A model generated the notes under the pieces. That model saw only the letters and a list, made by a program, of their open reading frames with translations, was not told where the DNA came from and did no database searches. Position numbers and translations under genes: made by a program. Shown here piece by piece: positions 1-64,000 of a stretch of 64,000 nt of DNA. Numbering within the stretch: the stretch's first letter is position 1; every line of letters starts with the position of its first letter. Source of the DNA: a virus; the IMG/VR virus record IMGVR_UViG_3300028763_000010, positions 1 to 64,000 of that record; one strand, 5' to 3'.

Positions 1-1392
1 CGGACTAACACCATTTTCATCAGCTACACGTTGAAATGAACTATAAGACTGTGAAGTACCAATAGCATTTACTAGAAACTCAGTACCATACTGCAAAGCT
101 TTTGTTGCAACACTTTTACCGGCAAATGCAGCAGTTCCTTCTAATGCGGACATAGCACCACCCGAAGCCATACCTACAGCTATCTGAGGAAGAAGATAAC
201 CAAGTGTCGGAGCTTGACGTACCATCCAATCAATAGCACCAGTTCCTTGTTCTGTTGATGCTGATTGTTTAAACTCTGCTTGTTTCCATTCATTGAAATA
301 ATCTTGTAGTGCTTTGTCACCTTTCGCCCAATTCAATGGTTGTGCTTCTCTACGTAATGAATTACCTACATTGGATGGAAGTGAACTATAAGAATAATTG
401 AATGCTTGATTCATGGCGGTATAATCTCCTGATTCAAATGCTTTATCAAGTTCTTCTACAGCTTTTGTATTACCTTGCGCTAGGTTAGCAGCACGTACCT
501 TATCATAATGCTTTTGAATGGCTTCATTACCTTGTTTATAAAGATAAGTTTCATCATGATTCATTGCATTATTAAAAAGAGCACCAACAGAAGAAAAGGA
601 ACTCATAGTACCGGCGGTTGCAGCACTGTAAGCTCCTACAAAGAAATCTTTAATAGAACTACCGAATGTTTCTTTTGGACCCCACTTAGTTGAATACTGT
701 CTATCTCCTGCAACAAAAGCATCTGATGGTAGTACATCAAATACTTCACGTCCATTAGTAGGGTCAATAGTAGTTGTTACAACTGCTTTACCATCACCAA
801 ACATTTTATCCATTCCATCCTTACCTGGGTTAGGAATACGTTTACCATTCTTTAAAATATATGGAGCAGCAGAAGCACGTTCTTCACCGGTACCACGTTC
901 ATTATCTTCATTACGAAAAATATCATGATAAGGTGCATAAGAAGGTGTAAGGTCTTTTACATTGCCAAGATACTTATCAGACATTGAACGACCACTTACT
1001 TCCGGTGATTGTACATCATTCTGAAATTTTAATGCGGCCAAATCAACACCACGTTTATTTAAACTTACTTTCTTAGCATTTTGTATTTTTGCTTGATTAT
1101 AAGTTTTTACTATTTGACTTGCTGGTATAGCGTCTGTATCAAGAGGATTTTTTTCTTTTGAATACTTGTCTACATAATAGTTTACATCGTTGAAAATAGG
1201 CTGTTCAGAATGCGCCATAGAGGTAAGTATATCTGCAGTGGATTGCTTATTCTTTAAAGCATCTCCAACTACATCAACTGTTCCTTGATAATTTCCTTCT
1301 TGATCTACAAATGCATCACTAGACTGTGCTTGATATTTTTCTTCAAGTGTTGGTACTACTGGTTGTGTTTGTTCTTGTTCTTGGTTAGCCAT
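1..1392 (-). CDS. Large internal virion (cargo/ejection) protein, N-terminal 464 residues
   Basis: An open minus-strand frame begins at an ATG at 1392 and runs without a stop to the window edge, so the C-terminal part is missing. The first residues are MANQEQEQTQPVV, a Gln-rich tail. Around residues 395-455 there is an Ala/Gly-rich stretch with hydrophobic runs (QIAVGMASGGAMSALEG), which could be membrane-active. It is the most promoter-distal gene of the virion operon, 18 bases after the 755-residue gene. In crAss-like phages this position holds the giant proteins carried inside the capsid, including the virion RNA polymerase. The visible part shows no polymerase motif, so the exact role is inferred from position only. 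Confidence 0.75.
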   Translation of the reverse strand, partial: MANQEQEQTQPVVPTLEEKYQAQSSDAFVDQEGNYQGTVDVVGDALKNKQSTADILTSMAHSEQPIFNDVNYYVDKYSKEKNPLDTDAIPASQIVKTYNQAKIQNAKKVSLNKRGVDLAALKFQNDVQSPEVSGRSMSDKYLGNVKDLTPSYAPYHDIFRNEDNERGTGEERASAAPYILKNGKRIPNPGKDGMDKMFGDGKAVVTTTIDPTNGREVFDVLPSDAFVAGDRQYSTKWGPKETFGSSIKDFFVGAYSAATAGTMSSFSSVGALFNNAMNHDETYLYKQGNEAIQKHYDKVRAANLAQGNTKAVEELDKAFESGDYTAMNQAFNYSYSSLPSNVGNSLRREAQPLNWAKGDKALQDYFNEWKQAEFKQSASTEQGTGAIDWMVRQAPTLGYLLPQIAVGMASGGAMSALEGTAAFAGKSVATKALQYGTEFLVNAIGTSQSYSSFQRVADENGVSP

Positions 1393-1410
1393 AATTATAT
1401 TGAGTATTTA

Positions 1411-3678
1411 TTATTGAATTGATTGTCTACTTCCAAAATTGTAATTATCATTTGGATTTGATTGTTCTTGTTTTTGTTTATCAAGCATATTGATATACTG
1501 TTCTTTTTCTCCCGGTTGAAGTTTACCGGATGTTTCAAGATTATTGATAATATTCAAACTTTTCATATATGACCTTTGAGGATCACTTTTGAAATCAATA
1601 TTATTTTTTGCTTGTATATCAACAAGTCTTGCTTGTGGTGTTTTACCAACATAAACTTTATTAGTTACTTGGTCATCAATAAATCCATTCTTAGAATATT
1701 TGTTTTGAAGATTACGTGTTCTTGCTAAGTTTGTTTCACGTTGAGCATTATTCATAACAGATTCTCCACCGGCAATAAGATTACCTTCTGCCATAGCTTC
1801 TTTCTGTTTATTGATATTATACTTATTGATAGCATTACGTCCTTCCTGTGCTGCCGTAGATGGTCCCTCAGCTTGTAATGGTACTTCATATATATCTTCT
1901 CCAAATCCGAAACCAAAACCAGGTGCATCACTTACTTTCTTTATATGATTTTTTGGATTCTTTGCTAACTGAGAAATAGGTGTAAGAACAGGATTTTTAC
2001 CATCTACTGCAAAAGGTAACTTAGTATCACCAGTAGCACGTACCATAGTAGTTACATAGTTCTGAACAATAGGTTGACCATTAGCATCTGTTTGAATACG
2101 TGAAAGCAAATAACCTCCTTGGTCTTTCGGTGTTTTATCAAAACGTATTGTTTTTATCAAATCAGAATTGATACCCATAATCTGCGCATTTTTATCATCG
2201 CCAAATACAACATCCGGTTTAAATGCAATACCATTAAACATAGCCATAGGAAGATTGGTAACCTTTTCTGTTTTCCCTTGTACTCCTAATTCTGGGAATA
2301 ATGAATTTTCAAGAACCTTACGTTCATCACCAGTAATCTTACTACTATAAACTGTTGGGTTATTAAAGTTCAACATACCATCTTTAGGATTCTCAGTAAA
2401 GAAACTACCGGTAGTTGGATTAGTAGGTTTAGAATAGATAATATCAATTGCTGAAATAGCATTTTTATCTTCCGCTTCATCATGTTTAAGTAATTCGGAA
2501 ATACCAGATTTATTACTAGAATTAAAATCACGTAATCCTTTAGTATCATTTGCAGCAGTAGCGTAAACATAACGTTGTGCTTCTGTCATAATAGCATCAG
2601 CTAATCGTTTTTGTTCTGCTAAATTTTTATCACGAGCTTCTACATCTGATGTAGGTATTCGTTTTGCTTGTTGCTTAAGCAATTCAATACTTGCAACAAC
2701 TTGCTCACCACTAGCACGAGTATAATCATTCTTAGTAATAGGTCTGCCCTTTGCATCTTTAGCAACTGATGTGGTACCTGTAGGAACTATTAAAGTACCA
2801 TTTAATGCTGAGCTCATAGCATAAGCACGCGCATCTTCCGGTAAGTTTTGCCACATACTACTAGCAGCACTTTTCATATTATTATAGTTATCTGAACGTG
2901 ACCAGTCCCAACTTCTTAAACCATCATCTTTATTACCAGCATAAGCCATTTGTTTAGCTGAAGCAGTATCTATTCTACCTTTAATCTCTTTACTAAAATC
3001 AAGTGAGTTCATCATCTTTAATGATGGGTCTAATGTATGACTAGGAGCAATGCCACCAGTACCATCAGGAGTAATGCCAGCATCCCATGAGTTACGTTCT
3101 TGAAGAGTATTGTAACTATGAAGTTTTACTGCATTACGACCACTAGGTGTTTTACTAAAGTCTAAAGCAAATGGTCTATCCAATTGTAAGAAGTCCTCAG
3201 CACTTTGAGCCTTACCTAAATTTGGATTAGTAACAGCTATTTCTTGTCCAATACCTTTTTTATTTATTTCAGTATTTAAACCTTCCCATTGAGATTTAGC
3301 AAACTTAGCTTGTTGTTCTGCAACTCCAAATTGTGATTTCTTTTGAAACAAATCTTGCAACTCAGCATCATAAGCAGTTTCATATTGTTTTAGTTTCTCT
3401 GGATCAGATTCATTCTTTATCTTTTCAGTATAAATACTTGGAAGCATATTGATACGATTAGTAATTTGATTACGATAATCATATAATGCTTTTGTATGAC
3501 CAGGTAATAGTTCTTCCATCTTATCATCACTTGCTGCTTTAGGAGTAGAAGTTCTTGCTCTACTGGCTTTATTACCCTCATTAGCTAATAAGATACGTGG
3601 GTCAAGAGATATACCGGGACCTGTTTGATTCTGTGCCGCATATCCAACCGGATTAATATTGTTTCCCCATATTGACAT
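1411..3678 (-). CDS. Putative internal virion (cargo) protein, 755 aa
   Basis: I do not recognise a named domain. The protein is soluble and rich in Asn, Lys and Gln, with helical low-complexity stretches (for example residues 330-395) and a Gln/Asn-rich C-terminus. Its start codon overlaps the stop of the upstream 327-residue gene by one base (TAATG), which suggests translational coupling. Its place, after the muzzle and two small internal proteins and before a giant protein, matches the cargo-protein block of crAss-like phages. Function is therefore inferred from order: a protein packaged in the head and ejected with DNA. Confidence 0.7.
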   Translation of the reverse strand: MSIWGNNINPVGYAAQNQTGPGISLDPRILLANEGNKASRARTSTPKAASDDKMEELLPGHTKALYDYRNQITNRINMLPSIYTEKIKNESDPEKLKQYETAYDAELQDLFQKKSQFGVAEQQAKFAKSQWEGLNTEINKKGIGQEIAVTNPNLGKAQSAEDFLQLDRPFALDFSKTPSGRNAVKLHSYNTLQERNSWDAGITPDGTGGIAPSHTLDPSLKMMNSLDFSKEIKGRIDTASAKQMAYAGNKDDGLRSWDWSRSDNYNNMKSAASSMWQNLPEDARAYAMSSALNGTLIVPTGTTSVAKDAKGRPITKNDYTRASGEQVVASIELLKQQAKRIPTSDVEARDKNLAEQKRLADAIMTEAQRYVYATAANDTKGLRDFNSSNKSGISELLKHDEAEDKNAISAIDIIYSKPTNPTTGSFFTENPKDGMLNFNNPTVYSSKITGDERKVLENSLFPELGVQGKTEKVTNLPMAMFNGIAFKPDVVFGDDKNAQIMGINSDLIKTIRFDKTPKDQGGYLLSRIQTDANGQPIVQNYVTTMVRATGDTKLPFAVDGKNPVLTPISQLAKNPKNHIKKVSDAPGFGFGFGEDIYEVPLQAEGPSTAAQEGRNAINKYNINKQKEAMAEGNLIAGGESVMNNAQRETNLARTRNLQNKYSKNGFIDDQVTNKVYVGKTPQARLVDIQAKNNIDFKSDPQRSYMKSLNIINNLETSGKLQPGEKEQYINMLDKQKQEQSNPNDNYNFGSRQSIQ

Positions 3679-4661
3679 TATTTACGTCCTCCCCAAGTTC
3701 GTTTATAAAATGATTGTTGACTGGCCTTAGCTTTAGTAAGATTATCATATATTACTTTTCGTCTTACCGGATTATCTTCTGTTGCTAATTGATTCTCTAA
3801 TGAAGCTACTGTATCATCTTCTATAGATTGATTTTTTACTGCACTAATACTAGCATTATCAATTATTGATTTTAAACCACTTGTAAGGTCATTTTTAATC
3901 TGACTGATACCTTGACCTATCACACCCGATTTAAACCTGTCAGCCTCGTTCTGAATAGATGTATTGGCCGCATTACGTTGTGCTAATGATTGTGCATTTA
4001 TTGCACCAGTCTGATTATCTGTTTGAGCATTGATTTGTGTTTCTTGATTCTTTATCTTACTTATCTCTGATGATATTTGATTAGCACCATAAATACCTTT
4101 TGTAGCAAGTGATGGGTCTACTAAACCAAAACGACGATTAGCTTCTCTAGCACCACTCAATTGACTATTCATACTATCAGTCATTGCTTGTTTTTGTTCT
4201 GCATCCATAAGAGATACATGTGTTGCTTCAATAGGTGCTTGATAAGGAACAAATGCCGGTTTATAATCACTAGCTCTATTTACTCCTATAAGGTCTGTAG
4301 CGATATTTAAAGCAGTATTGACACCAGTAGCTATGTTAGCCCATTTAGATAGTCCATAGATACCTTTCTTATCGCCAGGGACTACAGGTTTAGTAGTATT
4401 ATTTGCAAGTACTTCCGATGAATTATCAATATATCTTGTATTTGATAATGCATCTAATGGTTTTGAACTTACTGATACCGGTGCCGGAGTTGGTAATGGT
4501 AATGCACTAGGAGTTTGTTCTGTTCTCAATGCTAAACGTTGTTCGTCATTCATTAAAGGAACAAGTGGATCAACTTTCTTTTTCAATAACATATTTAGTC
4601 CATTATCCATAGTAGTATATGGTGGAGTAAATGATAATTTGGGATTAAATAATTTAGCCAT
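3678..4661 (-). CDS. Putative internal/ejection virion protein, 327 aa
   Basis: This is an unnamed virion protein. It opens with MAKLFNPKLSF, then has a Pro/Ser-rich linker (residues 45-70), a short hydrophobic segment (about 105-125) and a long helical part (150-300) rich in Gln, Asn and Ser. The helical part and its composition resemble ejection proteins that line or pass through the tail of short-tailed phages, but no specific family is visible. It lies 4 bases after the 133-residue gene and overlaps the next gene by one base, so it is part of the same transcript. Confidence 0.65.
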   Translation of the reverse strand: MAKLFNPKLSFTPPYTTMDNGLNMLLKKKVDPLVPLMNDEQRLALRTEQTPSALPLPTPAPVSVSSKPLDALSNTRYIDNSSEVLANNTTKPVVPGDKKGIYGLSKWANIATGVNTALNIATDLIGVNRASDYKPAFVPYQAPIEATHVSLMDAEQKQAMTDSMNSQLSGAREANRRFGLVDPSLATKGIYGANQISSEISKIKNQETQINAQTDNQTGAINAQSLAQRNAANTSIQNEADRFKSGVIGQGISQIKNDLTSGLKSIIDNASISAVKNQSIEDDTVASLENQLATEDNPVRRKVIYDNLTKAKASQQSFYKRTWGGRK

Positions 4662-4665
4662 AATA

Positions 4666-5067
4666 TTAAGTTAGTCTTTGATTTATAATTCCTGTACCAC
4701 CACCTGATGGAACTTGATTAGAAGGATTGACCATTTGATTAATCGACTTCAAACTTTGACTTACACCTTCTTGTGTGTACATCATTCTATTTTGTTCTGA
4801 TACTTGTTCCGAAGAAGCTAATTGATTTTTTTCACCTACTATTTGATTTTGATAATCTTCTTGATAAGCTAGTTGTCTTTCTTCTTCTTTTTTCTTAGCA
4901 CTAGCTCCAAATAAACTAGCGATACCACCAATACCAGCAATTATTGCTCCTGGTACTGCACCAATACCTGTAGCAGTTAAAGTGCTACCAAGTGTCATTA
5001 AACCAGAACCACCGGCAGACAAAGTGTCGCCAGTGGAATTTCTTTTAGGGGGTTGATAAACGGCCAT
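4666..5067 (-). CDS. Small Gly-zipper virion protein, 133 aa
   Basis: Residues 18-56 form one Gly/Ala/Ile-rich hydrophobic segment with regularly spaced glycines (AVPGAIIAGIGGIASLFGAS), followed by a charged helical region KKKEEERQ and a Gln/Ser-rich tail. A glycine-zipper helix next to a coiled coil is typical of small ejection proteins that insert into the host membrane during DNA entry. The ATG overlaps the stop of the muzzle gene by one base. Assignment as an ejection protein is inference; the coding region itself is clear. Confidence 0.65.
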   Translation of the reverse strand: MAVYQPPKRNSTGDTLSAGGSGLMTLGSTLTATGIGAVPGAIIAGIGGIASLFGASAKKKEEERQLAYQEDYQNQIVGEKNQLASSEQVSEQNRMMYTQEGVSQSLKSINQMVNPSNQVPSGGGTGIINQRLT

Positions 5068-8000
5068 TACGAATAAGATATTATAAAGTTAGTAATTACA
5101 TTTTTAAGATAGAAATACTTAGGAATATATGATTTATCAACATTACCTAATAAACGTTTTCCTTTATATACTATCTTTACTTTAATCCATTGCCCACGCA
5201 TCTGTGATTTTGCTTCAAAGGTATTAAAAGTTTGAGTACTTAATGGTCCAAAATTATTTTTATTAGTTGAAGGAATTATAGGTATATTCCATGCATGTTC
5301 TTTATATTCAGGATTAGTCCAAAATTCTGCATTATTAATAAAAGCCTTTTTTTCCGATTCTTGATATTCTGTTTTCCAACTAATATTTTCTATTTCTTCT
5401 GGACACATTACCATTAAGTGAGAACGAAATTCTTTTTCAAATGAACTTACATCTTGTTTCTCTGCAGAACCATTAATAATAAATTCAAGTTCAAAATTAT
5501 TAGGAATAGTATTATTATAAAAATATTGATAATCTCCTTTGTTATGTTCCCAAATAGTAAACCGATTTGCATCTATTCCATTAGAGAATGAAAATAATCT
5601 TGAATCAAGTTTCATATAGAAATTTGTATCATAAGAATAGAATCCACTAAAGAAATCAAGTTTTTCATTAAATACTAAAGTAAAGTAATTACCATTACCT
5701 AGTTTAAAAGTAAACAGTATTTCTTTGTTCTCTTCATCAAAGACACTTATAATACCTGTTTGTTCTTCTGAATATAAATCTTGTGGAAGTTTAGTAATTA
5801 TACCTTTAATGAACTTGAAAATATCAGTTACTTGTTTACTAGTTACTAAATCTTCTGCACCAAAAAGAACATTACCACTAGTTGTTGATGCGCCGGCAAT
5901 TCTCCATATCTTTTCATTATCCCAATCAACACCATAACATCCTTTATCACCACTACAAATACTTTCTTTATGAGTAGTTCCAAAGTCAGCAATTTTCTTT
6001 GACTGAGAAGAAAGAACAGTTTTATCACCAAGTACTATCTCAGAACTATCTTGACTCGATTGAAGTTTCGTTGAACCATACAATTGGATAATATTCTTTC
6101 TTTGGATAATAAATAAAGTAGAATTGATAGTAACTAATTTTTTTATCTCTCCACCTTCAAAATTAAAGTCTTGATATTGTCCTATTGGTAACTGTCTATA
6201 CTGATCTACAAAAGCGCCATCAACATGTACATTACTAAAGTAAATTCTATTTGCTGCAGTATTACTTTTCATAGTAAATATCTCATCAAATGGCAATAAT
6301 GTATATGTTCCTTTTGTTTCATTATATCCACCATTTATCTCCCATGACTCTTTAAAGAATTGATTTGTTTTGTTTCTCCATATAAAATCTTGCACTATGG
6401 TATCATAGTTTGCTTCTAAGGCATTTTTAAGTACGTATGGATAGAATGTATCATCTGCACTAGGAACTCTCAAATTTGAGTTGGTAAATGACTGTAGATA
6501 CATATTAAACGCTATACCACATTGCCATGAACGTTCCCAGTTAGTAATATTTTCAGGAAAGGTATTCCATCGAATACAACGCATAAATGTATTTTGAGAA
6601 AACAAATCACCTTTATAAAATTTCTTTGCAACATAATTTTCTTCTGCAAACCACGAATTGTCATTATCTATTATTGAATAATTTTCATCAAGAATATTAT
6701 ATGAATTTTTTATAGAATCAATGTATTCTTGAATTGTAGCATATTTACATATATCAACAATAGCACTATTCAAATTACGATAATCCGGATTATCCGTTGT
6801 AAACACAGTTGCTTCTGAATGATACTTTCCAACTTTTGTTGTTGTACAACCAAAATAAGGTGTTGCAGTCATTGATAAGTTAGTCGCTACTACTGGTAAT
6901 GAATTTGAATCAAGATTATTCTCAAATGGTGAAACAAGACGTGATCCAAATGGCCATTCAATATCAATATTTTCAAAACTTATTATAACTGGACGTACAT
7001 CTACTTCATTGTCAGTTGTGCTTTTTTTTGTTCTATTAATAAGAATACCGGCATCTTTTAATTGATCTCTAGATTGATCAAAATAATTTTCAATTACTTT
7101 TTGTGGTGGATCATTACTACCATCCCATACTTCATCACCAAAAACATCTAAAATACTTTTCATTCTACTTGAAAAACCTGTAGTAGATAATACTTGATTC
7201 TCTTGAATAATATTTGCAGTTATCTTTATTGCAATTGGATTTGATATTATATGATAATTGTTTGATATACTTGGTTCAATAAGACGTTCTGATAAATCTT
7301 GATAAGCTATTATTGAACTAGTATGTGGTTTATATTTATTTTCTATATTATTATCAGTTACAAGAGGATTAAAACCTTGACCAAGTGCATCAATCTTTAC
7401 TTTTGGTCGTAAATAATAATCTCCAACAATAACTAATTTTTTATTGAGTAAAAGGTCAGGAGTAAATACACTATATTTATTAGTTTTTAATCCAAGAAAA
7501 TAATCCCTATGGTCATAATATCTTGCCCACATATCATTTGCAGTTGGATTATTATAATATGTCCATTTTTGACTAGCATCAGTTTCTTGTTCGCGAACTA
7601 ATATTTCTTCTTTATTCATTACCTGTAACTCAGTAACACCCCATTTAGTAATACTCCATCCTTGAGAATATCTTTCGATTTTAATTACTGGAAATAACTT
7701 TCTATCACCACCTAAAAATGGAAAAGCAACATCAATATTATGAGTTCCTAGTTTAGTTGATTGACTAACTTCTCTATCCCCTGCAGTTGTTGGCGATACT
7801 CCACGATAACATTCAAAGGTATTTTTAAAACCAACAGCTTCTACCATAGCACAACTATAACCTTGGCATACGACATTCTCTTGTCGGTTACCTTGTACAA
7901 AATAAATAGTAGTTATATTGGGAAGTAATGCTTTATTAGTTTGATAATATTCATAAGCAAAGTCACGAATAAATTCTACACCCATAAGTTTAAAATGAAG

Positions 8001-9446
8001 TTGTTTTAAATCATCAGCATTTGTACTATGACTTATTACTCCTTTTCTTGGAAACTTATAAAGACCATTATAGTTATCAATCGTTTTAAGTGTGTCTGCG
8101 GGACTTTCATTGAAGTACTGATGTCTATTATCAATATAGGTACGAAAGTCTGTATAATTCATGTCTGGTATTGTTCCATTGGCATTAGTAAGTGTTACTC
8201 CTTCATACCAACCACAAACAGGAAATACTGGTGTTTTATATTGACCATCAATTAAAAATGAAACACCCATAGGATAGATTTCATCTTCCATATATTCAAA
8301 GTCTTTTGAATCTTGGTCATAGACTTTATCAATATTATTTTCATTTTTAATAACAGCATGAGGAATAATAAGAGAAGCCATTTCTTTAAGCATATTATAA
8401 TCAATAGCGCGACCTTTCCAATTAGCACCATAATATCTATCTTCATGTTGTACCTCAGTTTCCGCAATATCAAAAGCCATATTATCTTTAAAGAGTTCTT
8501 CAAATGTAATATCTTGAACTCCATTATTACCATTGAATATAATATTGACCGAACCATTTATAATCTTTGTAGACTTAGTAATAAGTTGCATTGACTTACT
8601 CAAAGTATCTGAGGTTCCATAATAATGGACAAAACCGACAGAAACCTTTTTATAGTTTGAGTCGGTATTTGTAATCTGTAATTGTACTTGTTTTGATACT
8701 CTTTGTTCACCAGTGTTCAATACTCCTGAAGAACTATTAAACTCTTTCGAACCACTATGAATATAAAATGGACCAACTTCTTTTATGAATGGTGTTGTAT
8801 TTAATGATTCATCTTCATAACGAATATAGAAAAAATAAGTACCTGGTTTAATTGAACCATTGTCTTTTACTTGTCCTTGAACATCCGGAACTTTAGTAAT
8901 ACTTTTTTGATGAACAAACAATACAATATCATCAAGATTAGTATATGAACGAAGTGTTTTTTTACCATCTTGGTCAATACCGGTATTGATAATAATATTC
9001 TTATTAAGTCCATCACAGATATATAAATCAACAGAACCATCATAACTATTTTTAGCAATCATTTCAAGTAATTTTCCTTTTGTAAAACCAAGTACTGATT
9101 GATTAATAGAAAGTCTATCATTTGGCCCATTAGGAATAATAAGAAGTGTTTCTTCTACCCATATAGTACCATTACTTCCTTTGAATGAATAAAAATTTAT
9201 TTTTTCATTATCGAAATCATGAGTTACAATATAAATGATGCCATTGAATGATACACATCCAATAGGAACTTCATTAGTACCAAAAGAAGCAATGTTTTTT
9301 GTACCACGGATATTGGTAATAGTAAACCCATGATCGTCCTTAGAAACAATACTTCCATTAAGCATATAGGTATAACTATTCTGTGGCATCAACGTATTAT
9401 CAATACCTCTTTTCATACCACCTAGAAATGTATTATTATGTTGCAT
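5067..9446 (-). CDS. Muzzle protein (P22 gp10-like tail stabilisation protein)
   Basis: At 1459 residues this is the largest complete gene here. It starts MQHNNTFLGGMKRG, and the early part (residues 1-300) is made of beta-rich repeats with GT/NG turns, as expected for a beta-propeller-like tail protein. It directly follows the tail hub gene (11-base overlap), precisely as in crAss-like phages, where the long protein after the hub forms the muzzle that closes the short tail and gates release of cargo proteins and DNA. The family was earlier described as a P22 gp10-like stabilisation protein. Identification rests on length, gene order and N-terminal pattern, not on a run search. Confidence 0.75.
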   Translation of the reverse strand: MQHNNTFLGGMKRGIDNTLMPQNSYTYMLNGSIVSKDDHGFTITNIRGTKNIASFGTNEVPIGCVSFNGIIYIVTHDFDNEKINFYSFKGSNGTIWVEETLLIIPNGPNDRLSINQSVLGFTKGKLLEMIAKNSYDGSVDLYICDGLNKNIIINTGIDQDGKKTLRSYTNLDDIVLFVHQKSITKVPDVQGQVKDNGSIKPGTYFFYIRYEDESLNTTPFIKEVGPFYIHSGSKEFNSSSGVLNTGEQRVSKQVQLQITNTDSNYKKVSVGFVHYYGTSDTLSKSMQLITKSTKIINGSVNIIFNGNNGVQDITFEELFKDNMAFDIAETEVQHEDRYYGANWKGRAIDYNMLKEMASLIIPHAVIKNENNIDKVYDQDSKDFEYMEDEIYPMGVSFLIDGQYKTPVFPVCGWYEGVTLTNANGTIPDMNYTDFRTYIDNRHQYFNESPADTLKTIDNYNGLYKFPRKGVISHSTNADDLKQLHFKLMGVEFIRDFAYEYYQTNKALLPNITTIYFVQGNRQENVVCQGYSCAMVEAVGFKNTFECYRGVSPTTAGDREVSQSTKLGTHNIDVAFPFLGGDRKLFPVIKIERYSQGWSITKWGVTELQVMNKEEILVREQETDASQKWTYYNNPTANDMWARYYDHRDYFLGLKTNKYSVFTPDLLLNKKLVIVGDYYLRPKVKIDALGQGFNPLVTDNNIENKYKPHTSSIIAYQDLSERLIEPSISNNYHIISNPIAIKITANIIQENQVLSTTGFSSRMKSILDVFGDEVWDGSNDPPQKVIENYFDQSRDQLKDAGILINRTKKSTTDNEVDVRPVIISFENIDIEWPFGSRLVSPFENNLDSNSLPVVATNLSMTATPYFGCTTTKVGKYHSEATVFTTDNPDYRNLNSAIVDICKYATIQEYIDSIKNSYNILDENYSIIDNDNSWFAEENYVAKKFYKGDLFSQNTFMRCIRWNTFPENITNWERSWQCGIAFNMYLQSFTNSNLRVPSADDTFYPYVLKNALEANYDTIVQDFIWRNKTNQFFKESWEINGGYNETKGTYTLLPFDEIFTMKSNTAANRIYFSNVHVDGAFVDQYRQLPIGQYQDFNFEGGEIKKLVTINSTLFIIQRKNIIQLYGSTKLQSSQDSSEIVLGDKTVLSSQSKKIADFGTTHKESICSGDKGCYGVDWDNEKIWRIAGASTTSGNVLFGAEDLVTSKQVTDIFKFIKGIITKLPQDLYSEEQTGIISVFDEENKEILFTFKLGNGNYFTLVFNEKLDFFSGFYSYDTNFYMKLDSRLFSFSNGIDANRFTIWEHNKGDYQYFYNNTIPNNFELEFIINGSAEKQDVSSFEKEFRSHLMVMCPEEIENISWKTEYQESEKKAFINNAEFWTNPEYKEHAWNIPIIPSTNKNNFGPLSTQTFNTFEAKSQMRGQWIKVKIVYKGKRLLGNVDKSYIPKYFYLKNVITNFIISYS

Positions 9447-10089
9447 GGTAATGTCTTTTTGTAATGAATTTATATTCCGGACTAATAATGAAATTATGAA
9501 TCTCTTCTATATCATTGTTTGATAAATCACCCCAGCTAACATATGCAGCCTGTATTTCATAATCAGAATCCTGACATATCTGTAGCCATCTCCATTGAGC
9601 AATACGAGGTGGAATAATACTAGCATCCTCTTCATGCATCTTCTTAATACAATAAGCATAACATGCTGTTTCATATCCACGCTTTACAAGTGGAAAACCA
9701 ACTTCATCAACCGGCAATGAATAGTAATCAATAAAACACTTCTGAGGAGTCTTAGTAGTACTAAACTGTATATACTGTCCTTGATAAGTACTATGTTTTA
9801 TCTTTTGACCAGATTCATCAAAAACATTTTCTAATTTGAATACATCAGGTGGAACCAATGCACGATTAGAACGAATGACTAATGTAGGATCATCAACAGA
9901 AGTAGGTTCTCCAATTTGAACTTTCTTATTCAAAATTAATCCTACTGGATCAGTAAGATATTCTGAAACAACTTCACTACACCATCGCATTATTTGTATC
10001 TTACTTATCTGAGTCCCTTTTATTGGAAACGCAGACAACAACCGAACATATATTTCGGCTGCTGTAAAGAATTTATTATTCGGATTCAT
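9436..10089 (-). CDS. Tail hub / tail tubular protein
   Basis: The 217-residue protein starts MNPNNKFFTAAEIYVRLL, an N-terminal helix pattern usual for T7 gp11/P22 gp4-type tubular or hub proteins of short-tailed phages. Size and location immediately before the very large muzzle gene fit the crAss tail hub. It would form a dodecameric ring between the connector rings and the muzzle. It overlaps the muzzle gene by 11 bases and the preceding 59-codon gene by 14 bases. The fold assignment is from size, order and helix pattern. Confidence 0.7.
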   Translation of the reverse strand: MNPNNKFFTAAEIYVRLLSAFPIKGTQISKIQIMRWCSEVVSEYLTDPVGLILNKKVQIGEPTSVDDPTLVIRSNRALVPPDVFKLENVFDESGQKIKHSTYQGQYIQFSTTKTPQKCFIDYYSLPVDEVGFPLVKRGYETACYAYCIKKMHEEDASIIPPRIAQWRWLQICQDSDYEIQAAYVSWGDLSNNDIEEIHNFIISPEYKFITKRHYHAT

Positions 10090-10255
10090 CTTTATTAGAT
10101 TTTAATTCTATATTTTGATAAGCAAAAACTCCATGTACATTCCTTGCTGTCTTTACATACAACTCATTTGGTCTATACTCTTTATTGCTATCCTCTACTA
10201 CCTCTTTCAGTTTCTGGTAGTACTCTTCGTCGTGTGCTGTCGAACGCTTATTCAT
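10076..10255 (-). CDS. Small conserved-looking protein, 59 aa, before the tail hub
   Basis: An ATG at 10255 opens a 59-codon frame starting MNKRSTAHDEEYYQKLKEV and ending at 10076. It fills the gap between the Gln-rich protein and the tail hub and overlaps the hub start by 14 bases, which is typical of tightly packed phage genes. It is charged, helical and has no membrane segment. Function is unknown; position suggests a small assembly or connector component. Confidence 0.6.
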   Translation of the reverse strand: MNKRSTAHDEEYYQKLKEVVEDSNKEYRPNELYVKTARNVHGVFAYQNIELKSNKDESE

Positions 10256-10257
10256 AA

Positions 10258-10626
10258 TTATTGCATTGGTTGTTCTGTTACAGAAGTTGCTGTCTGTGGT
10301 GTTGCTTGTGATTGTCCTTGTGACTGTAGTTGATCAGTAGCTTGTTGAATCAACTGTTGTGCCTGTGCTTGTGGAATACCACCCTGTATTAGTTTAGCAA
10401 GAATATCTTCCGGCTTAGCACCTTGTTGTAACATTTTGATAATTTCTTGTATCATTTGAGCAGTTTGTTCTTCTGACATCTGTGTACTGGCCGGAGCCGA
10501 TGTTTTAGCAGGAACAGATGATTTACCTTGTGCTTGTTGCACTTGTTCTTTAGTATAACCTTTAGAAGGTGTCGTTGTCTTAGCAGTACTTGCTGCAGCA
10601 TACTTTGTTTTGTCAATTGTTGCCAT
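10258..10626 (-). CDS. Gln-rich helical virion-region protein, 122 aa
   Basis: The N-terminal half is a Thr/Ser/Lys-rich disordered tail. The second half (residues 50-100) is an amphipathic helical region (AQMIQEIIKMLQQG, then PEDILAKLIQGGIPQAQAQQ) and the end is Gln/Thr-rich. No enzyme motif is seen. It sits 2 bases after the HU-like gene. It may be a minor virion or assembly protein; nothing more specific is supported. Confidence 0.6.
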   Translation of the reverse strand: MATIDKTKYAAASTAKTTTPSKGYTKEQVQQAQGKSSVPAKTSAPASTQMSEEQTAQMIQEIIKMLQQGAKPEDILAKLIQGGIPQAQAQQLIQQATDQLQSQGQSQATPQTATSVTEQPMQ

Positions 10627-10628
10627 GA

Positions 10629-11132
10629 TTAAAATTTTATATTATTATCTTCTAATGAATGTAATTTATTTTTATAAAACTTCCCAAATGATACATAAGG
10701 GAAACCATATCTTATCTTATCCGGAGAAAAAAAATAATCGCAATTAATACGAGTATAAAATCCTTTTCTCTTTGAACGTTCTTTGTCTTTCTGACGACCT
10801 TGGTATTTAGTACTTGATGTCAATGTCATCAAACTTAATAACCCAACTTTATTTATTTTTATAGTATTTCCTTTAAAGAGTTCTTCTACTATTATAGAAA
10901 CATATGCAAAGAACACTTTATAGGCCATACCTCTTATAATTTGGCTTTTCGGATGCGTATTGGTAGAAAAGGTCACATGAGATAAACGAGGTCTAAAAAG
11001 GGTATCTATGTAAGCCGTTTTGCGTACGCCAAACTTATTGTTTTCATTAACCACATCATGATAATCAAATTCCTCTTTCCTAAACTCTTTTACCTTTTTA
11101 TTAATCCGAGTCTTCTTTGAAAATACTTCCAT
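10629..11132 (-). CDS. HU/IHF-like DNA-binding protein
   Basis: The 167-residue protein has a basic N-terminus and, around residues 66-105, the HU-family signature pattern: an amphipathic helix (AYVSIIVEELFKGNTIKI) followed by the NKVGLLSL beta strand that replaces the usual GLG(T/S)F. Two IHF-like genes, one inside the structural block, are a known feature of crAss-like phages. It would bend or coat DNA, perhaps in the capsid or at packaging. Its start lies inside the FISUMP gene (32-base overlap). The C-terminal 60 residues are basic (RQKDKERSKRKG). Confidence 0.6.
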   Translation of the reverse strand: MEVFSKKTRINKKVKEFRKEEFDYHDVVNENNKFGVRKTAYIDTLFRPRLSHVTFSTNTHPKSQIIRGMAYKVFFAYVSIIVEELFKGNTIKINKVGLLSLMTLTSSTKYQGRQKDKERSKRKGFYTRINCDYFFSPDKIRYGFPYVSFGKFYKNKLHSLEDNNIKF

Positions 11133-12084
11133 TTATATCTTTATGAGGATTTATACCATCACGGAACTGAGCCGAGTAATTCTCTTTCATATCAATACCA
11201 AAATACTTTTCAACCGGTTCAAAATATTCTGTTGTCTTATCCGAATGAGTACGATACTGATACTCTCCAAATGGTATATTCTGTTCTCTAGTAAATCGTG
11301 GCGTCTCAATAGCTTTATCATCTGGAATGATATAATCAATATTATTATAAGTAATAATAAAACCTTTAATATCATTTTGAATAAAATTATATACATTATT
11401 TTCATCATTATTATATGCTATAACTGCTCCTTCTATTCCAGCAAAATTACTACTAATTAAATCACCATTACGATAATGTTTTGTTGCAAGATTTTGTTGT
11501 AACCATACTTGATTACCTATTTTAATAGTATTGTATATATTACCATCTATATCTGTAACTGAACCTTCATTTATTTCATTATCTTTTATGCATCGAATAC
11601 TAAAACCTATATCTAAATAACTAGTTTGGTTATGTCCAAAAACATCAGCATCTAATTGTACGCCACTAAAAAGTGCAAGATTAGTAGAATATCGAGAAGT
11701 AGACCACCATGAAGCATTTCCACGCATATTATAAGAACCACTAACAGTATCATATTGGCCACCTGGTAATGCAGTAAACCCACTTTCATTAGTAGTATTT
11801 GGGTCTTGCCATAACCAATGTTCATCTCCAAGTTCCTTTACTTTAGCACCCGCAACATATGTTCCTCCTAAATAATCAACTAAATTACCCCATTCAGCAA
11901 TAGTTGGAATATGATATCCTTCTGGTGCAATTCCTCTATCATCTATGGCAGCATACCAATTATAAAGTCTACCATATTTAATAGTTTTTGTTGTTTCAGG
12001 AACTTTATGATAATCTTTCCATGAAACACCTTCATAGAATAATTCACCGTCAACTTCTACTTGTTCTGTTATAACTAAATACAT
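11101..12084 (-). CDS. FISUMP-domain (lectin-like) virion protein
   Basis: Residues 34-167 carry the Fibrobacter succinogenes major paralogous (FISUMP) signature: GRLYNWYAA, then PEGYHIPTIAEWGNLVDYLGG, ESGFTALPGG, a WWSTS motif and the closing GFSIRCIKD. The family has a C-type lectin-like fold. A second copy of only the family's opening strand follows at residues 175-210 (DIDGNIYNTIKIGNQVWLQQNL), so the motif order is unusual. In a phage structural operon such a domain probably binds surface glycans or forms a capsid or tail decoration. It lies 2 bases after the 218-residue ring-type protein and overlaps the HU-like gene by 32 bases. Confidence 0.7.
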   Translation of the reverse strand: MYLVITEQVEVDGELFYEGVSWKDYHKVPETTKTIKYGRLYNWYAAIDDRGIAPEGYHIPTIAEWGNLVDYLGGTYVAGAKVKELGDEHWLWQDPNTTNESGFTALPGGQYDTVSGSYNMRGNASWWSTSRYSTNLALFSGVQLDADVFGHNQTSYLDIGFSIRCIKDNEINEGSVTDIDGNIYNTIKIGNQVWLQQNLATKHYRNGDLISSNFAGIEGAVIAYNNDENNVYNFIQNDIKGFIITYNNIDYIIPDDKAIETPRFTREQNIPFGEYQYRTHSDKTTEYFEPVEKYFGIDMKENYSAQFRDGINPHKDINGSIFKEDSD

Positions 12085-12086
12085 AA

Positions 12087-12743
12087 TTATTGTCCTCCAT
12101 TATCTTGTTGTTGCTGTTGTTGTGGTTGCTTTACTGGAACATTCTTTGTCTCATCAACACCATTATTTGCAAAGTCTACCGGCATACCTAATTTTGCAGC
12201 AATATGTTGAAAAGTAATTATCTCTAACTGCCTTTCATTATTCTCTCCAATAGGATATGCTGTTGTTTGATAGAAGTAACCTATAAGTGTATTTGGTTGC
12301 TCAAAAATAGCATGTATCTCTACAGGTCCTACTGCAGTAGTATTTAATTGAAGATAAGCACCTACATCAGCAAATGCTATTTGACTACCACCAAATCGAT
12401 GATATTCATAACTTGCCAATTCTTCAAAAGAACAATAATGATACTGTGGTTTATTAGTACCATCCGGGCCAAAGTATCTTATATTACGTTTACCAATACC
12501 CTGCATCAATTTACAAGGTAAAGTCAATTTCTTATAATGTGCATCAAAATCAGTAGTTATACCAAAAGTAATTTGAAAGAATGCCGTCAATGGTTCTCCG
12601 GAAACATATAACGCACGTATAAGCGTAGCCCGGGAGAAGTTTATCATATCAATAATCCATTCATCATGCAATATCTGATCATCGGTAAGATGTGGTTTTA
12701 ATTGAAGTTTTAAACTCTCAACTATCTTTTCTAATGTTACCAT
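12087..12743 (-). CDS. Putative connector ring / head completion protein, 218 aa
   Basis: This is a soluble protein ending in a poly-Gln run (residues 206-213). Its N-terminal helix (VTLEKIVESLKLQLKPHL) and mixed beta region resemble ring or adaptor proteins, which crAss-like phages place between the capsid block and the tail hub. No catalytic motif is seen. It is preceded by a minus-strand terminator after the 315-residue gene, so its expression depends on readthrough. The ring role is inferred from order. Confidence 0.5.
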   Translation of the reverse strand: MVTLEKIVESLKLQLKPHLTDDQILHDEWIIDMINFSRATLIRALYVSGEPLTAFFQITFGITTDFDAHYKKLTLPCKLMQGIGKRNIRYFGPDGTNKPQYHYCSFEELASYEYHRFGGSQIAFADVGAYLQLNTTAVGPVEIHAIFEQPNTLIGYFYQTTAYPIGENNERQLEIITFQHIAAKLGMPVDFANNGVDETKNVPVKQPQQQQQQDNGGQ

Positions 12744-12754
12744 ATTTCTAGTAT

Positions 12755-12790
12755 TAAAAAAGGGTAAGTAGACATATCCTACCTACCCTT
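12755..12790 (-). terminator. Intrinsic terminator between capsid-type gene and ring gene
   Basis: In the minus-strand RNA a 12-bp stem (AAGGGTAGGTAG pairing with CTACTTACCCTT, one G-U pair) closes a 7-base loop and is followed by a run of U. It lies downstream of the 315-residue gene and upstream of the ring-type gene, inside an otherwise continuous operon, and probably reduces expression of the tail genes relative to the capsid genes. Confidence 0.8.
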
Positions 12791-12815
12791 CTTGGATTTA
12801 ATTGAAAGTTATTTA

Positions 12816-13763
12816 TTAAGGCGCTGTTTCCAATGCCACAACTCTTGCAGTAAGACTATCCAATGGATTTACATTCAATGCAACATATCCATTAAAAGCA
12901 GTATCAGGAGCAGCAACAACATCTGCCATAGATGGTACAACACCAGCATTAGCAACAGCAATAGCAGCAAACAAATTATCATCTACTAAGGCCAATGGCA
13001 TATAGAAATTATAAACCTGTTCTCTATCAGCAAATGCACTAGCAGAAACATTTTCATATCCTTCTGTTTTTGCAACAATAGTAAAACAACAATAATCAAC
13101 TCCCTCAGTAGGCATAACAACACGTTGTCCTGCATTTTCTTCCTTAATCATAAAGATACGACTCAATTGATCATTTGTCAATGTATCTTTCTTAGGAGCA
13201 GTTGTAAGTACTTGTGTGAAGTTATCATCGAAAATACGAACAGTAACCGGTTGTCCTTTTTCTTTTGCAGTAAGAACAAGTGCAGAAGTACCAGCAGCAC
13301 CCGTACGAGTAGCTACTACACAAGCACCACTGTTTACAGCATTTGAAGTTCTCATTACATCTGCATTGATTGCATCAACAAGACCATCAACAACAGATTG
13401 TTTATCCGCAGTCAAAGTAGCCGTATTGGTCAACTTATAACTATAAGTATGACTTACTGGGAACTGATGATTTCCGGAACCATCATACAATGGTTGACGT
13501 GTAACCTCAATTTCAAATAATCGTTGATCACCGGTAGTCTTAGCAACGAATGCAGGGGTAAGAGTTATCACTGCAGCAGTACCAACAGCAGATGTTTTCT
13601 TTATAATACTTGTCTTACCATTAAACGGAATATCAATTCCATATTTTTTACATACAAGATGTTTGATACCAGTAGTCACATTACCTTCGTAATACATTCC
13701 AAAGTCTTTCGGACCAATGGTATTAAATAGGTAGTCTTGTCCACCTCTTATTAAATTACTCAT
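12816..13763 (-). CDS. Putative auxiliary capsid / decoration protein, 315 aa
   Basis: The protein is rich in Ala, Thr and Val with long beta-rich stretches (residues 60-230) and no charged low-complexity regions, as in Ig-like or decoration proteins. It ends NPLDSLTARVVALETAP, a short heptad-like helix. It is one of the few genes here with less AT-biased codons, which suggests high expression, and it is followed at once by a strong terminator. These features fit an abundant virion protein. Assignment as auxiliary capsid protein rather than tail protein is inference from crAss gene order. Confidence 0.5.
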   Translation of the reverse strand: MSNLIRGGQDYLFNTIGPKDFGMYYEGNVTTGIKHLVCKKYGIDIPFNGKTSIIKKTSAVGTAAVITLTPAFVAKTTGDQRLFEIEVTRQPLYDGSGNHQFPVSHTYSYKLTNTATLTADKQSVVDGLVDAINADVMRTSNAVNSGACVVATRTGAAGTSALVLTAKEKGQPVTVRIFDDNFTQVLTTAPKKDTLTNDQLSRIFMIKEENAGQRVVMPTEGVDYCCFTIVAKTEGYENVSASAFADREQVYNFYMPLALVDDNLFAAIAVANAGVVPSMADVVAAPDTAFNGYVALNVNPLDSLTARVVALETAP

Positions 13764-13775
13764 GATTTTTATTTA

Positions 13776-14459
13776 TTAATGTTTGAATTTTAATTCATTA
13801 TTGAAAGTAGGATATCGACTATCTTGTATGCCCTCTAAATACATGCGAGAAGCAACTGTAACGATTTCAGAACATACCTCTTTGTCAAATATACTTTCAC
13901 TTGAATTAGTAGTATCCATTTCCGATATAACCGGAGGATTGATAACGTAATTCATCCTAAGTTTTGGATAACCAGTACCACTTGTTGAATAGGGCGCGTA
14001 AATAAATACTTTTTTTACAACAGCCCCATTCACTTCAAGGTTTTGTAAATTGTAATAACAATTAGTTGGTGTTGGCTTACTATAAATGCCATTTAAAATA
14101 GTAGTCTGCTCATTTAATGAAAGAGGATTACATTTACCTTCATTATTTGGAACAACCTCTATTACCAACTTTGTTATCAATCTACAATCTTTTGGTAAAT
14201 CAATTGTAAATGTTTTATACCTATAAACATCCCATTCTTCCAACCATACTCCAACAACTAAATAAGGACCAACAGTAATAGGCAAAAGCTGTATTGCAAA
14301 CTTCTTGTTTGTATCAAAGTTATCAATCTTGTTTGAAATAACTTCTTCTGTTGCTAAATTTAGAATAGTTGAAAATTCAAGTGGTAGAACAGTGCCTACA
14401 CGTGACTTCCTAACAATAGTCAGAAAATCTTTATACATATCTACAATTAATACCGGCAT
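13776..14459 (-). CDS. Putative connector ring protein, 227 aa
   Basis: It starts MPVLIVDMYKDFLTIVRKSR and combines an N-terminal helix with a central beta region; residues 115-165 contain the hydrophilic loop typical of adaptor proteins. It lies between the 260-residue gene and the putative decoration protein. Size and place fit one of the dodecameric ring proteins joining portal and tail in crAss-like phages. No catalytic residues are apparent. Confidence 0.5.
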   Translation of the reverse strand: MPVLIVDMYKDFLTIVRKSRVGTVLPLEFSTILNLATEEVISNKIDNFDTNKKFAIQLLPITVGPYLVVGVWLEEWDVYRYKTFTIDLPKDCRLITKLVIEVVPNNEGKCNPLSLNEQTTILNGIYSKPTPTNCYYNLQNLEVNGAVVKKVFIYAPYSTSGTGYPKLRMNYVINPPVISEMDTTNSSESIFDKEVCSEIVTVASRMYLEGIQDSRYPTFNNELKFKH

Positions 14460-14463
14460 AATA

Positions 14464-15246
14464 CTATTTGTTACCTTCTGATTTGTCCAACATATCTTTC
14501 AATGGGACATACAGATTATTGTTTTTGTTATCGAAAATAAAAGCAGCAGCTTCTTTTTCATCTGCACCAAGAGTTACTTTGTCATACATGATATATCCAT
14601 TAGCAACCGCGCGTTGTATCATCTTCTTTGAAAGAAGTTTTTTGATGAATACAATTTGTTGATTAGCATCAAGATTTTCAAGATATGAAAGAACTTCTCC
14701 CGGACGTGATTCAACTAATTCAAATACTCTGGCCTCAGCAATTTTCGTTGATAGATTAGTAGCATTCTCTCCAAAATAGAATAATAAATTATTCATATCT
14801 GAAAGAGCCAAGTCAAGTACTTTCGCACCGGCTTTTGCTTTTGTTCTTGAATCAACAATAGTTTTTTCTGCTTCTGCTTCGAAATTCTGAATATAGAATA
14901 AATGTTTACCTACTACTACTTCTTTACGGCTATGTGCTATCTCCGGCATTTCAAGAGCAAGATTATAAAGTGCTAAATCTCTTGTTGGAAGATATTTTCC
15001 GTTTGTCTTTATTAAAACAAGTGTTTGGTTATGAACAATAGGATAATTCTCATCTTCTTTAATTATCAATTCTTGTCTTAATAATTCAGTTGGACTCAAA
15101 TCTTGTTGCCCTGTCAATAACTTTTTTGATACATTATCAGTAATAGGAGTCATTAAAAATGGTTTTTCCTTATACTTCTTATTGATCGCGTAGATTTTTA
15201 TTTCTTCGCGTTCTTCACCTGTTTCGTCTTTGGTTGTCTTAGCCAT
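14464..15246 (-). CDS. Virion-region protein of unknown function, 260 aa
   Basis: The protein starts with a charged tail (MAKTTKDETGEEREEIK) and is mainly alpha/beta with helical segments at residues 130-215. It is the first gene after the major capsid gene and is separated from the ring-type gene by 4 bases. I do not recognise the family. Its constant position between capsid and ring genes in crAss-like phages suggests a head-assembly or neck role. Confidence 0.55.
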   Translation of the reverse strand: MAKTTKDETGEEREEIKIYAINKKYKEKPFLMTPITDNVSKKLLTGQQDLSPTELLRQELIIKEDENYPIVHNQTLVLIKTNGKYLPTRDLALYNLALEMPEIAHSRKEVVVGKHLFYIQNFEAEAEKTIVDSRTKAKAGAKVLDLALSDMNNLLFYFGENATNLSTKIAEARVFELVESRPGEVLSYLENLDANQQIVFIKKLLSKKMIQRAVANGYIMYDKVTLGADEKEAAAFIFDNKNNNLYVPLKDMLDKSEGNK

Positions 15247-15272
15247 TATCTATAATTTTTAAAAAGAATGAA

Positions 15273-16709
15273 TTAATATTTTACTGGACGATAAAGTTCA
15301 GCAATACCATTTACATCAAGTAAAGCTGCACCGGTTTCCCATAGGATGTGGTGGTGTTTACCATCTACTGAGTTGGCCATGTCGCCACCTTTATTGATAC
15401 CGTTTACTTCACCTTCTAACCAACCACGTTTACCAAGTTGCAATAACTCAATTGCTGGTTGATTGATTTCAACATCTCCCAATGATACAAAGATAGCATT
15501 ATGAGAACTATTACGGGTTCCATCAGCACCATAGGTAGTTGCACGCATTGGACTATCAAACCAAGGCACTACAGTAGGGATCATTTTTACTCCACCAAAT
15601 TCGTAATACTCGTAATCAAGATTGATACCTTTCTTTCCATTACCACCCATCTCAACTGTTTTAGGGTCGATACCAGCCTGATCTCTCATTAGCTTAGCGA
15701 AACCCTTGTAAAACTGCATACCACAGATTACAGCTACCTCTTTACCCCATGAAGAAGAATAGATAGAAATATTTTCCATGATATTATCAATGACACGAGT
15801 CGACATAACATTGTATGGTAATCTCCAAGCACCATCACCTTGGTTCAAAATACCATCACCGGCCATTACTTCGAATCCTTCATTTGTTTTTAATAGAACT
15901 TTATCATCTGCAGTAACAGTTGATTTTCCATTCAACAATTGTTTTTCACGATATGTAGCAGCACGTTCAAGCATTTGAATTTGTGCATGGTCAGCCCACA
16001 TAGAAACACCGTTATGTTCCATCCAAATAGCACTAGGACGATATTCATCAGCAGTACCAGAGATAGACCATTTCAAACGTTGAATAGTCATGTGAGTATA
16101 TGCCTTTTCATCAAAGGTATATTTTTCGTAAGCTGTTTCTGACATTTCTTCAAATGAAGTATGAGAAATACTTACTTCTTGGCCTATTGCAAGCAAATTT
16201 GGATTTACAAAATCACCTGACACATTAGTCATGATTTTTACACGATAATGGAAAATTCCGGCATCAATTTCTTGTGGAAGTGTAGAGTCGGAAACGTGTA
16301 CGTAAGTTTGATTATCGGCAAGTTCAAGAACATCTTTTGGAGAGAACCAGTTAGTATCAAGATACAAGTCAATCCATGTTTGATTACGACCCGGTTCATT
16401 AGGGAATGCATCACATTTGAATGCAGCAATAACGCGAGCTTTACGGTCTGGATAACCTTTGACGTTCCACATTACTTTACGGTTACCAACGATTTTGTAT
16501 TTTCCTGATTTTGGATTCAAAGGATCAGCAAGTTTACCCGAAAACATATTACGTCCGGCAAGTAACGAACTAAAGGCAGTAGAACTTTTAGAAAATAAAG
16601 TAGTTACTTGAGCAAGCATATGTGGACTTGCAATCAAGTATTGTGACATGTGTTTTGATGTCGGAGTTTGATTAGCGAACTCTTGTGGTGCGCCAGGTAA
16701 AATTCTCAT
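15273..16709 (-). CDS. Major capsid protein (HK97-like fold)
   Basis: The length (478 residues), place two genes after the portal and directly after a scaffold-like gene, and crAss-typical composition support the major capsid protein. The N-terminus MRILPGAPQEFANQTPTS is followed by a helical arm (residues 22-55), and residues 75-160 (KSGKYKIVGNRKVMWNVKGY) form the beta-rich E-loop region. Codons are less AT-biased than in the neighbours, as expected for the most abundant virion protein. It would assemble as hexamers and pentamers around the scaffold. No cleavage site is obvious. Confidence 0.85.
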   Translation of the reverse strand: MRILPGAPQEFANQTPTSKHMSQYLIASPHMLAQVTTLFSKSSTAFSSLLAGRNMFSGKLADPLNPKSGKYKIVGNRKVMWNVKGYPDRKARVIAAFKCDAFPNEPGRNQTWIDLYLDTNWFSPKDVLELADNQTYVHVSDSTLPQEIDAGIFHYRVKIMTNVSGDFVNPNLLAIGQEVSISHTSFEEMSETAYEKYTFDEKAYTHMTIQRLKWSISGTADEYRPSAIWMEHNGVSMWADHAQIQMLERAATYREKQLLNGKSTVTADDKVLLKTNEGFEVMAGDGILNQGDGAWRLPYNVMSTRVIDNIMENISIYSSSWGKEVAVICGMQFYKGFAKLMRDQAGIDPKTVEMGGNGKKGINLDYEYYEFGGVKMIPTVVPWFDSPMRATTYGADGTRNSSHNAIFVSLGDVEINQPAIELLQLGKRGWLEGEVNGINKGGDMANSVDGKHHHILWETGAALLDVNGIAELYRPVKY

Positions 16710-16736
16710 GATGAATTTGATTAATAGAGTTGATTA

Positions 16737-17783
16737 TTATTCTGGTTGTTCAAGCAATTTGACTTCTGACTCAAAGTCTAATGATTGACCAGTCTTTCGA
16801 GCGCTAACACCAGCAAAATTAGGAGTAATACTTAATGACTTAAGTAATGCTTCTTTTCCACCTTCACGCCCCTTAGTAATTGTTTCTATTACTTTTTCTT
16901 CTCCAAACTTAGCAACCATTACAAACATTTTGTATAATGTCATATTGTCTGACAATATTTCATCTATTAAACGTTCACCGGTTTCTTTATTTGGAACAAC
17001 AACTCTCTCAAATTCTGCTAAAAACTGATTATGGGTTTCTTGATTGACAGGAATACCATAAATAGAATCAACTTTTGAAAGACTTTCTTTAAGGGTATTC
17101 AATTCGCCTTTTGTTTCAGCCAACATTTGATTGTACTGAGTTTCATAAGTAGCAGATTGACTTTTCTTATATTCTTTTACAAGATTATCATTGTAGTTCT
17201 TGATATTTTCATCAATTACTAAAGCAGCATCTTGCTTTTGTATTTTAGTCATTCGACCAATCTCTTGTACAATATCATCATCAGTCAAACCACTTGGATT
17301 TTTTTCTGAATCATAAACACCATAACGAGTTTTTAAATCAAATGCAATTTTTTCATCAACAGTAAATTTACTTGCATCAACATACTGTTCTGATACATTT
17401 GTTACTAAATCATTAATCGTAAGATTAGGATTAGTAGCAGTCATATCTTGTATCTGTTGTGCTAATGGATGAAGAACCGGTTTCTCTAAACCAAATTTCT
17501 GTGCAATAAATGGACGAAGTAAATCATTCTCTGTTTCGGCAGTAATCTTTTCAGGCATTTTAAAGCCTTCTAAATCTTTAAATGAATCCCACAAAGGAGA
17601 AGGAGTGTAAACTGTCTCTACGGTATCTTCTGTTGTTTCCTCGGCAGTCTTTTCCACTTTCATAGGTTCATCATATGTACCAGCAGGTGCTTCTAACCTT
17701 TGAAGTTCTTCAGCAGAAAAGCCACCAGAGGTATCTTGACCTTCGGTAGCTTCTTGCATTTTAAAAAATAATGGCTTATACAT
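16737..17783 (-). CDS. Putative scaffold protein, 348 aa
   Basis: The protein is acidic, mostly helical and immediately precedes the capsid gene. Residues 10-60 are rich in Glu, Thr and Pro, residues 145-245 form coiled-coil helices (QYNQMLAETKGELNTLKESL), and the C-terminus (FESEVKLLEQPE) is short and charged. This pattern and position are those of capsid scaffolding proteins. The frame opens at 17783 and overlaps the upstream gene by 8 bases; an internal ATG at 17759 (MQEATEG) is an alternative start. Confidence 0.65.
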   Translation of the reverse strand: MYKPLFFKMQEATEGQDTSGGFSAEELQRLEAPAGTYDEPMKVEKTAEETTEDTVETVYTPSPLWDSFKDLEGFKMPEKITAETENDLLRPFIAQKFGLEKPVLHPLAQQIQDMTATNPNLTINDLVTNVSEQYVDASKFTVDEKIAFDLKTRYGVYDSEKNPSGLTDDDIVQEIGRMTKIQKQDAALVIDENIKNYNDNLVKEYKKSQSATYETQYNQMLAETKGELNTLKESLSKVDSIYGIPVNQETHNQFLAEFERVVVPNKETGERLIDEILSDNMTLYKMFVMVAKFGEEKVIETITKGREGGKEALLKSLSITPNFAGVSARKTGQSLDFESEVKLLEQPE

Positions 17784-18195
17784 TGATTAAATTATTAAAG
17801 TTAGTATCAACACCTAAAAGATATGAATCACTTACTACTAAAGCAAGAGCTCCTTTTACAATGATTTGGTTTGCAGCATTAGCCATTGATGGATTATAAT
17901 AAACAATATCACTAGCTTTAAATTGACTACTTCCACTTTCCATTACAACAGCTAAATGTGGATGAACACCTTTAAATCTTTCTAAAGTTGGTTTCTCATT
18001 ATTTACAATGATGATCTTTTCGGCAAATGGAACTGTAATAGGGCAAAGAAGAATATCACCACTATTATTTATTGTTCTACACTTGAAACCAGTTTGACCC
18101 GGATCACATACTTCAATAAGACTTAGATAACTTTTAATCCCATTGTTCTTAGATTGAATTTCCTCAATCGCTTTTTCTAATCTGTCTTTAAACAT
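17776..18195 (-). CDS. Virion-region protein, 139 aa
   Basis: It starts MFKDRLEKAIEEIQSKNNG, a short amphipathic helix, followed by a beta-rich body. It is the first gene after a promoter located at 18225-18232, so it leads the capsid transcript. No known motif is seen. It lies between portal and scaffold and could be a head vertex or assembly factor; function is not established. Confidence 0.6.
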   Translation of the reverse strand: MFKDRLEKAIEEIQSKNNGIKSYLSLIEVCDPGQTGFKCRTINNSGDILLCPITVPFAEKIIIVNNEKPTLERFKGVHPHLAVVMESGSSQFKASDIVYYNPSMANAANQIIVKGALALVVSDSYLLGVDTNFNNLINV

Positions 18196-18224
18196 AAGTG
18201 TTTGATTTGATTAATAATATGATG

Positions 18225-18232
18225 CAAATATA
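18225..18232 (-). promoter_or_regulatory. Bacteroidetes-type promoter -7 box (TATATTTG) for the capsid operon
   Basis: The minus strand reads TATATTTG, matching TAnnTTTG, in the 52-base gap between the portal gene and the 139-residue gene. Transcription would begin about 20 bases before the ATG at 18195. A separate promoter here explains how scaffold and capsid genes can be expressed more strongly than terminase and portal. No clear -33 element is visible. Confidence 0.6.
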
Positions 18233-18247
18233 TGAATAATTTAATTA

Positions 18248-20770
18248 CTATGAGTCTTTTAAATTTACTTTATTCCTCATGTTTTTTTCATGGTCAACAG
18301 TAGTCTTTCGAATTGATTGTAATTCACCAGTCTTTAATTGTGCTTCTGAAAGTATCGCATTCATCTTAATTTCAAACTGTTTCATCATTTCTTGTACTCT
18401 ATTAGCACGTCCTTCTTCTTGTAAATAGGCAGATTCAATTTCATTATTTGCCATTATTTTAAAGTTTTCAGTTTTCTCTTTAACAACAAGTTCTCGTTCT
18501 TTAAACTCTGATTCCCATTCATAACGTTTTTCATCAAGTTGTAAACGTGCTTTATCAATTTCTCTTGAAGCTAAATCAAATTCATCTTTTGTTTTCAAAA
18601 GTTGCATATCAATCTGAGCTTGTAAATTCATTGTTTTTTGTTTAGCTTCTTCTTTGGCAGTTTCGGTAGCAACATTATTTTGTTGTCTGATTGCTTCGGC
18701 CTCTTTTGACATCTGAATAAGTTTGTTTTCCATTTCAGTCAAATCATCAATCTTAAACATACTCACTACAGAAGTAAAAGGAAGTTCAGCGCGACCCCAT
18801 GATTGCATTGCTGCAGTACGTAAATCTTCAAGACGTGATTCCTCTTTTACATTATTGGAAGAATAGATTCTAAAATCTGAACCATTCAATGAACCTTTTG
18901 GTATTTGAATAAGAACTTCTTCCAGGTCCTTATCAAGAAAGTTTAATACTTTACCATCTTTCCATGTATAACGTATTTTCAAGTTTAGAAATAATTCAAT
19001 TGCTTTATCAAAAACTGTATCATTTTCTGAGAACTGTATTTCAGTAATAAGAGAAGATTGTTCTCGCGACATGTTTACATTACTTACTGGATCAGAAGAA
19101 ACAAATTGACCAAGTGAAGCATCAGTAATACCAATAAGTTTACCTATTAATGAATCAATGCCATTAAGGACATTATCAATAAAAGCAATACTCTGAGTAA
19201 TCGTATCATCATAGTTTTGAAATTGATTATATGAAGCCGGTGTTTTACGACCTTTCTTCATTGTCTCAATCCACATAGTTCCAAGTTTACGATAGTACAT
19301 CCATTTACCGGCAGTCATATTATCCGGTTTCTGACTCTTATCCATTATCATACCTTTTACTCCGGATAAAGCAATAGTAAGTTCTTTCTTATAATTTACA
19401 ATATCATAAAGTTCTATTAATTCGCGAACTCTCCATATAAGAGAATATGGTTTTTCAGACGCTGTATTGAACGATCTTGCAACAAGTGGGAGTGTAGGTA
19501 GTCCGGGCATATCAATTGGTCTAAAAACATTGTCCTGTTTACCCATGTTGATATGAATAACATTTCCAATAACAACCATATGATAAATATCATAAATGAC
19601 AACACGATTACGTATTTCATCTTTTTTTAGTTTAGCATCTTTTGTTGTAAGATGTACAAAATATTCATCTTCACGATATTTGTTTGGTGTCTTTTTCCAA
19701 AATATTTCACGTGGTGCCAAAAACCATATACGTGATACTTCAATAGCATTGTGTTGGTCATTGAAGTTTTCACTGTTATCAAAGTATGCAGTATTACCAA
19801 CATAATTTTTTATTGTAGCACTATCACCTATTGAATAAGCAGAGATAATTTGTTCTTCTGATTTAGATAATTCAAATTCAGAAAATATCTGACTTTTATT
19901 CATATACTCTTTGGTAAAACACCATTCACTATTCTGAGTCCAACGATTACTTCCACCTTTAGAATAACATGCAGTATTTGCATCTACTTGTTTAAAAACA
20001 ATATCTTTTGTTCTTGGATTATAATAAGTAATATATGTTGGTTTACCAGTTACAATTTTTTCACGAAGCCCTACATTCCAATGCTGTTTTAAATCCTCTG
20101 TTTGAATAGCAGATTTTAATGCGGCATTGGCAACCTGTTGCATTATTTCAACATCAGTATTCAATAAGAAATAATCAATACGTTTTTGCATTTCATTATT
20201 GTCTAATGAAACACGTGAAAGATTTCGAATAAGTTTCTGCATCTCTAATTGAATCATTGGCATATTCTTTTTCAGTTCTTCCATCTGAGTTTGTGCTTGT
20301 TCATTATCCGGTTGGACTTCTAACTGTTTCTGCATATCACTCATTTTATCTTGTACTTGTTGAATCTGTTGTTGAACAATTGCATCACGTTCTTTATACA
20401 TCTCCAATTTCGCATTTAGACTAGCCTTAATGCGATTTTCATACTTCAATTGAAGAGTACGTTCATCCATAGCAATTGCTTTGCTTTTAAACGACCTACG
20501 TGCTTGTTTAGATTCAAGTATATTCAACTTACTTCTTACAATCTCATTACCTATATTTCTGAACTTAGCCGGATAAGTAAAACCTTCAACTTTTGTCAAG
20601 TATTCAAATTTTGTATTATCAATAATACCATGATAAATATTCCAACATTTTCTGTCTTTTATATTATCATCATGGAAATCAGAAGAACCAGATGATAAAA
20701 TATACCTTGCTACTTCTTTGAAATAGTTATCATCTTTATTTTCACTATTAATTAATTTTTCTGGAAACAT
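18248..20770 (-). CDS. Portal protein
   Basis: The gene directly follows the large terminase, the usual portal position, and has the unusually large size (840 residues) of crAss portals. Residues 115-200 form a coiled coil rich in Gln (MYKERDAIVQQQIQQVQDKM), and residues 655-790 form another long helical region that may be the barrel and crown. I chose the ATG at 20770 (MFPEKLINSEN), 10 bases after the terminase stop, over one at 20830 that would overlap the terminase by 50 bases. It would form the dodecameric DNA-entry ring. Confidence 0.85.
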   Translation of the reverse strand: MFPEKLINSENKDDNYFKEVARYILSSGSSDFHDDNIKDRKCWNIYHGIIDNTKFEYLTKVEGFTYPAKFRNIGNEIVRSKLNILESKQARRSFKSKAIAMDERTLQLKYENRIKASLNAKLEMYKERDAIVQQQIQQVQDKMSDMQKQLEVQPDNEQAQTQMEELKKNMPMIQLEMQKLIRNLSRVSLDNNEMQKRIDYFLLNTDVEIMQQVANAALKSAIQTEDLKQHWNVGLREKIVTGKPTYITYYNPRTKDIVFKQVDANTACYSKGGSNRWTQNSEWCFTKEYMNKSQIFSEFELSKSEEQIISAYSIGDSATIKNYVGNTAYFDNSENFNDQHNAIEVSRIWFLAPREIFWKKTPNKYREDEYFVHLTTKDAKLKKDEIRNRVVIYDIYHMVVIGNVIHINMGKQDNVFRPIDMPGLPTLPLVARSFNTASEKPYSLIWRVRELIELYDIVNYKKELTIALSGVKGMIMDKSQKPDNMTAGKWMYYRKLGTMWIETMKKGRKTPASYNQFQNYDDTITQSIAFIDNVLNGIDSLIGKLIGITDASLGQFVSSDPVSNVNMSREQSSLITEIQFSENDTVFDKAIELFLNLKIRYTWKDGKVLNFLDKDLEEVLIQIPKGSLNGSDFRIYSSNNVKEESRLEDLRTAAMQSWGRAELPFTSVVSMFKIDDLTEMENKLIQMSKEAEAIRQQNNVATETAKEEAKQKTMNLQAQIDMQLLKTKDEFDLASREIDKARLQLDEKRYEWESEFKERELVVKEKTENFKIMANNEIESAYLQEEGRANRVQEMMKQFEIKMNAILSEAQLKTGELQSIRKTTVDHEKNMRNKVNLKDS

Positions 20771-20780
20771 AGTATTTATT

Positions 20781-22817
20781 TTAAGAAGCAAATTTAATTC
20801 CTTGATTATTCTCTGATACATAACCACCATATGTATCTTCTTCTAGTTCTTCTCCTTCTGAATAAGCAGCGAACTCTTGTGTCTCTAATGCACTTGCAAT
20901 ATTTAAAGCACTTGCTATAGTAATATCACAATTGTATTTTGGTGATTTTTTAAATTTTGCAAAAGCTTCGATTTGTCGTATATCATACATCTTATCGATA
21001 ATAGCAAAATCATCTTGTTTCATCTTATCTCTCCATATATTTAAAGCATGAGGGATAAATGATTGTTCTACTCCATAACGTTGTGCGGCCTTACCATCTT
21101 GTACATATTGACTAATTACCATTTGTGGACGTTCTTGCAATAAAAACTCACAACCGGCCCGTTTATAATAATCAAATATCAATACATTTGAATACTCAAT
21201 AAGATTTTCACTTTCGCCATATAGATAACAGAGTTTTACTGTATCCTCATAGAACTGATAATTTCCACCTTCATCTTCTGTTGGTCGTTCCGTTACTCTA
21301 GCAACCCAATGGTCAAAAGTATGATGTGAATCAATAGCACCTTTCCAAATTGAACAACTACCTAATGAGAATGATGTTTCACTCTCTACCTTATCATAAC
21401 TGTCCGTAGCGGCACTATAAAGATTTTTCCATACTTTCCCATACCCATCAACTTCCGGTGCCTGTATGATAAGAAAACGACCTAATTCATCTGGAACAAG
21501 TTCAACTCCTTTACCCCAATCAAATGGATCAATCCAATTAATCTCTGCATTGTAAGCAATCTGTTGTTCTCGGTGTGTAAGTAAATAACGTTTTCTATCA
21601 TTCAATTTTTGATTAGCTGTTTCTCCAAGGAAACCACCAGTGGCTACCATGAACATCTGAGATAAATAAAGTGGTTTAGCTGTAAGAGCAATGTATCGTT
21701 CAGAAGAGTTTTTACTTGATAATTCTTTTTGAATAGAAACAATACTTTCTTCTATTAAACTATTACCATCTTCATCAATTATTTCAAATTCATAAGCTGG
21801 AACAAAAGCCGCGACTTTACCAGTTGAAGAGATTTCATCTTCTTCCCATATATTGTCAAACTCGAGCAAATCAAATTTAGCCGGATTATATGCCATTTCT
21901 TCGACATCAGCAACAGACTCATCCATATCACCACCAGTTCCAATATACATTTGATAACCGGTCTTATCACCTTCAGCAAGTAAAGATGGTTTAACGAACT
22001 CTGCTGTTTGCTTAAGAGTATCTTTTTTCCATTTACCAATTTCTTCATAAAGAATCCAAAAAGGAGTAAGACCTGATACAGCTTGTGTATTATCTTTTGC
22101 AGTAATACAATAAACTTCACTACCAAAACCAAGCATAAGAGTTCTTTTCTCTCCGGTTTCTTCATTGACTACCTCTTCACGATAAGAAGACTTAATATAG
22201 TCACTTCTGTTTGGTGATCTACGTTTATAAAACTCACTATCTCCAAGCCAATCAAGTCCGCGAACAACATTAGTCATTGTATGCTCAGCATAGTTTCCTT
22301 GGCCGGCAACAATTACGTTTTGAGAACCAGGGATAAAAATAAAATTATAACCGATATTACTTGCTGCATATTCAGAGAATCCTTTCTGTCTTGACTTAGG
22401 AAATAACAAATCTTTTGCATTTAAAAACATAAGTTCTATACACATGAATTTGAAATAATCTAAAGAAGTAAATTTAGGATGACGTTTATCCTTTCTTTTT
22501 ACATTATCCAATTTTGCAAGAATAACCCAAAAATTCAAATAGAAATACATTCTACCGGGAATCCAAATATCATGACCACGTTTTGTTGCATTAGGAACAA
22601 TATATCCTTTTATACAACGACGATATTGCTCATGCCACCATGCTTGATAGTTTGGACTATCTTTATCAGGTTGCATTTCATCTTTATTATAGATAACTGG
22701 ACTGAAACGCTTAGTATCTTTAAAATCTCTTGTTAGACACATATTATCAATGTCCGGAACAAGTGTTCTATCCATTGATAATACATCATCTAAATATGTA
22801 AGTTTAATATCAGCCAT
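20781..22817 (-). CDS. terL: Terminase large subunit
   Basis: The 678-residue packaging motor has an N-terminal ATPase with the terminase-type Walker A (SRQKGFSEY, about residue 143) and Walker B with catalytic acids (FWILYEEIGKW, about 256-266). The C-terminal RNase H-like nuclease has its first Asp in SAATDSYDKVES (about 465) and a late Asp in CDITIASALN (about 640). It cuts concatemers and drives DNA through the portal encoded next. No small-subunit gene is recognisable nearby, as is common in crAss-like phages. It lies 4 bases after the spanin-like gene. Confidence 0.9.
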   Translation of the reverse strand: MADIKLTYLDDVLSMDRTLVPDIDNMCLTRDFKDTKRFSPVIYNKDEMQPDKDSPNYQAWWHEQYRRCIKGYIVPNATKRGHDIWIPGRMYFYLNFWVILAKLDNVKRKDKRHPKFTSLDYFKFMCIELMFLNAKDLLFPKSRQKGFSEYAASNIGYNFIFIPGSQNVIVAGQGNYAEHTMTNVVRGLDWLGDSEFYKRRSPNRSDYIKSSYREEVVNEETGEKRTLMLGFGSEVYCITAKDNTQAVSGLTPFWILYEEIGKWKKDTLKQTAEFVKPSLLAEGDKTGYQMYIGTGGDMDESVADVEEMAYNPAKFDLLEFDNIWEEDEISSTGKVAAFVPAYEFEIIDEDGNSLIEESIVSIQKELSSKNSSERYIALTAKPLYLSQMFMVATGGFLGETANQKLNDRKRYLLTHREQQIAYNAEINWIDPFDWGKGVELVPDELGRFLIIQAPEVDGYGKVWKNLYSAATDSYDKVESETSFSLGSCSIWKGAIDSHHTFDHWVARVTERPTEDEGGNYQFYEDTVKLCYLYGESENLIEYSNVLIFDYYKRAGCEFLLQERPQMVISQYVQDGKAAQRYGVEQSFIPHALNIWRDKMKQDDFAIIDKMYDIRQIEAFAKFKKSPKYNCDITIASALNIASALETQEFAAYSEGEELEEDTYGGYVSENNQGIKFAS

Positions 22818-22820
22818 AAA

Positions 22821-23462
22821 TTATTTTGCTATAAAATATCCTCCAATTGCACCGGCGCCCAAATAGAACCAAATATTATTTTTACTCCACCAACCAGTTG
22901 AACGTTTTAATGCAGTAGTCAAATCTTTCTTTTCTTTTTGTAATATAAGATTTTCATTTTTACATTGTTCTGTTTCCTCTGTTTGTAAGAAGTATTTTTT
23001 AGTAGCATCAGTCAAACTAAGTTCAGTACTAATTAATTTCTTTTCAGTAGTTTTTATAATAGTATCTTTCTGCTGCAGTGATATATTTTTCAATACTAAA
23101 AGACTATCACAATTCGCTAAAGTATGCTTTGTAGTATCTGTATTATAATCATTTTCAAACTTACTTATCTTTTTTGATAAAACTACATTTTTATCTTTAT
23201 AATTAGAAAGCGTTTTACTTGATTCTAAACGATCCTTTTTTCGTAAAGCATTGATACTATCAATCGACTTAATTGATTGCTTACGATAGTTACTAGAAGC
23301 TGTATTAAAGCCATCACGATATGCAGATGATACATCTTGTTTTGTAATCAATGTTTTTGCCTGTTTTGATTGACATGATTTTACCACACCACCAATAAAC
23401 AGTAAAAGCACGATAGTTATTATCGCGCTTATTACCAAGTTTTTCTTTATAAATTGTATCAT
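22821..23462 (-). CDS. Membrane-anchored coiled-coil protein (possible spanin)
   Basis: Residues 9-28 form a membrane helix (VISAIITIVLLLFIGG) followed by Cys-containing VKSCQSK; the middle 130 residues are a periplasmic-type coiled coil; and residues 195-213 form a second hydrophobic segment (WFYLGAGAIGGYFIA). Inner-membrane anchor plus coiled coil, next to a holin-like gene and the muramidase, suggests an Rz-like role in disrupting the outer envelope at lysis. The cysteine context is not a clean lipobox. A C-terminal membrane helix is unusual for classical Rz. It overlaps the holin-like gene by 4 bases. Confidence 0.5.
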   Translation of the reverse strand: MIQFIKKNLVISAIITIVLLLFIGGVVKSCQSKQAKTLITKQDVSSAYRDGFNTASSNYRKQSIKSIDSINALRKKDRLESSKTLSNYKDKNVVLSKKISKFENDYNTDTTKHTLANCDSLLVLKNISLQQKDTIIKTTEKKLISTELSLTDATKKYFLQTEETEQCKNENLILQKEKKDLTTALKRSTGWWSKNNIWFYLGAGAIGGYFIAK

Positions 23463-23680
23463 ACTTCTCTAGTCCCTCCGGTGACATCACTATCTTTATC
23501 AAAGAACTTACCAATACCAAGAATGATAGGAGTAGAGATTACTAAATATTGACCAGTGTCAGTAATAGTAATTGTTTTTAGATAGACTAAAAATAAACAT
23601 ATAAACACATTTACTAAACAGACAATTCCGAATAGTGATGTTTTCCATGATTTGCGTTTGTAAGAAGTTCTTGTTTTCAT
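23459..23680 (-). CDS. Holin-like two-helix membrane protein, 73 aa
   Basis: I chose the ATG at 23680 (MKTRTSYKRKSW), giving a basic N-terminus, then two hydrophobic helices (LFGIVCLVNVFICLFLVYL and YLVISTPIILGIGKFF) and a charged tail. Size and topology match phage holins. It overlaps the spanin-like gene by 4 bases, consistent with a lysis cassette that also includes the GH108 muramidase about 2 kb upstream in the transcript. Confidence 0.55.
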   Translation of the reverse strand: MKTRTSYKRKSWKTSLFGIVCLVNVFICLFLVYLKTITITDTGQYLVISTPIILGIGKFFDKDSDVTGGTREV

Positions 23681-23707
23681 AATAATTAATATCAAATTGT
23701 TTTATAA

Positions 23708-24997
23708 TTAAACTAATATAGAAGTACCATCAATCCAAATAGTGCCTGTGTCATAATGTCCTTCACCTACAGCACCTATAAGCATCGCCTTGGTACCTAT
23801 TTCAGAAGATAAATTATAACATCCTTGTAAGTCTGTTCCACAAATGTTAGCAGACCTAAGGTCGGTATTATTTAGATTACAGTTTTTCATTAAAACATTA
23901 GTTAGATTAGCAGAAACGAAGTTAACATAAGATAGATCACTATCCATAAATTGACTTCTTTCAAATGATGCGTTTGGAGCAAACATACCTCGTAGATATG
24001 AACCTGTAAAATCACATTCTTGAACAACAGCGTTTGAAAAATTAGTCTCAGCAAACTTAGAAAACTTGAAACTACATCTCTCAATATAGGAATAAGACAT
24101 TTCAGCTCCTGATAAATCTCCGGATTGTAAATCACAATCTCTCATTATTAGGAATCTCATATAAGACCCTATTAATTTTACTCCTATTAGATTATGATTG
24201 ACAATATTAGGTGCAATAGGAACATATTCTTGACCAACTCTTTTATAAAGCATTCGATTACGACCATCAACATTTCGGTCTCCACCACATTGAATTACAT
24301 TAAAAGGTCCTAATTGTCTGTCCCATGGAATTGTCAACATTTCTTCATAATCTGCTACCGTGAAATAAGCCTCATCTAATCCTCCAAAATATACACTATT
24401 CAAATTAAGAGGTAAAGGAAACTTTAATTTAAACTCTTGTCCTCTGTATGCATTAAATGCTATACCCATAAACATCTTATCCATAGGATTACGTATAGTA
24501 AATCCTTCATCATAGTTCTCACATATATTACGTAATCCCATTGGATACCAATCTATATCTTCTTTAAAATTTATATAAACATAAGCAGGCCATAGAATCT
24601 CACCTTTCCATAAATTCCAATTTATAGTTTTTGAATGATTATAAAAATTTATGATAATTGGGTTTTCAGCAGTTGCTTCACTACATAATTCTAATTTATC
24701 GATAAGATATTCTCCCGGTTTCATATCTATAACATTGCTTGTGCCCCCACTACTGGAGGCATCAACAAAAAAACTACATGTCGCTGTTTCATATGCTGAT
24801 AAATCACTATAATAATTTCCATTTATATCTTGAAATTCTGTTGGCATTAATCCATCTGCATAATTTCCATTACCTTCTTCTTTTACAATAGTAATTGCTC
24901 CTGTAATTGAATTGGTAATTTCAACACAAGAACCTGATGGTATTCCAGTATTGTCGCCAATAACCCATTTCCCATTTTGTTTTTTATAGAATTTCAT
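23708..24997 (-). CDS. Pentapeptide-repeat virion-type protein, 429 aa
   Basis: The N-terminal 110 residues look like a fibre or Ig-type domain (MKFYKKQNGKWVIGDNTGIP). Residues 280-395 contain consecutive A(D/N)LxX-type pentapeptide repeats (DLSGAEMSYSYIERCSFKFS, SDLSYVNFVSANLTNVLMKN), which fold as a right-handed square beta-helix. The segment 110-280 is alpha/beta and unrecognised. In this operon the protein is most likely a tail spike or fibre component; DNA mimicry, known for some pentapeptide proteins, is less likely given the fibre-like N-terminus. Confidence 0.65.
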   Translation of the reverse strand: MKFYKKQNGKWVIGDNTGIPSGSCVEITNSITGAITIVKEEGNGNYADGLMPTEFQDINGNYYSDLSAYETATCSFFVDASSSGGTSNVIDMKPGEYLIDKLELCSEATAENPIIINFYNHSKTINWNLWKGEILWPAYVYINFKEDIDWYPMGLRNICENYDEGFTIRNPMDKMFMGIAFNAYRGQEFKLKFPLPLNLNSVYFGGLDEAYFTVADYEEMLTIPWDRQLGPFNVIQCGGDRNVDGRNRMLYKRVGQEYVPIAPNIVNHNLIGVKLIGSYMRFLIMRDCDLQSGDLSGAEMSYSYIERCSFKFSKFAETNFSNAVVQECDFTGSYLRGMFAPNASFERSQFMDSDLSYVNFVSANLTNVLMKNCNLNNTDLRSANICGTDLQGCYNLSSEIGTKAMLIGAVGEGHYDTGTIWIDGTSILV

Positions 24998-25026
24998 GAC
25001 ATTTTAATTTATTGTGTAAATACAAC

Positions 25027-25056
25027 ATTAGGGAATGAACTTAATCACTCCCTAAT
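25027..25056 (-). terminator. Stable hairpin before the pentapeptide gene
   Basis: The minus-strand RNA can form a 12-bp stem (ATTAGGGAGTGA with TCATTCCCTAAT, one G-U) and a 6-base loop. It lies between the 23-codon gene and the pentapeptide-repeat gene. The following U run is weak (GTTGTATTT), so it may be a poor terminator, an RNA-processing site or an mRNA-stabilising element. Confidence 0.5.
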
Positions 25057-25068
25057 AGATAATAATTG

Positions 25069-25140
25069 TTAGCAAGATTTCTTACTTGACATCGGTTTCT
25101 TCTTTCCAGAAGAAGATGGTTTTTGCTTTGTTGCAGCCAT
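25069..25140 (-). CDS. Tiny basic peptide, 23 aa
   Basis: An ATG at 25140 opens a 23-codon frame (MAATKQKPSSSGKKKPMSSK then KSC). It is extremely Lys/Ser-rich and sits in the gap between the muramidase and pentapeptide genes, 25 bases after the former, and is followed by a hairpin. Size is below normal detection limits; support comes only from position, composition and the fact that it fills the gap. Confidence 0.4.
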   Translation of the reverse strand: MAATKQKPSSSGKKKPMSSKKSC

Positions 25141-25165
25141 AATGATTAGTTTTAAAGATTAGTAA

Positions 25166-25636
25166 TTATAGTTTTAAATTGTTTACTCGATTAATCCATC
25201 CCTTTTTAAATTTTGCATTTTTGCCAATACCTATATTAGTGTAAAATGCTATACGAGCATTCTTATAAGCATTGAGATAATTTCCAGAATTTACTTTTTG
25301 AAGAGTTTGATTACCAAAAATTCCATCAGTTAAAACTCCTATAACTGATTGAAGAACTTCTATTGCTCTATGGACACCAGAGGTAACTGCAAAATCAAAA
25401 ACATGTAAAGCTAAAAATTCATCTTTGATTAAATCTATCTTGCAAGGATCACAATACAGTTTTTTATAAATTGCAATTGCTTGTACTTCTGTTAGATTTT
25501 TAATATCTAGATTTGGAAATGCTTTTTTAGAAATACCATATTTAGTTTCACCTCCCGAATCATTAGGGTCATTAGTATATTTACTACCACCCTCTGCAAA
25601 AAGTATTTTAGGTATAAATTTATTTGCTCTTTCCAT
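25166..25636 (-). CDS. GH108-type N-acetylmuramidase (endolysin)
   Basis: Residues 6-90 match the glycoside hydrolase 108 family: the catalytic motif ILFAEGGSKYTNDPNDSGG near the N-terminus includes the acidic Glu of EGG, followed by TKYGISK. The C-terminal part (GVLTDGIFGNQTLQKV) resembles the linked peptidoglycan-binding domain PG_binding_3. At 156 residues it is close to the family's usual size. It would hydrolyse glycan strands of the host wall during lysis. No signal peptide is present, so release depends on a holin. Confidence 0.85.
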   Translation of the reverse strand: MERANKFIPKILFAEGGSKYTNDPNDSGGETKYGISKKAFPNLDIKNLTEVQAIAIYKKLYCDPCKIDLIKDEFLALHVFDFAVTSGVHRAIEVLQSVIGVLTDGIFGNQTLQKVNSGNYLNAYKNARIAFYTNIGIGKNAKFKKGWINRVNNLKL

Positions 25637-25638
25637 AA

Positions 25639-26019
25639 TTATTCTTGTTTGTTTTCAATATCTAAAGCACGCATTTTAATTGCTACTGGACAATTATCCG
25701 TATTGTCTTTGTTATGTTGACAACTTTTATTAGAACTTACAATCATTCGATAAGCAGAAATAAGTCTTTGTGAACGACTATCTTTTTTTAAAAGTTTTTC
25801 AACATCCAATTCAAGAGTTTCAATTTTTTTTTCTGCTTCTAATTTCCATTTAAGAAGAAGATTTAATGAAGTCTCCCATGATTGATTTTCTTTGATAATA
25901 GCATTACTTTTTCGAATGCTAATAGAAGATGGAGAAAAGTAAGAAACAATACTCATTACTCCACCAATAGCACCAAGTGTTCCTCCAGTGCCAATTAAGG
26001 CAATTAAAATATTATCCAT
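25639..26019 (-). CDS. Membrane-anchored coiled-coil protein, 126 aa
   Basis: Residues 4-27 form a Gly-rich membrane helix (ILIALIGTGGTLGAIGGVM), followed by a coiled coil (residues 45-85) and a C-terminal segment with two cysteines 10 apart. Topology resembles holin or spanin-type accessory proteins found next to endolysins. It lies 2 bases before the muramidase in the transcript and overlaps the preceding 59-codon gene by 16 bases. Confidence 0.55.
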   Translation of the reverse strand: MDNILIALIGTGGTLGAIGGVMSIVSYFSPSSISIRKSNAIIKENQSWETSLNLLLKWKLEAEKKIETLELDVEKLLKKDSRSQRLISAYRMIVSSNKSCQHNKDNTDNCPVAIKMRALDIENKQE

Positions 26020-26183
26020 CGTTTTCTTTTTATGTAAGTTTCGTCAATTTTCTTAGACTCTTCAAGTAATCGTATTAGATGATCTATTTCTTTTGTTGTC
26101 ATATTGTCACAGACTCCATTATCTATTGCTTTTATGACTCTTTTAAAGAGTCGTATGATTGTCTTTTTTACTGTAGCATCCAT
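26004..26183 (-). CDS. Small charged protein, 59 aa, lysis region
   Basis: The ATG at 26183 opens a 59-codon frame (MDATVKKTIIRLFKRVIKAI... ending RKRWIIF). It overlaps the membrane gene upstream by 41 bases and the coiled-coil gene downstream by 16 bases, filling the only gap between them. It is helical and strongly basic. Function is unknown; its place suggests a lysis-control or accessory role. Confidence 0.5.
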   Translation of the reverse strand: MDATVKKTIIRLFKRVIKAIDNGVCDNMTTKEIDHLIRLLEESKKIDETYIKRKRWIIF

Positions 26184-26523
26184 TTTTATAATATAAGATT
26201 GAAGATAATATAATAGAGAATAAAGTCAATTTAATAATAGTATCAAAAATGTCAGGTAAAAATAAACCTTTATTATTTAAATATTCTATAATTAAACAAA
26301 TAGTCATATTTAATATTAAAACTTTATGCCATAAACAGAATCTAAATGATAAAGATGCTGAAAATAAATATAGATTATATATTAAACTTTGTCCAAATCC
26401 AATATATAAATACATATCTCTTATTTTTGATTCATGCCAAAATACATAAATAAAAAGTAAAAATAAATTTATTATAATTGGAATATACTTAGTTAGAACT
26501 ACGTGTATTCTAATAAAGTTCAT
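26143..26523 (-). CDS. Polytopic membrane protein, 126 aa
   Basis: The start at 26523 (MNFIRIHVVLTKYIPIII) is preferred because the upstream 19 codons overlap another small coding frame. Hydrophobic helices at about residues 12-30, 38-58, 65-80 and 92-110 give three or four membrane passes, with a FCLWHK motif between them. I recall similar small membrane proteins in Bacteroides phages and elements but cannot name a family. Its place before the endolysin suggests a lysis role. Confidence 0.55.
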   Translation of the reverse strand: MNFIRIHVVLTKYIPIIINLFLLFIYVFWHESKIRDMYLYIGFGQSLIYNLYLFSASLSFRFCLWHKVLILNMTICLIIEYLNNKGLFLPDIFDTIIKLTLFSIILSSILYYKNGCYSKKDNHTTL

Positions 26524-26611
26524 CGGTCGTAATAGGTCTAGTTCCACCACCAGTTCCGCCTCCAGTTCTTGGATTGTCATCTTTTTTTAAAGTGTCGTCT
26601 TCTTTTTTCAT
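26510..26611 (-). CDS. Small Gly-rich protein, 33 aa
   Basis: The frame starts with an ATG at 26611 that overlaps the TGA stop of the preceding gene (ATGA), a strong sign of coupled translation, and ends at 26510. It has a charged start (MKKEDDTLKKDD) and a Gly/Thr-rich end (PRTGGGTGGGTRPITTDELY). It overlaps the next gene by 14 bases. Function is unknown. Confidence 0.5.
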   Translation of the reverse strand: MKKEDDTLKKDDNPRTGGGTGGGTRPITTDELY

Positions 26612-27033
26612 TTTTTCCAATTTTTTTCTTGTGAAAAGTATTTAAGAGTAATTAAAGCATTCATAGGTATTCCTTTTGTAGAACGTACTATTGATTCTTT
26701 AATCTCTACTAATGAAATTTTTCGTTCTATCTCAAAATCACTTTGTAATTTTTCATTTAAAACTTTAAATTCATTTTGTTCTTCTAAAGATAATAACAAA
26801 ATAGCATTGTCTCGGCTTATTTGATTTTCTTTATTCATCTCAACAAATTTGTTTTCAAATTCAATTAATCTAGGACTAATCGTTTTTTGAATTTTGTTGT
26901 TTTCTTTTTCAAGAATTTCAAAATTATCTAGAATAAGACAATTCAATTCAGTATTATCAATACCTTTTGAATTAAAAATATTCATTAGATTACTAATTTC
27001 AAAAAACTTTGATCTAATTTCTCCAATTTTCAT
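26608..27033 (-). CDS. Helical protein of unknown function, 141 aa
   Basis: The protein is predicted to be almost entirely helical (coiled coil at residues 45-110), with no membrane segment or catalytic motif. It follows the tail fibre gene with a 36-base gap and overlaps the 33-codon gene by 4 bases. It could be a fibre chaperone or part of the lysis cassette; neither is shown by sequence. Confidence 0.55.
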   Translation of the reverse strand: MKIGEIRSKFFEISNLMNIFNSKGIDNTELNCLILDNFEILEKENNKIQKTISPRLIEFENKFVEMNKENQISRDNAILLLSLEEQNEFKVLNEKLQSDFEIERKISLVEIKESIVRSTKGIPMNALITLKYFSQEKNWKK

Positions 27034-27069
27034 AACTTTTTATTTTTATATTTATTCTATTATAATTAT

Positions 27070-30000
27070 TTAATACCCTTCTAAAACAACATATCCTGCT
27101 GATGTTGAACTTGCGTTTATAGTAATAGAAGTAGAACTGAGTGAAGTTATAGTTATCGCGCCAGTTATATAATATGATGGTTGTCCAAATGCAGTAAATG
27201 CAACTGGAAATGTATATGTAGCCGATCCACCAAATGGGCTTCCTTTTAATACTACCTTTTTGTAACTATTTGTCTGAAATGGCATAGAACAAATAACAGT
27301 CCCACTAACTGATCCATTTATAGATGTTTGTGTTTGATCTATTCCTATTGCACTTATATTTACAACGCTCCCATCAGCTAGTAATAATTGAGAAGATGTT
27401 CCTCCTGATTTAATAAAACTACTAGCAGTAATATTACCATTAAAATAGCCACTACCACTAACTCCAATACCACCATCAACAACTAATGCGCCTGTGGTAG
27501 GTGAGGTTGAGAGAGTTGTTGAAAGTATGTCTATTTCCCCAGTATTTCGAATGTATAATCTTTTAGTTCCTGTTGAGTATAACCCAAGCCCATTATTTGA
27601 AAAAGAACCGATATAAGTATCATTATTTACTCCGTATTGCTCAATACCAAATTTACCATATACAGCTCCTCCACTTCTTTTTAAATTAATACCCCCTTGA
27701 TTGGCGTTTCCAATATAATAATATGCATTGTCTGACCCATCATCACTTATTAAACTATTTACCATATTGCTACCATTCCATTTAGGAATGTAGTTTATTG
27801 TAAGTCCTGTAATTGCAGGTTGAAATGCACTAGTATTAGTATAAGCCGATGAACCTAAGCCTAACCAAGATTTAATACTAGAATTATCAGCAACTCTAAA
27901 CTTATTATCAGATACATCCCATGCAATCAATCTATTTACATTAACAGCTTGATTGAAATCTATAGGATAACCTCCCCATTGATTAGAATTGCCTGCGCTG
28001 TTTGCATAGTTTACACTCTGAGCAGATATATTACCAGTATTAATAGCGCTACCTAATGGTTGATATGTAGTACTATCCAAACTCCCATCACCTTTAAGAA
28101 ATTGTGATGAAGTTCCACCAGATACTTTATATTGGGTTGCAGTTACATAATTTTTAAAAAATACATTGTCAGACCCATCAATGTACATAGGAGTGGTACT
28201 ATCGGTATAGTTTCTTATAGAAAATCCTATATTACTTACACCATCTATACTGTTTTTAATATTATATTCCTTTGCACCTATTTGAGTTCCTTGAAAGGAT
28301 ATTAGTGCAGAACTTCCGTTTAAGTTTTGAAGGTACAAAGAATTAGATTGAACTATAGTGGAGTAGCTCTCAAATGTCAAATTATTAGCCCCTGCTGTCA
28401 ATTTCAATCCAAGACCATTTGAATTATTTTTAAGATATCCACCATTTACAAATGAAATGCCAAGCCCCTGATTAAAACCAATATTGCCAGATTCTTGTCC
28501 GCCAGACAATGGTAAATAATTAGTCCACGGAGTATCAGTTATCCCATACCCAGATAAAGTAGATGGATGATTGGAAGAATACCAATAACCAACTAATGTC
28601 CATGGAGTACCAGTTACAAATCCACCATAGTTACCTAAGTCATTTGTAAATTGTGATAATAATGTAGGTTTAGAAGTTATTTCTGAATAAGTATAACTAG
28701 GTTTTGTAGAAGTTTTAGCCCAATTATAAACATCTGATGCAATACGAGAATCACTTAATCTACTATCAGTATTTACTACCCAATTACCATAATTACCAAG
28801 ATCATTGGAAAATTGAGAAAGTAATGTTGGACGATTACCAATTTCGGTCCATACATAAGATGGTTTTACTGATTCTTTAGCCCATAAATATACATCACTT
28901 GCCGGCAAAGTAGTAGGATAATTTGGAAGTCCATAACCACTTGTTGTTGTTGGATGATTATCAGTACTCCATTGTAATACATTAGAGACGTTTGAAAGAC
29001 CTATATCAGACTTATTTAATACAACAGTACCTACATAACCATTTACAGAACTTACTGCATCTGTGTTATCTACCTTGCCCCATACAGAACCATTTGCTAT
29101 CAACCAATCTCCTACTTTCCATTCACTAATTGAACCCATAGTAGTAGAACCGGCTACAGATACTATATAATAATCACCATTTGAAGTTGGGGTTGATGGT
29201 AATGATGGTAATCCAGTTGACGCATCCCATAAACCTTTATAGTTTACTTGGCCCAATAAAGATACTGGTATTTGAGATAATGGAATTTTTGTATCACTTC
29301 CTAATGTAGCTAATCCATTAGCAACACCCATCAATGAACTTGATAATTTATTATTAAAAGTATTCCAATCAGTAAAACTTAATGAACCTGTAGAATTTGT
29401 AGAAGAAAGTCCTAAAGATAATTCTTGTTCATCCAATGTAAGGCCATTAGAAGAACCCAAAGTAAGTGGATTATGGTTTTTATAACTAAGCTTCTCTATT
29501 GCGCTTAAAACAGTGTCAGATGCGTTTACATTACCATCTGTTGCCACATACCCATTCAAGTAAGTTCCAAGAACTCTATTAGTAGTAAAATAAAGATTAT
29601 CTTCTTCAGTCACTTCGATAGTTGTATAATAAGGTTTAGAAACAGAAAGAGCCCAAGTAGGAATATTTGTTATTCCATAACCTTGGACTGTTGTTGGCTT
29701 ATTTAATAAACCGGAGAATGATAATTCATGTACGTTACCAGTAGACTGAGAATGGTCATAAGCTATCTTACCTAAGTCACCATAATAAGCATTAGTATGT
29801 AATTCACCAAGAAGAAGATTTTGTTCCGGAAGTAATAAAACCCATTGACCATTTTTACGACCATAAACTTGTTCATCAGGAGCATCACCGATACCACTAG
29901 TAAAAAATATATTTGAAGGTTCAATTAAGTATGAAATTTTAGTATCATGAACATCAATATCATAATGTGGTGTAGACTCATCAATTATTACTTGATAAGT

Positions 30001-30105
30001 AACTACAACATTATTTAGATTCAATTCAAAAATTGATTCTTTTACATTAATATCCTCGGTGTTATTACCACCAGTATTATTTACTAATATATCAAAAGTA
30101 TCCAT
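27070..30105 (-). CDS. Tail fibre / receptor-binding protein, 1011 aa
   Basis: The protein is Ser/Thr/Gly/Asn-rich with fibre repeats. Motifs such as KPTTVQGYGITNIP, YGLPNYPTTLP and GYGITDTPW recur, and a roughly 55-residue unit occurs twice (DVYLWAKESVKPSYVWTEIG and DVYNWAKTSTKPSYTYSEIT, each followed by a PTLLSQF(S/T)NDLGNYG block). Residues 265-345 contain the common tail-fibre motif IPLSQIPVSLLGQVNYKGLW. The C-terminus (ITITSLSSTSITINASSTSA) is beta-rich and lacks an intramolecular chaperone domain. It probably trimerises and recognises the host surface. Confidence 0.8.
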   Translation of the reverse strand: MDTFDILVNNTGGNNTEDINVKESIFELNLNNVVVTYQVIIDESTPHYDIDVHDTKISYLIEPSNIFFTSGIGDAPDEQVYGRKNGQWVLLLPEQNLLLGELHTNAYYGDLGKIAYDHSQSTGNVHELSFSGLLNKPTTVQGYGITNIPTWALSVSKPYYTTIEVTEEDNLYFTTNRVLGTYLNGYVATDGNVNASDTVLSAIEKLSYKNHNPLTLGSSNGLTLDEQELSLGLSSTNSTGSLSFTDWNTFNNKLSSSLMGVANGLATLGSDTKIPLSQIPVSLLGQVNYKGLWDASTGLPSLPSTPTSNGDYYIVSVAGSTTMGSISEWKVGDWLIANGSVWGKVDNTDAVSSVNGYVGTVVLNKSDIGLSNVSNVLQWSTDNHPTTTSGYGLPNYPTTLPASDVYLWAKESVKPSYVWTEIGNRPTLLSQFSNDLGNYGNWVVNTDSRLSDSRIASDVYNWAKTSTKPSYTYSEITSKPTLLSQFTNDLGNYGGFVTGTPWTLVGYWYSSNHPSTLSGYGITDTPWTNYLPLSGGQESGNIGFNQGLGISFVNGGYLKNNSNGLGLKLTAGANNLTFESYSTIVQSNSLYLQNLNGSSALISFQGTQIGAKEYNIKNSIDGVSNIGFSIRNYTDSTTPMYIDGSDNVFFKNYVTATQYKVSGGTSSQFLKGDGSLDSTTYQPLGSAINTGNISAQSVNYANSAGNSNQWGGYPIDFNQAVNVNRLIAWDVSDNKFRVADNSSIKSWLGLGSSAYTNTSAFQPAITGLTINYIPKWNGSNMVNSLISDDGSDNAYYYIGNANQGGINLKRSGGAVYGKFGIEQYGVNNDTYIGSFSNNGLGLYSTGTKRLYIRNTGEIDILSTTLSTSPTTGALVVDGGIGVSGSGYFNGNITASSFIKSGGTSSQLLLADGSVVNISAIGIDQTQTSINGSVSGTVICSMPFQTNSYKKVVLKGSPFGGSATYTFPVAFTAFGQPSYYITGAITITSLSSTSITINASSTSAGYVVLEGY

Positions 30106-30107
30106 TA

Positions 30108-30464
30108 TTATCTTATTGTACTAATTGGCAAGACTTCTCTTCTTCCTGGTGCAAAACCAGTAATTTTTTTACCTGTTGAAAGAATGATATTAAAATCAAA
30201 CTCATAATCTGCCGGTTCAGCAGTCATTTCATGTTCAGGAATAGTAATGATATTATCTGCTGTAGTAATAGTATTATCTGCTGTAGAATATTGTTTTCCT
30301 AATACATTACCATTCATCAAATTCATAACTATATTAGCGCCATCTAATACTACCGGTACACGTATTTTTTGCCCAACATTATCTGGATCATCTATTAACG
30401 CATTTACTTCAATAGTCATTTCTGGAACTGTAGATTTATAATAAACTGGGTCAAGTACTAACAT
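30108..30464 (-). CDS. Minor tail-fibre-associated protein, 118 aa
   Basis: This small beta-rich protein lies 2 bases ahead of the fibre gene in the transcript. Residues 60-78 contain a duplicated heptad (TADNTIT TADNIIT) encoded by a 21-base tandem repeat at 30251-30286. It starts MLVLDPVYYKSTVPEMTIEV and has no signal peptide. It is probably the baseplate-proximal or adapter part of the fibre; the family is not recognised. Confidence 0.55.
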   Translation of the reverse strand: MLVLDPVYYKSTVPEMTIEVNALIDDPDNVGQKIRVPVVLDGANIVMNLMNGNVLGKQYSTADNTITTADNIITIPEHEMTAEPADYEFDFNIILSTGKKITGFAPGRREVLPISTIR

Positions 30465-30469
30465 AATAA

Positions 30470-31144
30470 TTATTTGTTTGCTCGTGGAAATTCATCAGTA
30501 ATCGTAATCTTTGATACTTCTTTTTGGTTCTCAAACATTGTGGCCGAAGAACGTTTCTTAATGGCATCTTTATTTACATTTGCCAAAACCTTATTATAAT
30601 AATCATACAAATCACTGGCTTGTTTTAAAGCATCAAGTCGTTCTTTTGTATTTGGGATTTCTATCTCAACATCATGAACTCGGTCAATCATTGACTCACC
30701 ATCTTCATCAAGTTCTTTATGTGTAACCTTAATTTTCTTTTTAATCATATGAGGCATCTTTTGTACTACCTCAGAAAACATATCAATATCTTCTTTTAGT
30801 GTATCAAGTAATATCTCATTACGTGTTCTTGAAAATTTAAGGTACCCGGCAATACATTTTTGTACCCATTCATTCTCTTCAAAATCACTTACTTTTTTAT
30901 AAGTCCCGGTATGACTTTTTACCGCTTGTGACCTACGTTGTTGCAAAGGTTGATTATGAAGGTAGGAACGCTCTTCTCCAAAGACTTTGTATACATAATA
31001 GATATAAGCCATGGCCTTATAAAAAAAGACCTTATTTGTACTTGTATCATAACGTTTAAAATCTCTAAACTCTGGCATTTGCATTGCCATATCAGTAACT
31101 TTTATTACCGATTCTTCAAGATATAAAAAATCTTCTACTTGCAT
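30470..31144 (-). CDS. Helical virion-operon protein, 224 aa
   Basis: A soluble, mostly helical protein (MQVEDFLYLEESVIKVTDMA) with a basic stretch at residues 135-145 and a C-terminal helix at 165-195 (ERLDALKQASDLYDYYNKVL). It lies between a 95-residue gene and the fibre genes. Helical DNA-associated proteins of this size upstream of terminase could be a distant small terminase, but no DNA-binding motif is evident. I leave the function open. Confidence 0.55.
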   Translation of the reverse strand: MQVEDFLYLEESVIKVTDMAMQMPEFRDFKRYDTSTNKVFFYKAMAYIYYVYKVFGEERSYLHNQPLQQRRSQAVKSHTGTYKKVSDFEENEWVQKCIAGYLKFSRTRNEILLDTLKEDIDMFSEVVQKMPHMIKKKIKVTHKELDEDGESMIDRVHDVEIEIPNTKERLDALKQASDLYDYYNKVLANVNKDAIKKRSSATMFENQKEVSKITITDEFPRANK

Positions 31145-31147
31145 TGT

Positions 31148-31435
31148 TTAATATGTTTTATAAATTCCTTCTCGATTAATAAACATCATAGATTCCAAAA
31201 CACCTTTTAAAGCAACATCTAAAGGTATAAGTTCTTTTGAATGCATTATTTCTGTCTCAGTAATATTATTAGAAACATGTTTTACTTTAATACCTATTAA
31301 TCTACTTACACGAATAGAACTTCCATTCTTATCTTTTATCTCTTTGCTTTTGAAAATAGCATGGTCAACTACAAAGACTTTTTCTAAATTTGTGATATTC
31401 ACTACAGGAATACCTGGCTTTATCCAATTTGACAT
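31148..31435 (-). CDS. First gene of the virion operon, 95 aa, unknown function
   Basis: It starts MSNWIKPGIPVVNITNLEKV and is beta-rich, with no cysteine cluster or membrane helix. A TATCTTTG promoter box lies 25 bases upstream of the ATG, so this is the first gene of the long virion transcript. The next gene begins 3 bases after its stop. Function is unknown. Confidence 0.6.
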   Translation of the reverse strand: MSNWIKPGIPVVNITNLEKVFVVDHAIFKSKEIKDKNGSSIRVSRLIGIKVKHVSNNITETEIMHSKELIPLDVALKGVLESMMFINREGIYKTY

Positions 31436-31459
31436 ATATTAGTTTTTAAATGTTATGTG

Positions 31460-31467
31460 CAAAGATA
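31460..31467 (-). promoter_or_regulatory. Promoter -7 box TATCTTTG for the virion operon
   Basis: The minus strand reads TATCTTTG, an exact TAnnTTTG match, immediately downstream of the terminator that closes the previous operon. Transcription would start near 31453, leaving a leader of about 18 bases before the ATG at 31435. A TTG occurs 13 bases further upstream in the U-tract of the terminator. Confidence 0.75.
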
Positions 31468-31481
31468 TAAATTGTTTTTGC

Positions 31482-31518
31482 AAAAAAGAGAAGATAGTAT
31501 TTAAACTACCTTCTCTTT
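31482..31518 (-). terminator. Strong intrinsic terminator after the SSB-like gene
   Basis: The minus-strand RNA forms a 14-bp stem (AAAGAGAAGGTAGT with ACTATCTTCTCTTT, one G-U), a 6-base loop and a run of six U. It lies 7 bases after the stop of the SSB-like gene and separates the two-gene operon from the virion operon promoter. Confidence 0.9.
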
Positions 31519-31524
31519 AACATG

Positions 31525-31953
31525 CTAAAATGGAAGGTCCGAACCTTCACCACTACCTACTGGAATACCACCAGTAACAAATGGTTTTGCTCCACCACTA
31601 TTTTCATTAGGATAAATAACAGCACCGGCCGGTGGCATCATACTATTACTTTCTGGAATAGGCATACCAGGAACATCTGCCGGCACTTCCGGTTTCTGTA
31701 TGGAAACAATAGTAAGTTCATTGAAATACTTATCTTGCCATGGCTTACCCTTTGTCTCAATCTCACAATCAATATGCAATGTAGGATTGGCCAAGAAATA
31801 TTCATGGATGTCAGTAAAACACTTTACACTAAACTCAACATTGTCAATCACACTTTTCACAATCCATGTACCAATTGTATAAGGACCATTTTGACCTTCT
31901 CCATCATAATTATGGAAATTCTTTACCAACGCTATTCTTTGTACTACTTTCAT
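31525..31953 (-). CDS. SSB-like protein with acidic C-terminal tip
   Basis: The 142-residue protein has a beta-rich N-terminal body compatible with an OB fold (residues 1-90), a Pro/Gly/Met-rich disordered linker (95-135) and the ending GEGSDLPF. An acidic tip ending in Asp-x-Pro-Phe is the signature of single-stranded DNA-binding proteins, used to recruit partner enzymes. Only this tip and the architecture support the call; the OB core is divergent. It is coupled to the upstream gene by a 4-base overlap and followed by a strong terminator. Confidence 0.55.
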   Translation of the reverse strand: MKVVQRIALVKNFHNYDGEGQNGPYTIGTWIVKSVIDNVEFSVKCFTDIHEYFLANPTLHIDCEIETKGKPWQDKYFNELTIVSIQKPEVPADVPGMPIPESNSMMPPAGAVIYPNENSGGAKPFVTGGIPVGSGEGSDLPF

Positions 31954-32699
31954 CTCTTTGTTCTATTTGTTCTCCTTTTGGTTCTATTTTGAAATACCAT
32001 TCTTTTCTCACCATTCTCAACTACCGTATTCCATTCCCAACGATAACGCATTACTTCATAACCATAGTTTACTGACAGAAGCAAATGGAATAGCCTATAA
32101 GCCTCGATTGGAACCGAAACAGTACCATGGTTCAATAAAGTAATCAACCACGTAGAAAGCATGTGTGAGTTGTTTATCTGACGTTCATTATCCTTATCAA
32201 TATCACTCATTATTAAATCAGGGACAAATACCGGAGTAGTCAACAAACCACTAATGATTTGTTCTTTTTCCAATAAGTTTTCAGATAATGATAAGTTAGT
32301 TGCAAACGCCTCAGAAAACTGCCTTTGAGAAGTAGATAATAAATTCTGCAAACTCAATAGAACCTTACCTAAATCATCTCTTGAAAAATAAACATCTCCT
32401 TTTTTGATACTGTCAATAAAATCTTCTACAGATTCTTTTATAGAAAGAAGACCATCTTCACTACTAGAATAAAATTCAATTCTTACACGATAATCAGTAA
32501 ACTTGATTAAACGAATACCATTAAACTTTTTTACAAAAGTACTTTCAGTAGAACTAAATACTCTACCACACTTTTGACAACTATACAAATAACTCTCATT
32601 ACCCCGTGCATCTACTATACTACCATGGAACAATGAACCTCGCGTATCACAACGCCTTACTAAGCACTTAATAAATGCTCCTAATGAACGATCACTCAT
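31950..32699 (-). CDS. Zinc-binding protein of unknown function, 249 aa
   Basis: The N-terminus has CLVRRC (residues 12-17) and CQKCG (41-45), four cysteines that would bind one zinc ion. The rest is helical with no enzyme motif, ending in a very basic tail (RTKRRTNRTKR). It is the first gene after the promoter at 32726-32733 and overlaps the SSB-like gene by 4 bases. A zinc finger plus basic tail next to an SSB suggests a nucleic-acid-binding or transcription role. Confidence 0.6.
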   Translation of the reverse strand: MSDRSLGAFIKCLVRRCDTRGSLFHGSIVDARGNESYLYSCQKCGRVFSSTESTFVKKFNGIRLIKFTDYRVRIEFYSSSEDGLLSIKESVEDFIDSIKKGDVYFSRDDLGKVLLSLQNLLSTSQRQFSEAFATNLSLSENLLEKEQIISGLLTTPVFVPDLIMSDIDKDNERQINNSHMLSTWLITLLNHGTVSVPIEAYRLFHLLLSVNYGYEVMRYRWEWNTVVENGEKRMVFQNRTKRRTNRTKR

Positions 32700-32725
32700 A
32701 AATTATTCTCTTTAAAATTATACCC

Positions 32726-32733
32726 CAAAGATA
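32726..32733 (-). promoter_or_regulatory. Promoter -7 box TATCTTTG for the zinc/SSB operon
   Basis: The minus strand reads TATCTTTG, identical to the boxes at 31460 and 34252. Transcription would begin near 32719, giving a 20-base leader before the ATG at 32699. A TTG lies 13 bases upstream. It faces away from the plus-strand gene at 32949. Confidence 0.75.
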
Positions 32734-32833
32734 ACTAATAAAAAAACAACTACCTAGTAATAATACTATTATAAATTACCATTAACATCACAACCATTCC
32801 AACGAAGAACATATCCTACACTACCATATACAA

Positions 32834-32907
32834 TATACAAGCCCCCCGTATACCCACTACCAAATTACGAAAGCCTTGGATACTCTCTGCTAACTCCCCC
32901 CGGTTAG
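32834..32907. other. Two hairpins with C6 loops in the divergent intergenic region
   Basis: The roughly 215-base gap between divergent genes has strong strand bias (C/A-rich plus strand). TATAC and GTATA flank a loop containing six C (32834-32852), and CTAAC and GTTAG flank another loop containing six C (32890-32907). On the opposite strand both loops present six G. No TAnnTTTG box is seen for the plus-strand gene at 32949. The pair may serve as a replication origin, protein-binding site or mRNA leader structure. Confidence 0.45.
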
Positions 32908-32948
32908 ACGTATAAAAAAATTAATTACAAATTAAAAACAAAATTATT

Positions 32949-33311
32949 ATGAGCAAATTATTGTACAAAGCAGACAAAGCTGCTGAATTGAAATTCGACC
33001 TTAGTGACATCGTGCCAACATCATTTGAAATCGTTGGACAATTCTATCGTGACGGAAGTCAGAAGACTGCTGCCGGCAAGTTGGTAAAGATTGAAGCAGA
33101 TGATGCTGATGTATCTAATCCAAACTTACGCATCTGGTGTAACATGGCTATCGCAGGAATGACTGACAACTTCTCTCAAGAAGTGACACGCATGAACTCA
33201 TGTGGGTTCGAGTCAGTGATTGACAAAGATCAAGCTGCTAATGGTATCATTAAACTTAAAGCAGGTGCTAAGATTAGCTGCTTAGGTGGTGTAATCAAAT
33301 ACAGCATGTAA
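32949..33311 (+). CDS. Orphan, probably highly expressed protein, 120 aa
   Basis: It starts MSKLLYKADKAAELKFDLSD and ends in a beta-rich segment with three cysteines. Codons are clearly less AT-biased than neighbours (GAC, ATC, GTG are frequent), as in the capsid genes. It has an A-rich leader and its own strong terminator 7 bases after the stop, so it forms a single-gene unit. I do not recognise the family. It may be an abundant early or structural protein. Confidence 0.65.
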   Translation: MSKLLYKADKAAELKFDLSDIVPTSFEIVGQFYRDGSQKTAAGKLVKIEADDADVSNPNLRIWCNMAIAGMTDNFSQEVTRMNSCGFESVIDKDQAANGIIKLKAGAKISCLGGVIKYSM

Positions 33312-33318
33312 GAACAAC

Positions 33319-33348
33319 AAAGGGAGATGTAATGTCTCCCTTTTTTTT
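33319..33348 (+). terminator. Strong intrinsic terminator of the 120-aa gene
   Basis: A perfect 9-bp stem (AAAGGGAGA with TCTCCCTTT), a 7-base loop and eight consecutive T form a textbook plus-strand terminator directly after the stop codon. Confidence 0.92.
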
Positions 33349-33386
33349 AAATACTATTACCTCGAAATACTTACTTGCTAGAGTTG

Positions 33387-33407
33387 TTGCGGACTGGCTT
33401 GTTTAAG
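33387..33407 (+). promoter_or_regulatory. Repeated leader motif TTGCGG...GGCTTGTTTAAG, copy 1
   Basis: TTGCGG followed by GGCTTGTTTAAG recurs at 34885-34901. Here it is preceded by TAGAGTTG, one mismatch from TAnnTTTG; in copy 2 the matching place is a perfect TACTTTTG. The motif therefore seems to mark the start region of two plus-strand transcripts. Confidence 0.45.
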
Positions 33408-33459
33408 TGATTCCTACGCACGCATTACTATTATTATACACACACTAATACTTATCATT

Positions 33460-33633
33460 ATGAAACCTTCTAAACATATCATTGAGCATATTATATATGC
33501 CTTTATATTCGGTGTTGCATTTATATTCTTTGCTACTCATACATATATATATGGTAGAGCAATTCTTATTGGTGCATTGTTCTTCTTTGTACTACATGTG
33601 CATGAAGCAATAGAACATTATAAGAATAGATAA
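33460..33633 (+). CDS. Small two-helix membrane protein, 57 aa
   Basis: The ATG at 33460 opens a 57-codon frame with two hydrophobic helices (HIIYAFIFGVAFIFFA and AILIGALFFFVLHV) and a charged end HEAIEHYKNR. It follows the repeated leader motif by about 50 bases. Function is unknown; similar small membrane proteins can block superinfection or sense the envelope. Confidence 0.55.
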   Translation: MKPSKHIIEHIIYAFIFGVAFIFFATHTYIYGRAILIGALFFFVLHVHEAIEHYKNR

Positions 33634-33640
33634 TACTACT

Positions 33641-33725
33641 AATTGATGGCGTTACTCGTGAGAGTAGATGCATTTGATTCTATCGGTACCTCATTTCACC
33701 CAACAAGGTGCAGAAGCCATCAATT
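33641..33725. ncRNA. Multibranched RNA-like inverted repeat between convergent genes
   Basis: A perfect 10-bp stem (AATTGATGGC with GCCATCAATT) encloses 65 bases. Inside, plus-strand hairpins are TTACTC-GTGA-GAGTAG, with a GNRA tetraloop, and CACC-CAACAA-GGTG. It lies just after the 57-codon gene and just after the stop of the minus-strand gene ending at 33735. There is no U tract, so it is not a normal terminator. It may be a folded non-coding or 3'-end RNA; strand is uncertain. Confidence 0.4.
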
Positions 33726-33734
33726 AAATCTATT

Positions 33735-34223
33735 TCAATAACCTTGATTATCTTTTAATATCTTACCAAAGTAATCAATCCATTTAAGTCTATAAGGTTT
33801 GTTGATATGTTTATTCTTATACATTGTCAACTCCTCATATGTCTTAGTAGAATAGAACTCTTTGTATTGACTCATTGCTAATGTATCATCATCTAATTTT
33901 TCTTCTATTGGTTGAATAACAACTTGGTCGTTATTTGTCATTATGACAATATTATTGGCTATTTGTTGTCTAGGTTCATCAATAGACTTATTTATCACTG
34001 GTGGAATAGCATCATGCTTATAGTTCTTTTCTTTATCGGATTGATAGTATTCAACACCTACATAGATAGTATAAATACCTGATTGATACATTCCTATATC
34101 ATTGTATTTACGTATTACAGTACTCAATGATACTTCTAAGAATAATGCTAAGTCTGTTTTAGATTTAATACAGACGGCTATATTCGTTTCTCTGTGAATT
34201 ACTATTGCCAATTTCTTTGCCAT
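33735..34223 (-). CDS. Putative regulator with helix-turn-helix segment, 162 aa
   Basis: The start at 34223 (MAKKLAIVIHRETNIAVC) lies just downstream of the TATCTTTG promoter, so upstream ATG codons are excluded. Residues 24-45 (TDLALFLEVSLSTVIRKYND) fit a helix-turn-helix. The C-terminal 60 residues (YKEFYSTKTYEELTMYKNKH) are helical and basic. It is a single-gene minus-strand transcript facing the accessory region and could control the divergent plus-strand genes. Confidence 0.6.
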   Translation of the reverse strand: MAKKLAIVIHRETNIAVCIKSKTDLALFLEVSLSTVIRKYNDIGMYQSGIYTIYVGVEYYQSDKEKNYKHDAIPPVINKSIDEPRQQIANNIVIMTNNDQVVIQPIEEKLDDDTLAMSQYKEFYSTKTYEELTMYKNKHINKPYRLKWIDYFGKILKDNQGY

Positions 34224-34251
34224 AATGAAATGTTTTAATGGATTTATTACG

Positions 34252-34259
34252 CAAAGATA
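34252..34259 (-). promoter_or_regulatory. Promoter -7 box TATCTTTG for the HTH gene
   Basis: The minus strand reads TATCTTTG, with transcription expected near 34245 and a roughly 20-base leader before the ATG at 34223. It is identical to the boxes at 31460, 32726 and 44514. Confidence 0.75.
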
Positions 34260-34291
34260 ATTATTATTATTCATTCATAAACTATACAATC

Positions 34292-34570
34292 ATGCAAACA
34301 TTTAATTCTAGAACAACTCAAATACTGTTGTTATTTTCATTGATAATAATACTTATTATCACTTTTGTATCAGTAACTTACAAGGTAGAAACACCACGTA
34401 AACAACCTCTGAGAATCGTACAGAACATTGTAATAGACATTGTGCCTTCAAATATAGAAAAGGATATGTCATACATTATTATCCAAGATAAGCGCTCTGG
34501 ACAGCTAAATATAGAGTCTGTTGGCAACGAACAACTACAATATTTCAAGGTAGGTGATACGCTACAATAG
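34292..34570 (+). CDS. Single-pass membrane protein, 92 aa
   Basis: I chose the ATG at 34292 (MQTFNSRTTQILLLF) rather than an upstream one, because it places a membrane helix (ILLLFSLIIILIITFVSVTY) near the N-terminus. About 65 residues follow outside the membrane and no motif is recognised. It is divergent from the HTH gene, with 68 bases between the two starts. Confidence 0.5.
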   Translation: MQTFNSRTTQILLLFSLIIILIITFVSVTYKVETPRKQPLRIVQNIVIDIVPSNIEKDMSYIIIQDKRSGQLNIESVGNEQLQYFKVGDTLQ

Positions 34571-35052
34571 GCTACAGTAAAGGGTTTCAGAGCTTTTGAA
34601 CACCCTCTGTACACTCCTATTCTCTGCTATTGCTATCTATAGTCTCTCTTAGTATATAAAGCTTATAATGCGTTGAATTCGTCGTTATATGTATTAGTAC
34701 GGTTTATTGAGATATAGTGGTGGCATTGGTGAGTTGGTTGTATTCCTTAAGTATTCATTTCTTATAATAGAGTATAGTGTGTTGAATCTATTGGTCTACA
34801 TTATATTAGATTATTTGATAGTGGTTGTGATTGGTGTAATCCGGTGTATCAGATACTATATAATATTGTAAGATTTGATTACTTTTGCGGGCTTGTTTAA
34901 GCTACTTTCTTTTATTGATATGATACATAGTGTCATTCTATTGCTATTCGTTCAACAGTGAGCTTTCTATGCGTTGAAATGACGTGTGTGGTTAGTGTGA
35001 ATGATAGCTTATTTGCTATATATATAATTTAAAACTACAAAAACTTATTATA
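34571..35052 (+). promoter_or_regulatory. 482-base non-coding region with promoter and repeats
   Basis: No convincing coding frame is present; the plus strand is G/T-rich. It holds TACTTTTG at 34880-34887 (TAnnTTTG promoter box), the second leader motif at 34885-34901, and an ATGATAC-ATA-GTGTCAT hairpin (34920-34936). TGYGTTGAA occurs at 34669, 34778 and 34970, with an inverted GTTGAA at 34949. It probably controls the accessory operon from 35053 on, and the repeats make an origin or operator function possible. Confidence 0.5.
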
Positions 35053-35526
35053 ATGGAAAAAATAAATACAATAATTGAAATAAAGCATTTTATTGAATGT
35101 CCATATTGCCATAATTCAAAAAACAGAATCGACCACTTATTTAATGAAGAAGGAAAAGAAATTAGTTGGGGATATTGGTATTGCGATGAATGTGGTGGTG
35201 GTTACAAAGGAATAGTAAAAGGTAAAGAAGTTTTTATTGAAAAAACAATAAAAAGAAAAGACGATTCTATTATTTTTCTTAAAAATGGAAACATATTACT
35301 TGCTATAAAAGGAATGTATTTTAATGGTAATCATGATATAGAAAATGATAGATATTTTTATGAAGAACATACTTGTCCAATAAATTATTTAAAAAATGTA
35401 GAAATGATTATTAATTTAGAAGATGATAATATTGATCCACATGGTATTTTTAAATTTATTACTTCTATACCATATATTAATTTAGAAAACGTTGAAGATA
35501 TTAAAACATTATTACCCTCTTTTTAG
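35053..35526 (+). CDS. Zinc-ribbon protein, 157 aa
   Basis: CPYCH (residues 16-20) and CDECG (44-48) form a four-cysteine zinc ribbon in the N-terminal 50 residues; the rest is beta-rich without a known motif. AT-rich codons differ from the virion genes. It is the first gene after the 482-base non-coding region. Its role is unknown, with RNA, DNA or protein binding all possible. Confidence 0.6.
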   Translation: MEKINTIIEIKHFIECPYCHNSKNRIDHLFNEEGKEISWGYWYCDECGGGYKGIVKGKEVFIEKTIKRKDDSIIFLKNGNILLAIKGMYFNGNHDIENDRYFYEEHTCPINYLKNVEMIINLEDDNIDPHGIFKFITSIPYINLENVEDIKTLLPSF

Positions 35527-35606
35527 CATAAATATAGCTCATTTCTATTATTGTCTATTTATTCCTTTATATAAACTATTTATTATTCATTTAAAAACAA
35601 ATTCTT

Positions 35607-35849
35607 ATGAAAACAGGTGACTTAATTATTTTGAAAGAAATCTACATCAATGGATGTGGTAGAGATTATCCAGCAAATTCTATTGGTACATTAGCTAGTG
35701 TAGTACCAGATAGTGATGGTGATTTACGTGTTGTATTTGCAATACATAGTAATGGTAATTATACTTATGTTCCAGCTGATAAAGTAAAATTAATCCCAGA
35801 AGATAGTATTACAAAAGCTAAAGATATTTGCGAGAATGCTGTGCTCTAA
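35607..35849 (+). CDS. Small beta-barrel-like protein, 80 aa
   Basis: MKTGDLIILKEIYINGCGRD followed by alternating strands (TYVPADKVKLIPEDS) resembles an SH3-like or KOW-type small barrel. No catalytic residues are present. It overlaps the next gene by 14 bases. Function is unknown. Confidence 0.5.
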   Translation: MKTGDLIILKEIYINGCGRDYPANSIGTLASVVPDSDGDLRVVFAIHSNGNYTYVPADKVKLIPEDSITKAKDICENAVL

Positions 35850-36198
35850 CGACCCAATCATTATGCTACTGTATCTCCTTATGGGATTTGCAGTAGCTGC
35901 TCTTGCTCTTTGCTTTCAGCATATACAAGAGCCTGGAATGATATTCGACTGGTATCATGACTGGTTATACAAATACGTGCGATATAAGCGACTTTTATCT
36001 AAGTATGGTAAGAATATACGTTTTATATCTTTTATGGCCTATATAGCAAAGCCATTGGGCTTATGTCCCTATTGTAATGGGATATGGATTGCTATCATCA
36101 CTTACTTGATTGCTTTTGGATTCTATTGGGATATATTTCTATTCATTGGCATATCATGGTTCTTTATTCGATTTATTCAACAAAACAAAATCATTTGA
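35836..36198 (+). CDS. Membrane protein with CPYCNG motif, 120 aa
   Basis: Three hydrophobic helices are visible (residues 9-28, 76-96 and 98-115). Between the first and second is a basic cytoplasmic loop, and GLCPYCNGIWIAII carries a Cys-x-x-Cys at the start of helix two. Similar CPYCNGxW membrane proteins occur in many phages, but their role is not known. It overlaps the preceding gene by 14 bases. Confidence 0.55.
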   Translation: MLCSNDPIIMLLYLLMGFAVAALALCFQHIQEPGMIFDWYHDWLYKYVRYKRLLSKYGKNIRFISFMAYIAKPLGLCPYCNGIWIAIITYLIAFGFYWDIFLFIGISWFFIRFIQQNKII

Positions 36199-36199
36199 T

Positions 36200-36415
36200 A
36201 TGATCATTAATAATATACAACAAGTTTATGATATTGTTGGTAATGAAATAATGTTATCCGGGTTAAGTAATAGTCAAATAGCAACGAAAGCTGGAGTAAC
36301 TGAAAGTATGGTTAGTTCAGTAAGAGGTGGAAGATATATACAAGTTAGTTTTGAAAAATTCATTGTGATTTGTAAAGCTTTAGAAATTGAACTTCAAATT
36401 AATATTAAAAAATAA
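36200..36415 (+). CDS. XRE/Cro-type helix-turn-helix regulator, 71 aa
   Basis: The ATG at 36200 (MIINNIQQVYDIVG) follows the membrane protein by 1 base. Residues 20-50 (LSNSQIATKAGVTESMVSSV) form a helix-turn-helix of the lambda-repressor type, followed by a final helix (EKFIVICKALEIELQ). The domain makes up nearly the entire protein, as in Cro. It probably regulates accessory genes of this region. Confidence 0.65.
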   Translation: MIINNIQQVYDIVGNEIMLSGLSNSQIATKAGVTESMVSSVRGGRYIQVSFEKFIVICKALEIELQINIKK

Positions 36416-36419
36416 TAGT

Positions 36420-36698
36420 ATGCTTGAAAATAAAGGAATAGAAGATAAAATCTTCTACATGCACAATAACAAGATTGAACATAAAGCAATCTTAGGTATA
36501 TCAACATATGTTGGTAAATGTGAAGTATTAATGAGTAGCAATAAAATTGTTCCAGAAGGTGAATTTCTTGTTATTTATCACATGGGTTCATATCAAGAAA
36601 TTGATGCAATAAATGCTTATGATACTCTTGATGATTTAATGCAAAGTCTAACAACACCATTAAACTTACCAGATGGCATACAAAGTAGAGAATCCTAA
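36420..36698 (+). CDS. Small protein of unknown function, 92 aa
   Basis: The ATG at 36420 (MLENKGIEDKIFYMHNN) follows the regulator by 4 bases. The protein is alpha/beta with no cysteines beyond one and no membrane segment. It overlaps the next gene by 26 bases. I do not recognise it. Confidence 0.55.
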   Translation: MLENKGIEDKIFYMHNNKIEHKAILGISTYVGKCEVLMSSNKIVPEGEFLVIYHMGSYQEIDAINAYDTLDDLMQSLTTPLNLPDGIQSRES

Positions 36699-36939
36699 AG
36701 GATTTAAAGTAATAAACACTACAGCTGTTGAATGCCTAAAATGGGGTGGATTTGGTGTATGTGATCATTGTAATCAATCTTCTAATGAAGGTCGATTTAT
36801 TGCAGTTCTAAATCATTGGGTATGTCCTGAATGCTTTGATAAATGGCTTAAACGTGCTGTTGTCTATGAAGAGGACAAACCTTATGAGACTAAAGTATTT
36901 AATCGCTATGCCAAATTGCTTGGCTTACCGATTGAATAG
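36673..36939 (+). CDS. Zinc-finger protein, 88 aa
   Basis: CDHCN (residues 30-34) and CPECF (51-55) form a four-cysteine zinc site, with NHWVCPECFDKWLKRA between and after. I recall a similar Cys pattern in small proteins of Bacteroides and their phages, but the function is unknown. It ends the small plus-strand cluster that begins at 35053. Confidence 0.6.
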   Translation: MAYKVENPKGFKVINTTAVECLKWGGFGVCDHCNQSSNEGRFIAVLNHWVCPECFDKWLKRAVVYEEDKPYETKVFNRYAKLLGLPIE

Positions 36940-37021
36940 TGATTGGAATAGCTTGGATAATTATCTCGTATCTAGTCGTGTAGAATAATGACAAATAATT
37001 ATTAGGTAGCTAACAATTACA

Positions 37022-37104
37022 GGGAGTGTAGCTCATCAGATAGAGTTTACTGCATAGAAATATGTGTTGTAAGGGTCGGAGGTTTAAGTCCTTCCACTCC
37101 CACA
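37022..37104 (+). tRNA. tRNA-shaped RNA with no anticodon loop
   Basis: The acceptor stem GGGAGTG pairs with CACTCCC, followed by ACA. The D stem is GCTC with GAGT, and the T stem GGAGG pairs with CCTTC around the loop TTTAAGT. The anticodon arm is abnormal: TTTAC pairs with GTAAG, but the space between is an extra helix TGCATA with TATGTG capped by a GAAA tetraloop, so no 7-base loop or anticodon is left. It is either a non-decoding tRNA mimic or a tRNA with a small insert; an amino acid cannot be assigned. Confidence 0.55.
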
Positions 37105-37127
37105 AATATTAATAAAAACTATTTATA

Positions 37128-37421
37128 ATGAGAAATTTGAATAAGATTGTTTCTATTGTATTAAAAATGATAGAGAATAATGAATGCGAAGATTTGACTA
37201 ATGAAGAATTAGAACAAATATCAATACTCATTCATAGACCTACCACAATGGGTCGAGAAGATGCTGCTAAGTTTATGGGAGTATCTTTGACTAGGTTTCA
37301 TGAATTAAAAGATTATGGTATAATACCTGAACCACGTAAAGTAAAAGGATTTCGTGAAAAATCATATTATGTTTCAGATTTAAAAAAAGCATTAGAATTA
37401 AAGAAACAACTAAAGCTATAA
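37128..37421 (+). CDS. Excisionase/MerR-like helix-turn-helix protein, 97 aa
   Basis: Residues 43-92 (MGREDAAKFMGVSLTRFHEL then PRKVKGFREKSYYVSDL) follow the winged-helix pattern of excisionase-like proteins: helix-turn-helix, then a wing with basic residues. The first 40 residues are an acidic helix. It is directly downstream of the tRNA-like RNA. A role in regulation is more likely than excision, because no integrase is present in the window. Confidence 0.6.
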   Translation: MRNLNKIVSIVLKMIENNECEDLTNEELEQISILIHRPTTMGREDAAKFMGVSLTRFHELKDYGIIPEPRKVKGFREKSYYVSDLKKALELKKQLKL

Positions 37422-37451
37422 AATTCATTAGTCCTAGATTACAGTAGTATA

Positions 37452-37459
37452 TAATTTTG
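37452..37459 (+). promoter_or_regulatory. Promoter -7 box TAATTTTG with hairpin leader
   Basis: TAATTTTG matches TAnnTTTG. Transcription would begin near 37465, and the leader carries a 7-bp hairpin (TGTCAAC with GTTGGCA, 37463-37482) before the ATG at 37500. A stable 5' hairpin usually protects abundant mRNAs, which fits the Gly-rich gene that follows. Confidence 0.55.
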
Positions 37460-37499
37460 AGGTGTCAACAATTCAGTTGGCAATTAAAAACTATATATT

Positions 37500-38243
37500 A
37501 TGGCTTTAACGTTAGACGGTATGTTGCCAGCTGCTTCATTAGGCGGTGGTAGTTCAATGGGTTCCGGAGTAGGTCTTGGAGCAGTAGGTGGTGGTGTTGC
37601 AGGTTTAGTACTTGGTTCACTTCTTGCAAGTAATGGTAATGGTGGTTTATTTGGTGGTGGTAACAATAATGCAAATGTTGCTGAATTTGGTGCTATCAAC
37701 AATCAATTACAATCATTAGGTGGTCAAATCAATGGTACAGCATTGACAGCTCAAATTCGTGCTGATACTATTGACCTTTCTCAAAGTATTAGTACTGTAG
37801 GTACACAAATAGGACAATTGGCAACTGCTCAAGCTGCAGCTAATTTTACTACTTTGGATTCAATCAATGGATTGGGAAGAGATATTACCGCTTCTCAAAA
37901 TCAGAATGCTCTTCAACAATTAAACAGTTTCAACAACCTTACCACAACTACATTGCAAGGCTTCAATAGCTCAGCAATGCAAGTACAAAATGCTACGAAT
38001 CAAATCATAGCACAAGGTACAGCTTCTGCAGCTGCAATGGCTCAATGCTGTTGTGAGATTAAGAGTACTATTCTTGCCGATGGTAATGCAACACGCGCAC
38101 TTATCAATGATTTGAATGTTCAAAATTTACGTGATCAACTTGCTACTGCAAATGGTAAAGTAAGTAACAACGAACAAAATCAGTATTTGTTGAGTACTAT
38201 TTTGCATCACATTACTCCTACGGTTGGTAGTACAATAGTTTAA
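37500..38243 (+). CDS. Gly/Asn/Gln-rich protein, possibly structural, 247 aa
   Basis: Residues 14-55 form a Gly-zipper (GVGLGAVGGGVAGLVLGSLL), then an Asn/Gly loop, then a long helical region rich in Gln, Asn, Ser and Ala (60-230). A CCCE motif lies near residue 183. Codons are less AT-biased than in the neighbours. Such a composition is typical of virion or capsid-internal proteins rather than enzymes. It leads a promoter- and terminator-bounded unit with two further small genes. The family is not recognised. Confidence 0.6.
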   Translation: MALTLDGMLPAASLGGGSSMGSGVGLGAVGGGVAGLVLGSLLASNGNGGLFGGGNNNANVAEFGAINNQLQSLGGQINGTALTAQIRADTIDLSQSISTVGTQIGQLATAQAAANFTTLDSINGLGRDITASQNQNALQQLNSFNNLTTTTLQGFNSSAMQVQNATNQIIAQGTASAAAMAQCCCEIKSTILADGNATRALINDLNVQNLRDQLATANGKVSNNEQNQYLLSTILHHITPTVGSTIV

Positions 38244-38254
38244 TCCTTATAATC

Positions 38255-38533
38255 ATGTCTAGTCCATTAACTGTGGGAGCCACTGCAATAGTTGCAGTAC
38301 CCGCAAACAGACATAGAGTTGATGTAAGGTTTCAGAACACTGGTGCTACTATTCTTTATTTAGCAAGAGCGCCAATTGTTCCGACAGCATTAAATTATGA
38401 AATCATGTTAGCTATTCCAACAGCAGGTGAAATTAATGAAGCATTCATCAGTACTAATAGTACTGCTCAATTCAATGTATTAAGTTCTGCTGCAGCCGGT
38501 GTATTAGCTATTTATGAAACTAACAGAGTCTAA
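38255..38533 (+). CDS. Small beta-rich structural-type protein, 92 aa
   Basis: Ala, Thr and Val-rich protein with strand-loop pattern (VDVRFQNTGATILYLARAP, then AQFNVLSSAAAGVLAIYETN), no helix-rich part and no motif. This resembles capsid decoration or fibre-tip proteins. It lies 11 bases after the Gly-rich gene in the same unit. Confidence 0.55.
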   Translation: MSSPLTVGATAIVAVPANRHRVDVRFQNTGATILYLARAPIVPTALNYEIMLAIPTAGEINEAFISTNSTAQFNVLSSAAAGVLAIYETNRV

Positions 38534-38552
38534 CCTTTAAAATTAGAATAAA

Positions 38553-38738
38553 ATGGAAGAAATAACATTGCATTTGCCTCTTATTAAAGTTATAGAACTT
38601 GTTAGGCAAGAAGAAAGAATGATGATTAAAAAGTTTTTAGCTACAAATGTAGGTCAATCAACTGCTGATATTATAGATCAATATATACCAGTTGAATCTG
38701 AAGTATTGGCTATGTTTACATGTCCTGGTATTGGATAA
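38553..38738 (+). CDS. Small protein of unknown function, 61 aa
   Basis: It starts MEEITLHLPLIKVIELVRQE and is mostly helical. It is the last gene before the terminator at 38756-38792. Composition differs from the two structural-like genes before it. No motif is recognised. Confidence 0.5.
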   Translation: MEEITLHLPLIKVIELVRQEERMMIKKFLATNVGQSTADIIDQYIPVESEVLAMFTCPGIG

Positions 38739-38755
38739 ACTTTGTAGTACTATAT

Positions 38756-38792
38756 AAAAAGAGTTATGATTAATTTTGTAACTCTTTTTTTT
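38756..38792 (+). terminator. Intrinsic terminator of the Gly-rich gene unit
   Basis: An 11-bp stem (AAAAAGAGTTA with TAACTCTTTTT), a 12-base loop and a T run end the three-gene unit. The gene at 38817 starts 24 bases further on. Confidence 0.85.
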
Positions 38793-38816
38793 GTTTAATT
38801 TATAAATAATATTGAT

Positions 38817-39134
38817 ATGGAAAATGAAAAATTACCTATTGCAGATTTAGGTGTAAAACAAGTACCTGCAAGTGAAGCTATAGATGGCGGTAATCAACCT
38901 TTAGCTGGTACAGCTACTACTAAGCCAGTGCTAAACTATCCACGTAATGAAGAGCTTGTTATTCAATGTGTGATTAATAGTGAAGCCGAAGGATATGCTC
39001 TTTTAAGGGCATTACAAATCGTTGTGAATACATTTGGTGCCACTACATGTACTCAGCTTGTCACTAAGCTTGAGAATAAACCTCAACTTGCTGATACTGT
39101 AAGAAAGTATATTCCTATTGTACTAGCAATGTAA
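38817..39134 (+). CDS. Small protein before the tRNA-like RNAs, 105 aa
   Basis: It begins MENEKLPIADLGVKQVPASE with a disordered 35-residue tail, followed by a helical domain (NSEAEGYALLRALQIVVNTF). No motif is recognised. Its stop lies 10 bases before the large tRNA-like RNA, so the two are likely co-transcribed. Confidence 0.5.
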   Translation: MENEKLPIADLGVKQVPASEAIDGGNQPLAGTATTKPVLNYPRNEELVIQCVINSEAEGYALLRALQIVVNTFGATTCTQLVTKLENKPQLADTVRKYIPIVLAM

Positions 39135-39143
39135 TAATGGAAC

Positions 39144-39369
39144 GATCTAATGGCGGAATTGGTAGACGCAAGTAGAATGTAACTGATTGGGAGCTCAGAT
39201 AATAGCCTAATAGGAAATGATTAGGTAGGAGAATGGAATATTCGATAAATGATTATCTAAGAAGTCTGAAATAGAGCTTCGACACTTAAAAGAGTGGGAA
39301 TGAAACACTACGGCTCCAACGATACGAAAGTAAAACAATCATCCTGGTTCGAATCCGGGTTAGATCACA
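39144..39369 (+). tRNA. tRNA-like RNA with large structured insert (226 bases)
   Basis: The ends fold as a tRNA: acceptor GATCTAA with TTAGATC, then ACA; a D arm identical in pattern to tRNA-Leu (GGCGGAATTGGTAGACGC); and a T arm CCTGG-TTCGAAT-CCGGG. The anticodon region is replaced by an insert of about 150 bases that is itself structured: TGATTG with CAATCA, GGAGCT with GGCTCC, AGATAAT with ATTATCT, CCTAAT with ATTAGG, and small hairpins. It is too small for a usual group I intron and I see none of its conserved core. No anticodon can be assigned. Confidence 0.55.
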
Positions 39370-39431
39370 GACCAGTCTGTACACTGGTAGTATTGAAGTT
39401 TAGTTACTCAATCGAACAAATGTATGGGATC

Positions 39432-39584
39432 GGTCTATTAGTGTAAATGACGCACAATCTGGAATGAAACAATCAAGCAACTAGTGATCACTAGTGACAG
39501 ACATTTCAAGGTAATTCTTGACTGAATAGCATGTTAGTAATTCAATTTAAGGATAGAGAGGGTTTGATTCCCTTATAGATCACA
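39432..39584 (+). tRNA. Second tRNA-like RNA with structured insert (153 bases)
   Basis: The acceptor GGTCTAT pairs with ATAGATC (one G-U) and is followed by ACA. The D stem GTGT pairs with GCAC, and the T arm is GAGGG-TTTGATT-CCCTT. Between D and T arms lie about 100 bases with hairpins ACTAGT-GATC-ACTAGT, TCAAG with CTTGA, and TGAAT with ATTCA. The insert shares GGAATGAAACA with that of the larger tRNA-like RNA 62 bases upstream, and both end in C-ACA. The D loop is atypical, so confidence in a tRNA origin is moderate. Confidence 0.45.
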
Positions 39585-39608
39585 AACTAATAATCAAATA
39601 ACAAATTT

Positions 39609-39923
39609 ATGAATGAAACTATTTTTACTCAACCTGCTGTATTTCCACAAGCAACATTAAACACATATACTCCTAGTCCAATATATGTAGAACAACAATC
39701 TAATTGTTGGCATCAAGAGGATTATCATAATGGTTATCCTAATACATGTAATCCTTATTGGCATGTTGCAGGAAGATGTTGTCAGCATGGTTGTAGTCTT
39801 TGTTATGACAAGCCTTGGAATACAGTGCCAGTTGGTGATGGAACGTTCATCCTTGCCCTGTTTCTGACAGTTTATGCGCTATTCAAATACTTTAAAAGAC
39901 AATCTCATGAAACTAAAACGTAA
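39609..39923 (+). CDS. Cys/His-rich protein with C-terminal membrane helix, 104 aa
   Basis: Residues 30-70 contain clustered Cys, His and Trp (CWHQEDYHNGYPNTCNPYWH, then CCQHGCSLCYD), followed by a membrane helix (TFILALFLTVYALFKYF) and a basic tail. No signal peptide is seen. The cysteine-rich segment could bind metal or form disulphides on the periplasmic side. It overlaps the next membrane gene by 17 bases. Confidence 0.55.
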   Translation: MNETIFTQPAVFPQATLNTYTPSPIYVEQQSNCWHQEDYHNGYPNTCNPYWHVAGRCCQHGCSLCYDKPWNTVPVGDGTFILALFLTVYALFKYFKRQSHETKT

Positions 39924-40059
39924 AAAGACATTTATGTTATTATTTGTATTGGTGGTATTGATAGGACTTATGTTCTTCTCTGGTGCTATCATTGAGATAT
40001 TTGATATTGAGTTAAGCAAACCTGCTCGTGTTTATTATGAACCCGACGAAAATAAATAA
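39907..40059 (+). CDS. Small single-pass membrane protein, 50 aa
   Basis: I chose the ATG at 39907 (MKLKRKKTFMLLFVLVVLIG), which gives a basic N-terminus followed by a membrane helix and a short acidic tail. It overlaps the Cys-rich gene by 17 bases and ends 1 base before the secreted-protein gene. Function is unknown. Confidence 0.5.
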   Translation: MKLKRKKTFMLLFVLVVLIGLMFFSGAIIEIFDIELSKPARVYYEPDENK

Positions 40060-40060
40060 A

Positions 40061-40642
40061 ATGAAGAAACTATTACTATTAATTGTCCTATTACCTATAA
40101 TGGTAGTAGGACAATCTTTTTTATCTATTACAGGTGCTATTATTGCTCCAAAAACAGATACCGGTAATGAAACTGGTGCCAGTCTATCCGCTTCATTCAA
40201 TCATATCATTGGACCAGTAGTAATACAACCAGTAATGGCTATTACTATGATGTCCGGGATAGATAATGAACGACGTAGAGAACGCCAATACTCATATAAT
40301 GTAGAGATGGCTTCAATAGGTATCAATCTGCTTAGCACTGGTGTGTTCTATGGTGTTGTTGGATTTCATTTAAATGGTAATACTTTAAGCAATCAGTTTA
40401 AATTAGTTCCCAATCAATTTGATCGTACCTCGCGTAATAATCTATTCTTTTCTGAATATATTGGCATTGGTTATCGTACTTCTGTCAATATTGAATTTGG
40501 TCTTATGTATGCCAATACAAACTATATGGAAGGATATTGGCCTATTACTTCAAAGCATAACGATATGTACTTGCAATTTAAAGTATCGTATGATATTCCG
40601 CTTCATAGTAAATGTAATTGCGAACATAGAAATTATTATTAA
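40061..40642 (+). CDS. Secreted or outer-membrane-type protein, 193 aa
   Basis: The start at 40061 (MKKLLLLIVLLPIMVVGQSF) provides a complete signal peptide. The mature part is made of alternating hydrophobic and polar residues with aromatic girdles (ASIGINLLSTGVFYGVVGFH, YIGIGYRTSVNIEFGLMYA), which suggests an eight-stranded outer-membrane barrel. A phage-encoded envelope barrel could block superinfection or alter the surface. The barrel is inferred from sequence pattern. Confidence 0.6.
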   Translation: MKKLLLLIVLLPIMVVGQSFLSITGAIIAPKTDTGNETGASLSASFNHIIGPVVIQPVMAITMMSGIDNERRRERQYSYNVEMASIGINLLSTGVFYGVVGFHLNGNTLSNQFKLVPNQFDRTSRNNLFFSEYIGIGYRTSVNIEFGLMYANTNYMEGYWPITSKHNDMYLQFKVSYDIPLHSKCNCEHRNYY

Positions 40643-40652
40643 ATAAATAATT

Positions 40653-40940
40653 ATGGGAAATAAAAAAATACTAAAAGAAAAAGATGTATTTCCATTTGGT
40701 AAATATAAAGGATGTGTTATTGAAGAAATATTTAAAACCAAAGAAGGAGTATCTTATTGTTGGTGGTTTATGAAAAATATAGAAGGATATGAATTTGAAC
40801 TTAAATTTACCAATTTAATTTATAAAGAATATAGTAGATATTTCATGAAAGAAAGCTCAAAAAAATCATATGATTCAATTCATATGGGTAGTCATGGAAA
40901 TGAATGGGCTTCTGAAAATGGATATATGGAACATTTTTAA
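40653..40940 (+). CDS. DUF3820-like small protein, 95 aa
   Basis: FPFGKYKGCVIEEI followed by YCWWFMKNIEGYEFE matches the short domain found at the C-terminus of exodeoxyribonuclease X-type proteins (pattern FGKYKG, then a Trp-rich strand). Here it stands alone without the nuclease domain. It may bind DNA or act as an accessory; function is inferred only from the motif. Confidence 0.55.
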   Translation: MGNKKILKEKDVFPFGKYKGCVIEEIFKTKEGVSYCWWFMKNIEGYEFELKFTNLIYKEYSRYFMKESSKKSYDSIHMGSHGNEWASENGYMEHF

Positions 40941-40964
40941 TATTATTACTAAAACTCAAATAAA

Positions 40965-41294
40965 ATGAAAAAAGAAAAAGTATGTGTAGGTAATACTATC
41001 GTAGTCGATGTGTGTCAACCGAAGTTCGGTAAGTTCCTAATAGGGCGTTTTCAGGAGATGATATGTAAACTTACCTATCCGGATGGTCTGAAAAGATTAG
41101 AATACGGATGTGTGATAACAGCAACAGTACTTGTCATTAAAGATAAGTCGTTATCTGTTCTTGTGGAAGAAGTAATAAAGAGTGCTGCTGCAGTAAATGC
41201 TGAATTAAGCAAATCAATCACTTCTCTTGCTACTTTATGGAGTAAACCAAACAATCATACAAAGAAAGATAAATCTATCATTAGAACGCTTTAA
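40965..41294 (+). CDS. Protein of unknown function, 109 aa
   Basis: It starts MKKEKVCVGNTIVVDVCQPK, with a beta-rich first half and a helical second half ending in a basic tail. No motif or membrane segment is seen. It ends 10 bases before the next small gene. Confidence 0.55.
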   Translation: MKKEKVCVGNTIVVDVCQPKFGKFLIGRFQEMICKLTYPDGLKRLEYGCVITATVLVIKDKSLSVLVEEVIKSAAAVNAELSKSITSLATLWSKPNNHTKKDKSIIRTL

Positions 41295-41304
41295 AATCGA
41301 TATT

Positions 41305-41481
41305 ATGAACGAAGAAAATAAATATATAGGTGATGGCGTATATGCTTCATTTGATGGTTATCAAATATGGTTAGCTGTAGACAATCACCACAATAAAGTT
41401 GTTGCATTAGAACCAGAAGTTATGCAAGCTTTAATAAATTACCACAATAGTCTTTTATTAAAACAAAATAACGAGATATAA
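41305..41481 (+). CDS. Small conserved-looking protein, 58 aa
   Basis: The ATG at 41305 (MNEENKYIGDGVYASFDGYQ) begins a compact beta-strand protein (QIWLAVDNHHNKVVALEPEV) that I recall as recurring in Bacteroides phages, with unknown function. It starts 10 bases after the preceding stop and ends 2 bases before the P-loop gene. Confidence 0.6.
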   Translation: MNEENKYIGDGVYASFDGYQIWLAVDNHHNKVVALEPEVMQALINYHNSLLLKQNNEI

Positions 41482-41483
41482 TT

Positions 41484-42503
41484 ATGGACTTAGAAGAAAA
41501 CATAAGTAAACTTGAATCATTGGCTAAAGAATTTCTTCTTAGTAAGAATATTATCACTGTCGGAAATACAACTACCGGCAGTGAGGTAGACTTGTCTAAT
41601 GTACTTGCATTATTTGTTGAAAAGATGCAAAAACCACAACCAATGCATAATCTAATGAAAATGTTTAAAACTGCAGAAGGAATACTTGTAGTAAAACCAC
41701 CAAAAGATATAGATTTCGATAAGCTTGTTGAATTGATAAAAGGTATCAGTAAGAAACCTACATTTGTTCAAGAAAATGAATCTGGTCTTGGTTTACATGG
41801 TATGCCTTTTAATGTTGAGTTTTCAAAAGATTATCTTTGGAATGAACCGGTTATTATGACAGGTTTCAAAGAATACAAAGAATACATGCGCGATTGTCCT
41901 GACCCATCTTTTAATTTTGAAGATTGGAAAGATATGATGGATAAATACAATCAAGTAACCAAAGAAGCATTAGATGAAGTTATTGAACCATTTACATGGA
42001 TTGATAAAGATAGTTTTGATGTATTATCTGGTAAGAAAGAACCAACACGTATTGGTATCATTGGTAATGTAGATAATGGTAAATCAATAATGATGCATAG
42101 ATTGGGTGCTCGTAACATAGGAAAGACTTTAATGGCTTCTATTGAACAAATACCATTTGAATTAAATGGATTAGGACAAGCACATCATAAAGGTATTATT
42201 GCTATTGTTCCTGATAAAGCTACAATGGATTATGCCAGTGAAATTACTCGTATGATTGCTAAAGATACATCTATTAAAAATATAATAGTTGTTACTAAAG
42301 AACAGTATGATGCACAAGGAAAAGATTCTTTATTGAAAGCCAGTTCTATTGGTATTACTCAACAAATGAATGAAGTTCCTGTATTTAATTATGATATAAT
42401 AAATAAAGATTCTGTAATATCAGGATTAAAAGAATTATGGGATAAATCATGGGACACTAAAAAGCAAAAACGTAACAATTATAAAAAGAAAAGGAGAAAA
42501 TAA
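41484..42503 (+). CDS. P-loop protein with GNVDNGKS motif, 339 aa
   Basis: Residues 192-203 (IGIIGNVDNGKS) form a Walker A loop that resembles the GHVDHGKT loop of translational GTPases. Residues 1-180 have no known domain, and the end is a very basic tail (KKQKRNNYKKKRRK), likely nucleic-acid-binding. I do not see a clear Walker B or the DxxG and NKxD motifs of GTPases, so hydrolysis is uncertain. It lies in the operon leading to the replication genes. Confidence 0.55.
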   Translation: MDLEENISKLESLAKEFLLSKNIITVGNTTTGSEVDLSNVLALFVEKMQKPQPMHNLMKMFKTAEGILVVKPPKDIDFDKLVELIKGISKKPTFVQENESGLGLHGMPFNVEFSKDYLWNEPVIMTGFKEYKEYMRDCPDPSFNFEDWKDMMDKYNQVTKEALDEVIEPFTWIDKDSFDVLSGKKEPTRIGIIGNVDNGKSIMMHRLGARNIGKTLMASIEQIPFELNGLGQAHHKGIIAIVPDKATMDYASEITRMIAKDTSIKNIIVVTKEQYDAQGKDSLLKASSIGITQQMNEVPVFNYDIINKDSVISGLKELWDKSWDTKKQKRNNYKKKRRK

Positions 42504-42505
42504 TT

Positions 42506-43039
42506 ATGAAAACTTTATTTACAAAACAAGAATTACTTTCAAGAAAAGGATGTTATTCATCTAATGATATTGAAACATTATTTCCAAATAATAATGATGT
42601 TACAATAAAAGAGATTTTGTCAATTGAATCAGTAAATATTAAAGATAAGCGTTGGTTTATATATAATAGTTGTGAACTAACTTTAGATGAAAAGAAAGAA
42701 CTATCATTATTATTATCATGGGCTGTTTTACCAATATTTGAAAATAAATATCCTGATGATAAAAGAGTTCGTGAATGTTTAGATGGAATTGTAAAATTTA
42801 ATAAAAATCTAATTACTAAAGATGAATTAATTATTCTTAGAAAAGCTGCTTATGCTGCTTATGCTGCTTATGCTACTACTGATGCTTATGCTGCTGCTGA
42901 TTATGTTGCTTATGCTGCTGCTGCTACTGATGCTTATGCTGCTGCTGCTGCTGCTGCTGCTTATGCTGCTGATTCTAAACAAAAATATTATTCTGAAAAA
43001 TTAAAAGATGTACTAATAGCTTTTACTAATTCAAAATAA
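42506..43039 (+). CDS. Ala-Tyr repeat protein encoded by a triplet repeat tract, 177 aa
   Basis: Residues 112-155 are almost only Ala, Tyr, Asp and Thr (AAYAAYAAYATTDAYAAADY, then further AAY units), encoded by runs of GCT with TAT, GAT and ACT. The N-terminal 110 residues are normal alpha/beta. Ala-Tyr repeat tails occur in some phage and bacterial proteins of unknown role. Length of the tract may vary between strains. It is followed by a promoter-like box and a terminator. Confidence 0.6.
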   Translation: MKTLFTKQELLSRKGCYSSNDIETLFPNNNDVTIKEILSIESVNIKDKRWFIYNSCELTLDEKKELSLLLSWAVLPIFENKYPDDKRVRECLDGIVKFNKNLITKDELIILRKAAYAAYAAYATTDAYAAADYVAYAAAATDAYAAAAAAAAYAADSKQKYYSEKLKDVLIAFTNSK

Positions 43040-43043
43040 TTAT

Positions 43044-43051
43044 TATATTTG
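43044..43051 (+). promoter_or_regulatory. Promoter -7 box TATATTTG
   Basis: TATATTTG (TAnnTTTG) lies right after the Ala-Tyr gene. Transcription would start near 43058 and could end at the terminator at 43263-43304, giving an RNA of about 245 bases. Confidence 0.5.
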
Positions 43052-43055
43052 TATC

Positions 43056-43223
43056 ATGATACAATCAATAATTCATCCCATCACCGGACAGACGTTTGCA
43101 ATATGCAGCGACACACTACTATGCGTGATTACGGTTATTATTAGATTTGTTTCGGATATCAATCACCTTTTTAAAAAGGTATATTGTCAAATTATACAAG
43201 AACTATCTAGTTCATATGGTTAG
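43056..43223 (+). CDS. Possible small membrane peptide, 55 aa (doubtful)
   Basis: A 55-codon frame (MIQSIIHPITGQTFAICSDT) has one hydrophobic stretch (LLCVITVIIRFVS). Its ATG is only 5 bases after the promoter box, so the message would be leaderless unless it is expressed from upstream. The region may be a non-coding RNA instead. I keep it at low confidence. Confidence 0.3.
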   Translation: MIQSIIHPITGQTFAICSDTLLCVITVIIRFVSDINHLFKKVYCQIIQELSSSYG

Positions 43224-43262
43224 CTAATATATCTTTCAGTAAATAATAGATTGATATAAATT

Positions 43263-43304
43263 AAACGTCCAGATACTTTATTGTATCTGGACGTTTTCGT
43301 TTTA
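43263..43304 (+). terminator. Strong intrinsic terminator
   Basis: A perfect 14-bp stem (AAACGTCCAGATAC with GTATCTGGACGTTT) with a 6-base loop is followed by TCGTTTT. The stem is symmetric, so it could also work on the other strand. Confidence 0.85.
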
Positions 43305-43320
43305 AATTAAAAATTAAATA

Positions 43321-43518
43321 ATGGCAACTGAAATAAATAAAGAAGCATTGGAATTAATAGATAATTTTATTATGCTTAATCATCAACATGCTATTGATAG
43401 CAAAGAAGATTATGGTATGTCTTATTCTTATCATATCAAATGTGCATTATTAGTAGCTGAGATTCAAAAAAGAAATGATTTACTAATTGAATTAAATAAT
43501 ATTTTAAAAAAGGAATAA
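43321..43518 (+). CDS. Small helical protein, 65 aa
   Basis: It starts MATEINKEALELIDNFIMLN and is predicted all-helical, with no cysteine or membrane segment. It is the first gene after the terminator at 43304. The next gene starts 1 base after its stop. Function unknown. Confidence 0.5.
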   Translation: MATEINKEALELIDNFIMLNHQHAIDSKEDYGMSYSYHIKCALLVAEIQKRNDLLIELNNILKKE

Positions 43519-43519
43519 A

Positions 43520-43795
43520 ATGAAAACAATAAAAATGTTGTTCGTAAAAGAACCGGTAGCTATCGTACCAACTATTGAGTTGCGTAGATACTCTTATGAT
43601 ACCAAAGAAGAACTAAAAGTTGGTGAAGTATATTCTTCTCCATCTTATCCAAAAAACTTCTTACAAGTAGACTCTATTGAGCCGAAAGACGATAACCTTG
43701 CGTTGCCATATAAGATTAAAGAACTTGTTATTGGTGAACCGCCGGCGATTGCAGTAAGTAACACAAACTTAGTATATCTCAAAAAAGTAAATTAA
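43520..43795 (+). CDS. Small beta-rich protein, 91 aa
   Basis: It starts MKTIKMLFVKEPVAIVPTIE and alternates strands and Pro/Gly turns. No signal peptide cleavage site or motif is recognised. It lies between two closely spaced genes (1-base gaps on both sides). Confidence 0.5.
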   Translation: MKTIKMLFVKEPVAIVPTIELRRYSYDTKEELKVGEVYSSPSYPKNFLQVDSIEPKDDNLALPYKIKELVIGEPPAIAVSNTNLVYLKKVN

Positions 43796-43796
43796 G

Positions 43797-44198
43797 ATGA
43801 AAAATCTCATTTATAGCATATTGTCGATAATTTTGTTTATCGGTATGTTCCTTGGTCTTGAATATGATTTCCGAACAAACAATAATCATGTTCTTGGCTT
43901 ATTCTCACCTATTCAATGGATGGCAGTACTATTCCTATTTTGGATAACTATTGTACTTTTGAATATATGCCTTGCTTATGCACTAAAACGTGTACATAAA
44001 GCTTCAAGCCTATTATTCTATATTGAATCAGATGATGAATGCCAGTTATATGTTATACCTTTTATGCAAGTCATTGTGCTTATAAATAATTTATTTTGTT
44101 GGCTTGCTATTATCAATGGTCGTATAAATGACGAAGATCGAATACAAGAAGAGTTTGAAAAAGAGTTTCATAAAAAAACTATTGGTTCAAAAAGGTAG
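43797..44198 (+). CDS. Polytopic membrane protein, 133 aa
   Basis: Hydrophobic helices are at about residues 4-22, 38-62 and 82-105 (for example WMAVLFLFWITIVLLNICLA), followed by a charged cytoplasmic tail EEFEKEFHKK. It is the last gene before the convergent minus-strand HU-like gene, whose end it overlaps by 20 bases. Function is unknown. Confidence 0.55.
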   Translation: MKNLIYSILSIILFIGMFLGLEYDFRTNNNHVLGLFSPIQWMAVLFLFWITIVLLNICLAYALKRVHKASSLLFYIESDDECQLYVIPFMQVIVLINNLFCWLAIINGRINDEDRIQEEFEKEFHKKTIGSKR

Positions 44199-44499
44199 TT
44201 CTCTCCTTAATGGCTTTCGTTATTATCATATTTCTTCTTATACATCTTTCAAGAAACACTTTGTAGATTATTCTTCTTTCAATCGGAGCTATTCGTATGC
44301 ACCGGTTGAATTTGTGTGTCTTGTATACTGATAATGTAAGAAAACCTCCACGCTTAATGATATGGGAAATTACTTGACCATAATAGTTCAGTAGTCTTTC
44401 TATATCGTTACGCGTGACAGATTTAAAATTTACTGGATCCTGTTCTTTTACTTTGGCCAGGACTCTTTTACTTATTTCCTTATTTGTAAATAGCATATC
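44179..44499 (-). CDS. HU/IHF-like DNA-binding protein, minus-strand orphan
   Basis: Residues 20-80 fit an HU-type pattern (NDIERLLNYYGQVISHIIKR, then GGFLTLSVYKTHKF), helix followed by beta strand. The start at 44499 (MLFTNKEISKRVLAK) lies just after a TATCTTTG promoter, which rules out an upstream ATG at 44538. It is the only minus-strand gene inside the plus-strand half and fills the gap between two plus-strand genes. Crass-like phages are known to carry two IHF-like genes; the other is at 10629-11132. Confidence 0.55.
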   Translation of the reverse strand, partial: DMLFTNKEISKRVLAKVKEQDPVNFKSVTRNDIERLLNYYGQVISHIIKRGGFLTLSVYKTHKFNRCIRIAPIERRIIYKVFLERCIRRNMIITKAIKERTTFLNQ

Positions 44500-44513
44500 A
44501 TAATGATTTGCGA

Positions 44514-44521
44514 CAAAGATA
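44514..44521 (-). promoter_or_regulatory. Promoter -7 box TATCTTTG for the HU-like gene
   Basis: The minus strand reads TATCTTTG, the same sequence as the three other minus-strand promoters. Transcription would begin near 44508, 8-10 bases before the ATG at 44499. Confidence 0.75.
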
Positions 44522-44545
44522 ACACTTTCATAAAACATAACGTAA

Positions 44546-44911
44546 ATGAAAACAAAATTAGTAAAACCAAATTTAAGCTCGTTTGAGCTATCTAAATTGA
44601 ATTTCTATGCTGACTACTTAGGTTACATATTTAAGTTCAACAGAGAGAAGCAAAGCGCCCTTTTTGAAACCATAGAAAAAGAAGTTGCATACATACAAAT
44701 GGATGAATACAATCATCTCTTTCTTGTGTGGAAAAATGATGAACGTATAGAATTTATTGATGAAAAGATAAATATTTGTATGAAACTACATGATATCAAT
44801 ATTTTCCCTGATGTATTTTCTACATTATCATTAATTATTGGTATGCATGTAATAACTGGAGAAACAGTTTCAAAACAAAAATATAAAAAGCTATGTCTAC
44901 ACACTCTGTAA
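44546..44911 (+). CDS. Protein of unknown function, 121 aa
   Basis: It starts MKTKLVKPNLSSFELSKLNF and is alpha/beta with two short hydrophobic strands near the C-terminus. No motif is recognised. It overlaps the next gene by 19 bases and leads into the helicase operon. Confidence 0.55.
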   Translation: MKTKLVKPNLSSFELSKLNFYADYLGYIFKFNREKQSALFETIEKEVAYIQMDEYNHLFLVWKNDERIEFIDEKINICMKLHDINIFPDVFSTLSLIIGMHVITGETVSKQKYKKLCLHTL

Positions 44912-45228
44912 CTACAACCTATGATGAGTTCTTAGATAAGCTTTATGTTCTTTGTCCTATTGGTAATGCTGAGGTAATATACCAGGTTATGCTTACCATA
45001 TTGAATAAACCACTTCCTACTAAAGAATTGTTGACATTTGAATTACTATGCAAGCGATTCAAAGATTATCAGAACTTCATTAAGCCGTTCAATGCCGGCG
45101 AGAAACAGTTCATCAAAAAAGACAAAGAAGAGAAAGAACTTGGAGCATATATTCAATTGGAAATGTACAAGAATGATTACAGTAAACAACACAACGATCC
45201 TAATGATTTTTATTTATTTGGAGTATGA
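44893..45228 (+). CDS. Helical protein before the SF1 helicase, 111 aa
   Basis: It starts MSTHSVTTTYDEFLDKLYVL and is almost all helical, with a Lys/Glu-rich stretch (residues 70-90). It overlaps the helicase start by 4 bases, so translation is probably coupled. It may be a helicase loader or replication accessory; this is positional inference. Confidence 0.5.
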   Translation: MSTHSVTTTYDEFLDKLYVLCPIGNAEVIYQVMLTILNKPLPTKELLTFELLCKRFKDYQNFIKPFNAGEKQFIKKDKEEKELGAYIQLEMYKNDYSKQHNDPNDFYLFGV

Positions 45229-46619
45229 AAGATAAACCTATTGATTTATTTAACCAACCTAAAGTAGTAAAACCAAAGAAAGAAAAGAAACCAAAGAAGT
45301 CAGCTGACCGGGACCCGAATGTTACTCTCAATAAAGAACAAGAAGAAGCCATTCAGCTATTACGAGCTTTTTTGAAATCTGATACTGATTTTGATTTTAC
45401 TATTGAAGGTAAAGGAGGAACCGGAAAATCCTTTCTGATTCAAGAGTTATTTAAACGCAAGAAACAGAACTCAGATGAATGGTATGTTCCGAATACCGTA
45501 ATTGGTGTATGTGTTACTCACATGGCACGTATCAACCTTATGAAGTCAATACCGAATACTACTACTTATGCTTCTGCAGCTAATCTTACAGCAATGTATG
45601 ATCCTAATGGAACATTGTATTTTGTAGAAAAGTATGGTGGTAGTCAGTTTTCGGAACTTATGGGATATAAGTACATCGTAGTAGATGAATGCTCTATGTT
45701 CTCAAAAGGTATGATTGCTATGCTTCGTAAGTGTTGCTCTAAAACAGCTAAGATTATATGGCTCGGTGATTCTAATCAGTTGCCACCAATTGAAGCTGAT
45801 GGAGATAATGATAGTCCTACTTTTGATTTCAAGAACAAGTATCGACTTACCATTAAAATGCGTCAAGAGAATGAAGATCATATAGCAATTCTTGGTGACG
45901 AAATTTGTGAACATATTGCCGGTGATAAAGATGTTTCTTTCCTTTCTACTATGACTCAGCAATGGGATGCAGTAAAAGGTAAAGGATATTCAATTACAAC
46001 CATGGACAAAGCCATAGACAGCTATGTAAAGAACTTTCAGGCTGGAATGGATATTCGTATCACTGCATACAGAAACAAGCGTATAATCGAACACAATAAA
46101 GTAATTCGGAATATGCTTTGGGTGGAGAACTCAAATGAAATGTATGTTCCCGGCGAACTTATTGTTATGAATGAACAGTATGCACCACACATGAATATTA
46201 TCGCGTACAATGGACAATCATTCCGTATTCAAAATCTACATATTGAAATGGTAGAGTTTGTTGAATGTTTTGTCATATCAGTTCCAAAAGTTGGAAGAAA
46301 ACCTAAATCAAAAGAGACAGTGCAATTGCTTGTTCCTACTGAAAATGGTTATCCTCTTTACAAAAACCATTTGGATAAGCTGAAACGTACTGCGATAAAA
46401 ACGCATGAATGGTCCGAACATCAAGCTTTCAAAGGAAAGTTTGCCAATATATCGTATGGCTATGCTATGAATAACTATAAGATACAAGGTAGTACCATAA
46501 AGGGATGCTATGTAGATTTAAGTGATATCATGAGTGTAAAGCCTATATCAAACAAACGTAAGTTACAAGCTTTTTATGTCGGAGTAAGTAGGCCGACTTC
46601 ATTTTTAGCAATATTTTAA
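45225..46619 (+). CDS. SF1 DNA helicase (RecD/Dda-like)
   Basis: The helicase motifs are all present: Walker A GKGGTGKS (about residue 63), Walker B VVDECSM (about 150), motif III GDSNQLPPI (about 183), the SF1 motif V region YAMNNYKIQGSTIKG (about 420) and motif VI YVGVSRPT (about 455). The N-terminus is basic (KPKKEKKPKK). The size (464 residues) fits Dda-type helicases, which translocate 5' to 3' on single-stranded DNA at replication forks. SF1 helicases are part of the crAss replication gene set. Confidence 0.88.
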   Translation: MKDKPIDLFNQPKVVKPKKEKKPKKSADRDPNVTLNKEQEEAIQLLRAFLKSDTDFDFTIEGKGGTGKSFLIQELFKRKKQNSDEWYVPNTVIGVCVTHMARINLMKSIPNTTTYASAANLTAMYDPNGTLYFVEKYGGSQFSELMGYKYIVVDECSMFSKGMIAMLRKCCSKTAKIIWLGDSNQLPPIEADGDNDSPTFDFKNKYRLTIKMRQENEDHIAILGDEICEHIAGDKDVSFLSTMTQQWDAVKGKGYSITTMDKAIDSYVKNFQAGMDIRITAYRNKRIIEHNKVIRNMLWVENSNEMYVPGELIVMNEQYAPHMNIIAYNGQSFRIQNLHIEMVEFVECFVISVPKVGRKPKSKETVQLLVPTENGYPLYKNHLDKLKRTAIKTHEWSEHQAFKGKFANISYGYAMNNYKIQGSTIKGCYVDLSDIMSVKPISNKRKLQAFYVGVSRPTSFLAIF

Positions 46620-46622
46620 ATT

Positions 46623-46778
46623 ATGATAATATCAATATTTGATTACAACATCAGTGGTATTCCACCAGTTGTCGGCCCTATTGATTACCAACCTCATATG
46701 CAAGGTCATATTCATTTCGAAGAACGTAAGTTTCCGATAAGTGATATTACTCTTGAATTTATTTATGTAGGATTTTAA
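46623..46778 (+). CDS. Small protein, 51 aa
   Basis: The ATG at 46623 opens a 51-codon frame (MIISIFDYNISGIPPVVGPI) ending GF at 46778. It fills the gap between the helicase and the next gene exactly (3 bases and 10 bases). It has a Pro/Gly-rich beta pattern and no motif. Confidence 0.5.
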   Translation: MIISIFDYNISGIPPVVGPIDYQPHMQGHIHFEERKFPISDITLEFIYVGF

Positions 46779-46788
46779 AACAAATAAA

Positions 46789-47088
46789 ATGAAAAAATTA
46801 ATTCATAGTCCAGCACCTTGGTATCCTATTCAATTTGCAGGAATATATATGCTTAATGATTCTGATAATTACGAATCAAAAGTATTATTATATTGTGATG
46901 AAGTAGGTGAAGATATTGCTGAAACAAATGCTATAATAGCATCTAAGGCACCAGATATGTATAAAGTATTATTTCAAGTAATACATCATGATGATAATGT
47001 AAAAGAATATTTTAGATTGCCTGATCCTGTAAGAGAAATAATTGATAATATTTTAAAAGATATTGAAACATTAAAAACAAAAACATAA
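46789..47088 (+). CDS. Small phage protein, 99 aa
   Basis: SPAPWYPIQFAGIYMLND and later AETNAIIASKAPDMYKVLFQ follow a recurring phage pattern (an opening PxPW segment, then ANAxLIAxAPEML). The function of that group is unknown. It is adjacent to the next gene with no gap. Confidence 0.6.
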   Translation: MKKLIHSPAPWYPIQFAGIYMLNDSDNYESKVLLYCDEVGEDIAETNAIIASKAPDMYKVLFQVIHHDDNVKEYFRLPDPVREIIDNILKDIETLKTKT

Positions 47089-47340
47089 ATGATTAAAATT
47101 GGACTAAAAGCAAATGCTCAATGGTCTTTTGAAGCAATGAATGGCAATACGCTTGGTGGTGAAACTGATACTTCACGACAATTTAGTAGTATTATGCATC
47201 TTAGTCCGGAACAGTTCTTTGATTATAAAGAACTTCTTGACCAACATGGATTTGATAGTATTAAGTCACTGACTGAGCTTACAGAGAATCAAAAAACTGA
47301 GTATAAATGTGACTATATATGTCATGTAATTAAAAAGTAA
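47089..47340 (+). CDS. Small protein, 83 aa
   Basis: It starts MIKIGLKANAQWSFEAMNGN and is alpha/beta. The final segment has two cysteines (YKCDYICHV). No family is recognised. It adjoins its neighbours without spacing, within the replication operon. Confidence 0.5.
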   Translation: MIKIGLKANAQWSFEAMNGNTLGGETDTSRQFSSIMHLSPEQFFDYKELLDQHGFDSIKSLTELTENQKTEYKCDYICHVIKK

Positions 47341-47838
47341 ATGGCAAAAATTTGTAAACACGAAACATGTACGTTTCCAATATTCTCTCACAACTATTGT
47401 CGTAACCATCAACACCTACGTACTGATGATAAAGCACAAAAAGTAAGAACAGCAATAACTACTTCTATTAATACAAAGAGTAAAGCTATAAAGCCTAAGT
47501 TTCGGCAGCCGACTGGTGAACTTGAATTATTCAAAGAAGTATGGAACGAACGCCCACATGTTTCAGAACTTAGTGGTGATAAACTATACTTCTTTGATAT
47601 CAATAATTTCCACCATTTGCTTACTAAGAAAACGTATGAGCAATTTCGGTTGTATAAACCAAATATCATTCTTCTTACAAAAGGTGAACACTTTCAAATA
47701 CATAATGTAGCTCAAAGTGTGCTTGTATCACAAGATAGTAGATGGCAGAAAGTATTTGAGAAATATCAACAACTAAAAGAGAATTACAACTATGGCCGAG
47801 AAACGGAATTACAACAGAAAACCACCATTACCGGCTAA
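47341..47838 (+). CDS. Zinc-finger protein before the DnaB-like helicase, 165 aa
   Basis: CKHETC (residues 5-10) and HNYCRNHQH (17-25) form a Cys/His zinc site at the N-terminus. The middle is basic (TKSKAIKPKFRQ) and the rest alpha/beta. It overlaps the helicase start by 47 bases. Zinc finger plus basic linker suggests nucleic-acid binding, possibly a loader or NinG-like accessory; the role is not shown. Confidence 0.55.
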   Translation: MAKICKHETCTFPIFSHNYCRNHQHLRTDDKAQKVRTAITTSINTKSKAIKPKFRQPTGELELFKEVWNERPHVSELSGDKLYFFDINNFHHLLTKKTYEQFRLYKPNIILLTKGEHFQIHNVAQSVLVSQDSRWQKVFEKYQQLKENYNYGRETELQQKTTITG

Positions 47839-49297
47839 TGATTTTGGTAAACTCCCACCACAAGATATTGAATTTGAAAAAGCAATTCTTTCAACAGTCA
47901 TTAATTATCCTGATAGTTTGGGTTTTGTGCTTTCTATTATTAAACCTCAATGTCTTTATAAAGTAACACATCAAAAGATACTAGAAACATTAATGGGAAT
48001 GTCTGAACAGGAGGTTCCCATTGATAATACTACTCTTGTGCATGCTTTACGTAAGAATGAAATGATTGATGATGTAGGTGGTCCATATGCAATAATAGTA
48101 CTTGCCGGTGAACCTCATTCACAACAAAACTTGGAATACTATTGCTATGTGATATTTGAAATGTATGTTCGACGTACTATGATTGAACTGTTCTCAAATG
48201 AAATCAATAACTTATACAAATACGATGTAGATATTAAAGAAATCTATGAACGTGTTTATGAAGAGTTAGAAAAGATATTTGAGAACTTCAATGATAAACA
48301 GATTAAGCACATGAAGAACTCAGTTGATAAGGCTATCAATGAAATTCAGAACTACTCAAGTGGTAAAGATATTTCATACCTTAGAACTGGGTTTAAATTG
48401 CTTGATGAACATGTATATCTTGCTCCAAAGTTTATCCTTGGTATAGCAGCATCACGTGGTGCCGGTAAGACTAGATTTCTTATTGAACTTATGCGTTCGA
48501 TATTTGAAATCAATCCGGAAGATGTAGCTGCTCTATGGTATTCAATGGAAGATAGCGATACAAAGATCATTAGACTGTTCGCTGCAAAGAAAACAGGACT
48601 TACTGAGGCACAAATGCAAGGTAAAGGGTACAAACTATCCAATGACGAATTAAAGTCCGTTACAGGAGAGATAAACAAGTTTTCTAAGTATGATATAGAT
48701 TTTGTAAATGAGCAAGAAACAATGTCAACCATATCACGTACTTTCAATCGATTCATAAAGAAAAGAGAAAAGAAAGTATGTTTTCTGATTATTGACAATA
48801 TCATGCTTATTGATGATTTGTATAACAGCCCAGCCGGTTCCAACCAAATTCAAATTGAAGATAAGGTTGCGGCCAGCATTCGCGCTATCGTAAACAATGC
48901 CGATAAGAAAGGACATAAAGCTATTGTGATATTCTTGCACCACATGACAAAGGAAATGGAGAGTAAGAATAATTTCGAAGAAGCCTATCGTCCTAAGCTT
49001 AGTCACATGAAAGGAACCACTCGTTTTGCTGATGTTGCCAATGGTATTATTCTATTGAATAACCCGGGCATGCATAAAGATCTTATCAAAAAGCATTCTT
49101 CTCTTCCGGATATCAATTGTATCAATTCAAATGGTACTTCTATGTTTGTAAAAAGAGAAAAGCTTTTAAAGAATATGCTTATTGCTGAGGTAGCAAAGAA
49201 TAGAGATGGTGATATGTCTGACGACTCTAAAGCTATCCAACGATGGATAGTTGATTTCGGTACTATGAAGTTTAATGAATTAAATACTCAAAAATAA
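47792..49297 (+). CDS. dnaB: DnaB-type replicative helicase
   Basis: The 501-residue protein has the DnaB N-terminal domain (residues 20-135) and RecA-like C-terminal domain: Walker A GIAASRGAGKTRF (about residue 218), Walker B VCFLIIDNI (about 328), LHHMTKE (about 385) and the arginine-finger region HMKGTTRFADVANG (about 405). It would unwind the phage fork as a hexamer. It starts within the zinc-finger gene (47-base overlap) and ends with a 1-base overlap into the next gene. Confidence 0.9.
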   Translation: MAEKRNYNRKPPLPANDFGKLPPQDIEFEKAILSTVINYPDSLGFVLSIIKPQCLYKVTHQKILETLMGMSEQEVPIDNTTLVHALRKNEMIDDVGGPYAIIVLAGEPHSQQNLEYYCYVIFEMYVRRTMIELFSNEINNLYKYDVDIKEIYERVYEELEKIFENFNDKQIKHMKNSVDKAINEIQNYSSGKDISYLRTGFKLLDEHVYLAPKFILGIAASRGAGKTRFLIELMRSIFEINPEDVAALWYSMEDSDTKIIRLFAAKKTGLTEAQMQGKGYKLSNDELKSVTGEINKFSKYDIDFVNEQETMSTISRTFNRFIKKREKKVCFLIIDNIMLIDDLYNSPAGSNQIQIEDKVAASIRAIVNNADKKGHKAIVIFLHHMTKEMESKNNFEEAYRPKLSHMKGTTRFADVANGIILLNNPGMHKDLIKKHSSLPDINCINSNGTSMFVKREKLLKNMLIAEVAKNRDGDMSDDSKAIQRWIVDFGTMKFNELNTQK

Positions 49298-49494
49298 TGG
49301 AAGAAGAAAAATTAGGACAAAAACCAATTTGTCCATCATTAGGATATGGTCTTGGAATGTCTCAAAGATTATTTATTGCTACAATGGCAATGCAAGGATT
49401 TCTTAGAGGTGATGATACTTTAATACATTCAGAAGATGTTGCAAAATTATCATTTGAATATGCAGATGCTCTTTTAAGACAAGAAAATGAGTAA
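49297..49494 (+). CDS. Small protein, 65 aa
   Basis: It starts MEEEKLGQKPICPSLGYGLG, then SQRLFIATMAMQGFLRGDDT, a pattern seen in many small phage proteins downstream of replication genes. The function is unknown. Its start overlaps the helicase stop by 1 base and its end overlaps the next frame by 8 bases. Confidence 0.6.
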   Translation: MEEEKLGQKPICPSLGYGLGMSQRLFIATMAMQGFLRGDDTLIHSEDVAKLSFEYADALLRQENE

Positions 49495-49705
49495 GATTGA
49501 TGGTAATGTACCAAAACGTTTTCCTAATACTAAAAAGGATTACGTAAAGTATCTGAATGAGCTTGGTGAATCTCTCGGGGATGATGAATTTATCATTGCC
49601 GGCATAATGCGAAAGAGAAGAGATAACTATGGATAACTATTAAAAGACAATGATCCGGTTGCTTTCAACCTTGGTTACAATGAATGGAAATTAAATCAAA
49701 AATAA
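49487..49705 (+). pseudogene. Small gene interrupted by an in-frame TAA
   Basis: A 72-sense-codon frame starts MSKIDGNVPKRFPNTKKDYV and has coding character on both sides of a TAA at 49634-49636: RKRRDNYG before it, then LLKDNDPVAFNLGYNEWKLN after it, then another TAA. The second part has no start of its own. The typical form of such proteins, in which a Gly/Leu segment leads into DPxAFNxGYNEW, suggests one ancestral gene. It is either a nonsense mutation, a sequencing error or stop-codon readthrough. Confidence 0.55.
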
Positions 49706-49709
49706 ATAA

Positions 49710-49901
49710 ATGGAAAACGCGTATAAAATTGTAGTAAGCAAAGTGTATTACATATCTCATGAAGAAGCACGTCAACGTAAAGCAAATGATGAAACAGAAC
49801 GTGAATGTGCAAAACGTCTTGCTCTACGTAATATGGAAGAAGATGGACGTAATGGGTTCCTAGAGCCTTGTGAAGATAATTTTCAAGTTCATATAATATG
49901 A
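49710..49901 (+). CDS. Small charged protein, 63 aa
   Basis: It starts MENAYKIVVSKVYYISHEEA and contains a highly charged helix (RQRKANDETERECAKRLALR). It follows the interrupted gene by 4 bases and overlaps the next gene by 4 bases. Function unknown. Confidence 0.5.
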   Translation: MENAYKIVVSKVYYISHEEARQRKANDETERECAKRLALRNMEEDGRNGFLEPCEDNFQVHII

Positions 49902-50143
49902 ATAATGCAATAGAAATTAATTATTCTCTTTTTAAAGATGGATTGGGAATGGATGAAATTAGAAATATGTTTTATTCATATTGGGAATCAAACACATTTC
50001 AAAATGATGCAGTATCAAAAGGACTTCTAGAATTTACAAAAGGAAGTAAATTTATTCAAATTAAAAATGAATCAAATGAAACTGTAAAAAGTATCTTAGT
50101 TGATAGTAATACAGGTTCAATAATAAAAATAAATCATGAGTAA
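49898..50143 (+). CDS. Small alpha/beta protein, 81 aa
   Basis: It starts MNNAIEINYSLFKDGLGMDE. An N-terminal helix is followed by strands ending IKINHE. It overlaps the DUF3871-like gene by 8 bases and may be translationally coupled to it. No motif is recognised. Confidence 0.5.
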   Translation: MNNAIEINYSLFKDGLGMDEIRNMFYSYWESNTFQNDAVSKGLLEFTKGSKFIQIKNESNETVKSILVDSNTGSIIKINHE

Positions 50144-51029
50144 AATATTCGATTTTAAATCAAACAATGTTCAAGAAATGGAACTTGATGTTCTAAAACA
50201 AACATATCATGAAAAAAACTTCGATGGTAAACCCTCTTTCAATGGTATCTATCACTATGAACTTATTGAACGTATTGCTGCTATAATAGCAAAAAACAAT
50301 ATCAACTTCAATATTGAGTCAATCTTTGCCGCTAACAACAAAAAGGCCGGTCGTGATGGTGTATCAGTATCAAAAGAATTAGAAGCTCAGTATGGAGATA
50401 ATTCTATTCAAGCGCATGTTCTTCGTCGCGTATTTACTACTATCCGGATTAATGATTTGGAAGATGATGAAACGAACACCGGTCTTGCAGTTGCATTTCA
50501 CCAAGATGGAATTCAGATAGCTATTGGCCCTAACGTAAAGATTTGTCATAACCAATGTATTCTTGCAGCTGACAGAATGATTTCTACTTATGGTGGAGAT
50601 GGCAAGATTAAAGACCTGGACAAAGTATTTCAAATCATTGATGATTGGATGCAGAACTTTACTGAGCAACGTTCACATGACCAAAAGGTAATATCGCGCA
50701 TGAAAGCAATTGAAGTGTCTTACAACGATACTATGGCGCTTATTGGCCGGTTGAATACTATACGTGTTGTAAAAGATTCTTCTGAAAAATCATTGAAGAA
50801 ACTTGAAGCAAATGTAGGTAGAAATTATCCTCTTAATCAAACACAGATTTCAACATTTGTTGAGAACTATCTATTGGAATGTATTAAGCGTGATTCTACG
50901 AATATGAGTTTGTGGGATATCTACAATATCTCTACTGAATTGTATAAGCCCGGGCAAACTGATTTTCCAAATATTATTGGACAGAACATTGCTTGGTCTG
51001 AGTTCTTAGTAAAAGAATATAATCTTTAA
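50136..51029 (+). CDS. DUF3871/DUF932-like protein, 297 aa
   Basis: The protein matches the general design of DUF932/DUF3871 proteins common in Bacteroidetes plasmids and phages: an alpha/beta N-terminal body with HNQCILAADRM at about residue 140, a long helix (215-240), and a closing segment SLWDIYNISTELYKPGQTDF that resembles their conserved YN(L/I)xT motif. The family is found near replication genes but has no proven activity. It is flanked by genes with close spacing. Confidence 0.5.
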   Translation: MSKIFDFKSNNVQEMELDVLKQTYHEKNFDGKPSFNGIYHYELIERIAAIIAKNNINFNIESIFAANNKKAGRDGVSVSKELEAQYGDNSIQAHVLRRVFTTIRINDLEDDETNTGLAVAFHQDGIQIAIGPNVKICHNQCILAADRMISTYGGDGKIKDLDKVFQIIDDWMQNFTEQRSHDQKVISRMKAIEVSYNDTMALIGRLNTIRVVKDSSEKSLKKLEANVGRNYPLNQTQISTFVENYLLECIKRDSTNMSLWDIYNISTELYKPGQTDFPNIIGQNIAWSEFLVKEYNL

Positions 51030-51039
51030 AAATATCATT

Positions 51040-51498
51040 ATGGAATTTGTTGTAAAAATAGAAGATAATTGGATTGAAAATATTTATATTGTTGATGAAA
51101 TAAAACATCAAATTATACAAAGTCTTTCAAAACAAATCACAGAAAATTTATTAGAAGGACATGTAAGATTAGTTGGTGAAATTGCAAGTAAAAAAGTTAT
51201 TGAATCATTTGATGCAATGGCAAATAAAGCAACTGCTGATTTTATTGAAACTGGTAAATTAAAATCAAGTAGAAGTTCGGCAATGATTAGTGTTGCAGAA
51301 TATATTGCTGAAAAATTTGAGTATAATTCAAATTACAATAGTCAAAAAGAATTGATTGAAAAACTTGCTAATAATTATTCTGTTGAAATGAAAAACAGAT
51401 ATGATATGATGTTTGCTTCTCAACTCGTTATAAAAATGAGTGAACAAGGTTTATTGAAAGAAGGAGTATTTGATTCATTGATGAAAAAGGATGAATAG
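51040..51498 (+). CDS. Helical protein, 152 aa
   Basis: It starts MEFVVKIEDNWIENIYIVDE and is mainly helical, with a Lys/Ser/Glu composition and no cysteines. AT-rich codons match the small accessory genes. No motif is recognised; it is in the replication operon. Confidence 0.5.
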   Translation: MEFVVKIEDNWIENIYIVDEIKHQIIQSLSKQITENLLEGHVRLVGEIASKKVIESFDAMANKATADFIETGKLKSSRSSAMISVAEYIAEKFEYNSNYNSQKELIEKLANNYSVEMKNRYDMMFASQLVIKMSEQGLLKEGVFDSLMKKDE

Positions 51499-51499
51499 C

Positions 51500-52105
51500 A
51501 TGAAAGACGTAAATATTGAAAATGCTTTTGTAGTATTGAAAGGTAATCACATGTCAAATGACATTGAGCTTGGTAGTATCTTTCTCGAATGTAAATGCGA
51601 ACGGTTCAAATTGAAAGTTCTTTCTTATGAACGTAAATTTAAAGATGGGAATACTATTTTTGAACTCGATATTGAAAATCCACATGATTTCAAAATGGCT
51701 GTATTTATCAATAATGAAGTGTCATTGAGTTATTGGACAAAGAAACGTTCTGATGTGTTTATCATTGGTATGATGCCAGTTATCTTAGCTGATGGAACAA
51801 TTCGATATTTTGTATTCAATCAGTTTGCAGAAGAAAAATTGTACATTGCTCCAGGTAATCATTTAGGAATGGAACTAACAGTAGTAAAATACAAAAGTTG
51901 TACTGCTACATTTGGTGAAGGACCTGGTTGGGCGACTATCTACAGTATCGATAGCCATCAAGAAGGACAAGGACATGCTCAGGAACTACTTATTCAAGCA
52001 AAAGCGTATTATTCCTTACTTGATAAAGAAATGGCTTCTACAGTAGCTTTAAACCCTACTGTGGAGCATATCTTGGAAAAACTTTCTATTAAAGAATACA
52101 AATAA
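51500..52105 (+). CDS. Protein of unknown function with GNAT-like segment, 201 aa
   Basis: The preferred start is at 51500 (MKDVNIENAFVVLKGN); an ATG at 51491 would add three residues. The protein is beta-rich, and near residue 155 the segment SIDSHQEGQGHAQELLIQAK resembles the acetyl-CoA-binding motif A of GNAT acetyltransferases (QxxGxGxA then a helix). The resemblance is short and the fold is not confirmed. It is the last gene before the folded RNA and terminator at 52151-52246. Confidence 0.5.
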   Translation: MKDVNIENAFVVLKGNHMSNDIELGSIFLECKCERFKLKVLSYERKFKDGNTIFELDIENPHDFKMAVFINNEVSLSYWTKKRSDVFIIGMMPVILADGTIRYFVFNQFAEEKLYIAPGNHLGMELTVVKYKSCTATFGEGPGWATIYSIDSHQEGQGHAQELLIQAKAYYSLLDKEMASTVALNPTVEHILEKLSIKEYK

Positions 52106-52150
52106 TTAGCGAATTGTTTGGTAAACTTATAGAATTGTCTTTTCTTTGCA

Positions 52151-52246
52151 GTGTTCAATCGGAGTGACTATCGAATGAACATTCGGTAGTACCCTTTTGA
52201 TACACTTAAGACCCCGAAGGAATGTCACTCCCTTTCGGGGTTTTTT
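52151..52246 (+). ncRNA. Folded RNA with pseudoknot potential and intrinsic terminator
   Basis: An outer stem pairs GTGTTCAA with TTGA-T-ACAC, enclosing a 10-bp hairpin (ACTATCGAAT-GAAC-ATTCGGTAGT). The unpaired GGAGTGAC (52161-52168) is perfectly complementary to GTCACTCC in the loop of the following terminator (CCCCGAA with TTCGGGG at 52212-52240, then six T). This arrangement could form a pseudoknot or an alternative pairing that controls termination. It lies between two genes and has no coding frame. Confidence 0.55.
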
Positions 52247-52260
52247 GCGTTTAATAATTA

Positions 52261-53046
52261 ATGAATATGCGTACAATAAAATTATCTATATCACAAGCTA
52301 AATTGGCAGTACAATCTAAGAGTAGATTGGAAGCTTTAGCATTTGCTATTCAGATAAAAGGTATGTATGTTTCATCTTGTCTAATGGATTGCTCTTCTAG
52401 TGATAAAAGTATAAAATACTCTAAGCTAAAAGAGCAATTTCATTTAGGACATGACAAGATTAAGAGAATAATAAAAAATGGTATTGAATATAAATATATT
52501 CGATTTGAAAATGGAAAATTAATAGCTAATAAAATGTATTCTGAAAAAGAATTAATTATTCGTCTTGATTTCAATTCAAAAGAATCTCTTTATAACAATA
52601 ATCAGATAAAATCTCTTATTCAAAAAACAGTTATTATTGACCATATCAATAAAATTTCATTTATCAATGATACAATATATACGGTGAAGAATTGTAAAGT
52701 TTCTTATAAACAAAGAAAAACAGCAATGAAAAAATTATATAAGTATGCAGTGAATATTCCAAATGAATTAATAGGATTGAGTTATGATAGCATTTCTAAA
52801 ATTGCAAATGTAAATAAAAACAAAGCCATTTTTTATATCAAAGAGTTAGTGAGTAAAAATGTAATAAATAAGTCAGTAAATCTTATTTTTACTGGTATTA
52901 AAGCTAAATCAAAAGATAAATCAATTCAAATTGAATATAAGAAAAATGGTAATAGTGGCTATTTAAGAAAAATAAATTATATGTATTACATACAAAGCAG
53001 TAATATATATTCTATATCCAATTTTAGTTTAATTAAGTATGCATGA
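52261..53046 (+). CDS. Winged-helix-type DNA-binding protein, 261 aa
   Basis: Two helix-turn-helix-like segments are visible: KYSKLKEQFHLGHDKIKRII at about residue 52, and SYDSISKIANVNKNKAIFYI at about 183, each followed by a strand pair. Codons are strongly AT-rich (AAA, ATT, AAT), more so than in flanking replication genes. It could be a replication initiator or transcription factor. It starts 15 bases after the terminator of the folded RNA. Confidence 0.55.
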   Translation: MNMRTIKLSISQAKLAVQSKSRLEALAFAIQIKGMYVSSCLMDCSSSDKSIKYSKLKEQFHLGHDKIKRIIKNGIEYKYIRFENGKLIANKMYSEKELIIRLDFNSKESLYNNNQIKSLIQKTVIIDHINKISFINDTIYTVKNCKVSYKQRKTAMKKLYKYAVNIPNELIGLSYDSISKIANVNKNKAIFYIKELVSKNVINKSVNLIFTGIKAKSKDKSIQIEYKKNGNSGYLRKINYMYYIQSSNIYSISNFSLIKYA

Positions 53047-53090
53047 TTTCTTCACCCAAATATATGTGTAATAAAATAGGAGAGTAATAT

Positions 53091-53411
53091 ATGTCAATGA
53101 ATAAAGAATTAATTGATAAATATGTTTTCAATTCAATTAAATATGGTTCTAAAGCAGAACAACTTTTATTGAGTAAATTAATGATGTCTAATATTGATTT
53201 TAAATATAAATATAAAGTGCCTAATGATATAACTTATTACATGGCAAATTTTTATATTCCACATAAAAATATAATTATCAATATTAGTCTTTCTATAAAT
53301 GTCAAACAAGCAGAAATTGTCAAAGATGATTTTTGTAAAAGCAAAGGTTTTAAAGTCATTCGTATTTTAGAATCAAACATTTCCTCATTTGATATTTCCT
53401 CTGTGCTATAA
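53091..53411 (+). CDS. DUF559/VSR-type nuclease fold with lost catalytic residues, 106 aa
   Basis: The segment SKAEQLLLSKLMMSNIDFKY, then MANFYIPHKNIIINIS and KSKGFKVIRILESNI, follows the DUF559 (very-short-patch repair-like) pattern of conserved AE, DFY, EvDG and G(Y/F)xVIR. Here the key Asp of DFY is Asn and the E-x-D-G region reads INIS, so it is probably not an active nuclease. It follows the winged-helix gene by 44 bases and is AT-rich like it. Confidence 0.55.
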   Translation: MSMNKELIDKYVFNSIKYGSKAEQLLLSKLMMSNIDFKYKYKVPNDITYYMANFYIPHKNIIINISLSINVKQAEIVKDDFCKSKGFKVIRILESNISSFDISSVL

Positions 53412-53441
53412 CTGCACAAACAAATCTATATTTATTTTATT

Positions 53442-55112
53442 ATGAATGAAATTGTTCAAATTCCATTAGTGTATATTGTTGCGTCCAAGTTAAACCCTCG
53501 GAAAACAATAAACCAAGACTCTATAATTGAGTTATCACAAAGTATTAAATCAGTAGGGTTGTTGCAGCCTATTACTGTACGTAAAATTGAAGAAGATGAT
53601 TATCCAACAAATGATGTTTATGAAGTAATCATGGGTTATCGTCGTTATTGTGCATGTAGTCATCTTGGAATGACAACAATGCCATGTATCATTGTAGAAA
53701 TGGATGATGAAGAAGTACTGGATGCAATGATCATTGAGAACTTACAACGCCAGGATATCGAACCTATGGATGAAGCGCGGGCATTTGCTAACCTCAATAA
53801 CAAAGGTTGGACTGGTGAAGATATTGCTGTAAAGGTTGGTAAGCCGGTTCTATTTGTAATGCATAGAATACGCTTGCTTGAGCTTATTGCTGAGTTTGTA
53901 AAAATGTTTGATGAAAATGAATTATCCATTTCTCATGCTTATGAATTATGTAAGCTTGACAAAGATATTCAGTTAGATATTTACAAAACTCGTTATAGCG
54001 AAGAAGCCAGTGATTACTATCGGTGGAATGATCTTAATCTAAAAGATTTAAAATCGAAAATACAAAATCTTGCAAAGAACTTAGACAATGCTTCTTTTAG
54101 CTTGGCTGAGTGTATTACTTGTCAGTTTTGTACTTCTATCCATGGTTCTTTATTCCCGGACTACAAAATCAATTCTTGTACTAATAGCTTCTGTTATGAT
54201 GATAAAATCTTTGAACATCGTATGAACAATATTATTCTTGCACATGAAGAAGATACTACTATTATGATTCGTTCATTAGGTACAAGTAATCGGGTTCTTG
54301 ATAAGCTGAAAGAATTGCATATACCAGTTGTAGTGTTTAGTACCGAAGAATACGATTTTGAGCATGATAAGAGCGATGATCTATCCTTTCATGATAAAAT
54401 GGTCAAGAAAGGATTTGAAGCTGTTTACGGGCTTGATACATGGTCTGGTGGTGATAAGATGTTTTATATAAAAGCAAAGATTACCAAAAAAGATATTGCT
54501 GCTGCAGGAACAGTTCATCCGGAACTTATAAAGCTTGACAAAGACCTTGTTCGTAAAGAGGAAATCAAAGAGGAAAAGATTAATGCTGATCTTAGAAGTC
54601 TTATTTCCGGTAGTAACTATCGTGAGATAAGTACACCACTACTTCCTATTGAAGAAACTGCTTTTATGGCTGTCATATTCTATATGGCTTCTAACAGTAA
54701 ATTAAAAGAGATAAGAACAAAATTCAAGAAAGATTTGTCTTACATGGAAAACATACAAAACATGTTACCCGAGGATATTATTACATTGAAACGCTGCTTT
54801 ATCAAACAATGTATTGTTGGAACAGAAGTAACTCATGATGCAGATGTACAGAATATCCTTTCAAACATTTCTAATGTCTTTTACTCAGATAAGTTTGGGG
54901 AGATTGTCGAAGAACATACGGCTACATGTAACAAACGTAAGGATCGTATTGCTATTCGTAAACAAGTCATTCTTGATGAATTGAATCCAGTAAAGAAAGA
55001 ACTTGTTGAAAAGAAAACAGTATCATTAGCTGATGCTGATGCACAGGTACCTTATATCCCTAAGCAAAAAGAAGAAAATGAATATGTCAAATTTGGTAAC
55101 ATTGGAGAATAA
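53442..55112 (+). CDS. ParB-like protein with zinc-binding insert, 556 aa
   Basis: Residues 1-110 form the ParB/Srx domain with LNPRKT (box I) and IENLQRQDIEPMDEA (box II). A helix-turn-helix follows (about 125-150). Residues 225-260 contain six cysteines (ECITCQFCTS and NSCTNSFC). The C-terminal half is helical and lysine-rich. ParB-like proteins in crAss-like phages are thought to act in replication or transcription rather than partition, because no ParA is next to it. It overlaps the methyltransferase start by 32 bases. Confidence 0.8.
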   Translation: MNEIVQIPLVYIVASKLNPRKTINQDSIIELSQSIKSVGLLQPITVRKIEEDDYPTNDVYEVIMGYRRYCACSHLGMTTMPCIIVEMDDEEVLDAMIIENLQRQDIEPMDEARAFANLNNKGWTGEDIAVKVGKPVLFVMHRIRLLELIAEFVKMFDENELSISHAYELCKLDKDIQLDIYKTRYSEEASDYYRWNDLNLKDLKSKIQNLAKNLDNASFSLAECITCQFCTSIHGSLFPDYKINSCTNSFCYDDKIFEHRMNNIILAHEEDTTIMIRSLGTSNRVLDKLKELHIPVVVFSTEEYDFEHDKSDDLSFHDKMVKKGFEAVYGLDTWSGGDKMFYIKAKITKKDIAAAGTVHPELIKLDKDLVRKEEIKEEKINADLRSLISGSNYREISTPLLPIEETAFMAVIFYMASNSKLKEIRTKFKKDLSYMENIQNMLPEDIITLKRCFIKQCIVGTEVTHDADVQNILSNISNVFYSDKFGEIVEEHTATCNKRKDRIAIRKQVILDELNPVKKELVEKKTVSLADADAQVPYIPKQKEENEYVKFGNIGE

Positions 55113-56061
55113 TCAATTAGATAAGGATTTAATAAAAGAACACAATGAATTAATCAAATCAAAAAGCAAATCTCCTAGGATATATGAAATTCGAATGGCC
55201 ATTTTTAAAAAATATAAATGTACATGGGATGATGAAACCGGATTAATTTATTTAGACCTTGATTATAATCCAATTAAAGAAAGTTCAAACAAAAAAGAAC
55301 AAGTAAAAAAACAAATAAGTGAAATTTCTATGAATGCAAAAAACATATTATTACAATGTACAGTAGTACAAAATCGCGTATATCTACCGGACGAACAAAT
55401 CGACCGTAAGCTTTATATGGAAGTTGCAAAAGCGTTAGAACTTATCGGTGGTAAATGGACTGGTGGTAAAATAAAGGCCTTTGTGTTTGCTGAGGACCCA
55501 ACAGATTTATTAGCCGAGATAGCTAGTGGTGAAAAACGTAATCTAAAGAAAGAACATCAATTCTTTGGTACTCCGCCAGAACTTGCTGACAGACTTATAG
55601 AACTTGCTCAATTAAACAACTTTGATCGTGTTCTAGAGCCTAGTGCCGGACAAGGTGCTATCGTTGAAGCAATGCAACGCAAATGGCATAATATCGTGCC
55701 TACATGTGTTGAGAATATGGGACTCAATTCTATTGTTCTTACAAAGAAACAGATTACCCATTTCTTTCAAGACTTTCTTACTTCAGAATGTAGTAAGCCA
55801 TTTGATAAGGTTATCGCTAATCCACCATTCACAAAGAATCAGGATATTGATCATATCTATAAAATGGTAGAAGTCTGTAAACCCGGGGGAATAGTGGTAT
55901 CATGTGCTTCTAATCATTGGAGAGAATCAAAGAACAAGAAAGAAACTGAGTTCAGAGCTTTTCTTGATGGTATGGGTGCTGTTATCGAAGAAATACCAGC
56001 CGGTACCTTTAAAGAAAGTGGAACTATGATTGCAGCTTGTATTGTAATCATTCATGTATGA
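55081..56061 (+). CDS. N6-adenine DNA methyltransferase
   Basis: Motif I of SAM-dependent methyltransferases is VLEPSAGQGAIVEAM (about residue 195) and the catalytic NPPF motif is VIANPPFTKNQ (about 260), as in N6-adenine enzymes. The N-terminal 100 residues are a lysine-rich helical extension. I prefer the start at 55081 (MNMSNLVTLENN); 55087 is possible. It may protect phage DNA against host restriction. It ends in an ATGA overlap with the next gene. Confidence 0.85.
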   Translation, partial: NMSNLVTLENNQLDKDLIKEHNELIKSKSKSPRIYEIRMAIFKKYKCTWDDETGLIYLDLDYNPIKESSNKKEQVKKQISEISMNAKNILLQCTVVQNRVYLPDEQIDRKLYMEVAKALELIGGKWTGGKIKAFVFAEDPTDLLAEIASGEKRNLKKEHQFFGTPPELADRLIELAQLNNFDRVLEPSAGQGAIVEAMQRKWHNIVPTCVENMGLNSIVLTKKQITHFFQDFLTSECSKPFDKVIANPPFTKNQDIDHIYKMVEVCKPGGIVVSCASNHWRESKNKKETEFRAFLDGMGAVIEEIPAGTFKESGTMIAACIVIIHV

Positions 56062-56267
56062 CAAACGATAGTACCTTGAATAATGACCTATTTGCTATGT
56101 ATCAAGAGCAAGAAGCCCTTGAATTTAGTAGATGGGTCAATTCGGTAGAGAAGCATGTAAGTACGCTTAAAACGAAGCTATGTAAGTCATGCAACAAAAA
56201 CAAATTAGAAGTAGTAAGTATGTATAAAGCAGAATGTACAAATTGTCTAACATTAAACTCATTTTAA
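56058..56267 (+). CDS. Small zinc-ribbon protein, 69 aa
   Basis: The ATG at 56058 overlaps the methyltransferase stop (ATGA). CKSCNKNK (residues 42-49) and CTNC (60-63) form a zinc ribbon at the C-terminus. It is probably a nucleic-acid or protein-binding accessory translated together with the methyltransferase. Confidence 0.55.
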   Translation: MTNDSTLNNDLFAMYQEQEALEFSRWVNSVEKHVSTLKTKLCKSCNKNKLEVVSMYKAECTNCLTLNSF

Positions 56268-56268
56268 A

Positions 56269-56532
56269 ATGAAAAGAGAAAATATAAAACGTGCTTCTGA
56301 ATTAAGTTCTGAAATAACTGGACTTGAACAATTGCTAGAAGATATAAAACTTCAAGAAAAAACCAAAATTGTAAGTGGATTTTCAATTATGATTCCAGCA
56401 AATAGAAATTCATCTGGAGTTTCTATTACTAGATATATATCAAAAGAAATGAGAGATATATTAGTAATTCTAGCTAAAAATGAAGTAGAAAGAATTATTG
56501 CTGAAAAAGAAAAAGAAATCGAAACACTTTAA
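56269..56532 (+). CDS. Helical protein, 87 aa
   Basis: It starts MKRENIKRASELSSEITGLE and is a two-helix protein with a short polar loop between. It starts 1 base after the zinc-ribbon gene. No motif is recognised. Confidence 0.5.
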   Translation: MKRENIKRASELSSEITGLEQLLEDIKLQEKTKIVSGFSIMIPANRNSSGVSITRYISKEMRDILVILAKNEVERIIAEKEKEIETL

Positions 56533-56542
56533 ATAACACAAC

Positions 56543-56827
56543 ATGTCACAAGAAATAGAAAAGTTTATATCATTAATTAGAGATTCGTTTGTTGGTTCTC
56601 AGCAAGTATATACAAATGGAAGTTGTTATCATTTTTATCTTATACTTAAAAATATATATCCAAGTGCAAAATGTTGGTATGATGAAAGTCATATTATTAC
56701 AGAAATTGATGGTAAGTTTTATGACATTACTGGAGAAGTACAAAAAAATTCAAATCTTTTAATTATGGATCATCCAGCTCATTATAGTTTAAAAAATCCA
56801 TTTAATATTTACAATATACAAAAATAA
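56543..56827 (+). CDS. Small phage protein with GSCYHFYLIL motif, 94 aa
   Basis: GSCYHFYLILKNIYPSAK followed by HIITEIDGKFYDITGE matches a widespread small phage protein group of unknown function. It resembles a papain-like arrangement (Cys near the N-terminus, His and Asp later), but activity is unproven. It lies 4 bases before the ATPase gene. Confidence 0.55.
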   Translation: MSQEIEKFISLIRDSFVGSQQVYTNGSCYHFYLILKNIYPSAKCWYDESHIITEIDGKFYDITGEVQKNSNLLIMDHPAHYSLKNPFNIYNIQK

Positions 56828-56831
56828 AAAT

Positions 56832-58307
56832 ATGTCAGAAATTAAAATTCATATCAAGAATTACAAACTTCTCAAAGAAGGAGAATGGGATTTATCAAAT
56901 GGTACTATCTTCTTCGCACAAGGCGGAAACAAAAAAGGTAAGACTTCTTTCTTGAATCTTATCCAAGCACTCATGGAAGTAAAAGATACTACTGTCAATC
57001 CAGTAACTTTTGGTGAGAAAGAAGGATTTGCTACCGGTACAATACCTGGCGCTGATGGTTTACAATACCAATTTCGTTACGACTTTAATATTGATGGTAA
57101 GAACAAATTTCAGTTCATTGCTCCAGACAATAAAGTTGTCAAAGGAATTACTGAAATGCGCGCTATCTTCAATTATACTCATTTTACATTGGAAGAGTTC
57201 TTTGAATGGAGTAAAACAGAACCGGGCCGTGCTAAACAACGTGCTATCTTCATGAACTTACTTTCAGAAAAAGAACGTGAAGAGATAATGAAAATAGATG
57301 CTGAGATTCATCCTACAAAAGGAACAATGATCGATTCGCGTAAAGAATTGAATAAGTCAGTTGACTTCTTGAAAAAGAGTATTGACAATATCGTATTCAA
57401 TCCGGAACAACAAAAACTTATTACTGATGCTCCGGCTATTCAAAAGTTGTTTACTGAACTTACTGCTCGTAAAGAAGAGATTGATGAAACAATTAAAGGA
57501 TTCGATACTTATCAAGTGAAGTTGGATGCAGAAAATGAAAAACTGGATCCACTAAAAAAATCACATAATAAGCAAGTGGAAAGTCTTACTAACTCCATTC
57601 GTTTTGCCAAAGAAGAAATTGACCGTCTTACCAAAGAATTGGCAGCCGATGAAAAGAAACTGGAAACTGAGAATGCTGAGTACGAAACTTCTGAAAAAGC
57701 AATCACTGCAGCAATCACTGAATTGAATACTAAGTTCGATGTGAAAGTACTTGAAGCTGCAAAATTAGAATTAGATGGTGATGGTACTGAAAAGAATATT
57801 GGTCTTGCCAAACGATTAGAGATTGGCCAGACAAAAATCAATCAGTATAATCAATTGGATGTATTAGTAAAACAAAAAGCAAAGAATGAAGAAGATCATA
57901 AAAAGAAGGAAAGTGAAGTTAGTGAGTTGGACGAGAAGATTACGACTCTCCGCACCAAGAAAAAGGAAATCATCAAAAACAGTCAGAACATGCCGGTTGG
58001 TTGGTCGATTGATGATGATTATGTTACTATCGATAATATTCCTTTTCTGGAAACTGATATTTGTAAGTCGGAAGCGACTGCTGCTATTGCTCAATTGATG
58101 ATGCGCGTAAATAAGGCTCCATTGATGCTTATGGGCGATGCTGAGGCCTTGGGATATGAAGTACTCAATAAGCTTGAGGAAACAGCTAAGAGTCTTGGTA
58201 AGGTAATGCTATTCGCTGAACATGTTCGTTCTGCTGATGAAATGCAGTTGGTTGGTTATGATCAAATCGACCATGAAGTAAAGAAAGAAGATAAAGAATT
58301 ATTTTAA
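56832..58307 (+). CDS. SbcC/Rad50-like recombination ATPase
   Basis: Walker A GGNKKGKTS (about residue 31) at the N-terminus, a coiled-coil middle (residues 170-400) and a C-terminal Walker B-like segment (PLMLMGDAEALGYEV, about 435) are the layout of SMC/RecF/Rad50-type ATPases, in a small phage version like T4 gp46. It would tether or process DNA ends with a nuclease partner, possibly the Cas4/RecB-like protein downstream. The gene lies immediately before the RyR-Tad2 pair. Confidence 0.8.
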   Translation: MSEIKIHIKNYKLLKEGEWDLSNGTIFFAQGGNKKGKTSFLNLIQALMEVKDTTVNPVTFGEKEGFATGTIPGADGLQYQFRYDFNIDGKNKFQFIAPDNKVVKGITEMRAIFNYTHFTLEEFFEWSKTEPGRAKQRAIFMNLLSEKEREEIMKIDAEIHPTKGTMIDSRKELNKSVDFLKKSIDNIVFNPEQQKLITDAPAIQKLFTELTARKEEIDETIKGFDTYQVKLDAENEKLDPLKKSHNKQVESLTNSIRFAKEEIDRLTKELAADEKKLETENAEYETSEKAITAAITELNTKFDVKVLEAAKLELDGDGTEKNIGLAKRLEIGQTKINQYNQLDVLVKQKAKNEEDHKKKESEVSELDEKITTLRTKKKEIIKNSQNMPVGWSIDDDYVTIDNIPFLETDICKSEATAAIAQLMMRVNKAPLMLMGDAEALGYEVLNKLEETAKSLGKVMLFAEHVRSADEMQLVGYDQIDHEVKKEDKELF

Positions 58308-58310
58308 TAA

Positions 58311-58337
58311 CTAGAACCTTCTCACTGGTATAGGTAA
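58311..58337 (+). promoter_or_regulatory. Leader motif before the RyR gene (copy 1)
   Basis: CTAGAACCT, 7 bases, then GGTATAGGTAA. ACCT can pair with AGGT to form a small hairpin. The same motif recurs at 58733-58757 before the Tad2-like gene. It lies 14 bases before the ATG at 58352. Confidence 0.5.
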
Positions 58338-58351
58338 AGTGATATTCTATT

Positions 58352-58720
58352 ATGAGTGAAAATACTGGTTCAAGACCTGCAAGTATTGCAGAAGTTATTG
58401 CTCCTATTTGCTATCAAGCAAATAAAGCATTTTGCGAAAGTTATGGTGATTATTCTCAAAAAGATTGGTATCAAGCCGATGATTGGCAAAAACAAAGTGC
58501 TATTAAAGGTGTACAATTTCGTATTGAAAATCCGGATGCTGGACATGATGCACAGCATAATTCATGGATGGCTGAAAAAGTTGCTGATGGATGGGTATAT
58601 GGAGAAAGTAAAAATGCAGAAGCAAAAACTCATTCATGTATTGTTTCTTTCGAACAATTACCTATTTTCCAACAAAAGAAGGATGCATTATTCTGTGCTA
58701 TTGTAGATTCTTTGAAATAA
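58352..58720 (+). CDS. RyR-domain protein, 122 aa
   Basis: The protein is almost only a RyR domain (ryanodine receptor repeat, PF02026): ANKAFCESYGDYSQKDW, then QKQSAIKGVQFRIENPDAG, AQHNSWMAEKVADGWVYG and HSCIVSFEQLPIFQQKKDAL, all family motifs in order. The domain binds or has been predicted to bind nucleotide-derived ligands. Its neighbour is a Tad2-type protein that sequesters such a signal. A joint role in blocking a nucleotide-signalling defence is an inference. Codons match the replication genes. Confidence 0.85.
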   Translation: MSENTGSRPASIAEVIAPICYQANKAFCESYGDYSQKDWYQADDWQKQSAIKGVQFRIENPDAGHDAQHNSWMAEKVADGWVYGESKNAEAKTHSCIVSFEQLPIFQQKKDALFCAIVDSLK

Positions 58721-58732
58721 AACTAAAACCTA

Positions 58733-58757
58733 GTGCGGTATAGGTAAGCCAATCAAT
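58733..58757 (+). promoter_or_regulatory. Leader motif before the Tad2 gene (copy 2)
   Basis: CTAAAACCT, 5 bases, then GGTATAGGTAA. ACCTA and TAGGT can pair around a loop, as in copy 1 at 58311-58337. The motif lies 4 bases before the ATG at 58762. Confidence 0.5.
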
Positions 58758-58761
58758 AATT

Positions 58762-59088
58762 ATGGATTTTATACAAGCTATCAACACTTATCCAATGATT
58801 CAAAGAATTGGATGGAATGGTAACGGACTATTTGTATTTCAACAAATACCTTCTGAAATACCAATTTTTGTTGTCCTAAAAATGCAATCATTACCTGAAG
58901 CAGTAAAAGATGAATTTGCACGTCGTTTTGAAGTTCCAATGACAAAAGAAGAAGCAAAACCATTTTTGTCTATTCGTTACAACAATCAATTAGCAATAGT
59001 TGATAAGGAAAACAATATCAATGGATGGGCACCTTCTGTTTCTGATGCATTGGCCGAGGATTGGATTGGATATATACCGGAGGTTTAA
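58762..59088 (+). CDS. tad2: DUF2829 protein, Tad2-like (Thoeris anti-defence candidate)
   Basis: The 108-residue protein shows the DUF2829 pattern: MIQRIGWNGNGLFVF near the N-terminus and INGWAPSVSDALAEDWIGY at the end, with VVLKMQSLP and IRYNNQLAIV between. DUF2829 proteins include Tad2, which binds the signal molecule (gcADPR-type) of Thoeris systems and blocks NAD depletion. This copy has the Trp, Ser-Asp and Glu-Asp-Trp positions of the family. Binding of a particular ligand is inference. It is preceded by a RyR-domain gene. Confidence 0.8.
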   Translation: MDFIQAINTYPMIQRIGWNGNGLFVFQQIPSEIPIFVVLKMQSLPEAVKDEFARRFEVPMTKEEAKPFLSIRYNNQLAIVDKENNINGWAPSVSDALAEDWIGYIPEV

Positions 59089-59089
59089 A

Positions 59090-59455
59090 ATGGGAAAAGT
59101 ATCAACAATTGATACCAAACGCAATCTTTGTGGTAATTGTAAAAGCAGCTACCCTGATTGCACTGGTCAGCCGGAATTTGGCGATAATGTCGGAAATAAT
59201 AATGTTATCCGATGTAAGAAGTATGTAAAGAAAAAAACAAATGTTGTTCGCGTATCAGTAGGTGAAGAGTATTTTGTTTATATTTTGAAAAATCAAAATG
59301 TTTCTATGAATGATTTCATTTCAAGAAAAAGAGTAGAAACAAACAACACTACAGATAATCTGTATTATGAAGTTGGAAACTATTTTCTGACAGAGGGAGA
59401 TTGCAAATCAGAGATTGAACGAGTAACAAAATTGAAACGTAATGGCACAAGGTAA
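59090..59455 (+). CDS. Cys-rich protein, 121 aa
   Basis: The ATG at 59090 (MGKVSTIDTKRNLC) starts 1 base after the Tad2-like gene. CGNCKSSYPDCTGQ with a later RCKKY gives a four-cysteine zinc site in the first 45 residues; the rest is alpha/beta. It overlaps the SSB-like gene by 14 bases. Function is unknown. Confidence 0.55.
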   Translation: MGKVSTIDTKRNLCGNCKSSYPDCTGQPEFGDNVGNNNVIRCKKYVKKKTNVVRVSVGEEYFVYILKNQNVSMNDFISRKRVETNNTTDNLYYEVGNYFLTEGDCKSEIERVTKLKRNGTR

Positions 59456-60065
59456 ATTAATCAGTTTCGTACCACTGATGAAAAATGGCGTACAAGATAC
59501 ATATAGTGGAAGTAATGGTATGCTTTATAAGTTTACTGTTACTCTTGATAATGCCGGTACACAAGTAACCGGAACAGCAAATAGTAGCAAACAACAACCA
59601 TCATGGAAGATTGGTGAAGAATATACTTATGAAGTAGCAATACAAGGAAACTATACCAATATCAAAAATATGAAGTCTATAAATCAGGCTGGTGGTTTTG
59701 GTGGCAGTGGTGCTCGTGTTCCTAATCCTAGCTTTGTAGTACAGAAATGTCTTGAAGCTTCATTGGAATGTACTTTCAAATTCTTTGAACTTAATCCGGA
59801 TGTGTACAAAAGTCAAGCTGCAGAAGATGGTGTATTGAATTTGTTCTATACATTCACATTAAAAGGTGATGAACAACAACGATGGATGAATATTGCCGGA
59901 CTTCGCTTTGCCTTACAAAAGATGCAAGCGAATGGTATGTTTGATAAAGCAGAAGGAGTAACACTTACTGCGTGGACTATTGAAAAGGCTAAAACTATTG
60001 CAGCTTCTATGTCCTCAGTAGTAAAAGCTCAAGTAGAATTTGAAAAGGCTAATCCACCCAAATAA
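59442..60065 (+). CDS. OB-fold SSB-like protein, 207 aa
   Basis: Residues 1-90 have the OB-fold strand pattern (GMLYKFTVTLDNAGTQVTGT then EYTYEVAIQGNYTNIKNM), followed by a glycine linker and a helical C-terminal half. The position between the recombination ATPase block and the Cas4/RecB-like nuclease fits a single-stranded DNA-binding recombination protein. It lacks an acidic DDxPF tip and ends in EKANPPK, unlike the other SSB-like protein at 31525-31953. Confidence 0.5.
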   Translation: MAQGKLISFVPLMKNGVQDTYSGSNGMLYKFTVTLDNAGTQVTGTANSSKQQPSWKIGEEYTYEVAIQGNYTNIKNMKSINQAGGFGGSGARVPNPSFVVQKCLEASLECTFKFFELNPDVYKSQAAEDGVLNLFYTFTLKGDEQQRWMNIAGLRFALQKMQANGMFDKAEGVTLTAWTIEKAKTIAASMSSVVKAQVEFEKANPPK

Positions 60066-60068
60066 TTT

Positions 60069-60215
60069 ATGCCAGATAGATATTCAATTAAAAAGAATAA
60101 AGAGAATGGATTATTTAATGTTTATTTTGGAACAATGTATTGTTTTACTTATGATACTTATCAAGAAGCAAAAGACCATATTCAAAATATGAAAAAACGA
60201 TATAAAAATGAGTAA
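60069..60215 (+). CDS. Small basic protein, 48 aa
   Basis: The ATG at 60069 opens a 48-codon frame (MPDRYSIKKNKENGLFNVYF) ending at 60215, overlapping the nuclease start by 8 bases. It is compact and basic at its C-terminus. No function is known. Confidence 0.5.
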   Translation: MPDRYSIKKNKENGLFNVYFGTMYCFTYDTYQEAKDHIQNMKKRYKNE

Positions 60216-61140
60216 GACATATATCAATCAGTCATTAATAAAAAAGTTCTTCTACAAAGGAGAAAAACGTGATTACTGTGCTATGGCCATAAAGGCTAAT
60301 ACTATTGATAAAACAGTAAGTCGGGAATCACTATCAATGACATGTGGTAATTATTTTGAAACACAATGTCTGGGTGCTTCTATTGGTGGCAAGAAAACAC
60401 TTGATTTGCCAAGAAAGAAACTTACTGCTAAGCAAATTCTTGCCGGTCAAACAATAGGTGATAAAAAAATTGATCAGATACGTATTGACCAGCAAGTGAT
60501 GATGTTCAACAAACTCAAAACTGAATATCAGATACCAATAGAGAAAGAGATGAATACCCAAGTCGGTGTAAAGAAAATATGGAGTAAGAATGACAATATT
60601 ATCTTACAAGGTGAGATTGATATATTCCCTGCTTCTATTGCATTACCGACACGTGGTTTACGACTTTGTGCTATTGATTTAAAGCTTACTGGTACATTCT
60701 CTGACTATGGTGAGTTCTGTTGGGGTTCTCCAACTAATTTAGACGGCATACAAGGCAAGATGTATCATGAGTTGATACGTGACATTGATTTGGACTTTAA
60801 TATGCAGGAAAACCCTAATAGTACAATTCATCAAGTTTTTACTCCAACAGTAAGAAACATATTAAAGAACAACGATCCTTTATTCTTCTTTTGGGTATTC
60901 AATTATAAAGAAGCAATAAACAATAAATTTATTGAAGTAGAATATAACAAACTTGCTCAGGCAGAACTTCATGAATCTATCCGTAGAACTGTAGAAGAAT
61001 TGAATAAGAATGAACGTGATAACTGGCAAGGTATGGTTCCTAATATTGATAACTGTAGCCAATGCGCGTTGCTATCTTGTCCTTCCCGAACAGAGAAAAA
61101 AAAAGAAATAGAAGAACAACAAAATTTCGAAGTCATTTAA
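60208..61140 (+). CDS. PD-(D/E)XK nuclease with Cas4-like cysteine cluster
   Basis: The nuclease core is GEIDIFP (about residue 136) followed by CAIDLKL (about 154), the conserved Asp and Asp-x-Lys. A Cys at about residue 24 and a C-terminal CSQCALLSC (about residues 285-293) resemble the 4Fe-4S cluster of Cas4/AddB-type exonucleases. A Lys-rich tail follows. Together with the SbcC-like ATPase and SSB-like protein it forms the recombination module. The iron-sulphur cluster is inferred. Confidence 0.75.
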   Translation: MSKTYINQSLIKKFFYKGEKRDYCAMAIKANTIDKTVSRESLSMTCGNYFETQCLGASIGGKKTLDLPRKKLTAKQILAGQTIGDKKIDQIRIDQQVMMFNKLKTEYQIPIEKEMNTQVGVKKIWSKNDNIILQGEIDIFPASIALPTRGLRLCAIDLKLTGTFSDYGEFCWGSPTNLDGIQGKMYHELIRDIDLDFNMQENPNSTIHQVFTPTVRNILKNNDPLFFFWVFNYKEAINNKFIEVEYNKLAQAELHESIRRTVEELNKNERDNWQGMVPNIDNCSQCALLSCPSRTEKKKEIEEQQNFEVI

Positions 61141-61337
61141 TGAGTAACGAAAATATCAAATCAGCTATGAATACCTACAATAATGCAATGTTGCTGCGTA
61201 GGTATTTGTTGTCTGACTATATCAAATCAAGAATAGATACAAAAGAGCTTATAAAGGGCATTCAAATGTGTGAAATACTTATTATTACTAATGCATTAAT
61301 TATAAATAAAAATGGCCGGATGGACGAAAGCAGATAG
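61140..61337 (+). CDS. Small helical protein, 65 aa
   Basis: The ATG at 61140 overlaps the nuclease stop by 1 base (TAATG). MSNENIKSAMNTYNNAMLLR starts a helical protein, and the gene overlaps the RusA gene by 26 bases. Function is unknown. Confidence 0.5.
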   Translation: MSNENIKSAMNTYNNAMLLRRYLLSDYIKSRIDTKELIKGIQMCEILIITNALIINKNGRMDESR

Positions 61338-62025
61338 AGCAAAGTTTCTTGAACGATGTGATTCAAGAAAGAATATAATGCCACAAGAAGTAATATCAAC
61401 ACAAGGTAGTCTTTTTGAAGAAGTCATTGAAACAGACAGTGTAAATCCTCGATATCAGAAATTACGATTAGTATTACTCTATCCGGAACTTGATACAAAT
61501 GAAAAAGGTAATCCTATTCCTAAGCAATCAGCGCGTTTTATGGTTACCCGTTATAGTAATGGACCCAAGAAAGGAGAAATCCTTGTTTATCCAAATAAGC
61601 ATACCGGTAAGCCTGATGTACTTATTAAATCATATCAAGATGCACGTATCACCAATACAGTAAAAGCATTACAATTACAAGTATTGAAGCAACTTGGAGA
61701 AATATCATTTACTAAGTTTCGTGGTGCTGTATTTGTTACTCGTCTTGAATTTATATTTAAAGTATCTGATTCGGCACCTAAGTACATGAAAGATGATCTT
61801 ACTGCCGGTACTAAGATTTACTTTAAAGATACGGCTCCCGATTTAGATAACCTTGAAAAGATGATATGGGATGCTATGCAAGCTGAAAAGGCTGAGAAAG
61901 ATGTAAAGAATGCTCTTGTAGGTCTTGTGTATGATAATGATGCACAGATAGTATCTAAGAATGGTATTTTTAAACGCTGGGGTCTTAGGCCAGGCGTCAT
62001 CGTAGAAATGGAAGGCCCAATTTAA
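61312..62025 (+). CDS. RusA-like Holliday junction resolvase
   Basis: The RusA signature occurs near the C-terminus: APDLDNLEKMIWDAM and LVYDNDAQIV (about residues 180-212), giving the catalytic Asp residues of the family. The N-terminal 75 residues are an extension. RusA resolves four-way junctions made in recombination and replication. It closes the recombination cluster that contains the SbcC-like, SSB-like and Cas4-like proteins. Confidence 0.8.
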   Translation: MAGWTKADRAKFLERCDSRKNIMPQEVISTQGSLFEEVIETDSVNPRYQKLRLVLLYPELDTNEKGNPIPKQSARFMVTRYSNGPKKGEILVYPNKHTGKPDVLIKSYQDARITNTVKALQLQVLKQLGEISFTKFRGAVFVTRLEFIFKVSDSAPKYMKDDLTAGTKIYFKDTAPDLDNLEKMIWDAMQAEKAEKDVKNALVGLVYDNDAQIVSKNGIFKRWGLRPGVIVEMEGPI

Positions 62026-62035
62026 TAAATATTGT

Positions 62036-62236
62036 ATGATTGAAATTAAAAAAGGAATTGTATTTACTGATGAAAAAAAGGATATACAATATACTATTTC
62101 CTTAGTAACTAAAACAATTGTTCAAGTTACATATGAAGGAGAAATGGTTGAATTTACAAGAGAAGAATTTGAAAGTATAAATAAGTTATCACGATTTGAA
62201 ACAGTGAAAAATGATAAAAAGAAAAGAGCTAACTAA
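62036..62236 (+). CDS. Small protein, 66 aa
   Basis: It starts MIEIKKGIVFTDEKKDIQYT and is made of strands followed by a helix, with no motif. It overlaps the next gene by 26 bases. Function unknown. Confidence 0.5.
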   Translation: MIEIKKGIVFTDEKKDIQYTISLVTKTIVQVTYEGEMVEFTREEFESINKLSRFETVKNDKKKRAN

Positions 62237-62762
62237 CTACACTAATTCCATAAAGGAAAACATATTTGAAATATACGATAATAAAAAGCATCGGTTATCA
62301 AATGAATATTTATCATTAGATGCTATTAAAAGTCTTTGTGATTGTTCTCTTGCTAAACGTAAAGGTAAAGAAGCTAATTTTAAATCATTTGGATTAAGTA
62401 ATAATGCCGTTGAACAATACTATGATTATAACTTTGAGGTATTCATAAAGGATAGTGTTGAATATTATCTTGCAATGGCCTATATTCAACTAATTGCTTA
62501 TGGTTGGATACATGGTATGGAAATAAGTTTTGAACGCTCTAAATCGATTGATTTCATCCGTTTTAATTCAGCAGATTGTATTACTATAATAGTATCTGAA
62601 CTACAGTTTGAAGAACATCCAAAAATGGAAAAGATAATTAATCAAATGCTATTTCTTATTGAACTTCTTTGTCGACAATGGAAAATTGATTTACATTCTA
62701 TAGTAGACCAAACAATAAAATATATTCAAGTAAATAATAAATACAAAATACATGAAGTATGA
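62211..62762 (+). CDS. Helical protein, possibly MazG-type, 183 aa
   Basis: The C-terminal half is helical, and LIELLCRQWKIDLHSIVDQT with a final KYIQVNN resembles the last helix of all-alpha NTP pyrophosphatases. The acidic metal-binding EExxE motif is not clear, so this is a weak assignment. The gene lies next to a better MazG candidate at the right end and overlaps the next gene by 4 bases. Confidence 0.45.
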   Translation: MIKRKELTNYTNSIKENIFEIYDNKKHRLSNEYLSLDAIKSLCDCSLAKRKGKEANFKSFGLSNNAVEQYYDYNFEVFIKDSVEYYLAMAYIQLIAYGWIHGMEISFERSKSIDFIRFNSADCITIIVSELQFEEHPKMEKIINQMLFLIELLCRQWKIDLHSIVDQTIKYIQVNNKYKIHEV

Positions 62763-63136
62763 TTCCAACAAAATTTTATACTAAAGCAGAAGTTGCTGAA
62801 AAAGAATCAAGAGTAGAAGCATTGATATATCTTGTTCATCAGCTTGCGGACATACAAGAAGGATATATTCTTGATGCAATGGAAATACTGAAAGATGTAG
62901 GTGATTACCGGTTCCGTATAAAACAAGATATTGATAAGTTGAAACACCTTACCGGAACACTTCGAGAAGAAGTATGGAAACGAAACAAAGATAATATTTC
63001 TGCTGTCGTATTATTTGGAGAAGAAAGTGAATCACTCAAAAACGTAATTGAGAATTTCTTCTTTAATCTTGATCTTAATGAAATGGTTCCGGCATGTACT
63101 GACACAAATGACATTTATCATGAAAAACATAACTAA
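62759..63136 (+). CDS. Helical protein, 125 aa
   Basis: MIPTKFYTKAEVAEKESRVE begins a protein dominated by helices (residues 8-50 and 55-85). No catalytic motif. It overlaps the next gene by 17 bases. Function unknown. Confidence 0.5.
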   Translation: MIPTKFYTKAEVAEKESRVEALIYLVHQLADIQEGYILDAMEILKDVGDYRFRIKQDIDKLKHLTGTLREEVWKRNKDNISAVVLFGEESESLKNVIENFFFNLDLNEMVPACTDTNDIYHEKHN

Positions 63137-63434
63137 TCTAGCAAAGCAATATGCTACTGAAATACTAAAGAGTAATTCTTTTGATAGTATTCATAGTTTT
63201 ATTGAAAATGGATATATCAATGGATTTAATAAATGTGATGAATTTATTGATATGACATTATTAAAGCATCCAATGAATACTGATATCATAGTAAAAACCC
63301 ATAAAGGGAGTACTTACTTTGGTAAATTCATTTTAATATATGATAATGTTCTATTTCGACCAGACCTTACTAAAGGTGATGAAGATTTAAAATTTGAATA
63401 TATAAAAGAATGGAAAAACGTAATTAATAAATAA
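63120..63434 (+). CDS. Protein of unknown function, 104 aa
   Basis: The start at 63120 (MKNITNLAKQYATEILKSNS) lies at the end of the preceding gene and gives a compact alpha/beta protein. Upstream ATGs would overlap the preceding gene by 90 bases. No motif is recognised. Confidence 0.5.
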   Translation: MKNITNLAKQYATEILKSNSFDSIHSFIENGYINGFNKCDEFIDMTLLKHPMNTDIIVKTHKGSTYFGKFILIYDNVLFRPDLTKGDEDLKFEYIKEWKNVINK

Positions 63435-63439
63435 GTAAT

Positions 63440-63685
63440 ATGACAATAGATAATTCAAACAATTGGATAATAATGACAACTGAACATGTTGTTTTATTTC
63501 AAGGGTCAAAAGAAATGATACAAACAACTTGGGACTGCAATACTCGTACATTAGAGGACTTACAAAGTGAGTATCGACATCTTTATACTGCAGAAGTAAT
63601 GAAGAAGATTTATGAAGAAGAACAGATTGATTACAAAGGAGAATTATTATTAATGGAAATACATAACAGCTTAGTCAATGATTAA
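63440..63685 (+). CDS. Small protein, 81 aa
   Basis: It starts MTIDNSNNWIIMTTEHVVLF, with strands and then a helix (YTAEVMKKIYEEEQIDYKGE). It overlaps the MazG-like gene by 8 bases. No motif. Confidence 0.5.
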   Translation: MTIDNSNNWIIMTTEHVVLFQGSKEMIQTTWDCNTRTLEDLQSEYRHLYTAEVMKKIYEEEQIDYKGELLLMEIHNSLVND

Positions 63686-64000
63686 AGTAAGAGATATCAC
63701 CGAAGCAAAAGCAATTGATTTGTTTACTTCTCAGTTTGGAAATGATGTTCTTTCTCGTTTTGATAAATTCAAAGAAGAAGTAAAAGAATTATATGAAGCA
63801 TTTGATGAATATGAAACATATATTGCTAATGATGTTGTAATGCCACCAGAAGCATTAGAACACCTATTAGACGAGTTTTCTGACGTTCAAGGTACGTTTA
63901 CTCATCTATCTAGTTTATTTGGCTTATATCAACAAGAAATGCTTCATAACTGTATAGACAAAGTAACAGGTAGAATGATTGATCCAAACTATAAAAGAAA
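63678..64000 (+). CDS. MazG-like nucleotide pyrophosphatase, N-terminal 107 residues
   Basis: An ATG at 63678 opens a frame that runs off the right edge. KFKEEVKELYEAF (about residues 30-42) and LLDEFSDVQGTFTHLSSLFG (about 71-90) match the EExxE...DExxD metal-binding pattern of all-alpha NTP pyrophosphatases. Such proteins adjust nucleotide pools or degrade alarmones in infection. The C-terminus is missing. Confidence 0.7.
   Translation, partial: MIKVRDITEAKAIDLFTSQFGNDVLSRFDKFKEEVKELYEAFDEYETYIANDVVMPPEALEHLLDEFSDVQGTFTHLSSLFGLYQQEMLHNCIDKVTGRMIDPNYKR

Follow-up and report, generated by a model that had tools for sequence, protein, structure and literature searches.

Two genes behind a repeated leader

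Two small genes lie side by side on the plus strand of the window, the term used here for the whole 64 kb stretch of DNA that was analysed, which belongs to a virus contig of 85,743 bases. The first, at 58352-58720, encodes a protein of 122 amino acids that is nearly a pure RyR domain, and the second, at 58762-59088, encodes a Tad2-like (DUF2829) protein of 108 amino acids, which carries a long insertion like those of HgmTad2 and SptTad2. Both open reading frames are as the preliminary description gave them, and Pfam bears out both assignments: the first protein scores 36.4 bits with PF02026 (E 6.1e-9; cut-off 27.4) and the second 40.7 bits with PF11195 (E 3.6e-10; cut-off 25). Each gene follows a leader on the same strand, at 58309-58351 upstream of the RyR gene and at 58721-58761 between the two genes, and the leaders share the 11-base core GGTATAGGTAA, at 58327-58337 and 58737-58747. 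That one leader motif stands before both genes had been claimed from the outset, and the core indeed has exactly two copies in the 64 kb, counting both strands (at 58327 and 58737).

The pair had also been placed between recombination genes, and this is borne out in part: downstream, a RusA gene lies at 61312-62025 (PF05866, E 2.8e-12); upstream, the sole strong match of a 491-residue protein with the motif GGNKKGKTSFLN is to phrog_1499 (E 2.2e-25), a PHROG of unknown function. A ParB-like protein is encoded at 53442-55112, and a methyltransferase-like protein, with matches in PHROGs and Pfam matches below cut-off, at 55033-56061. Directly 3' of the Tad2 gene there is a gene for a 121-residue protein (59090-59455), present also in two sister contigs (L014 and L017), for which Pfam gave no match and PHROGs a best match of E 0.087. 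Searched at the near-DNA level with window positions 50000-64000, the phage collection gave no match, and the plasmid collection, searched with the RyR region, gave a single weak one.

The terminase, portal and capsid proteins match head-and-packaging families of PHROGs (phrog_6681, 4.5e-59; phrog_6547, 1.8e-42; phrog_11589, 6.7e-30). The terminase matches 134 phage records, which by name include Bacteroides, Flavobacterium and CrAssphage records; the best 12 of the 134 are 27-29% identical to it and, almost without exception, come from uncultured phages of faeces of the cr50_1/cr55_1 kind, which we take to belong to the crAss-like group. On these sequence grounds the virus is read as a distant crAss-like phage, and its host is therefore probably a member of the Bacteroidota. 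Phages of the crAss-like group are abundant, and little is known of their counter-defences. Beyond the window, at 64001-83900 of the same genome (L419), the minus strand has two long open frames (4717 and 1729 codons), presumably those of the giant RNA polymerase proteins expected of crAss-like phages.

Five sister contigs (L014-L018) retain the Tad2 gene, whose product is 79% identical in L014, but have no match to PF02026, and in all five the homology to the window breaks off at 58337 and restarts at 58721. The stretch that they lack (58338-58720, plus strand) consists of the end of a leader and the RyR gene, and is flanked by the leader copies; sister L017 has a single leader, preceding Tad2, against two in the window. 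The clean break and the one leader against two thus indicate that a cassette of leader plus RyR gene has been gained or lost beside Tad2, and either direction fits the alignments. Two of the sisters (L015 and L018) are equal to the window from about 59500 onwards and sister-like before that point, a mosaic that reflects either recombination or an assembly chimera. Another variable spot lies at 56300-56800, where identity to the sisters falls to 44-66% between flanks of 89% and 97%.

Family relationships of the two proteins

In the literature found, phage RyR proteins were first tied to immune evasion in May 2026, in a bioRxiv preprint of 29 May (PMC13232231) whose accessible text describes how they defeat Thoeris. 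According to that text, RyDEP (phage RyR-domain Defense Evasion Protein), the founding member from a Mycobacterium phage, acts by cleavage: it is a glycosidase that converts 2'cADPR and 3'cADPR into linear ADP-ribose through the catalytic pair H75 and D117, Q54 is among the residues mutated by the authors, and the gene sits in an immune-evasion (NARP1) locus. The same text states that six of eight other phage homologues bind the signals, that two form no stable complex, and that none of the eight degrades the signals in spite of high conservation; two homologues, one of a Ruegeria phage and the other of a Pectobacterium phage, are nanomolar binders which sequester the signal and rescue phages from Thoeris. 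Free-standing RyR proteins of Mycobacterium, Ruegeria and Pectobacterium phages are therefore already on record in this role, so the suggestion that such a protein would be new here has to be withdrawn, and RyR proteins are not taken as evidence of a wholly new role.

The RyR protein of the window matches phrog_5154 (E 4.8e-42), and its AlphaFold model (pLDDT 93.3) is a bundle of four helices. When the model was compared with the PDB by Foldseek, each of the best 50 of 239 matches was to a ryanodine receptor or to a bacterial RyR-like protein; of the matches listed only the best one, 6uhi, had E <0.001 (4.1e-4), and Repeat12 complexes with ATP, ADP and AMP-PCP were also present. The RyDEP structure, 35tm, was not among these best 50 of 239 in a structure library that ends in April 2026. 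Alignment with the RyDEP reference sequence (gp78 of GenBank MN234187.1, identical to the sequence in PDB 35tm) places the RyDEP ligand residues H75, W78, H100 and D117 at H69, W72, H94 and D111 of the window protein, all four being retained, and these positions are invariant in an alignment of 60 sequences made up of the window protein and 59 viral relatives chosen by similarity.

Retention of the catalytic pair, as H69 and D111, may leave room for hydrolysis by the window protein. It lends some colour to a reading in which the RyR protein would be a RyDEP-type enzyme that turns 2'cADPR and 3'cADPR into linear ADP-ribose and Tad2 a separate sponge, degradation being combined with sequestration, as does the location of RyDEP itself in an immune-evasion locus. 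We nevertheless regard an enzyme of this kind as improbable. According to the accessible text of PMC13232231, the signals were degraded by none of the eight other homologues. The window protein is only 28% identical to RyDEP, against 47% to its relative in Ruegeria phage vB_RpoP-V21 and 44% to that in Pectobacterium phage Nepra, and the characterised sponges come from phages of both these genera, the proteins compared here being matched to the preprint's tested homologues by phage host genus only. RyDEP Q54 falls on S49 of the window protein in one alignment and on A50 in another, so that the position is not Q under either gap placement, nor is it Q in the two relatives from vB_RpoP-V21 and Nepra. 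Finally, no NARP1 (NAD-salvage) enzyme was found among 18 window proteins scanned by family (Pfam and PHROGs). In all likelihood the RyR protein would be a non-enzymatic sponge of RyDEP type.

Relatives of this protein occur in 279 of 50,697 phage records (E 1e-3), and nearly free-standing proteins hold 127 of the 183 distinct RyR domains. A further 18 of the 183 bear a C-terminal extension of 145-182 residues (for example L028:5989-6861), and the extended RyR protein of Pseudomonas phage Baskent_P6 (Hollowayvirus) is encoded among virion and structural genes; some RyR proteins therefore look like virion proteins, and a RyR domain does not always mean a sponge. A role unrelated to immune signals, for instance in the virion or as an accessory to replication, might draw on this case, and on the presence of RyR genes among the replication genes of Schitoviridae phages of Ruegeria and Pectobacterium. 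Such a role is highly improbable for the window protein, which has no extension and adjoins Tad2, and the homologues tested in PMC13232231 from one Ruegeria and one Pectobacterium phage are Thoeris sponges according to its accessible text. In Salmonella phage vB-SalM-PM10 the RyR protein (L025:5449-6321) has an N-terminal Phage_gp49_66 domain (PF13876).

The second protein of the window matches the HgmTad2/AcrIIA7 and SptTad2 chains at E 1.1e-8 to 1.7e-8 (phmmer). Tad2 is characterised as a homotetramer whose two gcADPR pockets lie between protomers. The AlphaFold model of the window protein, made as a monomer (pLDDT 87.5), gave 24 structural matches at E <0.001, every one of them to Tad2/AcrIIA7; the best was 8kbi (E 7.4e-9, TM-score 0.74 by query length), then 8kbk, 8kbj and 8wjd, so that the matches run in order from HgmTad2 (AcrIIA7), alone or with 1',2'-cADPR and with or without cGG, to SptTad2 with cGG and ModTad2 with hisADPR. 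The long insertion aligns with the insertions of HgmTad2 and SptTad2, and it is through its long insertion that Tad2 binds cyclic dinucleotides, separately from the gcADPR pockets, in the accessible account of the review PMC12043709. With this insertion, the window protein may well also sponge the cyclic dinucleotides of CBASS. The family assignments of both window proteins are firm. In Bacteroides phage BS162P1 a Tad2 domain is joined in one protein to a crAss001_48 domain (PF21825; L030:5656-6282).

RyR, Tad2 and the Acb2/Tad1 hairpin in other genomes

It had been proposed that RyR-DUF2829 neighbourhoods be sought in other phages, and the search did reveal them, in four lineages with adjacent genes and three fusions, though in only 3 of 76 viral records and in none of 11 named phages. 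The contrary outcome envisaged in the preliminary description, RyR homologues never lying beside DUF2829 or other anti-defence genes, did not occur: both Tad2 and the Acb2/Tad1 hairpin (PF24729) were found as neighbours. Adjacent genes are seen in the window population, in L065 and L094, where RyR precedes a separate Tad2 with 29 and 18 nt between the domains, and, reversed, in L261/L262, where Tad2 precedes RyR at 92 nt. The DNA of L261 and L262 is 99.9% identical, so these two represent one phage, and the Tad2 gene of L261 is in two frames. Three contigs, L063, L194 and L269, encode RyR and Tad2 in one frame, each product matching both Pfam models: L063 (1820-2437, 205 residues, RyR then Tad2) at 1.8e-11 for PF02026 and 2.9e-22 for PF11195, L194 at 1.2e-11 and 4.9e-23, and L269, from a Bacteroidetes metagenome-assembled genome, at 2.1e-11 and 1.1e-17. 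The three fusion proteins are 46-48% identical in pairs and have different linkers, and the only alignable DNA between their loci is a stretch of 233 bases of RyR-coding sequence shared at 71% by L194 and L269. One gene upstream of the L063 fusion there is an Acb2/Tad1-like gene (1219-1482), which brings three sponge domains together in 1.3 kb. The intervening gene (L063:1479-1820) encodes a protein of 113 residues, a candidate new counter-defence protein.

Single frames that encode RyR and then the hairpin were found in three lineages above the Pfam cut-off of 27, namely Sulfitobacter phage phiCB2047-B (AGH07415.1, 33.4 bits), L008 (33.7 bits) with its near-copy L271 (34.0 bits), and L061 (29.4 bits), and in two below it, L145 (25.2 bits) and L068 (22.4 bits); the L008 and L271 proteins are 99% identical and were counted as one phage and one lineage. 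In Bacillus canaveralius (L287) a separate hairpin gene (PF24729, 5.8e-26) precedes RyR, with 25 nt between the domains, and in Tenacibaculum phage Gundel_1 a hairpin gene, at 27.4 bits barely above cut-off, precedes Tad2. An assembly error could in principle produce a fusion in a metagenome, but the occurrence of three RyR-Tad2 fusions with different linkers speaks against this source, as does a RyR-hairpin fusion that GenBank records for a phage of a cultured host. Distant relatives of the window terminase are encoded on the L065, L061 and L068 contigs, and none was found in L063, L094, L194 or L262, some of which are short fragments; this patchy distribution suggests that the RyR-Tad2 pairings are spread over different phages.

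Several other candidates were discarded. The tblastn match of Acidovorax phage AP1 to the L063 fusion covered residues 45-205 of the latter, and the N-terminal part of the AP1 protein is not RyR. Partial fusions in L128, L192, L197, L216 and L228 failed on inspection (L129 shares the match of L128), and L207, L283 and L303 were left out of the counts of pairs, their Tad2 being 2.5-4 kb from RyR, though on the same strand. A short N-terminal domain of the type GYLVxYxDGYxSWSP, for which Pfam gave no match, stands ahead of RyR in Pectobacterium phage Nepra and ahead of Tad2 both in Acidovorax phage AP1 and in L262 (L021:5785-6000; L117:5983-6216; L262:4674-5000). Single BLASTP comparisons of this domain gave E 1e-7 and 9e-5, a hint that RyR and Tad2 may be swapped on a common scaffold.

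For a quantitative estimate, viral contigs were scanned with an RyR alignment, giving at least 577 relatives, of which the best 80 were kept: three from the window population, L097, which was left out of the search, and 76 records that were searched whole with Pfam models. The 76 are not all independent, as 12 of 77 such loci are repeats of an identical RyR domain. Within this set (the best 80 of at least 577), Tad2 (PF11195) was present in 3 of the 76 non-window records (0/5, 2/50 and 1/21), in each case directly 3' of RyR and within 100 nt (P 3.9e-5 by position alone); PF11195 was found in none of the 11 named RyR phages. The hairpin was present in 11 of the 76 (6/50 and 5/26), nine of the matches being above cut-off, and in 1 of the 11 named phages. 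With hairpin positions placed by hand against the RyR coordinates, 10 of the 11 lie within 1 kb of RyR, where 1.1 would be expected by position alone (P 9.5e-11): the hairpin is fused to RyR in G008, G037 and G044 (the last below cut-off), separate but within 1 kb in G022, G028, G083, G039, G050, G009 and, weakly, G084, and far from RyR in G074.

By in-house profiles, on bacterial genome contigs, Tad2 or the hairpin lies within 1 kb of RyR in 4 of 72 distinct loci (73 in total), and Tad2 lies farther off in two more of the 72, a modest excess (4 against 2, P 0.024). Seen from Tad2 the association is thin: around 80 Tad2-anchored viral loci, RyR was found within 1 kb in one, which is the same L063 fusion, and the in-house hairpin profile gave a match within 1 kb in seven, among them L342 and L349, its own seed loci. 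Over 137 distinct loci, the in-house hairpin profile and Tad2 together gave 16 matches within 1 kb of RyR against two farther away. Of the six seeds of this profile, five were drawn from loci with RyR and one from a neighbour of Tad2, which is why the independent Pfam counts are preferred; the same bias affects the seven hairpin matches around Tad2. In a RyR tree with 16 of 158 inner branches strongly supported, seven Tad2-linked rows fall in seven places, with L261 (two Tad2 pieces) and L194 (second-domain match E 2e-3) both labelled simply as Tad2-linked; such scatter suits repeated origins of the pairing but proves little.

Some of these observations would also suit two independent anti-defence genes that share a spot for accessory genes and do not act jointly. 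The RyR cassette is present or absent among near relatives while Tad2 is constant, Tad2 is an unusual companion of RyR (3 of 76), and anti-CBASS genes tend to sit in anti-defence islands, as the accessible text of PMC11722364 has it. A shared spot of this kind leaves unexplained, however, the RyR-Tad2 fusions in three contigs and the RyR-hairpin fusions in three lineages above and two below cut-off, as well as the leader common to both window genes, and we consider it rather unlikely, if less so than an enzymatic RyR protein.

A candidate modular counter-defence locus

We consider it probable that the two genes, accessory to the crAss-like phage that carries them, form a pair for counter-defence, in which a RyDEP-type RyR sponge and a Tad2 sponge are combined as modules. 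By analogy with their characterised relatives, sponge function is likely for the window pair; the ligands, the lack of catalysis and the joint action are what we infer for it. The RyR protein would be a small, helical, non-enzymatic sponge (the solved relative is dimeric), whose predicted pocket of H69, W72, H94 and D111 could hold 2'cADPR or 3'cADPR, the signals of Thoeris TIR enzymes. Tad2 would serve as a second sponge, for ADP-ribose-type signals, and between them the two would cut effectors off from TIR-derived and perhaps also from cGAS-like signals. As some known ligands are common to both families, a phage could do with one of the genes; the advantage of carrying the pair may lie in breadth (isomers, hisADPR, cyclic dinucleotides), in capacity, or in insurance against escape. 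The combined anti-signalling sponge put forward in the preliminary description is upheld in part: both families include binders of ADP-ribose-type signals and the pairing recurs, fusions included, but the RyR role is not new.

More broadly, RyR, Tad2 and the Acb2/Tad1 hairpin have been combined repeatedly, as neighbours or in one polypeptide, into what would be compound sponges. The forms of this kit are RyR-Tad2 and RyR-hairpin, as neighbours and as single polypeptides, and hairpin-Tad2 as neighbours. It is tempting to suggest, and we incline somewhat to this view, that phages build multi-ligand sponges from the kit, so that one locus or protein may neutralise both Thoeris and CBASS signals, and that the window is its two-gene form, in which Tad2 is resident and the RyR cassette next to it is gained and lost. 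Such modular combinations of RyR, Tad2 and Acb2/Tad1 have not been described, as far as our literature search reached: by exact-word match in the open literature, no paper joins RyR with Acb2 and phage, and none RyR with Tad2, 'RyR domain' and 'Thoeris' occur together in PMC13232231 alone, and the words Tad1 and Tad2 are absent from the main text of that preprint. The natural RyR-Tad2 and RyR-hairpin fusions tie the RyR family to established sponges independently of the preprint's biochemistry, and each is one protein for which binding of two classes of immune signal is predicted. Such fusions may also lead to further sponges, through domains of unknown function fused to known ones or lodged between them, such as the 113-residue protein of L063.

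Among known systems, Tad1/Acb2 resembles the present locus through its PF24729 hairpin, a sponge domain that other loci have next to RyR or joined to it, but the hairpin was not found in the window's own genome. The RyR protein is like the RyDEP family in its PF02026 domain, its nearly free-standing form, its four ligand residues and its four helices; it differs from RyDEP in its low identity, in lacking Q at the position of Q54, and in that it adjoins Tad2 where RyDEP sits in a NARP1 locus. The likeness of the second protein to known Tad2 proteins (HgmTad2/AcrIIA7, SptTad2, ModTad2 and SPO1 Tad2) extends to PF11195, the motifs RxGWNGxG and WxPSxSDxLAxDW and the predicted fold, and it shares the long insertion with HgmTad2 and SptTad2, although it is only about 27% identical to HgmTad2. 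Unlike these known Tad2 proteins, it is encoded beside a RyR gene, and the two genes have the same leader.
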